Of a stretch of DNA of 39,974 nucleotides, positions 1 through 39,974 are shown piece by piece (positions within the stretch are counted from its first letter, which is position 1; every line of letters begins with the position of its first letter). The notes under the pieces were generated by a model, which was not told the DNA's origin, did no database searches, and saw only the letters and a list, made by a program, of their open reading frames with translations. The DNA is taken from positions 53,293 to 93,266 of the forward strand of contig MAGS01000088.1 of assembly GCA_001717005.1 (NCBI GenBank). The letters are read 5' to 3'. Position numbers and translations under genes: made by a program. Source of the DNA: Candidatus Methanomethylicus mesodigestus (lineage in GTDB: Archaea; Thermoproteota; Methanomethylicia; Methanomethylicales; Methanomethylicaceae).

Positions 1-1
1 C

Positions 2-571
2 CTCGCAAGGGTACCCAGGATACACGGCGCCAACAGGGCCGCATTCGTCCCCAACGTAGTGGGCGGAAGGGTGGCCTTCCCGGCACAGCTGGAGAAGATC
101 TACCACGAGCGGATAAACTCGAAGGAGAGGCTCCTGGCGCTCAAGTCTGCCATAGCCGCCACCGCGAGCGCGAAGCTCGTGGCTGCAAGGGGGCACGCAG
201 TAGCCGAAGGGACCTCGCTGCCGTTCGTGGTCACGGACGATCTCAAGGGGCTGAAGAAGGCCGCGGAGTTCCGCGACTTCCTGAAGAAGGTGTCCCTGTG
301 GTCGGACGTCGAGAGGGCAAAGGGCGGCATAAAGGAGAGGTCCGGCAGGGGAAAGACGCGGGGCAGGCGCTGGGTCAAGCCCAAGTCCATACTTGTGGTC
401 TCCGACGAGCTCAAGCCTTCGCTCAGGCTGGCTTCGAGGAACTTCACAGGCGTCGATTTCGCGGACGTCAGCTCGCTTAACGTCGAGAGGCTCGCCCCGG
501 GCGGCCACGCAGGAAGGCTGACCGTCTGGACGGAGTCCGCATTCAAGAAGCTTGACGAGCTCTATGCATGA
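2..571 (+). CDS. rpl4: Ribosomal protein L4 (uL4), 5' truncated by window edge
   Basis: Large-subunit protein whose extended loop lines the peptide exit tunnel. The reading frame is open from base 2, so the N-terminus lies outside the window; 189 residues are visible. The start of the visible part (PRIHGANRAAFVPNVVGGR) matches the glycine- and arginine-rich tunnel loop of archaeal L4, followed by the KERLLALKSAIAATA helix typical of the family. A GTG at 59 would give a shorter product, but the loop continues upstream of it, so it is not the start. The gene leads directly into L23 and L2, the standard archaeal order. L3 would be expected just upstream. Confidence 0.93.
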   Translation, partial: LARVPRIHGANRAAFVPNVVGGRVAFPAQLEKIYHERINSKERLLALKSAIAATASAKLVAARGHAVAEGTSLPFVVTDDLKGLKKAAEFRDFLKKVSLWSDVERAKGGIKERSGRGKTRGRRWVKPKSILVVSDELKPSLRLASRNFTGVDFADVSSLNVERLAPGGHAGRLTVWTESAFKKLDELYA

Positions 572-589
572 TTTGAGATGGTGATCTAG

Positions 590-850
590 ATGGAACCTAG
601 CGACATTATAATAAGGCCGGTGTCATCCGAGTCCGCTCTAGAGAAGGTAGAGAAGGAGAACAAGATCCTCTTCATAGTGGACCCGAAGTCGAACAAGATC
701 CAAATCAAGCAGGCCGTCGAGAAGCTTTATGGCGTCAAGGTGAAGTCCGTAAACACGATGATCACGCCGTCCGCAGAGAAGAAGGCCGCGGTCGTGCTCG
801 AGAAGGAGTTCAGCGCAACGGAGCTGGCGACGAAGATAGGGTTACTGTAA
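590..850 (+). CDS. rpl23: Ribosomal protein L23 (uL23)
   Basis: An 86-residue large-subunit protein at the exit of the peptide tunnel, where it forms part of the docking site for signal recognition particle and chaperones. The short archaeal form is intact: an N-terminal IIIRPVSSESAL segment followed by the FIVDPKSNKIQIKQAVEKLYGVKVKSV-type fold core (first about 55 residues). It begins at ATG 590, preceded by GATGGTGATC, and sits 18 bases after L4 and 29 before L2, consistent with one transcript. Confidence 0.96.
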   Translation: MEPSDIIIRPVSSESALEKVEKENKILFIVDPKSNKIQIKQAVEKLYGVKVKSVNTMITPSAEKKAAVVLEKEFSATELATKIGLL

Positions 851-879
851 TTATGAAATGGTTTGAAAAGGTGTAGAAT

Positions 880-1602
880 ATGGGAAAGAGACAGATGCTT
901 CAGAGGAGGGGTCGTGGAGGATCGGTATTCAAGGCCCCGACATGGAGAAGGGTGGGTCGCGTGATGTACTCCTCAATCCTCCCGGAAGAGAAGACCTCCT
1001 CGGTTGAGTTCATAATCAAGGATATCGCTCACGAGTCCGGCAGGGGCGCGCCGGTGGCAACGGTAGCCCGCAAGGATGGCGCCACATCGCGCATGATCGC
1101 CCCCGAGGGATTATACGTCGGTCAGAGAATCTTCTATGGCGCAGCCGCGCCGTTGAACACTGGCAACGTGCTCCCCCTCAACGTAATACCTGAGGGCACC
1201 CTCATATGCAACATCGAGGGGAGGGTCGGCGACGGCGGCAAGTTCGTCAGGTCTGCAGGAGGCTACGCTACACTGGTCTCGCACACCCCTGACGGCGTGC
1301 TATGCATGTTCCCGTCCGGTGCAATCAAGGCATTCGATTCCATGTGCCGCGCAACGGTCGGAATAGTAGCTTCAGGCGGTATCGTTGAGAAGCCTATGCT
1401 CAAGGCAGGCAACAGCTACCACAAGTGGCGCGCAAGGTCCCGCCACTACCCGACGAACAGGGGCAAGTCAATGAGCCCATACGCGCACCCGCACGGAGGC
1501 GGCTCGCACCAGAGGGGCAGCACTCCTGTCAGCAGGAACGCGCCTCCAGGACAGAAGGTGGGCATCATAGCCTCGAGAAGGACCGGAAGGCGGAAGAAGT
1601 GA
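880..1602 (+). CDS. rpl2: Ribosomal protein L2 (uL2)
   Basis: A 240-residue large-subunit protein next to the peptidyl transferase centre, needed for subunit association. The archaeal/eukaryotic form is seen: N-terminal GKRQMLQRRGRGGSVF, a central beta-barrel, and the hallmark histidine-containing loop YAHPHGGGSHQRG around residues 200-212, ending in a basic tail. The ATG at 880 is preceded by AAAGGTG. Full length and uninterrupted. Confidence 0.97.
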   Translation: MGKRQMLQRRGRGGSVFKAPTWRRVGRVMYSSILPEEKTSSVEFIIKDIAHESGRGAPVATVARKDGATSRMIAPEGLYVGQRIFYGAAAPLNTGNVLPLNVIPEGTLICNIEGRVGDGGKFVRSAGGYATLVSHTPDGVLCMFPSGAIKAFDSMCRATVGIVASGGIVEKPMLKAGNSYHKWRARSRHYPTNRGKSMSPYAHPHGGGSHQRGSTPVSRNAPPGQKVGIIASRRTGRRKK

Positions 1603-1622
1603 TCAAAGGGGTGTGACATGAT

Positions 1623-2030
1623 ATGGCACTTAGGGAATTCACGTATCGTGGCTACACGAATAGCCAGCTAATGAATATGCCAATGGACGAGTTCATCAAG
1701 TTGCTCCCGGCAAGGCAGAGGCGGTCCCTGCTCAGGGGACTCACCGCTGACAAGAGGGCGCTCTTCGAGAGGATCCGGAAGGCAAAGAACGCCCTTGCGA
1801 AGGGCAAGAAGATCGTCATAAGGACGCACTGCAGGGACATGATCATCCTCCCGGAGATGGTCGGGCTTACGATATCCGTCCACAATGGCAAGGAGTTCAC
1901 GCCGGTCGAGATCCTGCCAGAGATGGTGGGCCACTATCTCGGCGAGCAGGCGATTACGTGCGGCAAGGTCCAGCACGGGGCGCCAGGTCTCAAGGCAACA
2001 AGGAGCTCCATGTTCATACCGCTCAAGTGA
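1623..2030 (+). CDS. rps19: Ribosomal protein S19 (uS19)
   Basis: A 135-residue small-subunit head protein near the A-site tRNA that bridges the subunits. Archaeal/eukaryotic features are visible: the N-terminal [15 protein letters not shown] segment, the core with LPEMVG twice (residues about 77-82 and 98-103), and the C-terminal [17 protein letters not shown]. It begins at ATG 1623 after GGGGTGTGA. It ends the first transcription segment: a run of T-rich tracts and a new TATA box follow. Confidence 0.96.
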
Positions 2031-2045
2031 GCCCAATTCCAACGC

Positions 2046-2077
2046 TTTTCCTTTTTTTCCATTTTCCTTTTTTCTGT
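2046..2077 (+). terminator. T-rich terminator after S19
   Basis: Three successive runs of T (four, seven and six bases, separated by C/A) lie just after the S19 stop codon. Archaeal RNA polymerase terminates at such T tracts without needing a hairpin, so this probably ends the L4-L23-L2-S19 message. Read-through into L22 remains possible. Confidence 0.55.
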
Positions 2078-2088
2078 TTCGTGAAAAA

Positions 2089-2098
2089 CTTTTTATAG
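2089..2098 (+). promoter_or_regulatory. TATA box for the L22 operon
   Basis: CTTTTTATAG is an archaeal TATA-like element preceded by an A-rich segment (GTGAAAAA), a reasonable BRE position. The transcription start would fall about 25 bases downstream, near 2120, giving a short leader before L22. This makes L22 the first gene of a long ribosomal-protein operon. Confidence 0.55.
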
Positions 2099-2156
2099 CC
2101 CTCCAAGGTTGTAAAACTGCAATTCGGCTCATCATAACAAATCGGATGTGTGGTCA

Positions 2157-2633
2157 ATGCCTGAATACGGCTACTCAATGGAAGATATTAATCCTGACCG
2201 GATGGCTAAGGCGAGTGGTAGAGATCTCCATATTTCGCCGAGGGAGGCCAGGGAAATTTGCGCAGCGATAAGGAACATGCAGCTAGATAACGCTATGAAG
2301 TACTTGGAGAGGGTCATTCAAAAGAAGGAAGGCGTGCCGTACGGGAGGTTCAATACCAACGTACCCCACCACGCAGAGATCTCATCAAGGTGGGGGATCC
2401 CATCAGGCAGGTACCCGATCAAGGCCTCCGCTGAGATACTCAACGTGCTGAAGAATGCGAAGGCTAATGCAGAGAACAAGGGTCTGGACGTCGAGAGTCT
2501 GAAGATCAAGCATGCATGCGCGCAGGCTGCAATGCAGATGCGGAACCACGTCCAGAGGGCCTTTGGCAGGTCGACACCGTTCTATCACCCGCTGACCCAC
2601 GTTGAGATTGTAGTTGAGGAGGCAGGCAATTGA
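2157..2633 (+). CDS. rpl22: Ribosomal protein L22 (uL22)
   Basis: A 158-residue large-subunit protein whose hairpin reaches the exit tunnel. Family features: MPEYGYSMED start, AREICAAIRNMQLDNAMKYLERVI helix region, and the C-terminal hairpin with RNHVQRAFGRSTPFYHPLTHVEIVV-like residues. I chose ATG 2157 because MPEYGYS matches archaeal L22 starts; a GTG at 2148 would add only three residues. The stop overlaps the S3 start. Confidence 0.95.
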   Translation: MPEYGYSMEDINPDRMAKASGRDLHISPREAREICAAIRNMQLDNAMKYLERVIQKKEGVPYGRFNTNVPHHAEISSRWGIPSGRYPIKASAEILNVLKNAKANAENKGLDVESLKIKHACAQAAMQMRNHVQRAFGRSTPFYHPLTHVEIVVEEAGN

Positions 2634-3241
2634 GCGTAATGCGTTTCTTCGTCAACAAGGCAGCTAAGAACATGGTTATTGACAATTATCTTAAGAGCGA
2701 ACTCAAGAGGGCCGGATACGCCGGCGTGGAGTTCCAGAAGACCCCTCTGGGCAACAGGGTGGTCATCTATGCCGAGCGGCCGGGAATGGTCATTGGCAGG
2801 CAGGGCTCGACGATACGCGAGCTGGCCCAGACTATCGAGTCAAAGTACCACTTGGAGAGTCCGCAGATCGCGGTCATACCCGTTCAGACCCCTGAGCTGA
2901 ATGCACGGATCATGGCGGGGCGCGTAGCCTCCGCACTTGAGAGGGGGATACACTTCAGGAGGTCCGCATTCATCGCCCTCAGGCAGATATCCGAGGCCGG
3001 GGCAAGAGGCGCAGAGATTATCATTCGAGGGAAGCTATCGACCGAGCGGTCGAGGTATGAGAAGTTCAGGACCGGTGCAACGCTGAAGGCCGGGAACCCG
3101 AGGAAGTATGCCATGGACACGGCAGTCACCCATGTCCAGCTCAAGCCTGGCATGTTCGGCATAAAGGTGAACATCTACCTCCCCGTGAATACCATAGACG
3201 ACATCCATGTGGTCGAGCAGGCGCCAAAGGCTGCGGAGTGA
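2630..3241 (+). CDS. rps3: Ribosomal protein S3 (uS3)
   Basis: A 203-residue small-subunit protein at the mRNA entry site. It carries an N-terminal KH domain with the GMVIGRQGSTIREL motif (about residues 52-65) and the C-terminal S3 domain (GAEIIIRGKLSTERSRYEKF). I used TTG 2630 because GGAGG at 2619-2623 sits at good spacing and the start overlaps the L22 stop (TTGA), implying translational coupling; ATG 2639 is the alternative. Confidence 0.95.
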   Translation: MSVMRFFVNKAAKNMVIDNYLKSELKRAGYAGVEFQKTPLGNRVVIYAERPGMVIGRQGSTIRELAQTIESKYHLESPQIAVIPVQTPELNARIMAGRVASALERGIHFRRSAFIALRQISEAGARGAEIIIRGKLSTERSRYEKFRTGATLKAGNPRKYAMDTAVTHVQLKPGMFGIKVNIYLPVNTIDDIHVVEQAPKAAE

Positions 3242-3247
3242 TGACGC

Positions 3248-3655
3248 ATGGCAATCATCAGGATTCACGAAATAAGGAAGCTGGCGAAGGAAGAGCGCGC
3301 CAAGCGGCTATCTGAGCTGAAAGCAGAGCTCTCCAAGCTTATGGCCACCAAGGCCATGGGCGGCTCAATCGAGAACCCGGGGAGGATCCGCCTTCTTAAG
3401 AAGACGATCGCCCGGTTCCACACAGTCGCCCGGGAGGAGGAGCTTGGCATAGCTAAGGTCGAGACCGAGGGCAAGTCCCCCAAGGCAGAGAAGCCAGCAA
3501 AGGCCGAGAAGCCAGCAAAGGCCGAGAAGCCAGCAAAGGCCGAGCCCGAAGCGCCCGAATCCGAGGAGGCCGGAGCCGCCGAAGAGCCGGCAGCCAAGGA
3601 GTCCAAGCCGAAGGCTAAGAAGACCATGGCCAAGAAGGAGGCTCCTAAAGAATGA
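3248..3655 (+). CDS. rpl29: Ribosomal protein L29 (uL29) with long charged tail
   Basis: Large-subunit protein near the tunnel exit, close to L23. The first 65-70 residues are a normal L29 two-helix fold (IRKLAKEERAKRLSELKAEL, then RIRLLKKTIARFHTVAREEE). The protein then continues for about 65 residues with an Ala/Lys/Glu/Pro tail in which AEKPAK is repeated, ending KKTMAKKEAPKE. Archaeal L29 is usually only about 65-75 residues, so the tail is an addition. Its DNA shows an 18-bp tandem repeat (separate entry). ATG 3248 follows the S3 stop closely, and the end overlaps rnp1 by four bases. Confidence 0.92.
   Translation: MAIIRIHEIRKLAKEERAKRLSELKAELSKLMATKAMGGSIENPGRIRLLKKTIARFHTVAREEELGIAKVETEGKSPKAEKPAKAEKPAKAEKPAKAEPEAPESEEAGAAEEPAAKESKPKAKKTMAKKEAPKE
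3482..3543 (+). repeat. 18-bp tandem repeat in the L29 tail
   Basis: Units begin at 3482, 3500 and 3518 with a fourth partial copy at 3536; each encodes KAEKPA. Units 2 and 3 are identical and unit 1 differs by one base. Replication slippage could change the tail length without shifting frame. Confidence 0.85.
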
Positions 3656-3936
3656 ACTTCAATGTCAACCCGCATAACCTGATTTACAGCGACTTGGTGG
3701 GTCTCAGGGTTCGCGTAGCCGCGAGCACGGATCCCACCCACGTCGGAGTAACTGGTACCGTAGTCGACGAGACCGCAAGGACGCTGGTCGTCTCAGCAGG
3801 CGGCCGCGAGAAGATCATCCCCAAGATCTCGTCAAGCTTTGCTTTTTGCCTCCCGAGTGAGGTAATGGTTGACGGCAGCTCCATAGCCTTCAGCCCGGAG
3901 GAGCGGCTGAAGAGGCTACAGAGGAGGAGAATGTAA
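3652..3936 (+). CDS. rnp1: Ribonuclease P protein component 1 (Rpp29/Pop4)
   Basis: A 94-residue protein subunit of RNase P, which trims 5' leaders from precursor tRNAs; with Rpp21 it acts on the specificity domain of the RNA. The Rpp29 beta-barrel pattern is visible (SDLVGLRVRVAASTDPTHVG, TGTVVDETARTLVV, KIIPKISSSFAF). The ATG overlaps the L29 stop (ATGA at 3652), and S17 follows immediately. In many Euryarchaeota a sui1 gene lies between L29 and this gene; here it is absent. Confidence 0.93.
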   Translation: MNFNVNPHNLIYSDLVGLRVRVAASTDPTHVGVTGTVVDETARTLVVSAGGREKIIPKISSSFAFCLPSEVMVDGSSIAFSPEERLKRLQRRRM

Positions 3937-4254
3937 ATGTCACAGGCAAAAGATAGTAAAACAGCTTCATGTGGAGACATAAACTGCCCGATCCACGGAA
4001 CACTCTCGACGAGAGGGTCAATCCTGACGGGCAAGGTCGTAAGCGATAAGATGCACAAGAACGTGGTCATCCAGATCGACTTCCTGCAGCACTATCCAAA
4101 GTTCCACAGGTACGCCAAGACGAAATCCAAGATACACGCCCACAACCCGCCGTGCATAGCAGCGGTGAAGGGCGACACGGTGACCATACACGAGTGCAGG
4201 CCACTTAGCAAGACTGTTTCGTTTGTGGTTGTTGAGAAGAAGGGTGGGGTCTGA
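3937..4254 (+). CDS. rps17: Ribosomal protein S17 (uS17)
   Basis: A 105-residue small-subunit protein that binds 16S rRNA early in assembly. It shows the archaeal N-terminal CGDINCPIHG cysteine/histidine segment, then the OB-fold core with GKVVSDKMHKNVVIQIDF and KIHAHNPPCIAAVKGDTV. It starts directly after the rnp1 stop and is followed two bases later by L14. Confidence 0.96.
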   Translation: MSQAKDSKTASCGDINCPIHGTLSTRGSILTGKVVSDKMHKNVVIQIDFLQHYPKFHRYAKTKSKIHAHNPPCIAAVKGDTVTIHECRPLSKTVSFVVVEKKGGV

Positions 4255-4256
4255 GG

Positions 4257-4685
4257 ATGGCGAAGAGAGGAAAGGGTTTAGGCGGAGGTATAACTTACAG
4301 GCCCGGCATAAGCGCAGGGCTCCATCACGAGTCGCTGCTCAAGTGTGCGGACAATAGCGGCGCAAAGGTGGTCATGATCATCGGAGTCCCGAGGGTCAAG
4401 ACCAGAATCAGAAGGGTCGGGGCAGCCACGGTCGGTGACAAGGTCATCGTCTCAGTGAAGCAAGGCACGCCCGACACGAGGCGCCAGATCTTCCACTGCG
4501 TCATAGTCAGGCAGAGGAAGCCGTTCAGGAGGATGGACGGCACCTGGCTGCAGTTCGAGGACAACGCTGGGGTCATAGTTACTGAAGAGGGCGAGACAAA
4601 GGGCACCGAGATACGGGGCCCGGTGGCGAAGGAGGCCGCGGAGAGGTGGCCTAAGGTCGCCGGTCTCGCATCGATGGTGATCTGA
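4257..4685 (+). CDS. rpl14: Ribosomal protein L14 (uL14)
   Basis: A 142-residue large-subunit protein at the subunit interface and the landing site for translational GTPases. The core CADNSGAKVVMIIGV (residues about 31-45) and the C-terminal GPVAKEAAERWPKVAGLASMV are diagnostic. The N-terminal glycine-rich extension is usual in archaea. Confidence 0.96.
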   Translation: MAKRGKGLGGGITYRPGISAGLHHESLLKCADNSGAKVVMIIGVPRVKTRIRRVGAATVGDKVIVSVKQGTPDTRRQIFHCVIVRQRKPFRRMDGTWLQFEDNAGVIVTEEGETKGTEIRGPVAKEAAERWPKVAGLASMVI

Positions 4686-4693
4686 GGGGGCAA

Positions 4694-5059
4694 ATGCGAT
4701 TGACTACCACTAAACCAAAGGCTCAGAGGAAGTCATACTCAGAACATTCGGCAAGGGTCAGCAGCATGCGTGCTCCACTCTCTACCGACCTCAGGTCGCA
4801 GTACTCACTGCGCACGGTGCAGGTCAGGAAGGGCGACTCCGTCTCTGTGGTGAGGGGCGATTACAAGGGGCACGAGGGCAAGGTAACCGGCGTCTTCACT
4901 TCAAAGATGAGGATCACGGTCGACGGCGTCAACATGCCAAAGATGGACGGGACAAACAAGCCTGTAATGCTGCTGCCGTCAAAGGTGATGGTTACCAAGC
5001 TGGACCTTTCAGACAAGGTCAGGAAGGAGTCTCTGGAGGGCTCCAAGAAATCCAAGTGA
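4694..5059 (+). CDS. rpl24: Ribosomal protein L24 (uL24)
   Basis: A 121-residue large-subunit assembly protein. It has the archaeal/eukaryotic N-terminus (PKAQRKSYSEHSARVSSMRA) and a KOW motif (VRGDYKGHEGKVTGVF, about residues 54-69). The ATG at 4694 follows TGAGGGGGC. Confidence 0.95.
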   Translation: MRLTTTKPKAQRKSYSEHSARVSSMRAPLSTDLRSQYSLRTVQVRKGDSVSVVRGDYKGHEGKVTGVFTSKMRITVDGVNMPKMDGTNKPVMLLPSKVMVTKLDLSDKVRKESLEGSKKSK

Positions 5060-5074
5060 GTGGAGGAATAATCT

Positions 5075-5809
5075 TTGTCAAGACACCTAAAGACTTATCC
5101 GGCGCCAAGGTTCTGGCCGATCAAGATCAAGGAACGTGAGTTCGTGATAAGGCCCAATGCGGGTCCGCACAAGATTGTGAACTCGATGCCGCTGGGGCTC
5201 GTCCTCAGGGACGTCCTCGGCTACGCGAAGACTGTCTCAGAGGCCAAGCGTCTGCTCGCCGAGGGGAAGGTCCTCGTCGACGGCAAGGTCAAGACTGACT
5301 ACAAGCTCCCGATAGGGCTCATGGACGTGATCTACCTCAAGCCGGCGGACGCCTATTACAGAGTTCTGCCAAACAGCGTCAACAAACTGGCACTCATGAA
5401 GATCACCGCCGAGGAGGCAGGTTTCAAGCTGGCAAAGGTCGCCGGCAAGCGCCTCCTGAAGGAGAAGAAGATGCAGCTCAACCTGCACGACGGGCACTGC
5501 GTATCAGTAGACGTCTCCGACCCGTTCAACGTCGACATGCCGTACCGGCTCATGGACACCGTCAAGGTCTCGCTGCCTGACGGCCAGATACAGGAGCACA
5601 TACCGCTCGAGGTTGGCGCATACGTCTCTATAATCGGGGGGACCAAGATCGGCAAGTTCGGCACGGTGAAGGACATGCCTGCTACCAGGAGCCCCAACAA
5701 GCTCGCCACTATCACTATCGGGGACTCTGATGCGACCGTTACGCTTAAGTATCTATTCCCGATTGGTAAGGGGAGTCCGATCATCAACATAAATGGAGAA
5801 GTGACATAA
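5075..5809 (+). CDS. rps4e: Ribosomal protein S4e (eS4)
   Basis: A 244-residue archaeal/eukaryote-specific small-subunit protein. It has an S4-type RNA-binding segment (VSEAKRLLAEGKVLVDGKV, about residues 56-74), a central domain and a C-terminal KOW region (EVGAYVSIIGGTKIGKFGTV). The TTG start at 5075 is preceded by GTGGAGGAAT at good spacing. Its place between L24 and L5 is the standard archaeal position. Confidence 0.95.
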   Translation: MSRHLKTYPAPRFWPIKIKEREFVIRPNAGPHKIVNSMPLGLVLRDVLGYAKTVSEAKRLLAEGKVLVDGKVKTDYKLPIGLMDVIYLKPADAYYRVLPNSVNKLALMKITAEEAGFKLAKVAGKRLLKEKKMQLNLHDGHCVSVDVSDPFNVDMPYRLMDTVKVSLPDGQIQEHIPLEVGAYVSIIGGTKIGKFGTVKDMPATRSPNKLATITIGDSDATVTLKYLFPIGKGSPIININGEVT

Positions 5810-5810
5810 G

Positions 5811-6365
5811 TTGTCCGAGGGTGCTACAGCCGCCGAGGGCGGCCAATTGAACCCCATGCTTGCACTGAAGATAGGCAAAGTAGTTGTAAACATGGGTCTG
5901 GGCGAAGGTGGAGAGAAGCTTGAGAAGGCAATGACCGTCCTCAAGTCTCTCACCGGAGTAACGCCATGCCCCAGGAAGGCCAGGAAGGCCATCAGGGATT
6001 TTGGGGTCCGGAAGGGGGAGAATATCGCCTGCGTGGCGACCATAAGGGGTCCTGCAGTCGATGATTTCCTGAAGCGTGCTTTCGAGTCGATGAAGAACAA
6101 GATCAAGGAGAGCTGCTTCGACGACTACGGGAACGTTTCTTTCGGCATCAAGGAGCACATTAACATGCCTGGCACCAAATACGATCCGACGCTGGGCATA
6201 TTTGGCATGAACGTCTGCGTCGTCATCGAGCGGCCGGGATACAGGGTATCGCGCAGGGGCGAGCGCCCGGGCAAGATTGGTCGCAGTCACCGCGTAAACA
6301 AGGCCGAATCCATCGCGTTCATGAAAGACCGCTATGGGATAAGCCTTGATGTAAAGGAGGAGTAA
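5811..6365 (+). CDS. rpl5: Ribosomal protein L5 (uL5)
   Basis: A 184-residue central-protuberance protein that binds 5S rRNA and contacts P-site tRNA. Core motifs [39 protein letters not shown] and [20 protein letters not shown] are clear. It starts with TTG at 5811, two bases after S4e, so translation is probably coupled. Confidence 0.95.
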
Positions 6366-6367
6366 AT

Positions 6368-6535
6368 ATGGGAAAGTACCACCACGCCAAGGATAGGAAG
6401 TTCGGCAAAGGCAGCAGGCGCTGCAAGCGCTGCGGGTCAAAGGGCAGCACGATCATCAGGCGCTACAGCCTCAACCTGTGCAGGCAATGCTTCAGGGAGT
6501 CTGCCGAGGGTCTGGGATTCAAGAAGTATATGTGA
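6368..6535 (+). CDS. rps14: Ribosomal protein S14 (uS14), zinc-ribbon type
   Basis: A 55-residue small-subunit head protein, [20 protein letters not shown] at the N-terminus and ending FKKYM. Two CxxC pairs (CKRC and CRQC, about residues 19-22 and 38-41) form the zinc site of the archaeal/eukaryotic form. ATG 6368 is two bases past the L5 stop, and GGAGGAGT within the L5 end serves as ribosome-binding site. Short, so easily missed, but intact and in the standard place between L5 and S8. Confidence 0.96.
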
Positions 6536-6547
6536 GGCTGATTTGAC

Positions 6548-6940
6548 ATGTGGGTTCAGGATCCTCTTGCAAACGCGCTTGTAAACATCATGAACAGTGA
6601 GGAGAGGGGCAAGACCGAGTGCATAGTCACTCCTGCCCCGAAGCTGATCGCAAACGTGCTTAGAACCCTGCAGAAGGCAGGCTACGTGGGCGAGTTCGAG
6701 CTGATCGACGACGGCAGGCTCGGCAAGCTCAGGATACAGCTGCTCGGAAGGATAAACAAGTGCAGTGTGATCAAGCCTTACTTCGCGGTATCGTACAACG
6801 AGCTGGACGACTGGGCACATAGGTACCTCCCGGCAAAGGACATCGGCTTCCTCATACTGACAACCTCGAAGGGAATACTCACGCACAAGGACGCCATCGC
6901 CAACAAGGTAGGCGGAAGGCTGATGGCATACGTCTACTAG
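6548..6940 (+). CDS. rps8: Ribosomal protein S8 (uS8)
   Basis: A 130-residue small-subunit platform protein that organises the central domain of 16S rRNA. The DPLANALVNIMNSEERGKTE start, the APKLIANVLRTLQKAGYVGEF segment and the archaeal C-terminus KVGGRLMAYVY are characteristic. Start ATG 6548. Confidence 0.96.
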   Translation: MWVQDPLANALVNIMNSEERGKTECIVTPAPKLIANVLRTLQKAGYVGEFELIDDGRLGKLRIQLLGRINKCSVIKPYFAVSYNELDDWAHRYLPAKDIGFLILTTSKGILTHKDAIANKVGGRLMAYVY

Positions 6941-6953
6941 GGGGGGCCAAGAA

Positions 6954-7484
6954 ATGTCTGAGTACGCGTCTTTGAAGATAAACGTCCCCGATGGCATCCA
7001 GGTGTCGTTAGCCGGCTCGGCAGTCACAGTCACAGGGCCGAAGGGCAAGCTTACCCGAGACTTTGCGCACACAAGGATGAACATCTCGATCTCGGACAGC
7101 GAGATAACTATCGCTGCGCCCCTTAAGGGAAAGCGTCTGAAGGCGCTGGTTGGCACCGTCGGCGCACACCTCAAGAACATGTTCAAGGGAGTGACCACCG
7201 GGCACACCTACCACATGAAGGTGGCATACGCCCACTTCCCAATCACCGTCAAGGTAGCGGGGAAGCAGGTCATGATCGAGAACTTCATGGGTGAGCGGTC
7301 CAAGAGGGTTGCCAACATCGTGGGCAGCGTCAAGGTTACCGTACAGGGCGACGAGCTCACTCTGGAGGGCATTGACAAGGAGGAGCTCGGGCAGACTGCA
7401 GCTAACATACACTTCGCGACGCACGTCAAGAAGATGGATCCGAGGGTGTTCCAGGACGGCGTCTACGTTTCAGGGAGGGCATGA
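6954..7484 (+). CDS. rpl6: Ribosomal protein L6 (uL6)
   Basis: A 176-residue large-subunit protein near the sarcin-ricin loop and the GTPase centre. Two tandem L6 folds are visible: residues about 8-80 (VTVTGPKGKLTRDF) and 85-170 (KVMIENFMGE-type region, VQGDELTLEGIDKEELGQTA). ATG 6954 follows GGGGGG. It overlaps the possible upstream ATG of L32e by four bases. Confidence 0.95.
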   Translation: MSEYASLKINVPDGIQVSLAGSAVTVTGPKGKLTRDFAHTRMNISISDSEITIAAPLKGKRLKALVGTVGAHLKNMFKGVTTGHTYHMKVAYAHFPITVKVAGKQVMIENFMGERSKRVANIVGSVKVTVQGDELTLEGIDKEELGQTAANIHFATHVKKMDPRVFQDGVYVSGRA

Positions 7485-7486
7485 CC

Positions 7487-8104
7487 ATGGCGAACAAATC
7501 ACCAAAGAACCTCAAGAAGGCCCTCGAAGTAAGGGCGAAGGTAGCAAGCGAGAGGCCGGACTTTCCGCGCTCTGAGACGCACCGCTTCCCGCGCCTCGGC
7601 GACAAGTGGCGCAGCAGCAAGGGCATAAGGTCGAAGATGAGGCTGAAAAAGCGCAGCCGCTTCGCCATAGTTGAGACCGGCTACCGCGGGCCAGTCATGG
7701 CCAGGGGGCTCCACCCGACAGGGAAGGAGGAGGTCCTCGTCCACAACGTCGGAGAGCTCGAAGGCCTCAACCCAGAGACGCAGGTCGTTCGCATCTCCGC
7801 AAGCTCGGGCAAGAAGAAGCGCCTCGAGATAAAGCAGAAGGCGGAGGAGCTTAAGCTTGACATATTGAACGTAAGGCCATCGGAGATACCGAAGGCCAAG
7901 GAAGAGGAGCCCGAAGAGTCTGAGACGGAGTCCAAGGAATCCGAATCCGAATCCGAGGAGTCCGAATCCGAATCCGAATCCGAATCCGAATCCGAGACCG
8001 AGACCGAGGAGTCTCAGGACGAAGCCGGCGCCGACGAAGATGCGGAGGAGCCGGAAGAGGGCGATTCTGAAGAAGAGAAGGACGAAGAGGCTGACAGCAA
8101 ATGA
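7487..8104 (+). CDS. rpl32e: Ribosomal protein L32e (eL32) with long acidic tail
   Basis: Archaeal/eukaryote-specific large-subunit protein. Residues about 1-125 are a normal L32e core (FPRSETHRFPRLGDKWRSS, RSKMRLKKRSRFAIVETGYR, HNVGELEGLNPE). From about residue 135 the protein becomes an almost pure Glu/Ser/Asp tail of roughly 65 residues encoded by a TCCGAA hexamer tract (separate entry). Archaeal L32e is generally about 130-150 residues, so this is an extension. The core is highly basic, so the acidic tail could shield it before assembly; that is inference. I chose ATG 7487 (MANKSPKN); ATG 7481, overlapping the L6 stop, would add two residues. The stop overlaps the L19e start (ATGA). Confidence 0.92.
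   Translation: MANKSPKNLKKALEVRAKVASERPDFPRSETHRFPRLGDKWRSSKGIRSKMRLKKRSRFAIVETGYRGPVMARGLHPTGKEEVLVHNVGELEGLNPETQVVRISASSGKKKRLEIKQKAEELKLDILNVRPSEIPKAKEEEPEESETESKESESESEESESESESESESETETEESQDEAGADEDAEEPEEGDSEEEKDEEADSK
7931..8010 (+). repeat. TCCGAA hexamer tract in the L32e tail
   Basis: Repeated TCCGAA/TCCGAG units encode Ser-Glu pairs, with the longest uninterrupted run between about 7961 and 7992, followed by ACCGAG variants. The unit is a multiple of three, so slippage would alter tail length but not frame. Confidence 0.85.
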
Positions 8105-8535
8105 GTCTCAGAAACCAGAAGAGGATAGCCGCGGACGTCCTTAAGATCGGCGAGACCCGAGTATGGATCGATCCCGAGAGGTTCGAGGACGTCAGCATTG
8201 CAATCACACGCGACGACGTGCGCGCTCTGATAAAGGACGGTGCGATCGCCACCAAGCCGGAGACAGGCGTAAGCCGCGGCAGGTACAGGCACAGCCACCT
8301 CCAGAAGAAGAAGGGGCTGCGGAAGGGTCCTGGCACGAGGAAGGGCTGCGTGCAGGGCGACGAGTGGGAGAACCGTATCCGCTCGATGAGGGAGTTCCTG
8401 CGGCTCCTCAGGAAGAGGAAGATAATCACTCCTGCAGTCTACAGGACTCTCTACCTCAAGGCTAAGGGCGGCGCATTCCACGACAGGAGGCAACTCAAGT
8501 CCTACATAGAGGAGCACGAGTTGGCAAGGAGGTAA
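8101..8535 (+). CDS. rpl19e: Ribosomal protein L19e (eL19)
   Basis: A 144-residue archaeal/eukaryote-specific large-subunit protein reaching across the subunit interface. Typical motifs: LRNQKRIAADVLKIGETRVW, DVRALIKDGAIATKP, and the basic stretch with RKGPGTRKGCVQGDEW. The ATG overlaps the L32e stop, so the two are translationally coupled. Confidence 0.96.
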   Translation: MSLRNQKRIAADVLKIGETRVWIDPERFEDVSIAITRDDVRALIKDGAIATKPETGVSRGRYRHSHLQKKKGLRKGPGTRKGCVQGDEWENRIRSMREFLRLLRKRKIITPAVYRTLYLKAKGGAFHDRRQLKSYIEEHELARR

Positions 8536-8540
8536 ATGAC

Positions 8541-9131
8541 ATGGCAAAAGGAACTAACTACCGAGTAACCTTCAGGAGAAGGAGAGAGGCTAGGACCGAT
8601 TACAGGCTCAGGAAGAAGCTCATAATCAGCGGGTCACTCAGGCTTGTGGTGAGAAAGTCCCTCAAGCACATCAACCTGCAGATCGTCGAGGCGAAGTTCG
8701 AGGGCGACTCAGTGTTGGCACATGCCGGCACGATCGAGCTCAAGAAGTTTGGCTGGAAGGGCGGGACAGGGAACCTCCCTGCTGCCTACCTTGCCGGGTT
8801 CCTCGTTGGCAAGAGGGCGGTGGCAATGGGCAAGACCTCTGCGATAGTTGACTTCAACAGCTACAAGATCACGGCCTCAAACAAGCTCTATGCCGCGCTG
8901 AAGGGCGCAATCGATGCCGGGCTCAGCATCCCACACGACAAGAAGGTCGTGCCAGATAACAAGAGGGTCAGCGGGGCGCACATAGCGAGCTACGCAGACG
9001 CCATGCAGAAGGCAGACCCAGCAAAGTACGCCGCCTACTTCTCCCAATACCTCGCGGGAGGCATTGCTCCGGAGAAGCTCGCCGAGCACTTTGAGGAGAC
9101 GAAGAAACGGATCGAGAAAGAGGTAAAGTGA
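8541..9131 (+). CDS. rpl18: Ribosomal protein L18 (uL18)
   Basis: A 196-residue 5S rRNA-binding protein of the central protuberance. Visible motifs: YRVTFRRRREARTDYRLRKK, LVVRKSLKHINLQIVEAKFE, and AAYLAGFLVGKRAV. ATG 8541 lies in the tight spacing after L19e (AAATGACATGG). Confidence 0.95.
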   Translation: MAKGTNYRVTFRRRREARTDYRLRKKLIISGSLRLVVRKSLKHINLQIVEAKFEGDSVLAHAGTIELKKFGWKGGTGNLPAAYLAGFLVGKRAVAMGKTSAIVDFNSYKITASNKLYAALKGAIDAGLSIPHDKKVVPDNKRVSGAHIASYADAMQKADPAKYAAYFSQYLAGGIAPEKLAEHFEETKKRIEKEVK

Positions 9132-9132
9132 T

Positions 9133-9738
9133 ATGGCATACACAACAACCCAATGGGTCCCGAGGACCTCACTCGGAAAGCAGGTGCTGGAGGGCAAGAT
9201 CACCAGCATCAGGGAGGTCTTCGAGCAGAACATCCCCATAAAGGAGCCCGAGATCGTCGACATGCTCCTCCCTGACATGAAGCACGAGGTGCTCGACGTA
9301 AACATAGTCCAGAAGCAGACCGACGCAGGCGAGATCACCAAGTTCAAGATAGGCGTTGTAGTAGGCAACAATGACGGCTATATCGGAATGGGCATAGGCA
9401 AGTCCAAGCAGATGCGCTTCGCAATAGACAAGGCGGTCGCGGACGCCAAGCTCAACCTCACGCCGGTGAGGCGCGGATGCGGCAACTGGGAATGCACCTG
9501 CGGAAAGGCGCACAGCCTGCCTTACAAGGTCGATGGGAAGAACGGCAGCGTCTCGGTGACGCTGATCCCTGCCCCTAGGGGCATAGGGCTGGTCGGCGGC
9601 GCGGTCGTCAAGACGATGCTCACATTCGCGGGCATCAAGGACGCCTGGGTAGTCTCATACGGAGAGACGAGGACTACGATCAACTTCGCGGGCGCGGTAT
9701 ACGAGGCGCTGAAGAACACTTACAGGTTCAAGCAGTGA
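9133..9738 (+). CDS. rps5: Ribosomal protein S5 (uS5)
   Basis: A 201-residue small-subunit protein at the mRNA entry channel, important for decoding accuracy. The N-terminal double-stranded RNA-binding fold (KFKIGVVVGNNDGYIGMGIG) and the C-terminal domain (PAPRGIGLVGGAVVKTMLTF) are intact. It begins with ATG 9133, overlapping no gene, one base after the L18 stop. Confidence 0.96.
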   Translation: MAYTTTQWVPRTSLGKQVLEGKITSIREVFEQNIPIKEPEIVDMLLPDMKHEVLDVNIVQKQTDAGEITKFKIGVVVGNNDGYIGMGIGKSKQMRFAIDKAVADAKLNLTPVRRGCGNWECTCGKAHSLPYKVDGKNGSVSVTLIPAPRGIGLVGGAVVKTMLTFAGIKDAWVVSYGETRTTINFAGAVYEALKNTYRFKQ

Positions 9739-9749
9739 GGTGCAAAAAC

Positions 9750-10208
9750 ATGAAAGTATTCTTACTCATACGCATCAGGGGCAGGATCGGAATATCCCCA
9801 GAGAACCTTGACACAATGGACCGCCTCAACATACCGAAGAAGCACAACGCAGCGATAATCACCGACGACCCTTCGATAATGGGCATGGTAAACAAGGTCG
9901 GGTTCTACGTGACGTGGGGCGAGATCAGCAAGGATGCGCTGGTGGCCCTGCTGCAGAAGAGGGGCAGGCTACCCGGAGAAGCCAAGCTTACCGATGATGC
10001 TCTGAAGGCGAACAACCTCGGATCGATCGAGGCGGTCGCCGACAAGATCCTCGCCGAGGGGAAGGTGCCTGAGCCGATCAAGAGGACGTTCAGGCTCACG
10101 CCCCCGAGCGGCGGGTTCAAGCATCACATAACGCGGCACATAAAGTCCGGCGGCGAGCTGGGCTACCGCGGCGCAGATATCAACGCCCTCATCGCTAAGA
10201 TGATCTGA
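9750..10208 (+). CDS. rpl30: Ribosomal protein L30 (uL30)
   Basis: A 152-residue large-subunit protein of the archaeal/eukaryotic (L7-like) type. It starts MKVFLLIRIRGRIGISPEN and ends with the family's HHITRHIKSGGELGYRGADI motif. I chose ATG 9750 over GTG 9735 because the family starts at this valine/phenylalanine beta strand and GAGGTGC lies just upstream. In most archaea L15 follows directly; here a heat-shock gene intervenes. Confidence 0.95.
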   Translation: MKVFLLIRIRGRIGISPENLDTMDRLNIPKKHNAAIITDDPSIMGMVNKVGFYVTWGEISKDALVALLQKRGRLPGEAKLTDDALKANNLGSIEAVADKILAEGKVPEPIKRTFRLTPPSGGFKHHITRHIKSGGELGYRGADINALIAKMI

Positions 10209-10210
10209 GC

Positions 10211-10237
10211 CTTTTTTGTGCTCAAAACTTTTTTTTA
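10211..10237 (+). terminator. T-tract terminator after L30
   Basis: Two T runs (six at about 10212 and nine around 10231) directly follow the L30 stop codon. This is the simplest archaeal termination signal and would end the long L22-L30 message. It overlaps the GTG proposed as the longest start of the next gene, one reason to doubt that start. Confidence 0.5.
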
Positions 10238-10778
10238 TTCCTGCACCCCTACGTCACTTGGGGGATTTGAGATTCCTAAAAAGAGGAACTTCTGGAGCGA
10301 CCCTTACTGGGACCTGGACCGGCTGGACGAGCTCATGGAGAGCTTCATGAACGAGGCATTTGAGTCCCTAAAGAGTGCTGAGAAGGCATACGGCAGCCCC
10401 ATATACTACGGCTTCTCCGTATCCGTGGGACCTGATGGCAAGCCGATGATAAGCGAGTTCGGCAATGTCCGCCCGGGGCTTGAGGGTCCCGAGCTGCGCG
10501 AGGAGATATCCCCGTTGGTCGACATCATGGACAGCAACGACCGCGTCACGGTCTTCGCAGAGCTCCCGGGCGTGGACAAGAAGGAGATCGACCTGAAGGT
10601 CTCCGAGGACAGCCTGACGATATCTGTCAGCAAGGAGAAGCGGAAGTACTACAAGGAGGTCGCACTGCCCTTCAACATCAAGCCTGCGACCGCAAAGGCG
10701 AGCTACAAGAACGGCGTCCTTGAGGTGTCGCTGGAGAAGGCCGGGCGACCTTCCGGCAAGCGGATAACCGTCGAATAG
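10218..10778 (+). CDS. hsp20: Small heat-shock protein, Hsp20/alpha-crystallin family
   Basis: An ATP-independent chaperone that holds unfolding proteins. The alpha-crystallin domain is clear at about residues 95-186: PLVDIMDSNDRVTVFAELPG, DKKEIDLKVSEDSLTISV, and the GVLEVSLEKA consensus before the end. The N-terminal region contains FWSDPYWDLDRLDELMESF, typical for these proteins. The start is uncertain: GTG 10218 lies inside a T tract and gives an unconvincing leader; an ATT at 10272 after GGGGG, or ATG 10334, are alternatives. The gene interrupts the usual L30-L15 junction and is followed by a new promoter for L15. Confidence 0.88.
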   Translation: MLKTFFYSCTPTSLGGFEIPKKRNFWSDPYWDLDRLDELMESFMNEAFESLKSAEKAYGSPIYYGFSVSVGPDGKPMISEFGNVRPGLEGPELREEISPLVDIMDSNDRVTVFAELPGVDKKEIDLKVSEDSLTISVSKEKRKYYKEVALPFNIKPATAKASYKNGVLEVSLEKAGRPSGKRITVE

Positions 10779-10794
10779 TCCGCGTAAAAAGTAA

Positions 10795-10805
10795 AAATAT
10801 TTAAG
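10795..10805 (+). promoter_or_regulatory. TATA box for the L15-secY operon
   Basis: AAATATTTAAG follows an A-rich BRE-like segment (GTAAAA). A start about 25 bases downstream would leave a leader of roughly 20 bases before L15. It restarts transcription after the inserted hsp20 gene. Confidence 0.6.
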
Positions 10806-10847
10806 ATAGGCGAAGGTTTTGTATCGCTAATCATAGTGGTGTTTATC

Positions 10848-11282
10848 ATGGTAGTCAGAAAGGATCGCAAAGTTCGCAGGCAGCGCGGCTCTAGGCTTTA
10901 CGGGTGGGGCCAGGTAGGTCAGCACAGGAAGTCTGGAATGCGCGGTGGCTACGGCGCAGCAGGTTTCCACAAGCACAAATGGAGCTATGTTACCACTAAG
11001 GAGAAAGATCACTTTGGCAAGGACGGATTCGTCAGGCCTGCCGCTGTCACTAACGAGATCAATGCGATCAATGTCGGTGCGATTGCTTCCATCGTTCACG
11101 GGAAGGTTCTCAGTCAGGACGAGAAGGGCCGTGCCGTGCTTGACATGTCCTCGATGGGCATAGACAAGCTCCTAGGCGGTGGAAAGATCGACTTCCCGAT
11201 AGTCATCAAGGTCACGGGGACCACTGAGCTGGCCAAGAAGAAGGTTGCGGACGCAGGCGGAGAAGTACAGGTAGCAGAGTGA
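10848..11282 (+). CDS. rpl15: Ribosomal protein L15 (uL15)
   Basis: A 144-residue large-subunit protein. It shows the archaeal/eukaryotic glycine-rich N-terminus (RRQRGSRLYGWGQVGQHRK, then GGYGAAGFHKHKW) and a C-terminal domain ending in a family-typical KVTGTTELAKKKVADAGG region. ATG 10848 was preferred over GTG 10836 because the family begins MVVRKDRKVRR-like. secY follows after seven bases. Confidence 0.95.
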   Translation: MVVRKDRKVRRQRGSRLYGWGQVGQHRKSGMRGGYGAAGFHKHKWSYVTTKEKDHFGKDGFVRPAAVTNEINAINVGAIASIVHGKVLSQDEKGRAVLDMSSMGIDKLLGGGKIDFPIVIKVTGTTELAKKKVADAGGEVQVAE

Positions 11283-11289
11283 GCGTCCA

Positions 11290-12729
11290 ATGGCCCGACT
11301 TCTGGAGCTAATGGACCCTATCGTGCGCCGGTTACCAGAGATCCCGAAGCCGCAGCGCAAAGTGCCCCTCAAGGAGAAGGCACTCTGGACAATCATAGCC
11401 CTGGCGATATACCTCGTTATGGCGGAGATCCCAATGTACGGGGTCCCGTTCTTCGAGACGGGCTATGAGCAGTACATGTTCTACAGAGTGATCTTCGCCT
11501 CCAAGCAGGGCTCGCTGATGGAGCTGGGGATCGGTCCAATAGTCACCGCGGGCCTCATCATGCAGATCTTAGCGGGCTCAAAGCTCCTCAACGTCAACAT
11601 GTCCGACCCCAAGGACAGGGGGCTCTTCACCGGCACCCAGAAGATTCTTGCCATACTCATGACCTTGCTGGAGGGTGTGGCCTTCCTCATGGGCGGGTCC
11701 TACGGCAGTCCGGACACGATCACCTCCGTCTTCATAATTGCCCAGCTGGTGGCGGTGGGCATCATCGTGCTGCTCATGGACGAGATGATCCAGAAGGGAT
11801 GGGGCCTCGGGAGCGGCGTCAGCCTCTTCATCCTGGCGGGAGTTGCCCAGCAGGTGATGTGGCTGTCGTTCTCGCCGTTCGGGCCGGTCGACACGCTGAA
11901 CAGGTCGCTCGGCGCCATAGTTGCCACATTCCAGACCCTCCTCTCCGGGCAGAACTTCATGACGATACTGTCAAGGTACCCTTACCCTGACCTGACCGGG
12001 TTCCTCACGATGCTGCTCGTCTTCTTCATCGCCGTGTACCTGGAGGGCATGAAGATCGAGATACCCGTTGCCTACGCCAAGTACGGCGGCATGAGGGCTA
12101 AGATACCGCTCAAGTTCATGTACGTCTCGAACATACCCATCATACTTGCGTCGGCGCTCTTCGCCAACTTCTACTTCCTCGGGCAGATGCTATGGAGGAA
12201 CTTCAACGTGGCGAACGACAACGTTTGGGTCAACTGGTTCGTCCAGATGAACGCCACCGCCTCGACGTCCACCGCCAACGCGCCCCTGCTCCCGAACTGC
12301 CTCCTATACTACTTCCAGGCTCCAAAGAGCGTCACTACCGTGGCGGCGGACCCCGTTCATGCGATCGCCTACCTGCTCATACTGGTTGGCTTCTCGATCG
12401 TCTTCGCCAAGGTCTGGGTCGAGGTCTCGGGGATGAGCGCGAGGGCGCAGGCCGACCAGCTCGTGAACGCCGGCCTGCAGATCCCAGGGTTCAGGAGGTC
12501 GCCGGCGATAATCGAGCAGATCCTCAACAGGTACATCCCATCGCTGACGCTGCTGAGCGGCATAATGATCGGCCTGCTGGCAGGGATCGCCGATATGCTC
12601 GGCGCCATCGGCAGCGGTATAGGCATATTGCTGTCCGTCGGAATAATATACCAATACTACCAGATACTTGCCAAGGAGCAGCTCACGGAGGCATATCCGG
12701 GCCTGGGCAAGTTCCTGGGACAGGACTGA
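11290..12729 (+). CDS. secY: Preprotein translocase subunit SecY
   Basis: A 479-residue channel subunit of the Sec61/SecY translocon in the cytoplasmic membrane; it moves unfolded proteins across or into the membrane with SecE and Sec61-beta. Multiple hydrophobic segments are visible from residue 30 onward, in line with ten transmembrane helices. The plug/early-loop region with IGPIVTAGLIMQILAGSKLL and the cytoplasmic loop KIEIPVAYAKYGGMRAKIPL are characteristic. Start ATG 11290, seven bases after L15. Downstream is an unusual GC-rich structured gap. Confidence 0.96.
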   Translation: MARLLELMDPIVRRLPEIPKPQRKVPLKEKALWTIIALAIYLVMAEIPMYGVPFFETGYEQYMFYRVIFASKQGSLMELGIGPIVTAGLIMQILAGSKLLNVNMSDPKDRGLFTGTQKILAILMTLLEGVAFLMGGSYGSPDTITSVFIIAQLVAVGIIVLLMDEMIQKGWGLGSGVSLFILAGVAQQVMWLSFSPFGPVDTLNRSLGAIVATFQTLLSGQNFMTILSRYPYPDLTGFLTMLLVFFIAVYLEGMKIEIPVAYAKYGGMRAKIPLKFMYVSNIPIILASALFANFYFLGQMLWRNFNVANDNVWVNWFVQMNATASTSTANAPLLPNCLLYYFQAPKSVTTVAADPVHAIAYLLILVGFSIVFAKVWVEVSGMSARAQADQLVNAGLQIPGFRRSPAIIEQILNRYIPSLTLLSGIMIGLLAGIADMLGAIGSGIGILLSVGIIYQYYQILAKEQLTEAYPGLGKFLGQD

Positions 12730-12742
12730 TGACCGGCGCATA

Positions 12743-12832
12743 GCCTAGGGCGCCCCTGCCACCGGCCTGCGCTAGGCGGGTCGGTGCCGGAGGGCACTTG
12801 GCGCAAGGCGCCGGAGTCCGTCGAACCGGACT
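12743..12832 (+). other. GC-rich multi-hairpin segment between secY and adkA
   Basis: This gap of about 125 bases has no open gene but strong stems. GTGCC/GGCAC pairs at 12784-12797 with a GGAG loop. GGCGC/GCGCC pairs at 12800-12812. AGTCCG/CGGACT pairs at 12815-12832. A competing 8-bp stem pairs 12760-12767 with 12779-12786 and excludes the first of these. GCCTAG/CTAGGC at 12743-12748 and 12772-12777 adds another possibility. It could be an mRNA leader or processing element of adkA, an attenuator, or a small RNA. I see no tRNA, C/D-box or H/ACA signature that would name it. Confidence 0.4.
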
Positions 12833-12854
12833 GGAAAAATGTGGAGTGAAAAAA

Positions 12855-13454
12855 ATGCCGAAAAGCACTGCGCGAAAAGGTCGCCTCGTGATCGTAACCG
12901 GGATCCCAGGCGTGGGCAAGACTACCGTCCTCACCGCCGCGCTCGCCGCATGCAACGCGCGATCCGTGAAGGTGGACTTGGTCAACTATGGCAACATGAT
13001 GTTCGAGGAGGCCTCCAAGAAGGGCCTTGTGAAGACCAGGGACGAGATGCGGAGGCTGGGCGTCAAGACGCAGGTCCAGCTCCAGCTGGCCGCCGCAAAG
13101 GCGATAGCCCGGATCGCAGCCAAAGGAAACGTGCTGCTGGATACCCACATGTTCATAAACACGCCCATTGGGTTCATGCCCGGGATACCGTCCTGGGTCG
13201 GCGAGTCGCTGAAGCCGGATTCGATCGCGCTGCTTGAGGCAGACCCTGCCGAGGTATCCAAGCGGAGGCAGAAGGACGCCGCCATAAGGGCCAGGGAGGC
13301 CGACTCCCCGGAGCGGATCAGCGAGCACCAGCTGCTCGGCAGGTCGGGCGCGGCAGCCCTTGCCGTCCAGACCGGGTGCACGGTTGTGATCGCGCACAAC
13401 AGGGAGGGCGCAGCCGAGGCGGCGGCGAAGGTTATCGCCGACCTATTCATGTGA
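12855..13454 (+). CDS. adkA: Archaeal adenylate kinase AdkA
   Basis: A 199-residue enzyme interconverting ATP + AMP and 2 ADP, of the short archaeal type. The P-loop GIPGVGKTT lies at about residues 14-22; the substrate region LVNYGNMMFEEA and the HMFINTPIGFMPGIP segment follow. I chose ATG 12855 because GGAGTG sits seven bases upstream; an in-frame open stretch further upstream (from 12798) would begin inside the hairpin cluster and adds residues not seen in the family. The position after secY is standard in archaea. Confidence 0.93.
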   Translation: MPKSTARKGRLVIVTGIPGVGKTTVLTAALAACNARSVKVDLVNYGNMMFEEASKKGLVKTRDEMRRLGVKTQVQLQLAAAKAIARIAAKGNVLLDTHMFINTPIGFMPGIPSWVGESLKPDSIALLEADPAEVSKRRQKDAAIRAREADSPERISEHQLLGRSGAAALAVQTGCTVVIAHNREGAAEAAAKVIADLFM

Positions 13455-13466
13455 GACTGATCAAAA

Positions 13467-13997
13467 ATGGCCTTAGAGTTCCTATATGAGATCTTCAACG
13501 GAATCGTAGTGGCAATATCCAACGCGCTTGGACCTTGGAACGACTATCCGCTGGCAACGATCACGATCCTGCTGCTCACCATACTGATGTCAACGATATC
13601 TACCGTGGCGACGAGGATGCTGGTGGACGTCGACGTCATGCGGAGGCGCAACCTTGAGATGCGCGAGTGGCAGAGCGCATACAGCAAGGCGCTGAGGGCC
13701 AAGGACGAGAAGACGGTCGCCAAACTGAAGAAGAGGGAGCCCGCAGTCAAGCGCGCCCAGGCTGAGATGTCGAAGGACCAGTTCAAGCCCCTGCTCGTGA
13801 CCATGGTCCCGTTCTTCATCTTCTACTACATCTTCAGTGCTGTCTTCGGCTACAACCAGGTCGTCGTGGCATACTCGCCGATAAGCATCCCCTTCGTTGG
13901 GGAACAGTTCAACTTCTGGGTCTGGTACCTCATCTCGTCGTTCAGCATGTCCGCATTCATCCAGCGCCTCTTCAAGATGCCGACATACTCCGACTGA
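13467..13997 (+). CDS. DUF106 (EMC3/TMCO1/YidC-like) membrane insertase
   Basis: A 176-residue integral membrane protein of the archaeal DUF106 family, related to EMC3, Get1 and YidC, which help insert proteins into the membrane. Hydrophobic segments lie at about residues 28-48, 110-130 and 150-168. Between the first and second is a charged coiled-coil-like stretch (REWQSAYSKALRAKDEKTVA). Location directly after secY and adkA fits a role with the Sec translocon. The insertase function follows from the family, not from this sequence alone. Confidence 0.88.
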   Translation: MALEFLYEIFNGIVVAISNALGPWNDYPLATITILLLTILMSTISTVATRMLVDVDVMRRRNLEMREWQSAYSKALRAKDEKTVAKLKKREPAVKRAQAEMSKDQFKPLLVTMVPFFIFYYIFSAVFGYNQVVVAYSPISIPFVGEQFNFWVWYLISSFSMSAFIQRLFKMPTYSD

Positions 13998-14020
13998 GAC
14001 CCATCCATGGAACAGGAGTG

Positions 14021-14052
14021 CGCCCCACCGGGGGCGACAACAACCTTTTTCT
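14021..14052 (+). terminator. Hairpin plus T run after the DUF106 gene
   Basis: CGCCCC (14021-14026) pairs with GGGGCG (14031-14036) around a four-base loop, followed nine bases later by TTTTTCTT. This has the form of an intrinsic terminator. It precedes cmk, which would then need its own promoter. Confidence 0.5.
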
Positions 14053-14094
14053 TACAGCTCGAACCCCGTTATCCCCAGAGTCCTGGTGTTCCAC

Positions 14095-14658
14095 ATGACC
14101 GCCGCGTTTCCGGAAGACCTCATCATTACCATAAGCGGACCCGCCGGATCGGGTAAGTCGCACTGCGCCACCCGCATCGCCGAGCGCTTCGGGATACCGT
14201 GCCACTCGGCGGGCGCGGTCTTCAGGGCGATGGCCGCAGAGCGGGGCGTCCCCGTAGTCGAGTTCTCAAAGATAGCCGAGGCCGATCCCGAGATAGACCG
14301 TGAGGTGGACAGGCGCACCGCCGATCTGGCCAAGAAGGGCGCCTCCGTGATGGAAGGCCGGCTCGTCGCCTGGTTCTCCGGCAGGGAGCGGAGGCTCAGC
14401 TTCTACCTCACCGCGCCATTCGAGGAGAGGGCAAGGCGCATAGCCGAGAGGGAGTCCATATCCCTCAAGGATGCATCCTCCAGGACCCGGGCAAGGGAGG
14501 CGAGCGAGCGCAGGCGGTACAGGAAGCTCTACTCGCTCGACATCTCCGACCTCTCGAGCTATGACTTCGTGATCAACACCGCAAAGTGGGACAAGGAAGC
14601 GATCATAGACCTGCTGGAGTCTATCGTCTCGCTGCACATCAAGCGCGGCGGCCCGTAG
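14095..14658 (+). CDS. cmk: Cytidylate kinase (archaeal Cmk)
   Basis: A 187-residue enzyme phosphorylating CMP/dCMP to the diphosphate. The P-loop GPAGSGKS occurs at about residues 14-21. The archaeal family pattern continues with FGIPCHSAGAVFRAMA, VMEGRLVAWF, and the lid-like RTRAREASERRRYRKLY. The frame is open further upstream, but MTAAFPEDLIITISG fits the family; ATG 14095 was chosen, with GTG 14086 as alternative. cmk between DUF106 and cbf5 is normal archaeal order, though L34e and L14e, often present here, are missing. Confidence 0.9.
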   Translation: MTAAFPEDLIITISGPAGSGKSHCATRIAERFGIPCHSAGAVFRAMAAERGVPVVEFSKIAEADPEIDREVDRRTADLAKKGASVMEGRLVAWFSGRERRLSFYLTAPFEERARRIAERESISLKDASSRTRAREASERRRYRKLYSLDISDLSSYDFVINTAKWDKEAIIDLLESIVSLHIKRGGP

Positions 14659-14681
14659 GCGCGCTGCGCCCCCTGACGGGT

Positions 14682-14692
14682 AAGTATATTGG
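14682..14692 (+). promoter_or_regulatory. Possible TATA box for cbf5
   Basis: AAGTATATTGG in the gap between cmk and cbf5 resembles an archaeal TATA element. The expected start near 14715 leaves a leader of about 28 bases before the TTG start codon. Confidence 0.4.
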
Positions 14693-14742
14693 AATGTTTA
14701 GCGTTCGTTCATGTGAATGGGTAGGGTGGATGGTGTCCTGGA

Positions 14743-15720
14743 TTGGAGCAAAGCGAGGAGTTCGTGGTCAAGAGTGACGAGCGGTCTAGCCCCAACCATG
14801 GGTGGATGCCCTCGGAGCGCCCGATAAAGGAGTACTTCTCGACGGGCGTGATAAACCTGGACAAGCCGCCCGGGCCCAGCAGCCACGAGGTCGTGGCGTG
14901 GGTCAAGCGCCTCCTCGCGGTCGACAGGTCGGGGCACGGCGGGACCCTCGACCCGAAGGTCAGCGGCGTGCTGCCCGTTACGCTCGGGAGGGCCACCCGC
15001 ATAATCGCGTTCATGATGAGGTCTGGCAAGGAATACGTCTGCCTCATGGAGCTGCACCAGGAGGTCCCCAGGGAGCGCCTCATGGAGGTCATCAATGAGT
15101 TCGTGGGGCCGATCTACCAGCTCCCGCCAGTCAGGTCGGCGGTCAAGAGGGCCCTGCGCATACGGACCATCTACTCCATCGATATGATCGAGTCGAGCGG
15201 TAAGTTCGTCCTCATGCGGGTCAGCTGCGAGGCCGGGACATACATCCGGAAGCTCTGCCACGACATGGGCGAGGTTCTGGGCTGCGGCGCGCACATGCGG
15301 GAGCTCCGCAGGACGCGCGCCGGGCCGTTCAGCGAGACCAAGGGGATCCATACCCTCCACGAGCTGCTGGACGCGATCACCCTCTGGAAGACGTCAGGGG
15401 ACGAATCCCTGCTCCGGTCCGTGATAAGGCCCATCGAAGAGGCCATCCGCGCCTTCCCGAAGGTCGTCGTGAGGGACTCCGCGATCGACGCCTTCTGCCA
15501 CGGCGCTAACTTGGCGTCGCCCGGCCTGCTCAAGGTGAGCGCGTCCGTCAAGGCCGGCGACAGCGTCTGCGTCATGAGCGGCAAGGGCGAGCTCGTGGGG
15601 CTCGGCAAGGCCAGGATGTCGGCGCAGGAGATGGCCAAGGCCGATCACGGCATACTGGTCGACAACGAGCGGGTCGTGATGGAGCCAGGAACATACCCGA
15701 AGGGCTGGTCTGCAAAGTGA
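14743..15720 (+). CDS. cbf5: tRNA/rRNA pseudouridine synthase Cbf5 (TruB family)
   Basis: A 325-residue pseudouridine synthase, catalytic subunit of H/ACA ribonucleoproteins and also able to modify tRNA position 55. The catalytic motif GHGGTLDPKVSGVLPV (about residues 65-80) holds the active-site aspartate. The YIRKLCHDMG segment, and a C-terminal PUA domain (about residues 240-315, starting VVVRDSAIDAF), are present. In Crenarchaeota this gene often carries a BHB intron; here it is uninterrupted. The start is TTG 14743 with GGTGGA upstream. The stop overlaps the next gene. Confidence 0.93.
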   Translation: MEQSEEFVVKSDERSSPNHGWMPSERPIKEYFSTGVINLDKPPGPSSHEVVAWVKRLLAVDRSGHGGTLDPKVSGVLPVTLGRATRIIAFMMRSGKEYVCLMELHQEVPRERLMEVINEFVGPIYQLPPVRSAVKRALRIRTIYSIDMIESSGKFVLMRVSCEAGTYIRKLCHDMGEVLGCGAHMRELRRTRAGPFSETKGIHTLHELLDAITLWKTSGDESLLRSVIRPIEEAIRAFPKVVVRDSAIDAFCHGANLASPGLLKVSASVKAGDSVCVMSGKGELVGLGKARMSAQEMAKADHGILVDNERVVMEPGTYPKGWSAK

Positions 15721-16433
15721 GTCCAAGGGAGGATGACCGCGCCGGGCGAGGCCCCGGACGCGAGCGCGGGCGCATCCAGCACTACTACTCCAGTTCGCCG
15801 CGGAGGTCCGACAAGAGCTACGTGATCAAGTTCACTCTCAAGGGGCGCATAATAGAGCTCGCAAGCTCCGGGGGCGTCTTCTCGAAGGATAAGGTCGACC
15901 TCGGGACGCAGGTCCTGCTGGCGAGCTTGGACCTACCTGAGCGCGGCGACGTCCTCGACCTAGGGTGCGGCTACGGCGTCATCGGGATAACAATCGCGAA
16001 GCTGCGTCCGGGCGTCAAGGTTACCCTGGCCGACGTCAACCCGGTGGCAGTCAAGCTTGCGTGCCAGAACATCGAACGGAACGGCGTCGGCAACGCGTCT
16101 GCCCTCGTCAGCGACCTGTACTCTGCCCTCGGCGGGGCAACGTTTGACATGATCGTCTCCAATCCGCCCCTCGCCGCCGGGTACGCCGTGATCTTCCCCC
16201 TGATCGAGGGGGCACTGCCAAGCCTGAAGCCGGGCGGGCGCCTGGTCCTTGTGCTGAGGAAGGGCGTCAACGCCATCCCAAGGAAGATGGAGGCGGTATT
16301 CGGCAACGTCACGCTCGTCTCCAGGAAGAGCGGTTACCGCGTCTTCATCTCCAAGAGGGCGCCCCCAGGGCAGGGCGGTAGCCCCGCCGAGCGGAAGGAA
16401 AAAGCAAAAGAAGAAGTACCTCCTGATTCCTAA
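15717..16433 (+). CDS. Class I SAM-dependent methyltransferase, RsmC-like
   Basis: A 238-residue protein with a Rossmann methyltransferase fold: SAM-binding VLDLGCGYGVIGITIAK (about residues 78-94), acidic VTLADVNPVAV, and catalytic NPPL (about residues 147-150). NPP(L/Y) is the signature of N-methyltransferases acting on exocyclic amino groups; the layout is like the C-terminal half of RsmC (16S rRNA guanine-N2). The exact substrate is not known. The GTG start at 15717 overlaps the cbf5 stop, so the pair is coupled, and a partner in rRNA modification would fit. The C-terminal 30 residues are a charged tail. Confidence 0.85.
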   Translation: MSPREDDRAGRGPGRERGRIQHYYSSSPRRSDKSYVIKFTLKGRIIELASSGGVFSKDKVDLGTQVLLASLDLPERGDVLDLGCGYGVIGITIAKLRPGVKVTLADVNPVAVKLACQNIERNGVGNASALVSDLYSALGGATFDMIVSNPPLAAGYAVIFPLIEGALPSLKPGGRLVLVLRKGVNAIPRKMEAVFGNVTLVSRKSGYRVFISKRAPPGQGGSPAERKEKAKEEVPPDS

Positions 16434-16477
16434 GGAGAGCGCCGAGTGCCGAAGTATCCTAGCCTGGTAGGGAGCAA

Positions 16478-16493
16478 TCTGCAGAAGGCTCAC
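16478..16493 (+). other. tRNA-Ser intron 1, 16 nt, noncanonical position 29/30
   Basis: The BHB parts are: outer pairs TAGG (16468-16471) with CCTG (16495-16498); central GAGC (16472-16475) with GCTC (16488-16491); bulges AAT (16476-16478) and ACG (16492-16494). Cutting after the second base of each bulge gives a 16-nt intron inside the anticodon stem. The inner helix is only about two pairs, so this is a relaxed BHB. Confidence 0.75.
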
Positions 16494-16501
16494 GCCTGGA
16501 G

Positions 16502-16524
16502 AACGGGCTAGTACCTGTCAAGTC
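16502..16524 (+). other. tRNA-Ser intron 2, 23 nt, canonical position 37/38
   Basis: The inner helix is ACGGG (16503-16507) with CCTGT (16514-16518) and a six-base loop. The central helix CTGG/CAAG has three of four pairs. The bulges are AGA (16500-16502) and TCA (16523-16525), and the outer helix is the anticodon stem. Cuts fall exactly after position 37 and before 38. Confidence 0.78.
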
Positions 16525-16700
16525 AGCTTGTGACTCGTCAGGGTCTCGGGGGTTCAAATCCCCCCTTCGGCGCCAACAATCATCACCTGCATCATTAAAT
16601 CCGCATGATAGTGCCCCTCGCGCCCGCACATGCTGGACGCTCCTGCAAAGTCGCCCGGCAAGAGCCTGCCCTTCAAAAATCCCCCCTTTCCGCCGTTAGA

Positions 16701-16710
16701 GTTAAATACT
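16701..16710 (+). promoter_or_regulatory. TATA box for the S13 operon
   Basis: GTTAAATACT lies about 43 bases before the S13 start codon. A start site near 16733 would give a very short leader containing GAAGAAGG. Confidence 0.55.
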
Positions 16711-16743
16711 ATTATATTGTTTCTAATTTGCCTCGAAGAAGGG

Positions 16744-17247
16744 ATGCGTCTATTGAGTTCATCGTTTAGACATATTGTCCGAATAGCCGATGCGGACCTG
16801 AAAGGGGAAGATAAGGTAGCGTACGCATTGAGCAACATAAGGGGCGTTGGCATCAACATGGCATACGCCATCACTCGAACATGCGGCGTTGACCCCGAGG
16901 GTCGCGTTGGCTTACTTCTGGACAGCGACTTGAAGAGGATAGAGGAGGGACTGTCGACGATTCAGAGCAGGTTCCCGCCTCGCATGCTTAACCGGAGGAA
17001 AGATCCGTTCACTGGTAAAGATGTTCACTTGATCGGCTCAGATCTGGTGGTCGGCATGAAGTCCGACATAGACCTGATGAGGAAGACCAAGTCTTGGAAG
17101 GGCATAAGGCACTCGCTTGGCCTCAAGGTCCGCGGACAGTGCACCAGGACTACAGGCAGGTTCGGCACCGCAGTAGGCGTCTCGAAGAAGTCTGCTGTTC
17201 AGCAGGCCCAGAAGGCTCCTGCTGCCGCCCCTGCAGGGCAGGCGTGA
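16744..17247 (+). CDS. rps13: Ribosomal protein S13 (uS13)
   Basis: A 167-residue small-subunit head protein contacting P-site tRNA and the large subunit. It has SSFRHIVRIADADLKGEDKV, the helix-hairpin-helix IRGVGINMAYAI, and the C-terminal KVRGQCTRTTGRFGTAVGVS. ATG 16744 was preferred over the longer open frame from 16630, whose extra residues would overlie the promoter. The last 20 residues are Ala-rich. Confidence 0.95.
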   Translation: MRLLSSSFRHIVRIADADLKGEDKVAYALSNIRGVGINMAYAITRTCGVDPEGRVGLLLDSDLKRIEEGLSTIQSRFPPRMLNRRKDPFTGKDVHLIGSDLVVGMKSDIDLMRKTKSWKGIRHSLGLKVRGQCTRTTGRFGTAVGVSKKSAVQQAQKAPAAAPAGQA

Positions 17248-17257
17248 GGTGTTCTGA

Positions 17258-17776
17258 ATGGGTGATCCTAAGAAGAGCAGACGTCTATGGCAGGGTCCAA
17301 GGCATCCCTGGAAGAAAGAGAACCTTGTGAAGGAGCTGGCACTGCTCGGTAAGTTTGGCCTGAGGAACAAGAGGGAGCTCTGGCTGGCAAACTCGATACT
17401 GAAGTCATACAGGGCGCAGGCAAGCTCGATACTCGGCCTCAGCGAGGCGGAGAGGGCTGCCCACGAGAAGGAACTCATCCGGAAGCTCTCGAACCTTGGA
17501 CTGCTGACCGAGGAGTCCGTCCTCGACAACATCCTCGGCCTGAGCGTCGATGACATTCTCGAGCGCAGGCTGCAGACGGTCATCATGAAGCTCGGCATTG
17601 CGCGCACGCCGCACCAGTCAAGGCAGCTGATAGTTCACGGTCACGTAAAGATCGGAGACAGGCGCGTAACCACTCCTGGATACATGGTGAGCAGGAACGA
17701 GGAGCCGCAGATATCCTGCAACCTCGCGCTCGCCGCAGTTCCGGAGCCCGCCGCCACCGCCGCAAAGGGGGCATGA
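17258..17776 (+). CDS. rps4: Ribosomal protein S4 (uS4)
   Basis: A 172-residue primary 16S rRNA-binding protein. It has DPKKSRRLWQGPRHPWKKEN at the start and the S4 RNA-binding domain at about residues 105-150 (RRLQTVIMKLG-like, SRQLIVHGHVKIGDRRVTTP). ATG 17258 lies 10 bases after S13. Confidence 0.95.
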   Translation: MGDPKKSRRLWQGPRHPWKKENLVKELALLGKFGLRNKRELWLANSILKSYRAQASSILGLSEAERAAHEKELIRKLSNLGLLTEESVLDNILGLSVDDILERRLQTVIMKLGIARTPHQSRQLIVHGHVKIGDRRVTTPGYMVSRNEEPQISCNLALAAVPEPAATAAKGA

Positions 17777-17779
17777 TGA

Positions 17780-18181
17780 GTGTCAAGATTCGATAAGGGC
17801 ATGAAGTGGGGACTTGCAAACATCTACAGCTCATACAACAACACCATAGTCCATATCACCGACCTGACTGGCGCCGAGACAGTGGCGTTCCAGTCCGGAG
17901 GACGCATCGTAAAGTCCGACCGCGAGAAGCCGTCGCCTTACGCCGCAATGGTATCCGCGACCCGCGCAGCGCAGGAGGCGCTGGAGAAGGGCATCAGCGG
18001 CATACACATACGGATCAGGGCTCCAGGCGGCCACAAGAGCAAGACACCTGGCCCAGGCGCCCAGGCATCGATCAGGGCACTGGCGAGGGCCGGAATGATC
18101 ATAGGGAGGATAGAAGACGTTACCCCCGTCCCTCACGACACCACGAGGAGGCCAGGTGGAAGGAGAGGAAGGAGGGTCTAG
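17780..18181 (+). CDS. rps11: Ribosomal protein S11 (uS11)
   Basis: A 133-residue small-subunit platform protein near the mRNA exit. Core [20 protein letters not shown] and the C-terminal [20 protein letters not shown] are diagnostic. GTG start at 17780, three bases after S4. A TATA element for rpoD follows. Confidence 0.95.
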
Positions 18182-18189
18182 TCGAGAAG

Positions 18190-18200
18190 GCTTAAATATC
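18190..18200 (+). promoter_or_regulatory. TATA box for rpoD operon
   Basis: GCTTAAATATC lies in the 59-base gap after S11. A start near 18224 would leave a short leader with GGAGG (18227-18231). Confidence 0.55.
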
Positions 18201-18240
18201 CTTCTCCATTTTCCAATTTTAATCATGGAGGAATTGTTCC

Positions 18241-19047
18241 GTGGACGTTGAGATTCTCGATGCAACCGATGGGCAACTGAGGGTGAAGGTCAGCGGCGCT
18301 GACCCGACATTCATGAACGCAATAAGGCGCATCATAATGTCCGAGATACCTGTCACGTCGATCGAGTTGCTTTACATCATCGAGAATACAGGCGTCCTCT
18401 ACGACGAGATTATCGCTCACAGGATGGGATACATCCCGCTCAAGGGCGGTGAGGGTCTCATCTTCACGAAGGACTGCGACTGCCAGGGGAAGGGGTGCCC
18501 GAGGTGCGAGGCGATCCTCACCATGGACGTCACGGCAAGCGAGGACAACTTCAAGGTTCTGTCCGGCAGGCTCAAGGCTGAGGGGGCGGTCTTCGCGGCA
18601 AACACGGAGATCCCGATCGCCGAGCTCAACGCTGGGCAGAGGCTGGCTCTCGAGGCGAGGGCGAGGCTGGGCACTGCAAAGCAGCATGCCAAGTGGCAGC
18701 CTGTCTCGATTGCCGTGGTGAAGTACGAGCCCCAGATCAAGATTGACCAGAAGGCGTGCGACCTGTGTGCACTATGCGTGGACGAGTGCCCCAAGAAGAT
18801 CCTTGCGATCAAGGATAAGCGCCTGGTCGTGACGTCGCAGCTGGCATGCTCGCTCTGCAAGGTGTGCGAGAGCATATGCCAGAAGGGTTCCATCAAGGTA
18901 ACTTACGACGACTCAAAAGCCGTGCTGACTATCGAGACGGCCGGCGGAATGGCGAACGAAGAGCTGGTCTCGGCCGCAGCCGACGTCCTGCTCAACAAAT
19001 CTTCAAGCTTAAGAGAGGCTCTAAAAGAATTGCCGGAGGCAGCGTAA
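18241..19047 (+). CDS. rpoD: RNA polymerase subunit D (Rpo3) with two 4Fe-4S motifs
   Basis: A 268-residue assembly-platform subunit of archaeal RNA polymerase, equivalent to bacterial alpha and eukaryotic Rpb3. The dimerisation core (PTFMNAIRRIIMSEIPVTSI) sits near residue 25. A cysteine-rich insert (CDCQGKGCPRC) is near 80. A ferredoxin-like domain at about 172-222 has two full CxxCxxCxxxC sets (CDLCALCVDEC and CSLCKVCESIC), so it could hold two [4Fe-4S] clusters. Start GTG 18241 follows GGAGG at proper spacing. L18e begins immediately after the stop codon. Confidence 0.95.
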   Translation: MDVEILDATDGQLRVKVSGADPTFMNAIRRIIMSEIPVTSIELLYIIENTGVLYDEIIAHRMGYIPLKGGEGLIFTKDCDCQGKGCPRCEAILTMDVTASEDNFKVLSGRLKAEGAVFAANTEIPIAELNAGQRLALEARARLGTAKQHAKWQPVSIAVVKYEPQIKIDQKACDLCALCVDECPKKILAIKDKRLVVTSQLACSLCKVCESICQKGSIKVTYDDSKAVLTIETAGGMANEELVSAAADVLLNKSSSLREALKELPEAA

Positions 19048-19413
19048 TTGGTCAAAAGAACACTACCTACAAACCCGAAGACGAGGCGCCTGATCAAGCT
19101 ACTCAGGAAGGCTTCTAGTTCAAACGAATCAGCAGTATGGAGGACTTTATCTGACTCCCTCTCGACGCCGACAAGGCAGAGGGTATCGATGAACGTAAGC
19201 AAGATTGACCGGCTCGCAGAGGAAGGAGACGTGGTCGCGATCCCTGGGAAGGTCCTTGGGTTCGGTAACATCGGCAAGAAGGTCGACGTCGCGGCGCTGT
19301 CCTTCAGCCAGTCTGCGAAGGATAAGATCGCGCAGGCCGGCGGCAAGGCGCTCACGTTTGAGGCTCTGATGATCGCCAACCCGCACGGCAAGAACGTGAG
19401 GATATTGAGGTGA
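19048..19413 (+). CDS. rpl18e: Ribosomal protein L18e (eL18)
   Basis: A 121-residue archaeal/eukaryotic large-subunit protein related in fold to L15. It has TNPKTRRLIKLLRKASSSNE and the C-terminal VAIPGKVLGFGNIGKKVDVA region. It starts at TTG 19048 directly after the rpoD stop (TAATTG). Confidence 0.94.
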   Translation: MVKRTLPTNPKTRRLIKLLRKASSSNESAVWRTLSDSLSTPTRQRVSMNVSKIDRLAEEGDVVAIPGKVLGFGNIGKKVDVAALSFSQSAKDKIAQAGGKALTFEALMIANPHGKNVRILR

Positions 19414-19418
19414 AACCG

Positions 19419-19856
19419 ATGTCTGATGTTGTTTATATTGATGGCACAAACCTACGCTTTGGAAGGGTTGCCTCGAAAGTGGCAAAGCGCCTGATAAACG
19501 GAGAGCAGGTTGTTGTTGTAAACGTCGATAAGCTGGCAGTATCGGGGAGCAGGGCGTCCGTCATGAGCAAGTACGAGCGATGGATGCAACTCCGAACCCA
19601 CAAGAACCCTGAGAAAGTCGGCCCGAAGCAGCACCGCTCGCCGGACAGGCTGCTCTTCTACTCGGTAAGGAACATGCTGCCAAAGGCGCCGTCCGGTAAG
19701 GAGGCGCTCAAGCGTCTGAAGGTCTACATCGGCGTCCCTGAGGAGCTCAAGGCCGCAAAGCTGGAGACCATTGAGGACGCAGACATAAAGACCCTTAGGG
19801 GCAATTACATGCTGCTGATCGAAGTGTCAAAGATTCTAGGGTGGTCACTCCCATGA
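19419..19856 (+). CDS. rpl13: Ribosomal protein L13 (uL13)
   Basis: A 145-residue large-subunit protein. Motifs YIDGTNLRFGRVASKVAKRL and NMLPKAPSGKEALKRLKVYI are typical. I chose ATG 19419 because GAGGTGA (19405-19411) lies seven bases upstream; GTG 19410 would add three residues and overlap that site. The end overlaps S9 by four bases. Confidence 0.95.
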   Translation: MSDVVYIDGTNLRFGRVASKVAKRLINGEQVVVVNVDKLAVSGSRASVMSKYERWMQLRTHKNPEKVGPKQHRSPDRLLFYSVRNMLPKAPSGKEALKRLKVYIGVPEELKAAKLETIEDADIKTLRGNYMLLIEVSKILGWSLP

Positions 19857-20257
19857 GCGAGAAGATTGTAATCGTAAGCGGGAAGAGAAAGACCGCGGTG
19901 GCCCGCGCGACCGCAACTAACGGTAACGGAAAGGTCCTCATCAACGACGTCCCGCTGGAGATCCTCCAGCCATCAATTGCAAGGATGAAAATCCAGGAGC
20001 CGATATTGGTGCTCGGTAACGAGTTCTCCAACAAGGTGGACGTGGATGTCAAGATCGAGGGTGGCGGCTTCATGGCGCAGGCCGAGGCTGCCAGGGTCGT
20101 GGTCTCCAACGCCCTCTCTGAGTTCCTCGGCGATTCCGTCAGGAAGAAGTTCCTCGAATACGATAGGAGGATGCTCGTCGACGACCCGAGGCGGACGGAG
20201 CCGAAGAAGTTCGGTGGGCACAGCGCAAGGAGAAGGAAGCAAAAATCATACAGATGA
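19853..20257 (+). CDS. rps9: Ribosomal protein S9 (uS9)
   Basis: A 134-residue small-subunit protein whose C-terminal tail reaches the P-site t[23 protein letters not shown] at the start and the basic end ([17 protein letters not shown]) are diagnostic. ATG 19853 overlaps the L13 stop (ATGA). Confidence 0.95.
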
Positions 20258-20267
20258 GGGGCACATC

Positions 20268-20486
20268 ATGATCATCCCTGTTCGCTGCTTTACCTGCGGC
20301 AAAGTCATAGCCGACAAGTGGGAGGAGTTCAAGGTAGGCATCGCGAAGGGGGAGAACCCGGCGGAGGTCCTCGACCGCCTGGGCGTGAAGAGGTACTGCT
20401 GCAGGAGGATGTTCCTCTCGCACGTTGACCTCGTCGAGGATGCCCTCAAATTCTCGGTAAGCACCAAGGAAGAAGGAAAAATATAA
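20268..20486 (+). CDS. rpoN: RNA polymerase subunit N (Rpo10)
   Basis: A 72-residue zinc-binding RNA polymerase subunit matching Rpb10. The atypical zinc site is seen as CFTCG near the N-terminus and RYCCRRM near residue 45. ATG 20268 follows GATGAGGGGC; the frame is open upstream but the family begins MIIPVRC. Usually rpoK and sometimes enolase follow; here S2 does. Confidence 0.95.
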
Positions 20487-20489
20487 AAG
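20477..20489 (+). promoter_or_regulatory. TATA box for S2
   Basis: AAAATATAAAAGG overlaps the end of rpoN. A start near 20513 gives a leader of about 24 bases that contains AAGGTGGAA. Confidence 0.55.
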
Positions 20490-20536
20490 GTATGGTCGAA
20501 TTCTGAAATTTGCATCAATATCATAAGGTGGAACTC

Positions 20537-21190
20537 ATGGCAACACTCGAAACCGCCGACCTGCTCATACCCCTCGAGGTCTACCTCGCAGCCGGTATCC
20601 ATATTGGCACACACGTCAAGACAAACGACATGAAGCCTTTCATCTACAGAGTAAGGCCAGACGGTTTGTATGTACTCGACGTACGGAAGACCGACGAGAG
20701 GATAAGGACGACTTCAAAGTTCATCTCAAGGTTCAAGCCGGAGAGAGTCTTTGCCTCCTCTGCGAGGCAGTACGGATTCAAGCCGGTGGAGAAGTTCACG
20801 TCGATGATAGGCGGCAAGGCGCTGACAGGGCGTTTTATCCCCGGAACCTTCACGAACCCCAAGCTCACGAACTACGTTGAGCCGGAGCTGCTGATAGTGA
20901 CCGACCCGCGCGCGGACTGGCAGGCTATGGTCGAGGCGGCCGAGGTTGGCATACCCGTCCTTGGCTTCTGCGACACCGACAACCGGTCACAGCTGATGGA
21001 CCTTGTGATCCCCATCAACAACAAGGGGAGGAAGTCGCTGGCCCTGGCCTACTGGCTCCTGACCCGGCAGATACTCCGTGAGAGGGGCGAACTGGGCCCG
21101 ACAGCCGAACTCCCGGCAACCCTTGAGGACTTCGAGTCCAAGATGCTCGTTGCCGAAGAGGAGTATGGCGAGTATGACCTCGAGGGATAG
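20537..21190 (+). CDS. rps2: Ribosomal protein S2 (uS2)
   Basis: A 217-residue small-subunit protein of the archaeal/SA type. The core [31 protein letters not shown], and [14 protein letters not shown] motifs are clear. ATG 20537 was chosen because AAGGTGG lies seven bases upstream; the frame extends to 20510 without a ribosome-binding site. Confidence 0.95.
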
Positions 21191-22073
21191 ATACCCCCGG
21201 GTCTCGAATACTTTTTACGAAGGCACTCCGTCCCTCCTGCGCGAGCAGATCAAGTGGTGCTTCCTACACAGGGTGGGGCCGGGGTCGCTCCCAATACAGG
21301 ACGAAGGCACAATCGCCGGCGCCGGCATGCCAAGTAAATCCCCGCACAGCGAATCGGTCGCGATCATATCGCCGCACGCGGGCTTCGTCTATTCAGGTCC
21401 AATCGCCGCACATGGGTACCTGCGCCTGTCGGCGGAGCAGCGGCCCGACGTTGCCGTGATCATCGGGCCCAACCACACGGGCTACGGCGCCGGCGTCTCC
21501 GTCTGGGGAGGCGGCGGATGGATGACCCCCCTCGGCCGCCTGGAGGTGGACGGCGGCATAGCGAAGGCGATATCAGCCTTGGGCGCCGCGGAGCTCGACG
21601 AGGACGCGCACGTAGACGAGCACTCCGTGGAGGTCCAGCTCCCCTTCCTGCAGTTCATCTACGGGAACGGCATCAGGATCGTGCCGGTATGCATGATGCT
21701 CCAGGACTACGCCTCGTCGAGGGAGCTGGGGATCGCAATCGCCGGCGCCCTCAAGGGGAGGCGCGCCGTGGTGATCGCCAGCACAGACTTCTCGCACTAC
21801 GTCCCTTACAAGGAGGCTTACCGGAAGGACTCGATCGCCGGCGAGGCAATACTCCGCATGGACCCGCGCGCGGTCGAGTCCGCCGTCGTACGCGAGGGCA
21901 TAAGCATGTGCGGCCCCGGGCCCGTGATGGCTGCCCTGGCCGCCGCCCTCTCGATGGGCGCGGAGTCGTGCGAGAGGCTATGCTACGCGACGTCCGGCGA
22001 CACCTCGGGGGACAGGGGCAGCGTGGTGGGATACGGCTCCTTCGTGATGCGCCGCCCGCCCATGCCGCAATAA
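21174..22073 (+). CDS. MEMO1-family protein
   Basis: A 299-residue member of the MEMO family, related in fold to metal-dependent dioxygenases such as LigB. Conserved histidine positions are visible in [32 protein letters not shown] and STDFSHY. The archaeal function is not established; the gene is nearly always next to S2 and mevalonate-pathway genes in archaea, which suggests some link to isoprenoid or translation metabolism. It starts with ATG 21174, overlapping the S2 end by 17 bases. Confidence 0.88.
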
Positions 22074-22106
22074 GCAAGAGTTAATTGTCATATTGCAGCA
22101 TAGCAT

Positions 22107-23003
22107 ATGACAACATCACCCGAACCGGCTGGTCAACTCATGCCTTCACAAAAGCACGACCTCGCGGTGCCATTCTCAATCCCGCTGCTCGGCGAGTCCT
22201 ACGTGAGCGTGGGGTGCCCTATCATAGCCGCGTCGACCGGCTTGGTCCTCCGCGTCTCCTGCGCGGTCGATGGCGTGACCGGTCCAGCCGATGTCCGCAT
22301 CACCTCCCCGCGTCTCAGGAAGGCATGCCTGCGCGCCCTCAGGGCAGCAGGGATATCCGGCACGGTCTCCTTCTCATTCCCAAACCTTCCGCCATGGGCA
22401 GTCCAGGATGCCGACATGCTCGCCACGGCCGCCTCGCTATACCTTGCTGGCACTGATGCCATGGAATCGCTCGCGCCGTCGCTGCTCAAGGGCGCCGACG
22501 ACAGGGCGTTCATCGACCTTGTGCGGGCAATGACGAGCCTCTCGGGGGGCTTCGTGGCAGGGCGCAGGGGCGAGGGCGTGGTCTCGATAGAAGGCGATAT
22601 GGGCGCCGCTCTCTGCGCGGACCTCGTCAGGAGGCGCCTGAGCGTGAGGCCTACCATAGGCCGCTTCAGCGCCGCCCACCCCGACCTCGCGGAGCCGTTC
22701 TGGCACATCCTCGGGCATCTTGTACTGCAGGGCGTCGATGCCATAAGGGCCGGCGACGCCCCGCTCCTCGGCAGGCTCATGACGCTAGAGTCGCGCCTCT
22801 CGCTGGCCGTCGGGCTCACGGAAGAGCGCGAGCTGCTCCGCCTGTCCCGATCCGTGCCTTCCCTGGGCTGCAAGCCGGTAAGGTGCGACGGCCTCTCCGG
22901 CGCTCTGCACCTGGTCGGCGCCGGCATGCCGCAGCCGCAGCCGCAATCGCCGGTGCGCCATATCCTCAATTTCAATCGAGAGGGGGTCACTCAGGATGAT
23001 TGA
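22107..23003 (+). CDS. Degenerate mevalonate-kinase-like GHMP protein
   Basis: A 298-residue protein in the place where archaeal mevalonate kinase normally lies, just upstream of isopentenyl phosphate kinase. The first GHMP motif is partly present (IPLLGESYVSVGCPIIAAS aligns with the GEH...G.PA region). The ATP-binding PxxxGLGSSAA motif is replaced by PPWAVQDADMLATAASLYLA. The SGxD segment holding the catalytic aspartate appears as SGGFVAGRR, and the C-terminal glycine motif is only HLVGAGMPQ. It may be a pseudoenzyme or a very diverged kinase. ATG 22107 has no clear ribosome-binding site; ATG 22140 is an alternative. It overlaps ipk by eight bases. Confidence 0.6.
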   Translation: MTTSPEPAGQLMPSQKHDLAVPFSIPLLGESYVSVGCPIIAASTGLVLRVSCAVDGVTGPADVRITSPRLRKACLRALRAAGISGTVSFSFPNLPPWAVQDADMLATAASLYLAGTDAMESLAPSLLKGADDRAFIDLVRAMTSLSGGFVAGRRGEGVVSIEGDMGAALCADLVRRRLSVRPTIGRFSAAHPDLAEPFWHILGHLVLQGVDAIRAGDAPLLGRLMTLESRLSLAVGLTEERELLRLSRSVPSLGCKPVRCDGLSGALHLVGAGMPQPQPQSPVRHILNFNREGVTQDD

Positions 23004-23763
23004 AGCCGACTACGTTCTGAAGCTCGGAGGGTCCGCCATAACCCACAAGGACACTCCATTCTCCGCCAACACCGCCTGCATCAGGCGGCTCGCGAAGGAG
23101 ATCTCCGGGAGCGTTGGCAAGAGGATCATACTTGTCTACGGAGGGGGGTCATTCGGCCACGCCGCCGCGATCAGGCACCTCTCAGGGGGGCTGGTGTCCA
23201 GCCCGTCGGGCATCGCCGAGGTGAGGGCCGCGATGCTAGCGCTGACAATGGAGCTGACGCGGGGATTCATGGCGGAGGGGGTGCCGATCTTTGCGCTGAA
23301 CCCGTCCAGCTGCCTCGTCTTCGGCAACGGCGGCTCCATCAGGTTCGGGGGGGCCGCCATCGAAGCCATCGAGAAGGCGCTTGAGGGGGGGCTCATCCCC
23401 GCGATGGGCGGCGACATCATCCTGGACCGCGGAGGTGGCGCCCGCATACTCTCCGGCGACACAATCGCGCGCATGCTTGCCCTCCGGTTCAGGGTCAAGA
23501 CGCTCGCATTCGGGACCGACGTCGACGGCGTCCTCGGGCCGTCCGGTGCCATCCGCGCGATAAGCAGGGCGGAGCTGCCGGGCGTGATCGGGATGGTCGG
23601 GGGCAGGTCCGGCGACGTGACCGGGGGCATGTCCGGGAAGCTTGCCGCGGTGCGCGACTACCTCTCAAGGGGAGGTCGTGAGGTCCTCATATTCAACGCC
23701 TGCAAGCCCGGCACATTGGCGAGGGCGCTCTCCGGGAGCCCTGAAGGCACTCTTATTAAATGA
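22996..23763 (+). CDS. ipk: Isopentenyl phosphate kinase
   Basis: A 255-residue amino-acid-kinase-fold enzyme making isopentenyl diphosphate from isopentenyl phosphate, the last kinase step of archaeal mevalonate pathways. It shows VLKLGGSAITHKD at the N-terminus, YGGGSFGH with the catalytic histidine (about residue 54), GGDIILDRGG, and GTDVDGVLG. The start overlaps the upstream kinase-like gene, and fni follows after 30 bases. Confidence 0.94.
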   Translation: MIEADYVLKLGGSAITHKDTPFSANTACIRRLAKEISGSVGKRIILVYGGGSFGHAAAIRHLSGGLVSSPSGIAEVRAAMLALTMELTRGFMAEGVPIFALNPSSCLVFGNGGSIRFGGAAIEAIEKALEGGLIPAMGGDIILDRGGGARILSGDTIARMLALRFRVKTLAFGTDVDGVLGPSGAIRAISRAELPGVIGMVGGRSGDVTGGMSGKLAAVRDYLSRGGREVLIFNACKPGTLARALSGSPEGTLIK

Positions 23764-23793
23764 GTTCACGCTACTATCAATCAGGTAATCCTG

Positions 23794-24867
23794 ATGAGCT
23801 CTGACAGGAAGCTGAAGCACCTGGAGATATGCCGGGACAAGGATGTTCGCGCCCGCCGCGAGACGACTCATCTCGATGACGTAACGCTCATACACAGCGC
23901 GGCGCCGGAGCTGAACTTCTCGGAGATCGACCTCGAGACACGGCTCTTCGGCAAGACCCTCGCCGCGCCGCTCCTCATATCCGCCATGACCGGCGGGCAC
24001 CCCGCAACGAAGAAGGTCAACGAGAACCTCGCGAAGGCCGCCAAATCCGTCGGCATAGGGATGTGCGTGGGGAGCCAGCGCGCCGCGATCGAGGATCCGC
24101 GCATGGCCGAGACATTCAGCGTCGTCAGGGACGTCTCGCAGGAGATGCTGGTCATCGGGAACATAGGGGCGCCGCAGCTGATATCCGGCGACGCAGCCGA
24201 TTACGCGCAGAGGGCCGTCGAGATGATCAGCGCCGACGCTCTGGCCGTCCACCTCAACCCCCTGCAGGAGGTCGTCCAGCCAGGCGGCGACACGAAGTAC
24301 AGGGGCGTGCTGGAGGGCCTCGCACGGATCACCCGCGCGCTCAAGGTCCCCGTCATAGTCAAGGAGACCGGCTGCGGCATCTCCTCTGCCATCGCCAAGG
24401 CGCTCTTCGCGGCCGGGGCGGCGGCAGTAGACGTCGCCGGCCTCGGCGGGACTAGCTGGGCCGCGGTCGAGCATTACAACGCCCTCATGAGCCACGACGA
24501 CATCAAGGCGCATGTGGCCGAGACCTTCTGGGACTGGGGGATACCCACCGCCATGAGCATCTGGGAGGTGGCCTCGCTTAAGTCGGGCGCCACCCTGATC
24601 GCGTCCGGCGGCATAACGAACGGGCTGGATGCCGCAAAATCTATAGCCCTCGGGGCCGACCTTGCAGGCATAGCCCGGCCCCTCCTGCTGCCCGCATATT
24701 CGGGAGCCTCCGATGCGAGGCGAGTTCTTGAGGATGTCATATACGAGCTGAAGGTCGCGTCCATGCTCACCGGGTCGGGGTCTGTCAAGGCCCTCAAGTC
24801 TGCAAGGGTCTCCCTCAGGGGTGACCTCCTCGGCTGGGTGACGCAGAGCAAGTTGGGCATCAGGTGA
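23794..24867 (+). CDS. fni: Isopentenyl-diphosphate delta-isomerase, type 2
   Basis: A 357-residue FMN-dependent enzyme interconverting isopentenyl and dimethylallyl diphosphate. The TIM-barrel pattern is clear: RRETTHLDDVTLIHSAAPEL, PLLISAMTGGHPATKKVNE, MCVGSQRAAIEDPRM, VKETGCGISSAIAKAL, and GLGGTSWAAVE. The enzyme feeds both substrates of the next gene's prenyltransferase. Its end overlaps a GTG preceding idsA. Confidence 0.95.
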   Translation: MSSDRKLKHLEICRDKDVRARRETTHLDDVTLIHSAAPELNFSEIDLETRLFGKTLAAPLLISAMTGGHPATKKVNENLAKAAKSVGIGMCVGSQRAAIEDPRMAETFSVVRDVSQEMLVIGNIGAPQLISGDAADYAQRAVEMISADALAVHLNPLQEVVQPGGDTKYRGVLEGLARITRALKVPVIVKETGCGISSAIAKALFAAGAAAVDVAGLGGTSWAAVEHYNALMSHDDIKAHVAETFWDWGIPTAMSIWEVASLKSGATLIASGGITNGLDAAKSIALGADLAGIARPLLLPAYSGASDARRVLEDVIYELKVASMLTGSGSVKALKSARVSLRGDLLGWVTQSKLGIR

Positions 24868-24872
24868 ACTCA

Positions 24873-25841
24873 ATGCTCAGTGAAGAGATCAACCGTGTGG
24901 CAGAGGAGGTAAGCGCGATCCTTAGGGGCTCGCTGACTGCCGACTGCAGCCCGCTTTACCGTGCTGCCTACCACCTGCCATCGCAGGGCGGCAAGCGCAT
25001 GCGCCCGTTTCTCGTGGCGAAGTCGAGCGAGCTCGTCGGCGGGTCGGCCAAGCCGGTCATCCCCGCCGCGGCTGCCGTCGAGCTTCTCCACAACTTCACG
25101 CTCGTTCACGACGACATAATGGACAACGACGCGCTGAGGAGGGGGGTGCCGACCGTGCACACCGTGTGGGGCATGCCTATGGCGATCCTCGCAGGCGACC
25201 TCATGTTCGCGAAGGCGTTCCAGATCCTCCTGCGCGCCGGTGGCGATGACCGCAGGATCCGCGCCGCAGCCGACGAGCTTGCGACGGCGACCATCGACCT
25301 CTCCGAGGGGCAACACCTCGACATGTCCTTCGAGGAGAGGCGCGACGTCCGCGAGGACGAGTACCTCGCGATGATCTCCGGGAAGACCGCCGCGCTCTTC
25401 AGGGCCAGCGCGAAGATCGGCGCGATCCTTGGGGGCGGATCCGACGAGGCGGTCGCCAGGCTTGGGGAGTACGGTTGGAACATGGGGATGGCATTCCAGA
25501 TTTACGATGATTACCTCGGGCTGACCTCGAAGGAGGATGTCCTCGGCAAGGCGATAGGCAACGACATCCGCGAGGGCAAGAAGACGCTCATAGTCATAAA
25601 GGGGATGTCATCCGACGCAGCCCCCCTGCTGAGCGATGCACTGGGCAAGAAGAGCGTCCCGAACGAAAAAATGGCGGCGCTCCTCGGGCATCTGCAGGAG
25701 AACGGGACTTTCGGCTACGTCTATGCGAAGGCAAAGTCTTATGTCGACGCCGCGCTGGGGTCCCTCTCCCCATTCCCAGAATCCGCAGCAAGGGCCTCCC
25801 TCTTCCAGCTCGCCCAGATGGCAATCTCGCGGAAGAAGTGA
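24873..25841 (+). CDS. idsA: Geranylgeranyl/farnesyl diphosphate synthase
   Basis: A 322-residue polyprenyl synthase building the isoprenoid chains for archaeal ether lipids. The first aspartate-rich motif lies in LVHDDIMDNDALRRG (about residues 80-94) and the second in FQIYDDYLGL (about residue 210). GGKRMRPFLV marks the substrate-binding basic region. I chose ATG 24873 because AGGTGA sits six bases upstream; GTG 24864 would add three residues. In many related archaea an RNase J-type nuclease gene lies between fni and idsA; here it is absent. Confidence 0.93.
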   Translation: MLSEEINRVAEEVSAILRGSLTADCSPLYRAAYHLPSQGGKRMRPFLVAKSSELVGGSAKPVIPAAAAVELLHNFTLVHDDIMDNDALRRGVPTVHTVWGMPMAILAGDLMFAKAFQILLRAGGDDRRIRAAADELATATIDLSEGQHLDMSFEERRDVREDEYLAMISGKTAALFRASAKIGAILGGGSDEAVARLGEYGWNMGMAFQIYDDYLGLTSKEDVLGKAIGNDIREGKKTLIVIKGMSSDAAPLLSDALGKKSVPNEKMAALLGHLQENGTFGYVYAKAKSYVDAALGSLSPFPESAARASLFQLAQMAISRKK

Positions 25842-25947
25842 GCGCCCGCCGCCTCGACCCTCCGTTCACAACAGATAATAGCAACCTGACCGATACACAA
25901 TCGCTGAACCGCGGCATTGGCCGCGACAGAACCGTGAGGCGACCACG

Positions 25948-27663
25948 ATGGCAGACCCCGAAGCAATACGTGCGGCGCTGTTGAGGCACGCATTATCGAA
26001 CGCCATAAAGTACGGCGGCAAGGCAAACCCCAACGCAGTCGCAGGGATGGCATTCTCGGAGGACCCCTCCCTAAAGGCGAACACCAAGGATGTCTTCAGG
26101 CTCGCCGCCGAGGTGGCGTCGGAGGTCAACAGGATGGGCCTCGATGCTATTAAGGCAAAGGCCGAATCCTTGGGAGTGGGCGCGCCGAAGGAGAAGCCGA
26201 AGCAGGTCGAGCGCATCCTGCCCGCGCTGCCGAACGCCTCAAAATTCAAGGTCATAAAGGTCCGCTTCGCGCCGAACCCTGACTCGGTCATCCATCTGGG
26301 CAACACCAGGGCCGCCCTCCTGAGCGACGAGTACGCCAAGATGTACGGCGGATCATTCGTGCTCCGGTTCGAGGACACGTCGCCCTCGATCAAGCCCCCG
26401 CAGGCAGAGGCCTACGAGATCATCAGGCAGGACCTCAAGTGGCTCGGCGTGCACTGGGACGAGGAGGCGATCCAGTCAGACCGGCTGCCAATCTACTATG
26501 ACCACGCGCGCAGGCTGATCGAGCTCGGAGGGGCCTACATATGCACCTGCAAGGCCGAGGCGTTCCGGGCCCTAGTCACCCAGAAGAAGCCCTGCCCGTG
26601 CAGGGAACTCCCCCCGTCCGAGCAGCTGGAGAGGTGGGGGCGGATGCTGAGCGGGAAGATCAGGCGCGGCGGGGCAGTCATGCGCGTCAAGACCGACCTC
26701 GAACACCCCAACCCCGCGATCAGGGACTGGCCCGCGATGCGAATAGACACCGCGTCGCACCCGCGGATCGGAAAGAAGTACCGGGTCTGGCCGCTCTACA
26801 ACTTCGCGTCCGGCATAGACGACCATCTCATGGGCATAACCCACATCCTCCGGGGAAAGGAGCACGAGGTCAACATGCACCGCCAGAAGTACATGTACAG
26901 GCACTTCGGCTGGGACTACCCAGAGGCGATACACTACGGGCGCCTCAAGATCGTCGGCACCGTCCTTAGCAAGTCCAAGATCCGGGCCGGCATCGAGTCG
27001 GGGCTCTACACGGACTGGAGCGACCCGCGCTTGGGCACCATCGCCGCCCTGCGCCGCCGGGGTTTCGTCCCTGAGACGATAAGGCGCCTTATACTCGAGT
27101 GCGGCGTGCGCCCATCCGAGGCGACGATAAGCTGGGAGAACGTGGATGCGATAAACCGCAAGATACTGGACCCCTTGGTGAAGCGGTACGTCTATATCGC
27201 CGACCCTGTGGCCTTCGAGATCGGGGGGATCCCGAAGGCGTTCACTGCCAAGGTGGCCCTGCACCCTGACCACCCCGAGTGGGGGGCAAGGGAGTTCGCG
27301 GTCTCGCCGGAATCCCCTATAATCTCTCTGCCATCCGGGGACATGGCCCAGCTGAAGAAGGGGTCAGCGTTCAGGCTGATGAACCTCTTCAACGTGGAGG
27401 TCACCCGCGCCGGCAGGGGCAGGTTCGTCAGCGAGGACGTTGCCGATGCCAAGAGGCTGGGTGCCCACATAATTCAGTGGATGCCGCAGGGGCTCGGCGC
27501 CCCGCTCAATGTGGTGCGTCCGGATGCCACCGCCCATCAGGGCTTGGTCGACCCCGCCGCCCTCGGCGAGGCGATGCCATCATCCTTCCAGTTCTACAGG
27601 TACGGATTCGTCAGGGTCTACCGGGAGGGAGAGGGCTTCGTTGGGTACTTCACCCATGGATGA
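25948..27663 (+). CDS. gltX: Glutamyl-tRNA synthetase, archaeal type
   Basis: A 571-residue class I synthetase charging tRNA-Glu (and tRNA-Gln for later amidation if no GlnRS exists). An archaeal N-terminal helical domain (about 1-100) precedes the catalytic domain. The HIGH motif appears as IHLGN in RFAPNPDSVIHLGNTRAALL. The KMSKS motif appears as VLSKSKI (about residue 344). A zinc-like CTCK...CPCRE segment lies near 195-215. The anticodon-binding beta-barrels fill the C-terminal third. A GC hairpin (CGCGGC/GCCGCG, 25907-25925) lies in the 106-base gap upstream. Confidence 0.95.
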   Translation: MADPEAIRAALLRHALSNAIKYGGKANPNAVAGMAFSEDPSLKANTKDVFRLAAEVASEVNRMGLDAIKAKAESLGVGAPKEKPKQVERILPALPNASKFKVIKVRFAPNPDSVIHLGNTRAALLSDEYAKMYGGSFVLRFEDTSPSIKPPQAEAYEIIRQDLKWLGVHWDEEAIQSDRLPIYYDHARRLIELGGAYICTCKAEAFRALVTQKKPCPCRELPPSEQLERWGRMLSGKIRRGGAVMRVKTDLEHPNPAIRDWPAMRIDTASHPRIGKKYRVWPLYNFASGIDDHLMGITHILRGKEHEVNMHRQKYMYRHFGWDYPEAIHYGRLKIVGTVLSKSKIRAGIESGLYTDWSDPRLGTIAALRRRGFVPETIRRLILECGVRPSEATISWENVDAINRKILDPLVKRYVYIADPVAFEIGGIPKAFTAKVALHPDHPEWGAREFAVSPESPIISLPSGDMAQLKKGSAFRLMNLFNVEVTRAGRGRFVSEDVADAKRLGAHIIQWMPQGLGAPLNVVRPDATAHQGLVDPAALGEAMPSSFQFYRYGFVRVYREGEGFVGYFTHG

Positions 27664-27817
27664 ACCCTTCCAGCCTCAAAGGTATGATCATCTGCTGGCG
27701 CTGTATTTCCTAACGCCCCTGCGTTCATAGCAGTTGCCCAACCCTAAGGCGATCGTGCGCCTGTCATCCTAATAATATTTAATGCCACCTAACTGCATTT
27801 TTTTTGCTTTTTCCAAC

Positions 27818-27828
27818 TCTTATATACA
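27818..27828 (+). promoter_or_regulatory. TATA box for the surface-protein gene
   Basis: CTCTTATATAC, preceded by TTCCAA and a T-rich tract, is the strongest TATA element in the 225-base gap after gltX. The predicted start near 27850 gives a leader of about 40 bases. A second AT-rich element, AATATTTAATG, lies at 27772. Confidence 0.6.
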
Positions 27829-27888
27829 TGCTGCATGTTATTGATAGACTATTACTGATATGTAGGCGTCAATATCTGGTGATGATGA

Positions 27889-30081
27889 TTGCATAACAAA
27901 ACCTGTTTATTAACTCTGTTTTTGCCTGCCTTGACATTACTGCTAATATCTGCAGCATCCGTGCCTGGGGTCTCCGCGGCGACCACCCATGATGCGATCG
28001 CCATAAACGGCAACTCCGGCTTCACTTCGGCTAACGGCGTCGTCTCCGGCACCGGAACCGACTTATACCCGTACATCATCGAGGGCTGGAGCATCAGCGA
28101 TCTCTCGTCATCATGCATAACCATCCGGAACACGGACGCCCACTTCATAATCAGGGACTGCGTGCTGGAGTTGGCAGGCATTGGTCCTCACATTACTTTG
28201 GACAACGTCACCAATGGAAGGATTGAAGGGAACGCCATCTCAAACAATGGCAACGGCATCTCCCTCTCATCATCCTCCTCCAACACAATCACCAACAACA
28301 CCTTCTACGGCGACGGCATCTCCCTCTCATCATCCTCCTCCAACACAATCACCAACAACACCTTCTACAGCAACGGCATCTACCTCTCATCATCCTCCTC
28401 CAACGTCATCTCCGGCAACACCATCTCCTGCACCGCCCTCGGCATCTCCCTCTCATCCTCCTCCAACAGCAACACAATCACCAACAACACCGTCACCAAC
28501 GCCCTCTTCGACATCATCATCGCCAACTCCAACAACAACGTCATCTCCGGCAACACCGTCACCAACGCCAGCAGCAACGGCATCCGCATCTACTCCTCCT
28601 CAGATAACGAGGTCACGTGGAACGCGCTCCTGAACAACTCCATCAACGCCTACGACGCCACCGACTCCTCCTCTTGGGACTTCAACCTGTACTCGGACTA
28701 CACCGGGCCGGACAATAACAATGACGGGATAGGCGACATCCCCTACAACATAACTGGCGGCTCAAGACAAGATCCGCACCCCATAGTGCTCCGCCCACCT
28801 GCACCCGACATCACGTCGTTCTCGCCTGCCAACGCCTCAGTCGTACCCGGCACCGGCACAATAACTGCGGAGTATTCCAGTTCCTCAGCCTCCATTAATG
28901 CCTCCGCATGCCTCCTGATCGTCAACAGCATAGACGTGACCGCATCGGCGTCCTTCGGGACAAGCGGCATGTCTTACTCTTACTCGCTCCCCTCGGGGGC
29001 ATGCACTGTTGCCCTGATGGTGGCCGACGCCTCCGGCTCCACGTGGTGCAACTGGTCCTTCACCGTCGATGCGACACCGCCGGAGGTCCAGATAGTAACC
29101 CCTGCCAATGCTACATACGCTGATGGCAATGTGCCGATCAACGTCTCGGCATCTGATGCCATGGCAGGGATGGGTATAGTCCTCGCCGAGGTCGACGGCA
29201 CTTACAACGTGACCTTGGTGCTCCAAGGAAGCTTCTACGTCAACGACACCCTCAGCCTCCCCGACGGCCACCACCTCCTCAGGATCTTCGCCAACGACTC
29301 GCTCGGCAACATGAACTCCACCGTCTCGGTCTGGTTCACCGTTGATACGACGCCGCCAGGTGTTGTAATTGTCTCCCCCGCAAACACTACCTACGCCTAC
29401 TCCAACGTCCCCGTCAACGTGTCCGTTTCAGACCTGATCTCTCCCGTGGTGTCCGTCCTCGCCGAGGTCGACTCGTCCTACAACCTGACCCTTGTGTTGC
29501 AGGATGCCTTCTACGTCAACGACACCCTCAGCCTCCCCGACGGCCACCACGTAGTCAGGATATATGCGATTGACAGCGTGGGCAACGCCAACTCCAGCCA
29601 GTATGTCTGGTTCACGGTCGACACCACACCCCCCGAGGTCACAATCATATCGCCTGCCAACACCACTTACCCGTACACGCCGGTCGTCAATGCCTCCGTG
29701 GCCGATGCGCTCTCCGGAGTGGGCTCGGTCCTCGCCGAGGTCGACGGCACTTACAACCTCACCCTCGTGCTCCAGGGCGACCACTACTACGTCAACGATA
29801 CTATGCTGCTCGAGGACGGCATGCACCAGCTCAGGATCTTCGTGAATGATACCGTAGGCAACTCGAACAGCAGCTCCGCAGTCTGGTTCACCGTCGACAC
29901 GACCCCGCCTGAGGTCGTGATCATCTCCCCGGCCAACGCATCCTACGCCGTGCCATCGATAGCCATCAACGCGTCCGTGATAGACGCGACATCGCAGTTG
30001 GCCCTCGTCCTGGCCGAGGTCGATGGTGCTTACAACCTCACCCTCGACGAGGTCCCGCTGGTGATGATGCAGTTGCTATGA
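27889..30081 (+). CDS. Surface protein, NosD-like beta-helix and Ig-like repeats, N-terminal part
   Basis: A 730-residue frame starting at TTG 27889 (GGTGATGATGA just upstream). A signal peptide is clear: basic start MHNKT, a hydrophobic core (LLTLFLPALTLLLISAA), and cleavage near VSA-A. Residues about 50-280 are NosD/parallel beta-helix repeats rich in NTITNNT, SGNTI and SSSSSN turns. From about 300 come Ig-like domains, each with a DTTPPEV...SPANTTY start and a LAEVDG.YN.TLVL core. Many NxS/T sequons suggest N-glycosylation. The frame ends at an in-frame TGA (30079-30081) inside an anomalous 44-base segment; the same frame continues to 32271. It is almost certainly one gene in its functional form. 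Confidence 0.8.
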   Translation: MHNKTCLLTLFLPALTLLLISAASVPGVSAATTHDAIAINGNSGFTSANGVVSGTGTDLYPYIIEGWSISDLSSSCITIRNTDAHFIIRDCVLELAGIGPHITLDNVTNGRIEGNAISNNGNGISLSSSSSNTITNNTFYGDGISLSSSSSNTITNNTFYSNGIYLSSSSSNVISGNTISCTALGISLSSSSNSNTITNNTVTNALFDIIIANSNNNVISGNTVTNASSNGIRIYSSSDNEVTWNALLNNSINAYDATDSSSWDFNLYSDYTGPDNNNDGIGDIPYNITGGSRQDPHPIVLRPPAPDITSFSPANASVVPGTGTITAEYSSSSASINASACLLIVNSIDVTASASFGTSGMSYSYSLPSGACTVALMVADASGSTWCNWSFTVDATPPEVQIVTPANATYADGNVPINVSASDAMAGMGIVLAEVDGTYNVTLVLQGSFYVNDTLSLPDGHHLLRIFANDSLGNMNSTVSVWFTVDTTPPGVVIVSPANTTYAYSNVPVNVSVSDLISPVVSVLAEVDSSYNLTLVLQDAFYVNDTLSLPDGHHVVRIYAIDSVGNANSSQYVWFTVDTTPPEVTIISPANTTYPYTPVVNASVADALSGVGSVLAEVDGTYNLTLVLQGDHYYVNDTMLLEDGMHQLRIFVNDTVGNSNSSSAVWFTVDTTPPEVVIISPANASYAVPSIAINASVIDATSQLALVLAEVDGAYNLTLDEVPLVMMQLL
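28261..28440 (+). repeat. 60-bp tandem repeats in the beta-helix region
   Basis: Copies at 28261-28320 and 28321-28380 differ at only three bases, and a third diverged copy follows at 28381. Each encodes one turn of the beta-helix (SSSSSNTITNNTFY). Such near-identity suggests recent duplication or slippage. Confidence 0.85.
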
Positions 30082-30179
30082 TACGACGAGGAGGACGGCC
30101 ACCACCTCCTCAGGATCTTCGCCAACGACTCGCTCGGCAACATGAACTCCACCGTCTCGGTCTGGTTCACCGTTGATAC
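29263..30179 (+). repeat. 86-bp perfect direct repeat within the Ig-like domains
   Basis: Bases 29263-29348 and 30094-30179 are identical over 86 positions, encoding DGHHLLRIFANDSLGNMNST and onward. The second copy begins four bases after the anomalous 44-base segment. Recent gene conversion or duplication is the simplest reading. Confidence 0.88.
30047..30090 (+). other. 44-nt same-direction complement of a neighbouring repeat
   Basis: Read left to right, each base of 30047-30090 is the Watson-Crick complement of the matching base of 29768-29811 (44 of 44). The order is not reversed, so it is not an inversion. Complementing it back restores codons for VLQGDHYYVNDTMLL, exactly the repeat expected here, and removes the TGA at 30079. 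The flanking codons on both sides are normal. Confidence 0.9.
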
Positions 30180-32271
30180 CACACCCCCCGAGGTCACCAT
30201 CGCCGCCCCTGAGGCCAGGGCCTACGCATCGCCCGTGGCCCAGATATCCGTCCTCGCGGCAGACCTCTACTCCGGCATATCCGTTGCACTCGCCGAGGTT
30301 GACTCCCTCTACAACGTCACCCTCTCCTTCAACGGGAGCCACTACGTCGGCGAGTCGCTGGCGCTCCCCGACGGCCTCCACACGATAAGGGTCTTCGCCA
30401 ACGACACCATGGGCAACATGAATGACACAGAGTCCGTGACATTCAACATCGACACTACCCTGCCCGTGCTCTCCAACCTCATCCCGCAGAACGGCTCCTT
30501 CACGAACTGGGCAAACCAGATGGTCTACCTCAACTACTGCGACAACAACACCGGCGTGGACCTCGGCGGCATCAGGCTTCTCGTCGACGGCATCGAAGTG
30601 ACCGGCGACGCCATGATATACCCTGACTACCTCATGCAGATCCAGGCCTCCGCCCTCCCCGAGGGTGTGCACACGATAGCCGTCCACGTCCCGGACGCGG
30701 TCGGCAACACCGCCACCGCCGAATGGAACTTCACCGTCGACACCGAAGCGCCGGTAATCACAGTCGTGGCGCCTGCAGGCGGCTCATACACCGGCAGCCT
30801 TTCCGAGGTCGCAGCGTCCTACTCGGACGGCGGCTCTGGCATAGGCCTTGCATCCGTCAGGATCTCCGTCGACGGCGTTGACGTAACCTCAGGCGCCTCG
30901 GTCACGCCGGCCGGCATAACCTACGCGCCAGCATCGCCCATCACAGACGGCACGCACACCGTCACCGTCACCGTCAGCGACAACGCCGGCAACACCGCCA
31001 CCGCTGCCTGGTCATTCTACGTGGACACCGAGGGGCCAGAGCTCATTGCATTCGTGCCGGGCGGCATAATCATGCCCTCCCCGACCTTCGGGGTCTGGCT
31101 CGCGTTCATGGACGGCGTATCTGGCGTGAACGCATCCAGCGCCGCGATGACCGTGGACGGCGCCCCGGTCGCCTTCGTTACTACCAGCAACCCGTCTGGC
31201 ACCTTCTCCTTCTCCTATACTGGCACCTTCGCAGACGGCACGCACACCGCCTCGGTGACTGTCAGCGACAACGCCGGCAACACCGCCACCGCCTCGATCG
31301 CGTTCAGCGTGGACACAAGTGCGCCCGCGATCACCGGCATGTCGCCACCCGACGGCTCGCTCGCAGTGTTCGGGTCGCCCACGATAGGCGCCCAGTTCGT
31401 CAGCTGGAGCGGCATCGACGAATCATCCGTGGTGATCAGGGTCGACGGGACCGACGTCACGGCATCCGCGGCCGTCGCTGCGTCCGGATTCACGCTCTCG
31501 ATGCCCCTCTCCGACGGCATGCACGCGGTCTACGTGGAGGTCAGCAACATATTCGGCAAAGCCGCGTCCGCGTCGTGGTCATTCACCGTCGACACCACTG
31601 CCCCGCAGATAACCGGCATGTCGCCAGCCAGCGGCGCATTCACAAACAACAGCCGCCCGACGATCTCGGCATCATTCTCCGACGCCATATCCGGCATCAA
31701 CACAACGTCAGTCCGGCTCCTCATCAACGGGACCGACGCCACCCACCTCGCTACGGTTACTGCGTCAGGCATAACCTATGCGCCCGCAACAGCGCTCCCT
31801 GACGGGATAGCAGCAGTCACCGTCACCGTCAGCGACAACGCCGGCAACACCGCCGCCGCCACCGCCAACTGGACAATCGACACCAAGCCGCCTACGGCCC
31901 CGACCTCGGCAACGACCAACGGCTCGACCGTCACGGCAGGAACCTGGCAGTTCAGCGCATCATTCTCAGGGGTTGGTCCCCTACCAGGCTCAGTCCGCCT
32001 CTTCATCGACGGCGTTGACGTAACCTCAGGCGCCCCGGTCACGCAGACGGGCATCGCCTACAACGCAACCCTCCCGGCAGGCAACCACACCATAACACTC
32101 GTCATCACCGACCCCTCGGGCAACACTGCATCCACGACCTGGGCAGTCGCCGCAGAAGCGCAACCACAGGGCACAACCGACGCTATCAATCCTTACCTCA
32201 TCATAGCAGTGGTTATCGTGTGCGCCTTTGCGCTCCTGATCTTCATCCTCGCCTACAGGCGTAAGAAGTAG
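30142..32271 (+). CDS. Surface protein, C-terminal part with Ig-like repeats and membrane anchor
   Basis: This is the same reading frame as the upstream part, open from just after the TGA at 30081; ATG 30142 is the first methionine but lies inside a repeat and is unlikely to be a real start. It has about seven further Ig-like domains with DTTAPQITGMSPASG-type starts and VTVSDNAGNTA endings. One hydrophobic segment near the end (LIIAVVIVCAFALLIFILAY) is followed by RRKK, a type I anchor. With the signal peptide upstream, the intact product would be about 1,460 residues, secreted and held to the membrane: a candidate cell-surface or adhesion protein. Confidence 0.8.
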   Translation: MNSTVSVWFTVDTTPPEVTIAAPEARAYASPVAQISVLAADLYSGISVALAEVDSLYNVTLSFNGSHYVGESLALPDGLHTIRVFANDTMGNMNDTESVTFNIDTTLPVLSNLIPQNGSFTNWANQMVYLNYCDNNTGVDLGGIRLLVDGIEVTGDAMIYPDYLMQIQASALPEGVHTIAVHVPDAVGNTATAEWNFTVDTEAPVITVVAPAGGSYTGSLSEVAASYSDGGSGIGLASVRISVDGVDVTSGASVTPAGITYAPASPITDGTHTVTVTVSDNAGNTATAAWSFYVDTEGPELIAFVPGGIIMPSPTFGVWLAFMDGVSGVNASSAAMTVDGAPVAFVTTSNPSGTFSFSYTGTFADGTHTASVTVSDNAGNTATASIAFSVDTSAPAITGMSPPDGSLAVFGSPTIGAQFVSWSGIDESSVVIRVDGTDVTASAAVAASGFTLSMPLSDGMHAVYVEVSNIFGKAASASWSFTVDTTAPQITGMSPASGAFTNNSRPTISASFSDAISGINTTSVRLLINGTDATHLATVTASGITYAPATALPDGIAAVTVTVSDNAGNTAAATANWTIDTKPPTAPTSATTNGSTVTAGTWQFSASFSGVGPLPGSVRLFIDGVDVTSGAPVTQTGIAYNATLPAGNHTITLVITDPSGNTASTTWAVAAEAQPQGTTDAINPYLIIAVVIVCAFALLIFILAYRRKK

Positions 32272-32284
32272 CCTGTAGTTCCCC

Positions 32285-32292
32285 TTTTTTTT
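32285..32292 (+). terminator. T-run terminator after the surface-protein gene
   Basis: Eight consecutive T lie 14 bases after the stop codon, preceded by CCCC. This suits factor-independent archaeal termination. Confidence 0.5.
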
Positions 32293-32557
32293 AATCCATA
32301 ACTGGGGCTGTAATGATTGTCTGTTTGCTATTCCCCTGTAATGCTACTCGATGCCCCCTGCCGTTCCTGACTTCAATCTACCCGCGCAGCTTGATCCAGA
32401 CCTTGCCCTACGTCTTCGAGGCAGATTCCGAATATGTCTATTGATCCCCTTCTGTAAGCCGCTAGCTCAGTGAAAGCACCCTGCATTGACATCATACCTG
32501 TTATGAGGGGTGTCGGACATGCGGTGAGGAAAGACAACCATCAGCCGAGACTAAAAA

Positions 32558-32566
32558 GCTTATAAC
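32558..32566 (+). promoter_or_regulatory. TATA box for the L7Ae-S28e operon
   Basis: GCTTATAAC follows an A-rich BRE-like stretch (CTAAAAA). A start near 32590 leaves a leader of about 30 bases with GAGGTAG before the L7Ae ATG. Confidence 0.6.
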
Positions 32567-32620
32567 CACCTTCTCTTTTCTTTAACGACTTGAGCGATGA
32601 AGACATTCGAGGTAGTAGAT

Positions 32621-33256
32621 ATGTCCAAGAAACCAATGTTCGTTAGGTTTGAAGTGTCTCCTGAGATCATGGAGCGAGCTTATGAAACCGTCAAGCTGGC
32701 AAAGGACGATGGCAAGCTGAGGAAGGGCGCAAACGAGGCGACCAAGGCAGTCGAGAGGGGCATAACCCGCCTCCTTGTGATAGCCGTCGATGTAGACCCG
32801 CCTGAGATCGTTGCCCACCTTCCGCTCCTAGCCGATGAGAAGAAGATCTCGTACGTTTATGTGGACTCGAAGATCAAGCTCGGCGAGGCAGCAGGCATCG
32901 ACGTCCCGTCGGCCGCTATAGCAGTTGTCGAGGCAGGCAAGGGCAAGCCGCTGATGGACGAGGTCATCTCCAAGGTAGCCGCACTCCGCCTCAAGGGCAG
33001 CGCTGCAGAGGCTCCTGTAGCCGAGAAGCCAAAGGCAGCCGAGGAGAAGCCGAAGAAGGAAGAGCCAAAGGCAGCCGAGGAGAAGCCGAAGAAGGAAGAG
33101 CCAAAGGCAGCCGAGGAGAAGCCGAAGAAGGAAGAGGCTCCGGCAGCGAAGGCAGAGGCAGTGTCAGAGGAGAAGCCAAAGGAGAAGCCGAAGAAGAAGG
33201 CCGCCAAGAAGGCAGCTGCCCCGGAGAAACCTGCCAAGGAAGAGGGTAAGGCTTAA
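32621..33256 (+). CDS. rpl7ae: Ribosomal protein L7Ae with long charged tail
   Basis: A K-turn RNA-binding protein serving the ribosome, the C/D and H/ACA ribonucleoproteins and RNase P. The first 120 residues are standard: KPMFVRFEVSPEIMERAYET, then RKGANEATKAVERG, the K-turn-contacting segment, and LLADEKKISYVYV. After residue 125 there is a tail of about 85 residues of repeated PKAAEEKPKKEE, ending lysine-rich. I chose ATG 32621 because GAGGTAG is well spaced and the family starts MSK; ATG 32597 would add eight residues. Confidence 0.93.
   Translation: MSKKPMFVRFEVSPEIMERAYETVKLAKDDGKLRKGANEATKAVERGITRLLVIAVDVDPPEIVAHLPLLADEKKISYVYVDSKIKLGEAAGIDVPSAAIAVVEAGKGKPLMDEVISKVAALRLKGSAAEAPVAEKPKAAEEKPKKEEPKAAEEKPKKEEPKAAEEKPKKEEAPAAKAEAVSEEKPKEKPKKKAAKKAAAPEKPAKEEGKA
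33029..33136 (+). repeat. Three perfect 36-bp tandem repeats in the L7Ae tail
   Basis: Units 33029-33064, 33065-33100 and 33101-33136 are identical and each encodes PKAAEEKPKKEE. Perfect identity points to very recent duplication or ongoing slippage. Confidence 0.92.
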
Positions 33257-33290
33257 TCTCCTGCCCCTATTTTGTATGGAGGCTTGACTT

Positions 33291-33509
33291 ATGAGCAAAG
33301 ATATGGGTGAAGTTTCGCCCTCTGAAGTTATTCAGATCGTCGGCCGCACAGGCGTAACCGGAGAAGTGATACAGGTCAGGGTGCGCGTCAACGAGGGCAA
33401 GGACAAGGGAAGGATCCTGACTCGCAACGTCAAGGGCCCGATAAGGGTCGGGGACGTTCTGATGCTCAGGGAGACCGAGCGTGAGGCAAAGAAGCTCATG
33501 CCGAGGTAA
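33291..33509 (+). CDS. rps28e: Ribosomal protein S28e (eS28)
   Basis: A 72-residue archaeal/eukaryotic small-subunit protein near the mRNA exit. It has [20 protein letters not shown] and the invariant [20 protein letters not shown] near the C-terminus. ATG 33291 follows GGAGGCTTGACTT. It lies in the conserved L7Ae-S28e-L24e-ndk cluster. Confidence 0.95.
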
Positions 33510-33510
33510 A

Positions 33511-33520
33511 AGTTATTAAA
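33511..33520 (+). promoter_or_regulatory. Possible TATA box for L24e
   Basis: AGTTATTAAA directly follows the S28e stop and lies about 40 bases before the L24e start. It may give an extra start inside the cluster. Confidence 0.4.
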
Positions 33521-33557
33521 TTGCACAGGTTAACCGTTTTGGATTGGGGCGTTAAAG

Positions 33558-33740
33558 ATGGTCAGGGTATTCAAATGTTCGTTCTGCAGCAAGGATATGC
33601 CCGTTGGCAGTGGCATGATGTTCGTAAAGAACGACGGCACGATCCTCCGCTTCTGCTCCAGCAAATGCCGCAAGAACATGCTTGAGCTCAAGAGGGTTCC
33701 GCGCCGCTTCAAGTGGTCAGCCAAGGTGCCTAGCAAATGA
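33558..33740 (+). CDS. rpl24e: Ribosomal protein L24e (eL24)
   Basis: A 60-residue zinc-binding large-subunit protein. The TRASH/L24e zinc motif is seen as CSFCSKDMPVGSG near the N-terminus and FCSSKCRKNML near residue 34. ATG 33558 is preceded by GGGGCG. The end overlaps ndk by four bases. Confidence 0.95.
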   Translation: MVRVFKCSFCSKDMPVGSGMMFVKNDGTILRFCSSKCRKNMLELKRVPRRFKWSAKVPSK

Positions 33741-34186
33741 TCGAGCGCACCTTCGTGATGATAAAGCCAGACTCCGTGGTCCGCGGCCTCATCGGCCGGG
33801 TCCTCCAGAGGCTGGAGGCGAAGGGCCTAAAGATCGTGGGCATGAGGATGATCCGCATGTCGCAGGAGCAGGCTGGAAAGCTCTATGCCGTGCACAATGA
33901 GAAGCCTTTCTTCGGGGACCTCGTCGGCTTCATACGCTCGGCTCCGGTGGTCGTTCTGGCGATCGAGGGCGAGAGCGCGGTGGCCGTGGTCAGGCGCGTT
34001 ATAGGCGCCACCGACTCAAAGGAGGCACAGCCGGGCACCATCCGCGGCGACTTCTCGTGCTCCAAGAGCATGAACGTGATCCACGCATCGGACTCTACCG
34101 AGAACGCGGCCAAGGAGCTCTCGATATTCTTCGCGCCTTCCGATCTTGTGGAATATTCGCGGCTCGACGCAAAGTGGGTATCCTGA
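33737..34186 (+). CDS. ndk: Nucleoside diphosphate kinase
   Basis: A 149-residue enzyme balancing nucleoside triphosphates by a phospho-histidine ping-pong mechanism. IERTFVMIKPDSVVRGLIG at the start and the active-site NVIHASDS (histidine about residue 115) are present, with TIRGDF just before. It starts with ATG 33737 overlapping the L24e stop (ATGA). Its position before infB is conserved in archaea and supplies GTP for the translation GTPases. Confidence 0.95.
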   Translation: MIERTFVMIKPDSVVRGLIGRVLQRLEAKGLKIVGMRMIRMSQEQAGKLYAVHNEKPFFGDLVGFIRSAPVVVLAIEGESAVAVVRRVIGATDSKEAQPGTIRGDFSCSKSMNVIHASDSTENAAKELSIFFAPSDLVEYSRLDAKWVS

Positions 34187-34253
34187 ACCCGCCCCGCTCC
34201 GGCGCTAGCCCGCGGGCCCGGGCCATCTCCCTCCTCCCCGCAGACAGACCTCT

Positions 34254-34266
34254 ACTTTTTATAAGG
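34254..34266 (+). promoter_or_regulatory. TATA box for infB
   Basis: CTTTTTATAAGGG lies about 40 bases before the infB ATG. The expected start near 34287 leaves a leader of only about 12 bases, so translation may be nearly leaderless. Confidence 0.6.
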
Positions 34267-34298
34267 GCGGGCGTTTTTCTAAAGCAAGGCGAATCACA

Positions 34299-36096
34299 AT
34301 GCCCGTCAGACAGCCCATAGTCACCGTGCTCGGTCATGTGGACGTCGGCAAGACGCTGCTGCTGGACAAGATAAGGGGTTCTGCAGTAATGTCGCGCGAG
34401 GTTGGGGCCATGGCTGCGCAGTGAGGCGCAGTGGCAAACCCAGCACATCGGCGCAAGCTTCCTGCCAATAAGCGTGATCGAGAACTACTGCAGCGCGATA
34501 GTCAAAGGCTTCCAGTCCAAGGTGAGCATCCCCGGGATACTCATCATAGACACCCCCGGCCACGAGGTCTTCTCCAACCTCAGGATGAGGGGCGGGTCGG
34601 TGTCTGACATATCGATCCTAGTCATAGACGCGATGGAGGGCGTGGAGAAGCAGACCGAGGAGTGCATCGAGATCCTCCGTTCGCGCAAGACACCGTTCAT
34701 AATCGCCGCGAACAAGATCGACAAGGTTGCCGGCTGGGTCCCGCACCCCGACAAATCGTTCCTAGATGCGCTGAAGCTCCAGACGCCCCTGGTCCAGAAC
34801 CGGGTCGACGAGAAGATATACCGCATCGTTGGCGGCATGGCAAGGTTCGGCTTCTCGTCAGACAGGTACGACAGGATACGCGACTTCACGAAGGCGGTGG
34901 CCATAATCCCCACCAGCGCCACGACCGGGGAGGGCATACCCGAGTTGCTGGCCCTCCTATGCGGGCTCGTGCAGCAGTACCTCGTCAAGCGCCTCGGCGT
35001 CACCGACGGCCCTGGCAGGGGCGTCATACTCGAGACGAAGGAGGAGCCCGGCCTGGGCAGCACAATAGACATGATACTCTACGACGGCGTGATCAACAAG
35101 GGCGACCGGATAGTCATCGGCAGCTTCGACGGCCCGCAGGTCGCCAAGATACGCGCGCTGCTGCTCCCGAAGCCTATGAACGACACCATGGACCCGGAGG
35201 ACAAGTTCCAGTCCGTGGAATCGGTCGCCGCCGCCGCCGGGGTGAAGATCGTCGCCCCGTCACTGGACAAAGCAGTGGCAGGCGCCCCGGTAATGGTTGC
35301 GAACGACGAGGAGTCGCTCCAGTCCGTCTCCAAGAAGATCAAGGAGGAGATGTCCGAACTCAGGTTCTCCTCCGACAACGAGGGCGTGATCGTGAAGGCC
35401 GACACTCTGGGCTCGCTCGAGGCGCTCGTGAAGTTCCTCAAGGATCAGGGCGTGCCGGTGAGGATCTCCGAGATCGGCCCGGTGAGCAGGCGGGACCTGA
35501 TAGAGGCGGGCATAGTGAAGCGCAGCAAGCCCGAGCTGGCGGCGGTCGTGGGCTTCAACATCAAGGTTACCCCCGAGGCCGAGGCAGAGGCTAAGGAGTG
35601 GGGGGTCCCCGTCTTCACCAGCAACGTGATCTATCATATCGTGGACGACTTCAAGGTCTGGTCCTCCAAGCTTGTGGACGACATGCGAAACCGCGAGTTC
35701 AGCTCCATAGTGAGGCCGGGGGAGATCAAGATACTGCCCGGCTGCATCTTCAGGAAGAACTCGCCTCCGATAGCCGGGGTGGAGGTTATGGGCGGGGCGA
35801 TCAAGCCGGGATACACCCTCATGAAGGCGAGCCTAGAGCACATTGGCAGCATCAAGGAGATCCAGGACAACGGGAAGAACCTCCAGGAGGCAAAGCGCGG
35901 CGACAAGATCGCGATCTCGCTCAAGTCCGACATAACGCTCGGCAGGCAGGTGGTGGAGGGCGAGCCCCTGTACGTATCGATTCCCGACAACGACATCTTC
36001 CTGCTGAAGGAGAAGTACAAGGATAAGCTGGGCGAGGACGAACTGGCGATCATCGAAAAGATCACCGCCATCAAGTGGAAGCGCTCATCGTTCTAA
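34299..36096 (+). CDS. infB: Translation initiation factor aIF5B, interrupted by a 25-nt BHB intron
   Basis: A GTPase that joins the ribosomal subunits and helps place initiator tRNA. Exon 1 is 34299-34412 (38 codons, [20 protein letters not shown] with the G1 motif). Exon 2 is 34438-36096. Joining them gives 590 residues, the usual archaeal length, with an unbroken switch I region, [12 protein letters not shown]. Other motifs: G3 DTPGHEVF, G4 ANKIDK, G5 SATTGEG, then beta-barrel domains and the C-terminal helix domain. Without splicing the frame stops at TGA 34422-34424 after 41 residues, and exon 2 has no credible start (an ATG at 34402 lies out of register with the family). G1 has Val where GHVDHGKT is usual. 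Confidence 0.88.
34413..34437 (+). other. Putative protein-coding BHB intron in infB, 25 nt
   Basis: The outer helix is GTTGGG (34401-34406) with CCCAGC (34439-34444). The central helix is GCCA (34407-34410) with TGGC (34432-34435). The 5' bulge is TGG (34411-34413) and the 3' bulge AAA (34436-34438). The inner helix is CTGCGC (34414-34419) with GCGCAG (34426-34431), loop AGTGAG. Cutting after the second base of each bulge, as the archaeal splicing endonuclease does, removes exactly 25 nt and joins ATG to ACC in phase 0. Confidence 0.88.
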
Positions 36097-36141
36097 ATTG
36101 GGCGCCGCCCACTTCCCCAACGCCCGACCGAGTGCGAAAGG

Positions 36142-36150
36142 GATATAAAC
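36142..36150 (+). promoter_or_regulatory. TATA box for the S6e-aIF2gamma operon
   Basis: GATATAAAC with an upstream GAAAGG BRE-like segment lies about 55 bases before the S6e start. Confidence 0.55.
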
Positions 36151-36199
36151 TAAAATAGGTTTTTGACTTCTATCAATAACAGTTACTGCGGTGATCTGA

Positions 36200-36565
36200 T
36201 TGGTAGAGTTCAAACTCGTATTATCGAACCCTGCAGATGGGAAATCGAAGACGATAACCGTAGCCGACGCGCAAGCCCAGTCATTCATAGGGCTCAGGAT
36301 CAAGGACGAATTCAACGCCGACGCATACGGGTTCCCCGGCCAGATGGCTGTAATCACGGGCGGGAGCGACAAGAGCGGAATCCCGCTTAGGGGGGACATC
36401 CCGGGCGGGTCAAAGAGGCGCATACTCCTTGCCGGCCCTCCGGGCTACAAACCAAAGAATGACGGCGAGCGGCAGAGGAAGCTCGTAAGGGGAAGCATGA
36501 TAACCGAAGACATAGTCCAGATAAACGCGACTCTGACCGTTGCACAAGCAGGGAAGAAGTCTTGA
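36200..36565 (+). CDS. rps6e: Ribosomal protein S6e (eS6)
   Basis: A 121-residue archaeal/eukaryotic small-subunit protein. FKLVLSNPADGKSKTITVAD, then FPGQMAVITGGSDKSGIPLR and the RRILLAGPPGYKP segment are diagnostic. It starts at TTG 36200, preceded by GCGGTGATCTGA. The stop overlaps the TTG start of aIF2-gamma. Confidence 0.94.
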   Translation: MVEFKLVLSNPADGKSKTITVADAQAQSFIGLRIKDEFNADAYGFPGQMAVITGGSDKSGIPLRGDIPGGSKRRILLAGPPGYKPKNDGERQRKLVRGSMITEDIVQINATLTVAQAGKKS

Positions 36566-37797
36566 GCGATGATAAGCGGCAGCCCGAATGCAACATAGGC
36601 CTTACCGGTCACGTCGACCATGGCAAGACCACAGTCGTCGCTGCCCTCAGCGGGACCTGGGCGGCCCACCACAGCGAGGAGCTGAAGAGGGGCATCACAA
36701 TCAAGCTGGGTTACGCTGACACCGTCTTCCGGAAGTGCCCGAAGTGCCAAGAGCCGGAGTGCTACACGACCGCGGAGAAGTGCCCTGTGCACAACGTCGC
36801 GACGGACTGCCTCCGAAAAGTCTCCTTCGTAGACGCCCCGGGTCACGAGAGCCTCATGGCAACCATGCTCTCCGGGTCAGCGCTCATGGACGGCGCGATG
36901 CTGATCATCTCTGCCGCAGAGGACTGCCCGCAGCCACAGACGCGCGAGCACCTCGTGGCGCTTGAGATCATCGGCGTGAAGAACATAGTCATAGTGCAGA
37001 ACAAGATCGATGCCGTAGACCAGGAGAAGGTCGAGGCGAACTACAGGCAGATTGTAGAGTTCACAAAGGGGACGATTGCGGAGGGCGCTCCGATAATCCC
37101 CGTCTCCGCGCTGCACTGCGCGAACATAGACTACCTGATAGGAACTCTGCAGGAGCGCATCCCGACGCCAAGGCGGGACCCCACAAAGCCCGCGAGGCTC
37201 TACGTGGCGAGGTCCTTCGACGTGAACATGCCCGGCATGACCGTCGACAAGCTCCGGGGCGGCGTCGTGGGCGGATCCCTGCTGCAGGGCAAGTTCAATG
37301 TAGGCGACGAGATCGAGATCAGGCCCGGCACAAAGATTGAGCAGGGCGGGAAGGTTTCATATGAGCCGATCTGCACCTTCATCTCAAGCCTCATGTCGGG
37401 CAGCACTGTGGTGAGCGAGGTCGGCCCAGGAGGGCTCGTGGGCCTCGGAACCATGCTCGACCCGACCCTCACGAAGGCAGACAGCCTCGTGGGCAGCGTC
37501 GTTGGGAAGCCCGGTTCGCTGCCCCCCACCAGGGTGGAGCTGAAGCTGAAGGTTACGCTCCTCGACAGGGTTGTCGGCACCAAGGAGATGCAGAAGGTTG
37601 AGCACCTGAAGGCAAGGGAGAACCTGATGCTGGTCGTTGGGTCGTCGGTGACCGTGGGGGCAGTCACTGCTGCCTACAAGGACGATGCGCAGCTGCTCCT
37701 CAAGCGCCCAGTGTGCGTAGAGGACGGGGCGCGCGTGGCGATCAGCAGGATGCTGGCGGGAAGGTGGCGGCTGATCGGCTATGGCTTCGTCCAGTAG
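36562..37797 (+). CDS. eif2g: Translation initiation factor aIF2 gamma subunit
   Basis: A 411-residue GTPase that carries initiator Met-tRNA to the small subunit with alpha and beta subunits. G1 GLTGHVDHGKTT (about residues 13-24), G3 DAPGHESLM and G4 VQNKIDAVD are intact. A zinc-knuckle-like segment (CPKCQEPECYTTAEKCPVH) lies after switch I, and two beta-barrel domains follow. The TTG start at 36562 overlaps the S6e stop; ATG codons appear only further in. It overlaps the PIN gene by 17 bases. Confidence 0.95.
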   Translation: MSDDKRQPECNIGLTGHVDHGKTTVVAALSGTWAAHHSEELKRGITIKLGYADTVFRKCPKCQEPECYTTAEKCPVHNVATDCLRKVSFVDAPGHESLMATMLSGSALMDGAMLIISAAEDCPQPQTREHLVALEIIGVKNIVIVQNKIDAVDQEKVEANYRQIVEFTKGTIAEGAPIIPVSALHCANIDYLIGTLQERIPTPRRDPTKPARLYVARSFDVNMPGMTVDKLRGGVVGGSLLQGKFNVGDEIEIRPGTKIEQGGKVSYEPICTFISSLMSGSTVVSEVGPGGLVGLGTMLDPTLTKADSLVGSVVGKPGSLPPTRVELKLKVTLLDRVVGTKEMQKVEHLKARENLMLVVGSSVTVGAVTAAYKDDAQLLLKRPVCVEDGARVAISRMLAGRWRLIGYGFVQ

Positions 37798-38197
37798 TCC
37801 CAAGGGGCCGCTGCTCACTGTCATTCTCGACACCAATATCCTGATCTACTCCGCGTCCCAGCCATTCGACATAGCCCACTCCCTGGAGCAGAGGTCGCTG
37901 AACTCTGTCCTTGTCCCGTCGTTCGTCATCGCCGAGCTGGAGTGCCTGGCGAGGGGATCGAGGAAGAGGAGCAAGGTGGCCGCGCTGGCCCTGAGGATAG
38001 CGTCGCAGTTCAAGGCGATCCAGGCGAGCGTGGACGGGCGGACCGTCGACGACAAGCTGGCCAACCTGGCGGCGCGGGAGGGCTACATAGTCGCGACCGC
38101 GGACTCCCCGCTCCGCAGGAGGCTGCTGGCGATGGACGTCCCCGTCATCTACCTCAAGGACGGCAGGCTGATCACCGAGCACGTCCCCCTCGAGTGA
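37781..38197 (+). CDS. PIN-domain protein, Fcf1/Utp24-like
   Basis: A 138-residue PIN-fold nuclease. Acidic active-site positions are visible: VILDTNILI, the glutamate in IAELECLARG, DDKLANLAARE and the aspartate in ATADSPLRRRL. Archaeal PIN proteins at this place between aIF2-gamma and rpoE resemble eukaryotic Fcf1, which cleaves pre-rRNA; a role in ribosomal RNA processing is therefore likely but inferred. ATG 37781 lies inside the end of aIF2-gamma. No antitoxin gene is adjacent, which argues against a VapC toxin. Confidence 0.87.
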   Translation: MASSSSPKGPLLTVILDTNILIYSASQPFDIAHSLEQRSLNSVLVPSFVIAELECLARGSRKRSKVAALALRIASQFKAIQASVDGRTVDDKLANLAAREGYIVATADSPLRRRLLAMDVPVIYLKDGRLITEHVPLE

Positions 38198-38249
38198 CCG
38201 CCCCGGCCCGGCGCCGCGCATGAACAGCCGCTACCTGTATCTGCACTAA

Positions 38250-38259
38250 GTTTTTATAG
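38250..38259 (+). promoter_or_regulatory. TATA box for rpoE
   Basis: GTTTTTATAG lies in the 110-base gap after the PIN gene, about 50 bases before the GTG start of rpoE. The predicted start is near 38283. Confidence 0.6.
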
Positions 38260-38307
38260 CCCTTTGAGTAGCCTTATCCAATAATCATTAACTTCTGGTG
38301 ATTGTTA

Positions 38308-38910
38308 GTGTATAAGCTTCTCCACATGAATGATGTAGTCCGAATTCCGCCGGAGAAGTTCGGGCGCTCTCTGGACCAGATCGCATCCGAGGTGCTGCGC
38401 TCAAATTACGAGGACGTTGTCATGCGCGAGTTCGGCATCGTTCTGGCCATCCTTAACGTTGAGGTCAAGGGCTTTGGCAAGATACTGCCCGGCGACGGGG
38501 CGCTCTTCTACAAGGCGTCATTTGACATGCTCGTTCTCATGCCCATGATGCAGGAGGTCGTCGAGGGCGAGGTCGTCGAGGTCAACGACTATGGCATATT
38601 CGTCAGGATAGGTCCAATCGACGGGCTGGTCCACGTCTCCCAGATCATGGATGATTACATAACCCACGACCAGAAGAGGAACGCCCTGATAGGAAGGGAG
38701 AGCCAGCGCATAATCGAGAAGGGCAACTTCGTGAGGGCAAGGGTCAGCACGGTGAGCCTGAGCAGGGGCGGCTCCACGCGCAGCAAGATAGGCATGACGA
38801 TGCGGCAGCCATTCCTAGGCTCGACGACGTGGATCGAGGCGGACCTGAAGAAGCTCCGCGGGGAGAAGGCAGAGGTCGCCGAGCAAGCCCCACAGGGTGA
38901 GAAGAAATGA
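38308..38910 (+). CDS. rpoE: RNA polymerase subunit E (Rpo7)
   Basis: A 200-residue stalk subunit, equivalent to Rpb7, that binds emerging RNA and helps open the promoter. The N-terminal tip domain (YKLLHMNDVVRIPPEKFGR) and the S1 RNA-binding domain (about residues 80-165: GEVVEVNDYGIFVRIGPIDG, LVHVSQIMDDY) are present. I chose GTG 38308 because the family begins MYK and GGTGATT lies just upstream. The stop overlaps spt4. Confidence 0.94.
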   Translation: MYKLLHMNDVVRIPPEKFGRSLDQIASEVLRSNYEDVVMREFGIVLAILNVEVKGFGKILPGDGALFYKASFDMLVLMPMMQEVVEGEVVEVNDYGIFVRIGPIDGLVHVSQIMDDYITHDQKRNALIGRESQRIIEKGNFVRARVSTVSLSRGGSTRSKIGMTMRQPFLGSTTWIEADLKKLRGEKAEVAEQAPQGEKK

Positions 38911-39125
38911 GCAGAACAGGAAAGGACGCCCCGTCATCAACGAAGTACGCGTGCCGCAAGTGCAAGATCATACTGACCGAGGACCAGACCAAATGCCCGA
39001 TCTGCGGGGGTAGCGACATCTCCGACGAGTGGAGCGGCATAATCATCATAATGGACCTGAACGCGCAGCTCGCCAGCGCCATAGGCGCGAAGCAGATTGG
39101 AAGATACGCCATCAAGGTGCGGTAA
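38907..39125 (+). CDS. spt4: Transcription elongation factor Spt4 (RpoE'')
   Basis: A 72-residue zinc-ribbon protein that pairs with Spt5 on the polymerase clamp and aids processivity. CRKC near residue 16 and CPIC near residue 31 form the zinc site; the SDEWSGIIIIMD strand is typical. ATG 38907 overlaps the rpoE stop (ATGA). Confidence 0.94.
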   Translation: MSRTGKDAPSSTKYACRKCKIILTEDQTKCPICGGSDISDEWSGIIIIMDLNAQLASAIGAKQIGRYAIKVR

Positions 39126-39128
39126 GCG

Positions 39129-39647
39129 TTGGGCCTCCTGAGGATGCCTGATTCCCTCAGGGGCGAGCTATCGAAGACTTTTGGCATTCTCCTGACCGGC
39201 ACGCCCGGCGAGAACGTGCAGAGCGCACTGAGGATAATCCGTTCAAGGCGCCCCCCGAAGGTGATCATCGTAGGCGACTTCACCCTCCATCACTTCTTGG
39301 AGGCCGGCTTCAGACCAGACATCGGGATATTCGACACGAAGACGCGCAGGTCCGACTTCGTCGGTGCCATCGACGTGGCGGACGCCATACGGGTCCGGAA
39401 CCCTCAGGGTTGCATCACCGACGGCGCCGCTGCCGCGCTGGGGCGGGCGCTCCTATCTGGGGAGCCTGCCATGATCCTGGTCGACGGGGAGGAGGACCTG
39501 CTCTCCCTGACTGCCATAGAGAAGAGCCCGCTAGGCTCGCTCGTCATATACGGGATGCCGAAGAGGGGGATGATCGTGCTGACCGTCGATGAAGAGATAA
39601 AAGAGCGGATAGGCGGGCTGCTGAAGAAGTTCACAAGGGAGGAGTGA
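39129..39647 (+). CDS. GTP-dependent dephospho-CoA kinase (DUF359)
   Basis: A 172-residue archaeal enzyme adding the 3'-phosphate in the last step of coenzyme A synthesis, using GTP. The family pattern IIVGDFTLHHFLEAG, DIGIFDTKTRR, VRNPQGCITDGAAAALGRAL and LVDGEEDLLSLTAIEKSPLG is clear, including the conserved GEEDLL acidic cluster. It starts with TTG 39129, three bases after spt4, an arrangement common in archaea. Confidence 0.9.
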   Translation: MGLLRMPDSLRGELSKTFGILLTGTPGENVQSALRIIRSRRPPKVIIVGDFTLHHFLEAGFRPDIGIFDTKTRRSDFVGAIDVADAIRVRNPQGCITDGAAAALGRALLSGEPAMILVDGEEDLLSLTAIEKSPLGSLVIYGMPKRGMIVLTVDEEIKERIGGLLKKFTREE

Positions 39648-39667
39648 CGGCGCGCCTAGGCGCGCCG
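39648..39667. terminator. 20-nt perfect palindrome between convergent genes
   Basis: The 20 bases from 39648 to 39667 equal their own reverse complement. They lie right after one stop codon and 14 bases before the end of the gene on the other strand. A hairpin here could serve as a two-way terminator. No T tract follows on the plus strand. Confidence 0.45.
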
Positions 39668-39681
39668 CCTCGTGCCCCCTG

Positions 39682-39974
39682 TCAGCACCAGCCTTTCAGC
39701 TTCATGGCAGCCGTCACGCGCTCTATTGCGCAGACGTATGCCGCCATCCTCATCTCTACGTTGTACTTCTTGCAGCTCTCCCAGACGTTGGCGAATGCCA
39801 CCGTCATGAGCTTGTCGAGCTTCTGCAGCACCTCGTCGTATGTCCAGTAGTAGTTCTGCACGTTCTGGACCCACTCGAAGTAGGATGTGCTCACGCCGCC
39901 TGCGTTTGCAAGTATGTCCGGAACAACGACCGTGCCCCTCTTGAAGAGCATCTCGTCGGCCTCCGGCGTCGTTG
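39682..39974 (-). CDS. gdhA: Glutamate dehydrogenase, C-terminal part, cut by window edge
   Basis: The last 97 codons are visible on the minus strand; the rest lies beyond the right edge. TPEADEMLFKRGTVVVPDIL, then ANAGGVSTSYFEWVQN and the C-terminus AAMKLKGWC are the hallmark end of hexameric glutamate dehydrogenases (NAD(P)-binding domain and final helix). It catalyses the reversible oxidative deamination of glutamate to 2-oxoglutarate. It converges on the dephospho-CoA kinase gene. Confidence 0.93.
   Translation of the reverse strand, partial: TTPEADEMLFKRGTVVVPDILANAGGVSTSYFEWVQNVQNYYWTYDEVLQKLDKLMTVAFANVWESCKKYNVEMRMAAYVCAIERVTAAMKLKGWC

Follow-up and report, generated by a model that had tools for sequence, protein, structure and literature searches.

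The gene and its repeat units

The window (the whole stretch of 39,974 nt analysed here) corresponds to C87:53293-93266 of a draft metagenome bin of the genus Candidatus Methanomethylicus (88 contigs, 1.43 Mb, 89.6% complete), and it contains a surface-protein gene that is stored in interrupted form (Table 1). The N-terminal part of the encoded protein is a NosD/right-handed beta-helix, which is followed by Ig-like repeats (Big_13, Big_7), and the C-terminal end consists of a hydrophobic membrane segment and then RRKK. The frame that opens at 27889 runs for 1460 codons and has a single stop, a TGA, that splits the gene into ORFs of 730 aa and 709 aa. A related gene (36% identity) in another genome (G003, contig C190) is open throughout. 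Within the beta-helix part, an exact 56-nt direct repeat with a spacing of 60 nt lies at 28253-28368, and shorter further copies of it extend to about 28560.

Unit 4 of the Ig-like repeats differs in composition between its two halves. Its first half is clearly diverged from its neighbours, while nothing in 30030-30179 is unique to unit 4: if a 44-nt block in this part is complemented, all 150 nt duplicate unit 3 or unit 1 exactly. The longest exact repeat of the gene is the 86-nt copy of unit 1, which begins 3 nt after the block, so that the block sits at the edge of a repeat whose length suffices to break an assembly graph built from short reads. Next to the block, 17 nt on its left and 9 nt on its right match unit 3 as they stand, in normal orientation, and these matches include a GAG codon that is present in unit 3 and missing from unit 1. 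In such a stretch of copies, a short-read assembler or gap closer has to pick a path through the repeats, and since unit 4 in its right half repeats unit 1 exactly, the true sequence of the organism here is uncertain. That natural gene conversion made the unit copies, with only the complementing being artificial, is also compatible with the data; under either origin of the copies, path choice or gene conversion, the 44 nt as stored are spurious.

Table 1. Coordinates of the features discussed (window positions unless a contig is named)
Feature	Position	Strand	Basis or remark
Interrupted surface-protein gene	27889..32271	+	frame, domain matches
Five Ig-like repeat units, each about 92 aa	29071..30450	+	unit comparison
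Counterpart of the block in repeat unit 3	29768..29811	+	same register, 279 nt upstream of block
Repeat unit 4, carrier of the block	29902-30177	+	unit comparison
70-nt exact copy of unit 3 (29751-29820) after complementing	30030..30099	+	17 nt + 44 nt + 9 nt
Complemented block	30047..30090	+	same-direction complement of 29768-29811; not regarded as true organism sequence
In-frame TGA	30079..30081	+	within complemented block; sole stop of the 1460-codon frame
86-nt exact direct repeat of unit 1 (29263-29348)	30094..30179	+	starts 3 nt after block
Gaps with flanking exact duplications of 135, 118, 30, 22, 20 nt	C81:38048, C38:926, C33:22986, C24:98117, C11:8614		
C87 5′ end versus C27	C87 1-2400, C27 1-2860		reverse-complement identity; related surface-protein gene

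An unreversed complement within unit 4

The block in question (ACGAGGTCCCGCTGGTGATGATGCAGTTGCTATGATACGACGAG) is the base-by-base complement, read in the same direction, of its counterpart in the preceding repeat unit. The relation holds at 44 of 44 positions and does not extend by a single nucleotide beyond either boundary, and the A<->T + C<->G exchange is bijective across the whole block. This is what a sequence-only reading had reported, and the comparison bears it out, also in the whole-genome copy, where contig C87 carries the identical 44 letters. The pair is the sole unreversed-complement match of at least 16 nt in the window, and when 1,358,617 bases of the same assembly were compared, the runner-up measured 21 nt over all of them and 16 nt among pairs no more than 3 kb apart. 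By a naive estimate, chance would give about 3e-15 matches of this type for a 44-mer.

Because DNA strands are antiparallel, copying, recombination and inversion give direct or reverse-complement sequence and never the complement alone, and a block that agrees at every position as complement and not as reverse complement cannot arise by antiparallel templated copying. Taken untransformed, reversed or reverse-complemented, the block finds at best 50-55% identity elsewhere in the gene and does no better than chance (random 44-mers under complement gave a mean of 51% identity). For the reverse complement, which inversion or template switching would leave, the best value in the gene is 55%, in agreement with the earlier statement that it lacks a match. 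An inversion or a reversed copy is ruled out by these values.

Complementing the block replaces DEVPLVMMQLL*YDE by the peptide VLQGDHYYVNDTMLL and so removes the TGA that splits the gene, as had been claimed, and the flanks on both sides of the block share one reading frame. The further claim that this restores the peptide expected at this point in the repeat is right in one respect, in that the exact unit 3 peptide is obtained, and goes too far in another, as the right half of unit 4 copies unit 1. The TGA lies inside the block, and the earlier suggestion that the organism may lack this stop is the reading with the best support: most likely both the TGA and the split into two ORFs are absent from the organism, in which the surface-protein gene is probably intact.

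Join faults elsewhere in the assembly

Along the contigs there are 40 single-N joins and 26 N runs of greater length, and masking may account for some of the latter. Several of the gaps are flanked by exact duplications (Table 1), as if overlapping contigs had been joined by Ns. A run of 44 C at C81:50360-50403, the only homopolymer of such kind in the assembly, lies four bases from a 148-N gap and is a second artefact at the level of the data; curiously, it matches the complemented block in length. The 5′ end of contig C87 shares exact reverse-complement identity over 924, 255 and 185 nt with contig C27, and this duplication is a redundant or mis-scaffolded contig end. A single N at C87:53292 immediately precedes the first base of the window, which hence begins at a scaffold join. 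No complement relation over 10 nt was found among the gap flanks of the assembly.

Documented faults of metagenome assemblies include mistakes in local repeats and scaffold joins that received Ns even though the flanks overlap (PMC7111523), and the duplications beside the gaps are of the latter type. The block resembles them in its setting, a multi-repeat protein gene in a scaffolded draft bin whose own assembly has Ns between overlapping flanks. The errors on record, however, comprise consensus that lacks support, an incorrect number of repeats, duplicated overlaps and flipped segments, and no unreversed complement was found described among them.

Origin of the block

The block is very probably a fault in the assembled data at a repeat join rather than a feature of the DNA of the organism. 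Several findings favor this reading: the block is unique in the assembly, it lies at the edge of the 86-nt repeat, there are independent join faults elsewhere, none of the searched relatives has a match over the block, and the related gene of G003 is open. A scaffolding, gap-closing or consensus step would have had to cross a collapsed internal repeat, in which the exact copy of unit 1 abuts the apparent 70-nt copy of unit 3, and may in doing so have written 44 letters of the unit-3 path complemented without reversal. Such a course would involve a join at the site of the block, which itself has no N or visible join, and an error in strand handling that produced the complementing. We are aware of no assembler bug on record whose output is a complement without reversal. 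The length of 44 might reflect an overlap of k-1 with k = 45, which stays a guess, as no other observation points to this number and the contig ends, examined for the k-mer of the assembler, have no consistent overlap length. Gap filling with FinishM appears in papers on other archaeal metagenome genomes. The sequence-only reading had likewise set inversion aside in favor of a change at the level of the data, which is the best-supported view, although it falls short of proof; the stored block is probably an artefact.

An artefact could also have entered later, if the record was edited after assembly, whether by hand curation, by file editing or as a planted test sequence, and the 44 letters were complemented in place. 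The clean boundaries, the perfect identity and the single instance in 1.36 Mb would all agree with this, and the unit 3 flanks of 17 and 9 nt in normal orientation are what an in-place change should leave. The whole-genome copy, however, has the same letters, which rules out a block planted in the window copy alone, and a location directly beside the 86-nt repeat favors a cause in assembly over a random edit. Editing of the record is therefore regarded as unlikely.

If the block were real, a biological account would be that a polymerase made a parallel-sense complement over 44 nt by the A<->T + C<->G exchange, such that some cells at least would carry a surface protein truncated by the stop. 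H. Seligmann has claimed exactly this exchange rule, with abrupt switches, for records of both DNA and RNA under the term swinger sequences, and describes those in DNA only under this rule and abrupt boundaries for part-swinger RNAs (PMC4942731). The block shares with these reports the letter-by-letter unreversed complement, the abrupt boundaries and the normal sequence on both sides (PMC4942731, PMC7027195), and hence the statement that a real block would be without precedent was too strong, as contested reports with the same exchange exist (PMC4942731). The claims, however, come essentially from this one author, who states that nobody else describes sequences as swinger (PMC4942731), and they mainly concern mitochondrial and rRNA sequences and transcripts, mostly of more than 100 nt and with more than 90% similarity, whereas the present case has 44 nt and 100% identity, lies in an archaeal repeat gene and is known from an assembly alone. 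The phenomenon is contested and accepted enzymology for it is lacking. Swinger sequences are widely suspected to be artefacts, and the block is the type of record that searches for them would pick up. One case from a draft metagenome bin, in a region of collapsed repeats where artefacts are to be expected, is poor evidence for the idea, and an origin by swinger replication is considered highly improbable.

Even less credence is given to the view that at least two ordinary events (inversion, template switching, point mutation) together mimic a complement, or that the block derives from an unrelated sequence. Repeats often undergo template switching and inversion, and phase-variation invertible segments and template-switch mutations are similar to the present case in being short local rearrangements in repeats that alter a surface-protein gene. 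Such events, however, yield direct or reverse-complement copies, and the reverse complement that invertible segments and template switches leave was tested for the block and is absent; its best matches in the gene in these orientations, or reversed, are at the chance level given above. An unrelated source is opposed by the listed repeat matches of at least 20 nt in the assembly, which include the block only through its complement, and by the searched relatives and viral contigs, in which no match to the block was found.

As a fault in the data, the block is of small importance in itself, and it makes the stop at 30079-30081 and the two-ORF annotation unreliable. Screens for unreversed-complement blocks could reveal a type of assembly error that escapes ordinary checks. 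A genuine block would conflict with antiparallel templated synthesis and give the contested swinger class a very clean example.

Searches for recurrence gave no further case. No second block of at least 22 nt was found in the 1.36 Mb of the same assembly, by a self-comparison that sees only cases in repeats, and no unreversed-complement block of at least 18 nt in 0.29 Mb of Candidatus Methanomethylicus oleisabuli V3 (G001), a comparison that misses single-copy cases. V3 belongs to the same genus as the window according to the kinship table, and the preprotein translocase SecY encoded in the window shares 92% identity with its V3 counterpart and 73-77% with those of other Methanomethylicota. 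With no second block in the assembly or in the V3 portion, a systematic software bug is not demonstrated. The top hits of a codon-model scan of low power for complemented segments in unique genes were unconvincing, and the known site was not among the hits listed. A search of the contigs of other genomes for the flank pattern, from which the records of the same genome were possibly excluded, gave no match either. Elsewhere in the window, a perfect 20-nt palindrome (CGGCGCGCCTAGGCGCGCCG) lies at 39648-39667, directly after the last ORF.

Follow-up and report, generated by a model that had tools for sequence, protein, structure and literature searches.

A predicted bulge-helix-bulge intron in the coding sequence of the archaeal translation factor gene infB (aIF5B)

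How could aIF5B, a universal translation factor, be made from a gene whose reading frame is broken near its 5' end by 25 nucleotides? The gene lies in a 39,974-nt stretch of Candidatus Methanomethylicus mesodigestus DNA (the window), from a 1.43-Mb assembly of 88 contigs, the named organism closest to it being Ca. Methanomethylicus oleisabuli V3, at 89-90% protein identity. Translation from the ATG at 34299 loses its frame across 34413-34437 and resumes in another frame from 34438 up to the stop at 36096, so that the two exons lie in different frames, as an earlier note on this DNA had read them. Joined, they give a 590-aa protein that is an archaeal aIF5B from end to end (TIGR00491, 731.9 bits; NF003078, 791 bits), and its alignment to the solved aIF5B 5fg3 is gap-free at the exon junction. 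Exon 1 differs from the genes of relatives mainly at synonymous positions (17 synonymous and 0 nonsynonymous codon differences from L005), and is therefore translated as part of the protein. This pattern speaks against a pseudogene, or an N-terminally truncated gene beginning at an internal TTG (34402); the ORF list does include a 564-aa frame from that TTG, but the truncated form would be without the P-loop. Same-site insertions in many independent assemblies argue likewise against a pseudogene or an assembly error, and we give these explanations almost no credence.

The interrupting sequence, GCTGCGCAGTGAGGCGCAGTGGCAA (34413-34437), folds with its exonic flanks into two 3-nt bulges on opposite strands with a 4-bp helix between them, an arrangement kept across relatives. 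The BHB caller assigned 6 outer, 4 central and 6 inner pairs at this site, one pair of the outer helix being U.G (Table 1). Because the endonuclease rule places cleavage between the second and third nucleotides of each bulge (PMC2738675), the cuts can be predicted from structure alone; they fall at 34412|34413 and 34437|34438, exactly those that restore the frame and the segment REVGAM-TQHIGA, and joining after the second bulge nucleotide yields full-length aIF5B with a gap-free junction. The earlier note had described a canonical bulge-helix-bulge (BHB), rule-derived cuts agreeing to the base with those that restore GAM-TQHIGA, and a TGA in the intron loop that would limit the unspliced product to 41 residues; the geometry bears out each structural detail, the agreement of the cuts is exact, and the TGA lies at 34422-34424, inside the intron, so that the unspliced product is 41 aa long.

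Table 1. Positions in the window of the infB exons, the elements of the predicted intron, and cbf5
Feature	Position	Strand	Basis
cbf5, uninterrupted	14743..15720	+	TIGR00425 positions 2-321 in one frame; catalytic motif GHGGTLDP intact
infB (aIF5B) exon 1, 38 codons, ends REVGAM	34299..34412	+	Translation; differences from relatives mostly synonymous
infB exon 2, 552 codons and stop, begins TQHIGA	34438..36096	+	Translation; aIF5B family match of joined protein
Predicted BHB intron, 25 nt, in-frame TGA at 34422-34424	34413..34437	+	BHB geometry, frame restoration, covariation in relatives
Outer helix 5' arm, exonic, pairs with 34439-34444	34401..34406	+	97.9% of cells paired, 32 sequences
Central helix 5' arm, 4 bp, exonic, pairs with 34432-34435	34407..34410	+	99.2% of cells paired
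5' bulge UGG, predicted cut after 34412	34411..34413	+	BHB rule (PMC2738675) and frame restoration
Inner helix 5' arm, intronic, pairs with 34426-34431	34414..34419	+	97.2% of cells paired
6-nt loop AGUGAG with UGA stop inside	34420..34425	+	Sequence
Inner helix 3' arm	34426..34431	+	Covariation in relatives
Central helix 3' arm, intronic	34432..34435	+	Covariation in relatives
3' bulge AAA, predicted cut after 34437	34436..34438	+	BHB rule and frame restoration
Outer helix 3' arm, exonic	34439..34444	+	Covariation in relatives

The energy of the fold is by itself unremarkable (z -0.93), and in the minimum-energy structure the register moves by one base, giving a 3-bp central and a 7-bp inner helix that includes G34413.U34432. 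When the insert was shuffled, a central helix of 4 and an inner helix of at least 6 pairs arose at the exact site in 3 of 400,000 trials, and in a scan of 323 kb of the window genome the infB site ranked first by score among the BHBs that, once removed, restore a reading frame. It is the comparative data that make a chance origin untenable.

To survey relatives, we scanned 398 genomes of the phylum with a pattern running from the P-loop to TQHxG, which identified 31 with an insertion; two more (G059 and G080) were missed because their own P-loop is interrupted. The survey covered this one phylum and a few fetched DPANN genes, all sequences coming from MAG-type assemblies and the family codes (f1, f2 and so on) from the genome search. 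An infB insertion of 17-33 nt is found at the same site, GAM|TQH or GGM/GGI|TQH, in 33 genomes of nine families and three classes. Most members of the window's own family, f1, carry one of 22, 25 or 27 nt; lengths are 33 nt in f2, 29 and 31 nt in f3, 29-33 nt in f6 and 31 nt in f7, and, in the two other classes, 24 nt in f21, 22 nt in f33, 17 nt in f37, and 18 and 20 nt in f25.

Aligned under a model, these insertions are paired in 98.0% of cells, versus 79.8% after shuffling and 26-40% when the partners are slid, and they show 72 cells changed on both sides versus 18 shuffled and a covariation score of 0.459 versus 0.145; the alignment is itself fitted to the structure, and the raw sequences show the same pairing by eye. 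The inner-helix arms, for example, read CUGCGC/GCGCAG in the window, CCACGG/CUGUGG in L007 and CCAUGCCAGC/GCUGGCAUGG in L022, and all five inner pairs counted have changes on both sides. Compensation extends to the central helix in other classes, where an exonic change from CC to GG in f21 is matched by an intronic change from GG to CC. The 3-4-3 geometry is retained in nearly all insertions, the exceptions being a weak inner helix in G094 and, in a few f6 members, a single mismatched pair of the outer or the central helix. The comparison with related infB genes that the earlier note had proposed thus returned a same-site insertion of varied length with compensatory changes, cleanly missing from some relatives, and it makes the reality of the BHB intron, as a reading of sequences, near-certain.

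A hairpin with a stop codon at the gap is also a feature of known translational bypassing systems, such as T4 gene 60, and a ribosome that hopped over the hairpin, or shifted frame in a programmed manner, would need no RNA to be removed. The flanking codons do not match as take-off and landing sites, however (ATG before, ACC after), covariation is also seen where exon pairs with intron in the 4-bp central helix, and insertions of 17-33 nt, in all three frames, preserve the 3-4-3 geometry. We consider bypassing highly improbable.

The insertions also behave like introns with respect to the message that contains them. Their lengths fall in 0, 1 and 2 modulo 3, and each of the 20 distinct insertions of 3n length has an in-frame stop, which means that these cannot be tolerated peptide insertions. 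These stops are mostly TAA or TAG, formed by the last U of the central helix and the 3' bulge (L005-L031, L061, L063), while introns of this length class that end in CAA or CAG have an internal TAG instead, a pattern suggestive of selection to keep unspliced RNA from being read through. Only where the intron is present are the exonic helix arms fixed at their synonymous sites: GGG is used in 29/29 intron-bearing versus 4/20 intronless genes, and ACC in 27/29 versus 6/20, the intronless genes using all codons. An intein or other in-frame peptide insertion was ruled out by the frameshift and the TGA here and by the stops in those 20 insertions. A group I or II intron was also rejected, as Rfam gave no match to these or any other described intron in 34000-36400; at 25 nt, moreover, the insertion is too short for either.

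If the intron is removed as the structure predicts, the machinery should be encoded in the same genome, and we found two tRNA_int_endo (PF01974) genes, on contigs C24 and C86, together with RtcB. The 186-aa EndA subunit matches Aeropyrum pernix EndA (3p1z_B, 2.8e-48) and retains a His that is replaced by Ala in the 3ajv chain; the 178-aa subunit is without this His stretch, reading GAEIGKEPAKYLV there, and is probably structural. The pair points to a heteromeric (alpha-beta)2 enzyme, a form described as broad in specificity (PMC6379350). As an observation apart, the gene of RtcB, the presumed ligase (G000:C87:38984-41695; L077, L078), is split by about 1.4 kb within one 963-aa frame, which suggests an intein.

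We therefore propose, with high confidence, that 34413-34437 is an archaeal pre-mRNA BHB intron cut by the two-subunit EndA and joined by an RtcB-type ligase. The infB transcript would fold locally into the canonical BHB; the endonuclease, presumably an (alpha-beta)2 tetramer of catalytic alpha and structural beta subunits, would cut after the second nucleotide of each 3-nt bulge; the ligase would then join the exons and restore the switch I codons GAM|TQH, and the excised 25 nt would leave, perhaps as a circle. Removal by a tRNA-type splicing endonuclease was the central proposal of the earlier note, and both the relatives and the EndA and RtcB genes lend it support.

The distribution of the intron bears on its origin and loss. 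In G003, G005 and G006, which are nested within intron-bearing clades, the insertion is precisely absent, and G003 and G006 retain the BHB-compatible GGGGCCATG. On the aIF5B tree, presence and absence require 7 changes versus 20.4 when shuffled, at least 6 being forced by the starred branches, and the classes with the intron fall in more than one clade. On our reading the intron is old, common to several Methanomethylicia families, and was lost at least twice inside f1; by default we would view it as a near-neutral relic, retained as precise loss is rare. The scattered classes and the 7 changes, together with a second insertion site in the infB of f25, would also fit repeated independent insertion at a hot spot, which could explain the three classes without one old intron. 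The site is identical to the base, however, and many losses, two of them directly nested, would serve equally well; we lean against the hot spot while regarding it as quite possible. Repeated gain at one site is compatible with the splicing mechanism proposed above, the two not being mutually exclusive.

Might the intron be spliced and, beyond that, be maintained by selection for a regulatory role, with unspliced mRNA giving a dead-end peptide and aIF5B output following EndA and RtcB capacity? The in-frame stop in all introns of 3n length would keep unspliced RNA from being read through, and a role as negative regulator has been proposed for the cbf5 intron (PMC2738675). The repeated clean losses in one family count against it, as do the free turnover of inner helix and loop and the lack of any further conserved element, and we judge such a role quite unlikely.

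The second infB insertion, in G059 and G080 (L165 and L166, reverse strand), lies in the P-loop at VLGH|VDHGKT, besides the one at GGI|TQH. It measures 18 nt in G059 (TCCTTTTAAAGGGGCTAA) and 17 nt in G080 (TCCTTCTAAGGGGCTAG). Both inserts contain stops and pair in a BHB-like manner; that of G059 combines a 4-bp central helix and 4 inner pairs with a short 3-bp outer helix, and the frame jumps in G080 fit its two insertion lengths exactly. Were these insertions spliced out, each of the two genes would be an archaeal coding sequence interrupted by a pair of introns. Scans for other coding BHB introns in 323 kb of the window genome, 359 kb of G059 and 400 kb of G032 returned only noise beyond the infB intron of the window genome, a weak negative, since the infB introns already known in G032 and G059 were not among the filter's top matches. 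A nitrilase candidate (L141:11214) proved to be one open frame, and exon-anchored pattern matches in G388, G127 and G303 fell in unrelated genes.

Intein-like insertions were seen in similar places. The infB of G054 (L233) has an intein-like in-frame stretch before the aIF5B P-loop, ending in HN before TSLLDK, and the cbf5 of G040 (G040:C11:292017-294588) has an intein-like split within a 797-aa frame, so that RNA introns and inteins alike are drawn to these active-site regions.

In the literature searched, the one coding BHB intron described earlier is that of cbf5 pre-mRNA (Watanabe et al., 2002, as cited in PMC2738675). In the window cbf5 runs full length in one frame with its catalytic motif intact, as the earlier note had stated, and the present intron, with infB as its host, stands outside the cbf5 intron family, whose members lie at the catalytic Asp codon of cbf5. 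As a positive control, we applied the BHB rule to 20 relatives with a split or stop-containing cbf5 (L234-L253); in 20/20 it places a BHB or BHB-like intron of 13-35 nt in the catalytic Asp codon (phase 1, GTL(D)P). This intron occurs in Methanomethylicia families f3, f4, f6, f7 and f8 and in eleven sampled families elsewhere in the phylum, f3, f6 and f7 having both introns, f1 and f2 only that of infB, and f4 and f8 only that of cbf5. A 2009 study gave its range as Desulfurococcales and Sulfolobales (PMC2738675); since many class-mates of the window genome have it, the range read from these sequences is far wider, with the proviso that some sampled families may belong to those two orders.

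Three active-site positions (cbf5 Asp, infB switch I and infB P-loop) support the reading of protein-coding BHB introns as an old, multi-gene feature of the phylum. The fuller proposal, in which the infB intron is in addition kept to couple initiation to splicing capacity, is unlikely, the regulatory link from splicing capacity to translation being speculation. A statement from 2020 counted one archaeal BHB intron beyond tRNA and rRNA, in cbf5 mRNA (PMC7714728). Our search of the literature, mostly outside subscription papers, found no report of the infB intron and nothing relevant on introns of Methanomethylicus or Verstraetearchaeota; infB is a new host gene, in new lineages, for the archaeal pre-mRNA BHB intron, with cbf5 the sole earlier case in the literature searched. 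That a universal translation factor provides another widely conserved case, with losses and, in some species, two insertions in the one gene, suggests that coding sequences processed by tRNA-type splicing recur in archaeal gene structure, and automatic annotation may call aIF5B truncated or missing across a lineage of methanogens. The case also opens to testing the origin of such introns, their placement in active-site codons, the means of their precise loss and any regulatory effect they may have.

Compared with known systems, the infB intron is most like that of cbf5: both are short (16-44 nt in cbf5; PMC2738675) BHB introns in a protein-coding gene, situated in an active-site codon and cut (by prediction in infB) between the second and third nucleotides of the bulge; both have been lost in particular lineages and go with a hetero-oligomeric EndA. 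They differ in host, the infB intron lying in the switch I of aIF5B in Methanomethylicia and two other classes; in structure, canonical 3-4-3 in infB and usually unconventional in cbf5; in the second infB insertion of f25; and in that the infB intron is predicted from sequence rather than read from cDNA. Archaeal tRNA introns of the canonical hBHBh' type share its fold, cut rule and presumed enzymes, but the infB intron resides in an mRNA, with no tRNA body to aid recognition. In Haloferax volcanii, EndA acts on the mRNA BHB of HVO_1309 (PMC7714728), as we propose for infB, although that BHB lies in the 5' untranslated region and the one in infB inside the coding sequence.
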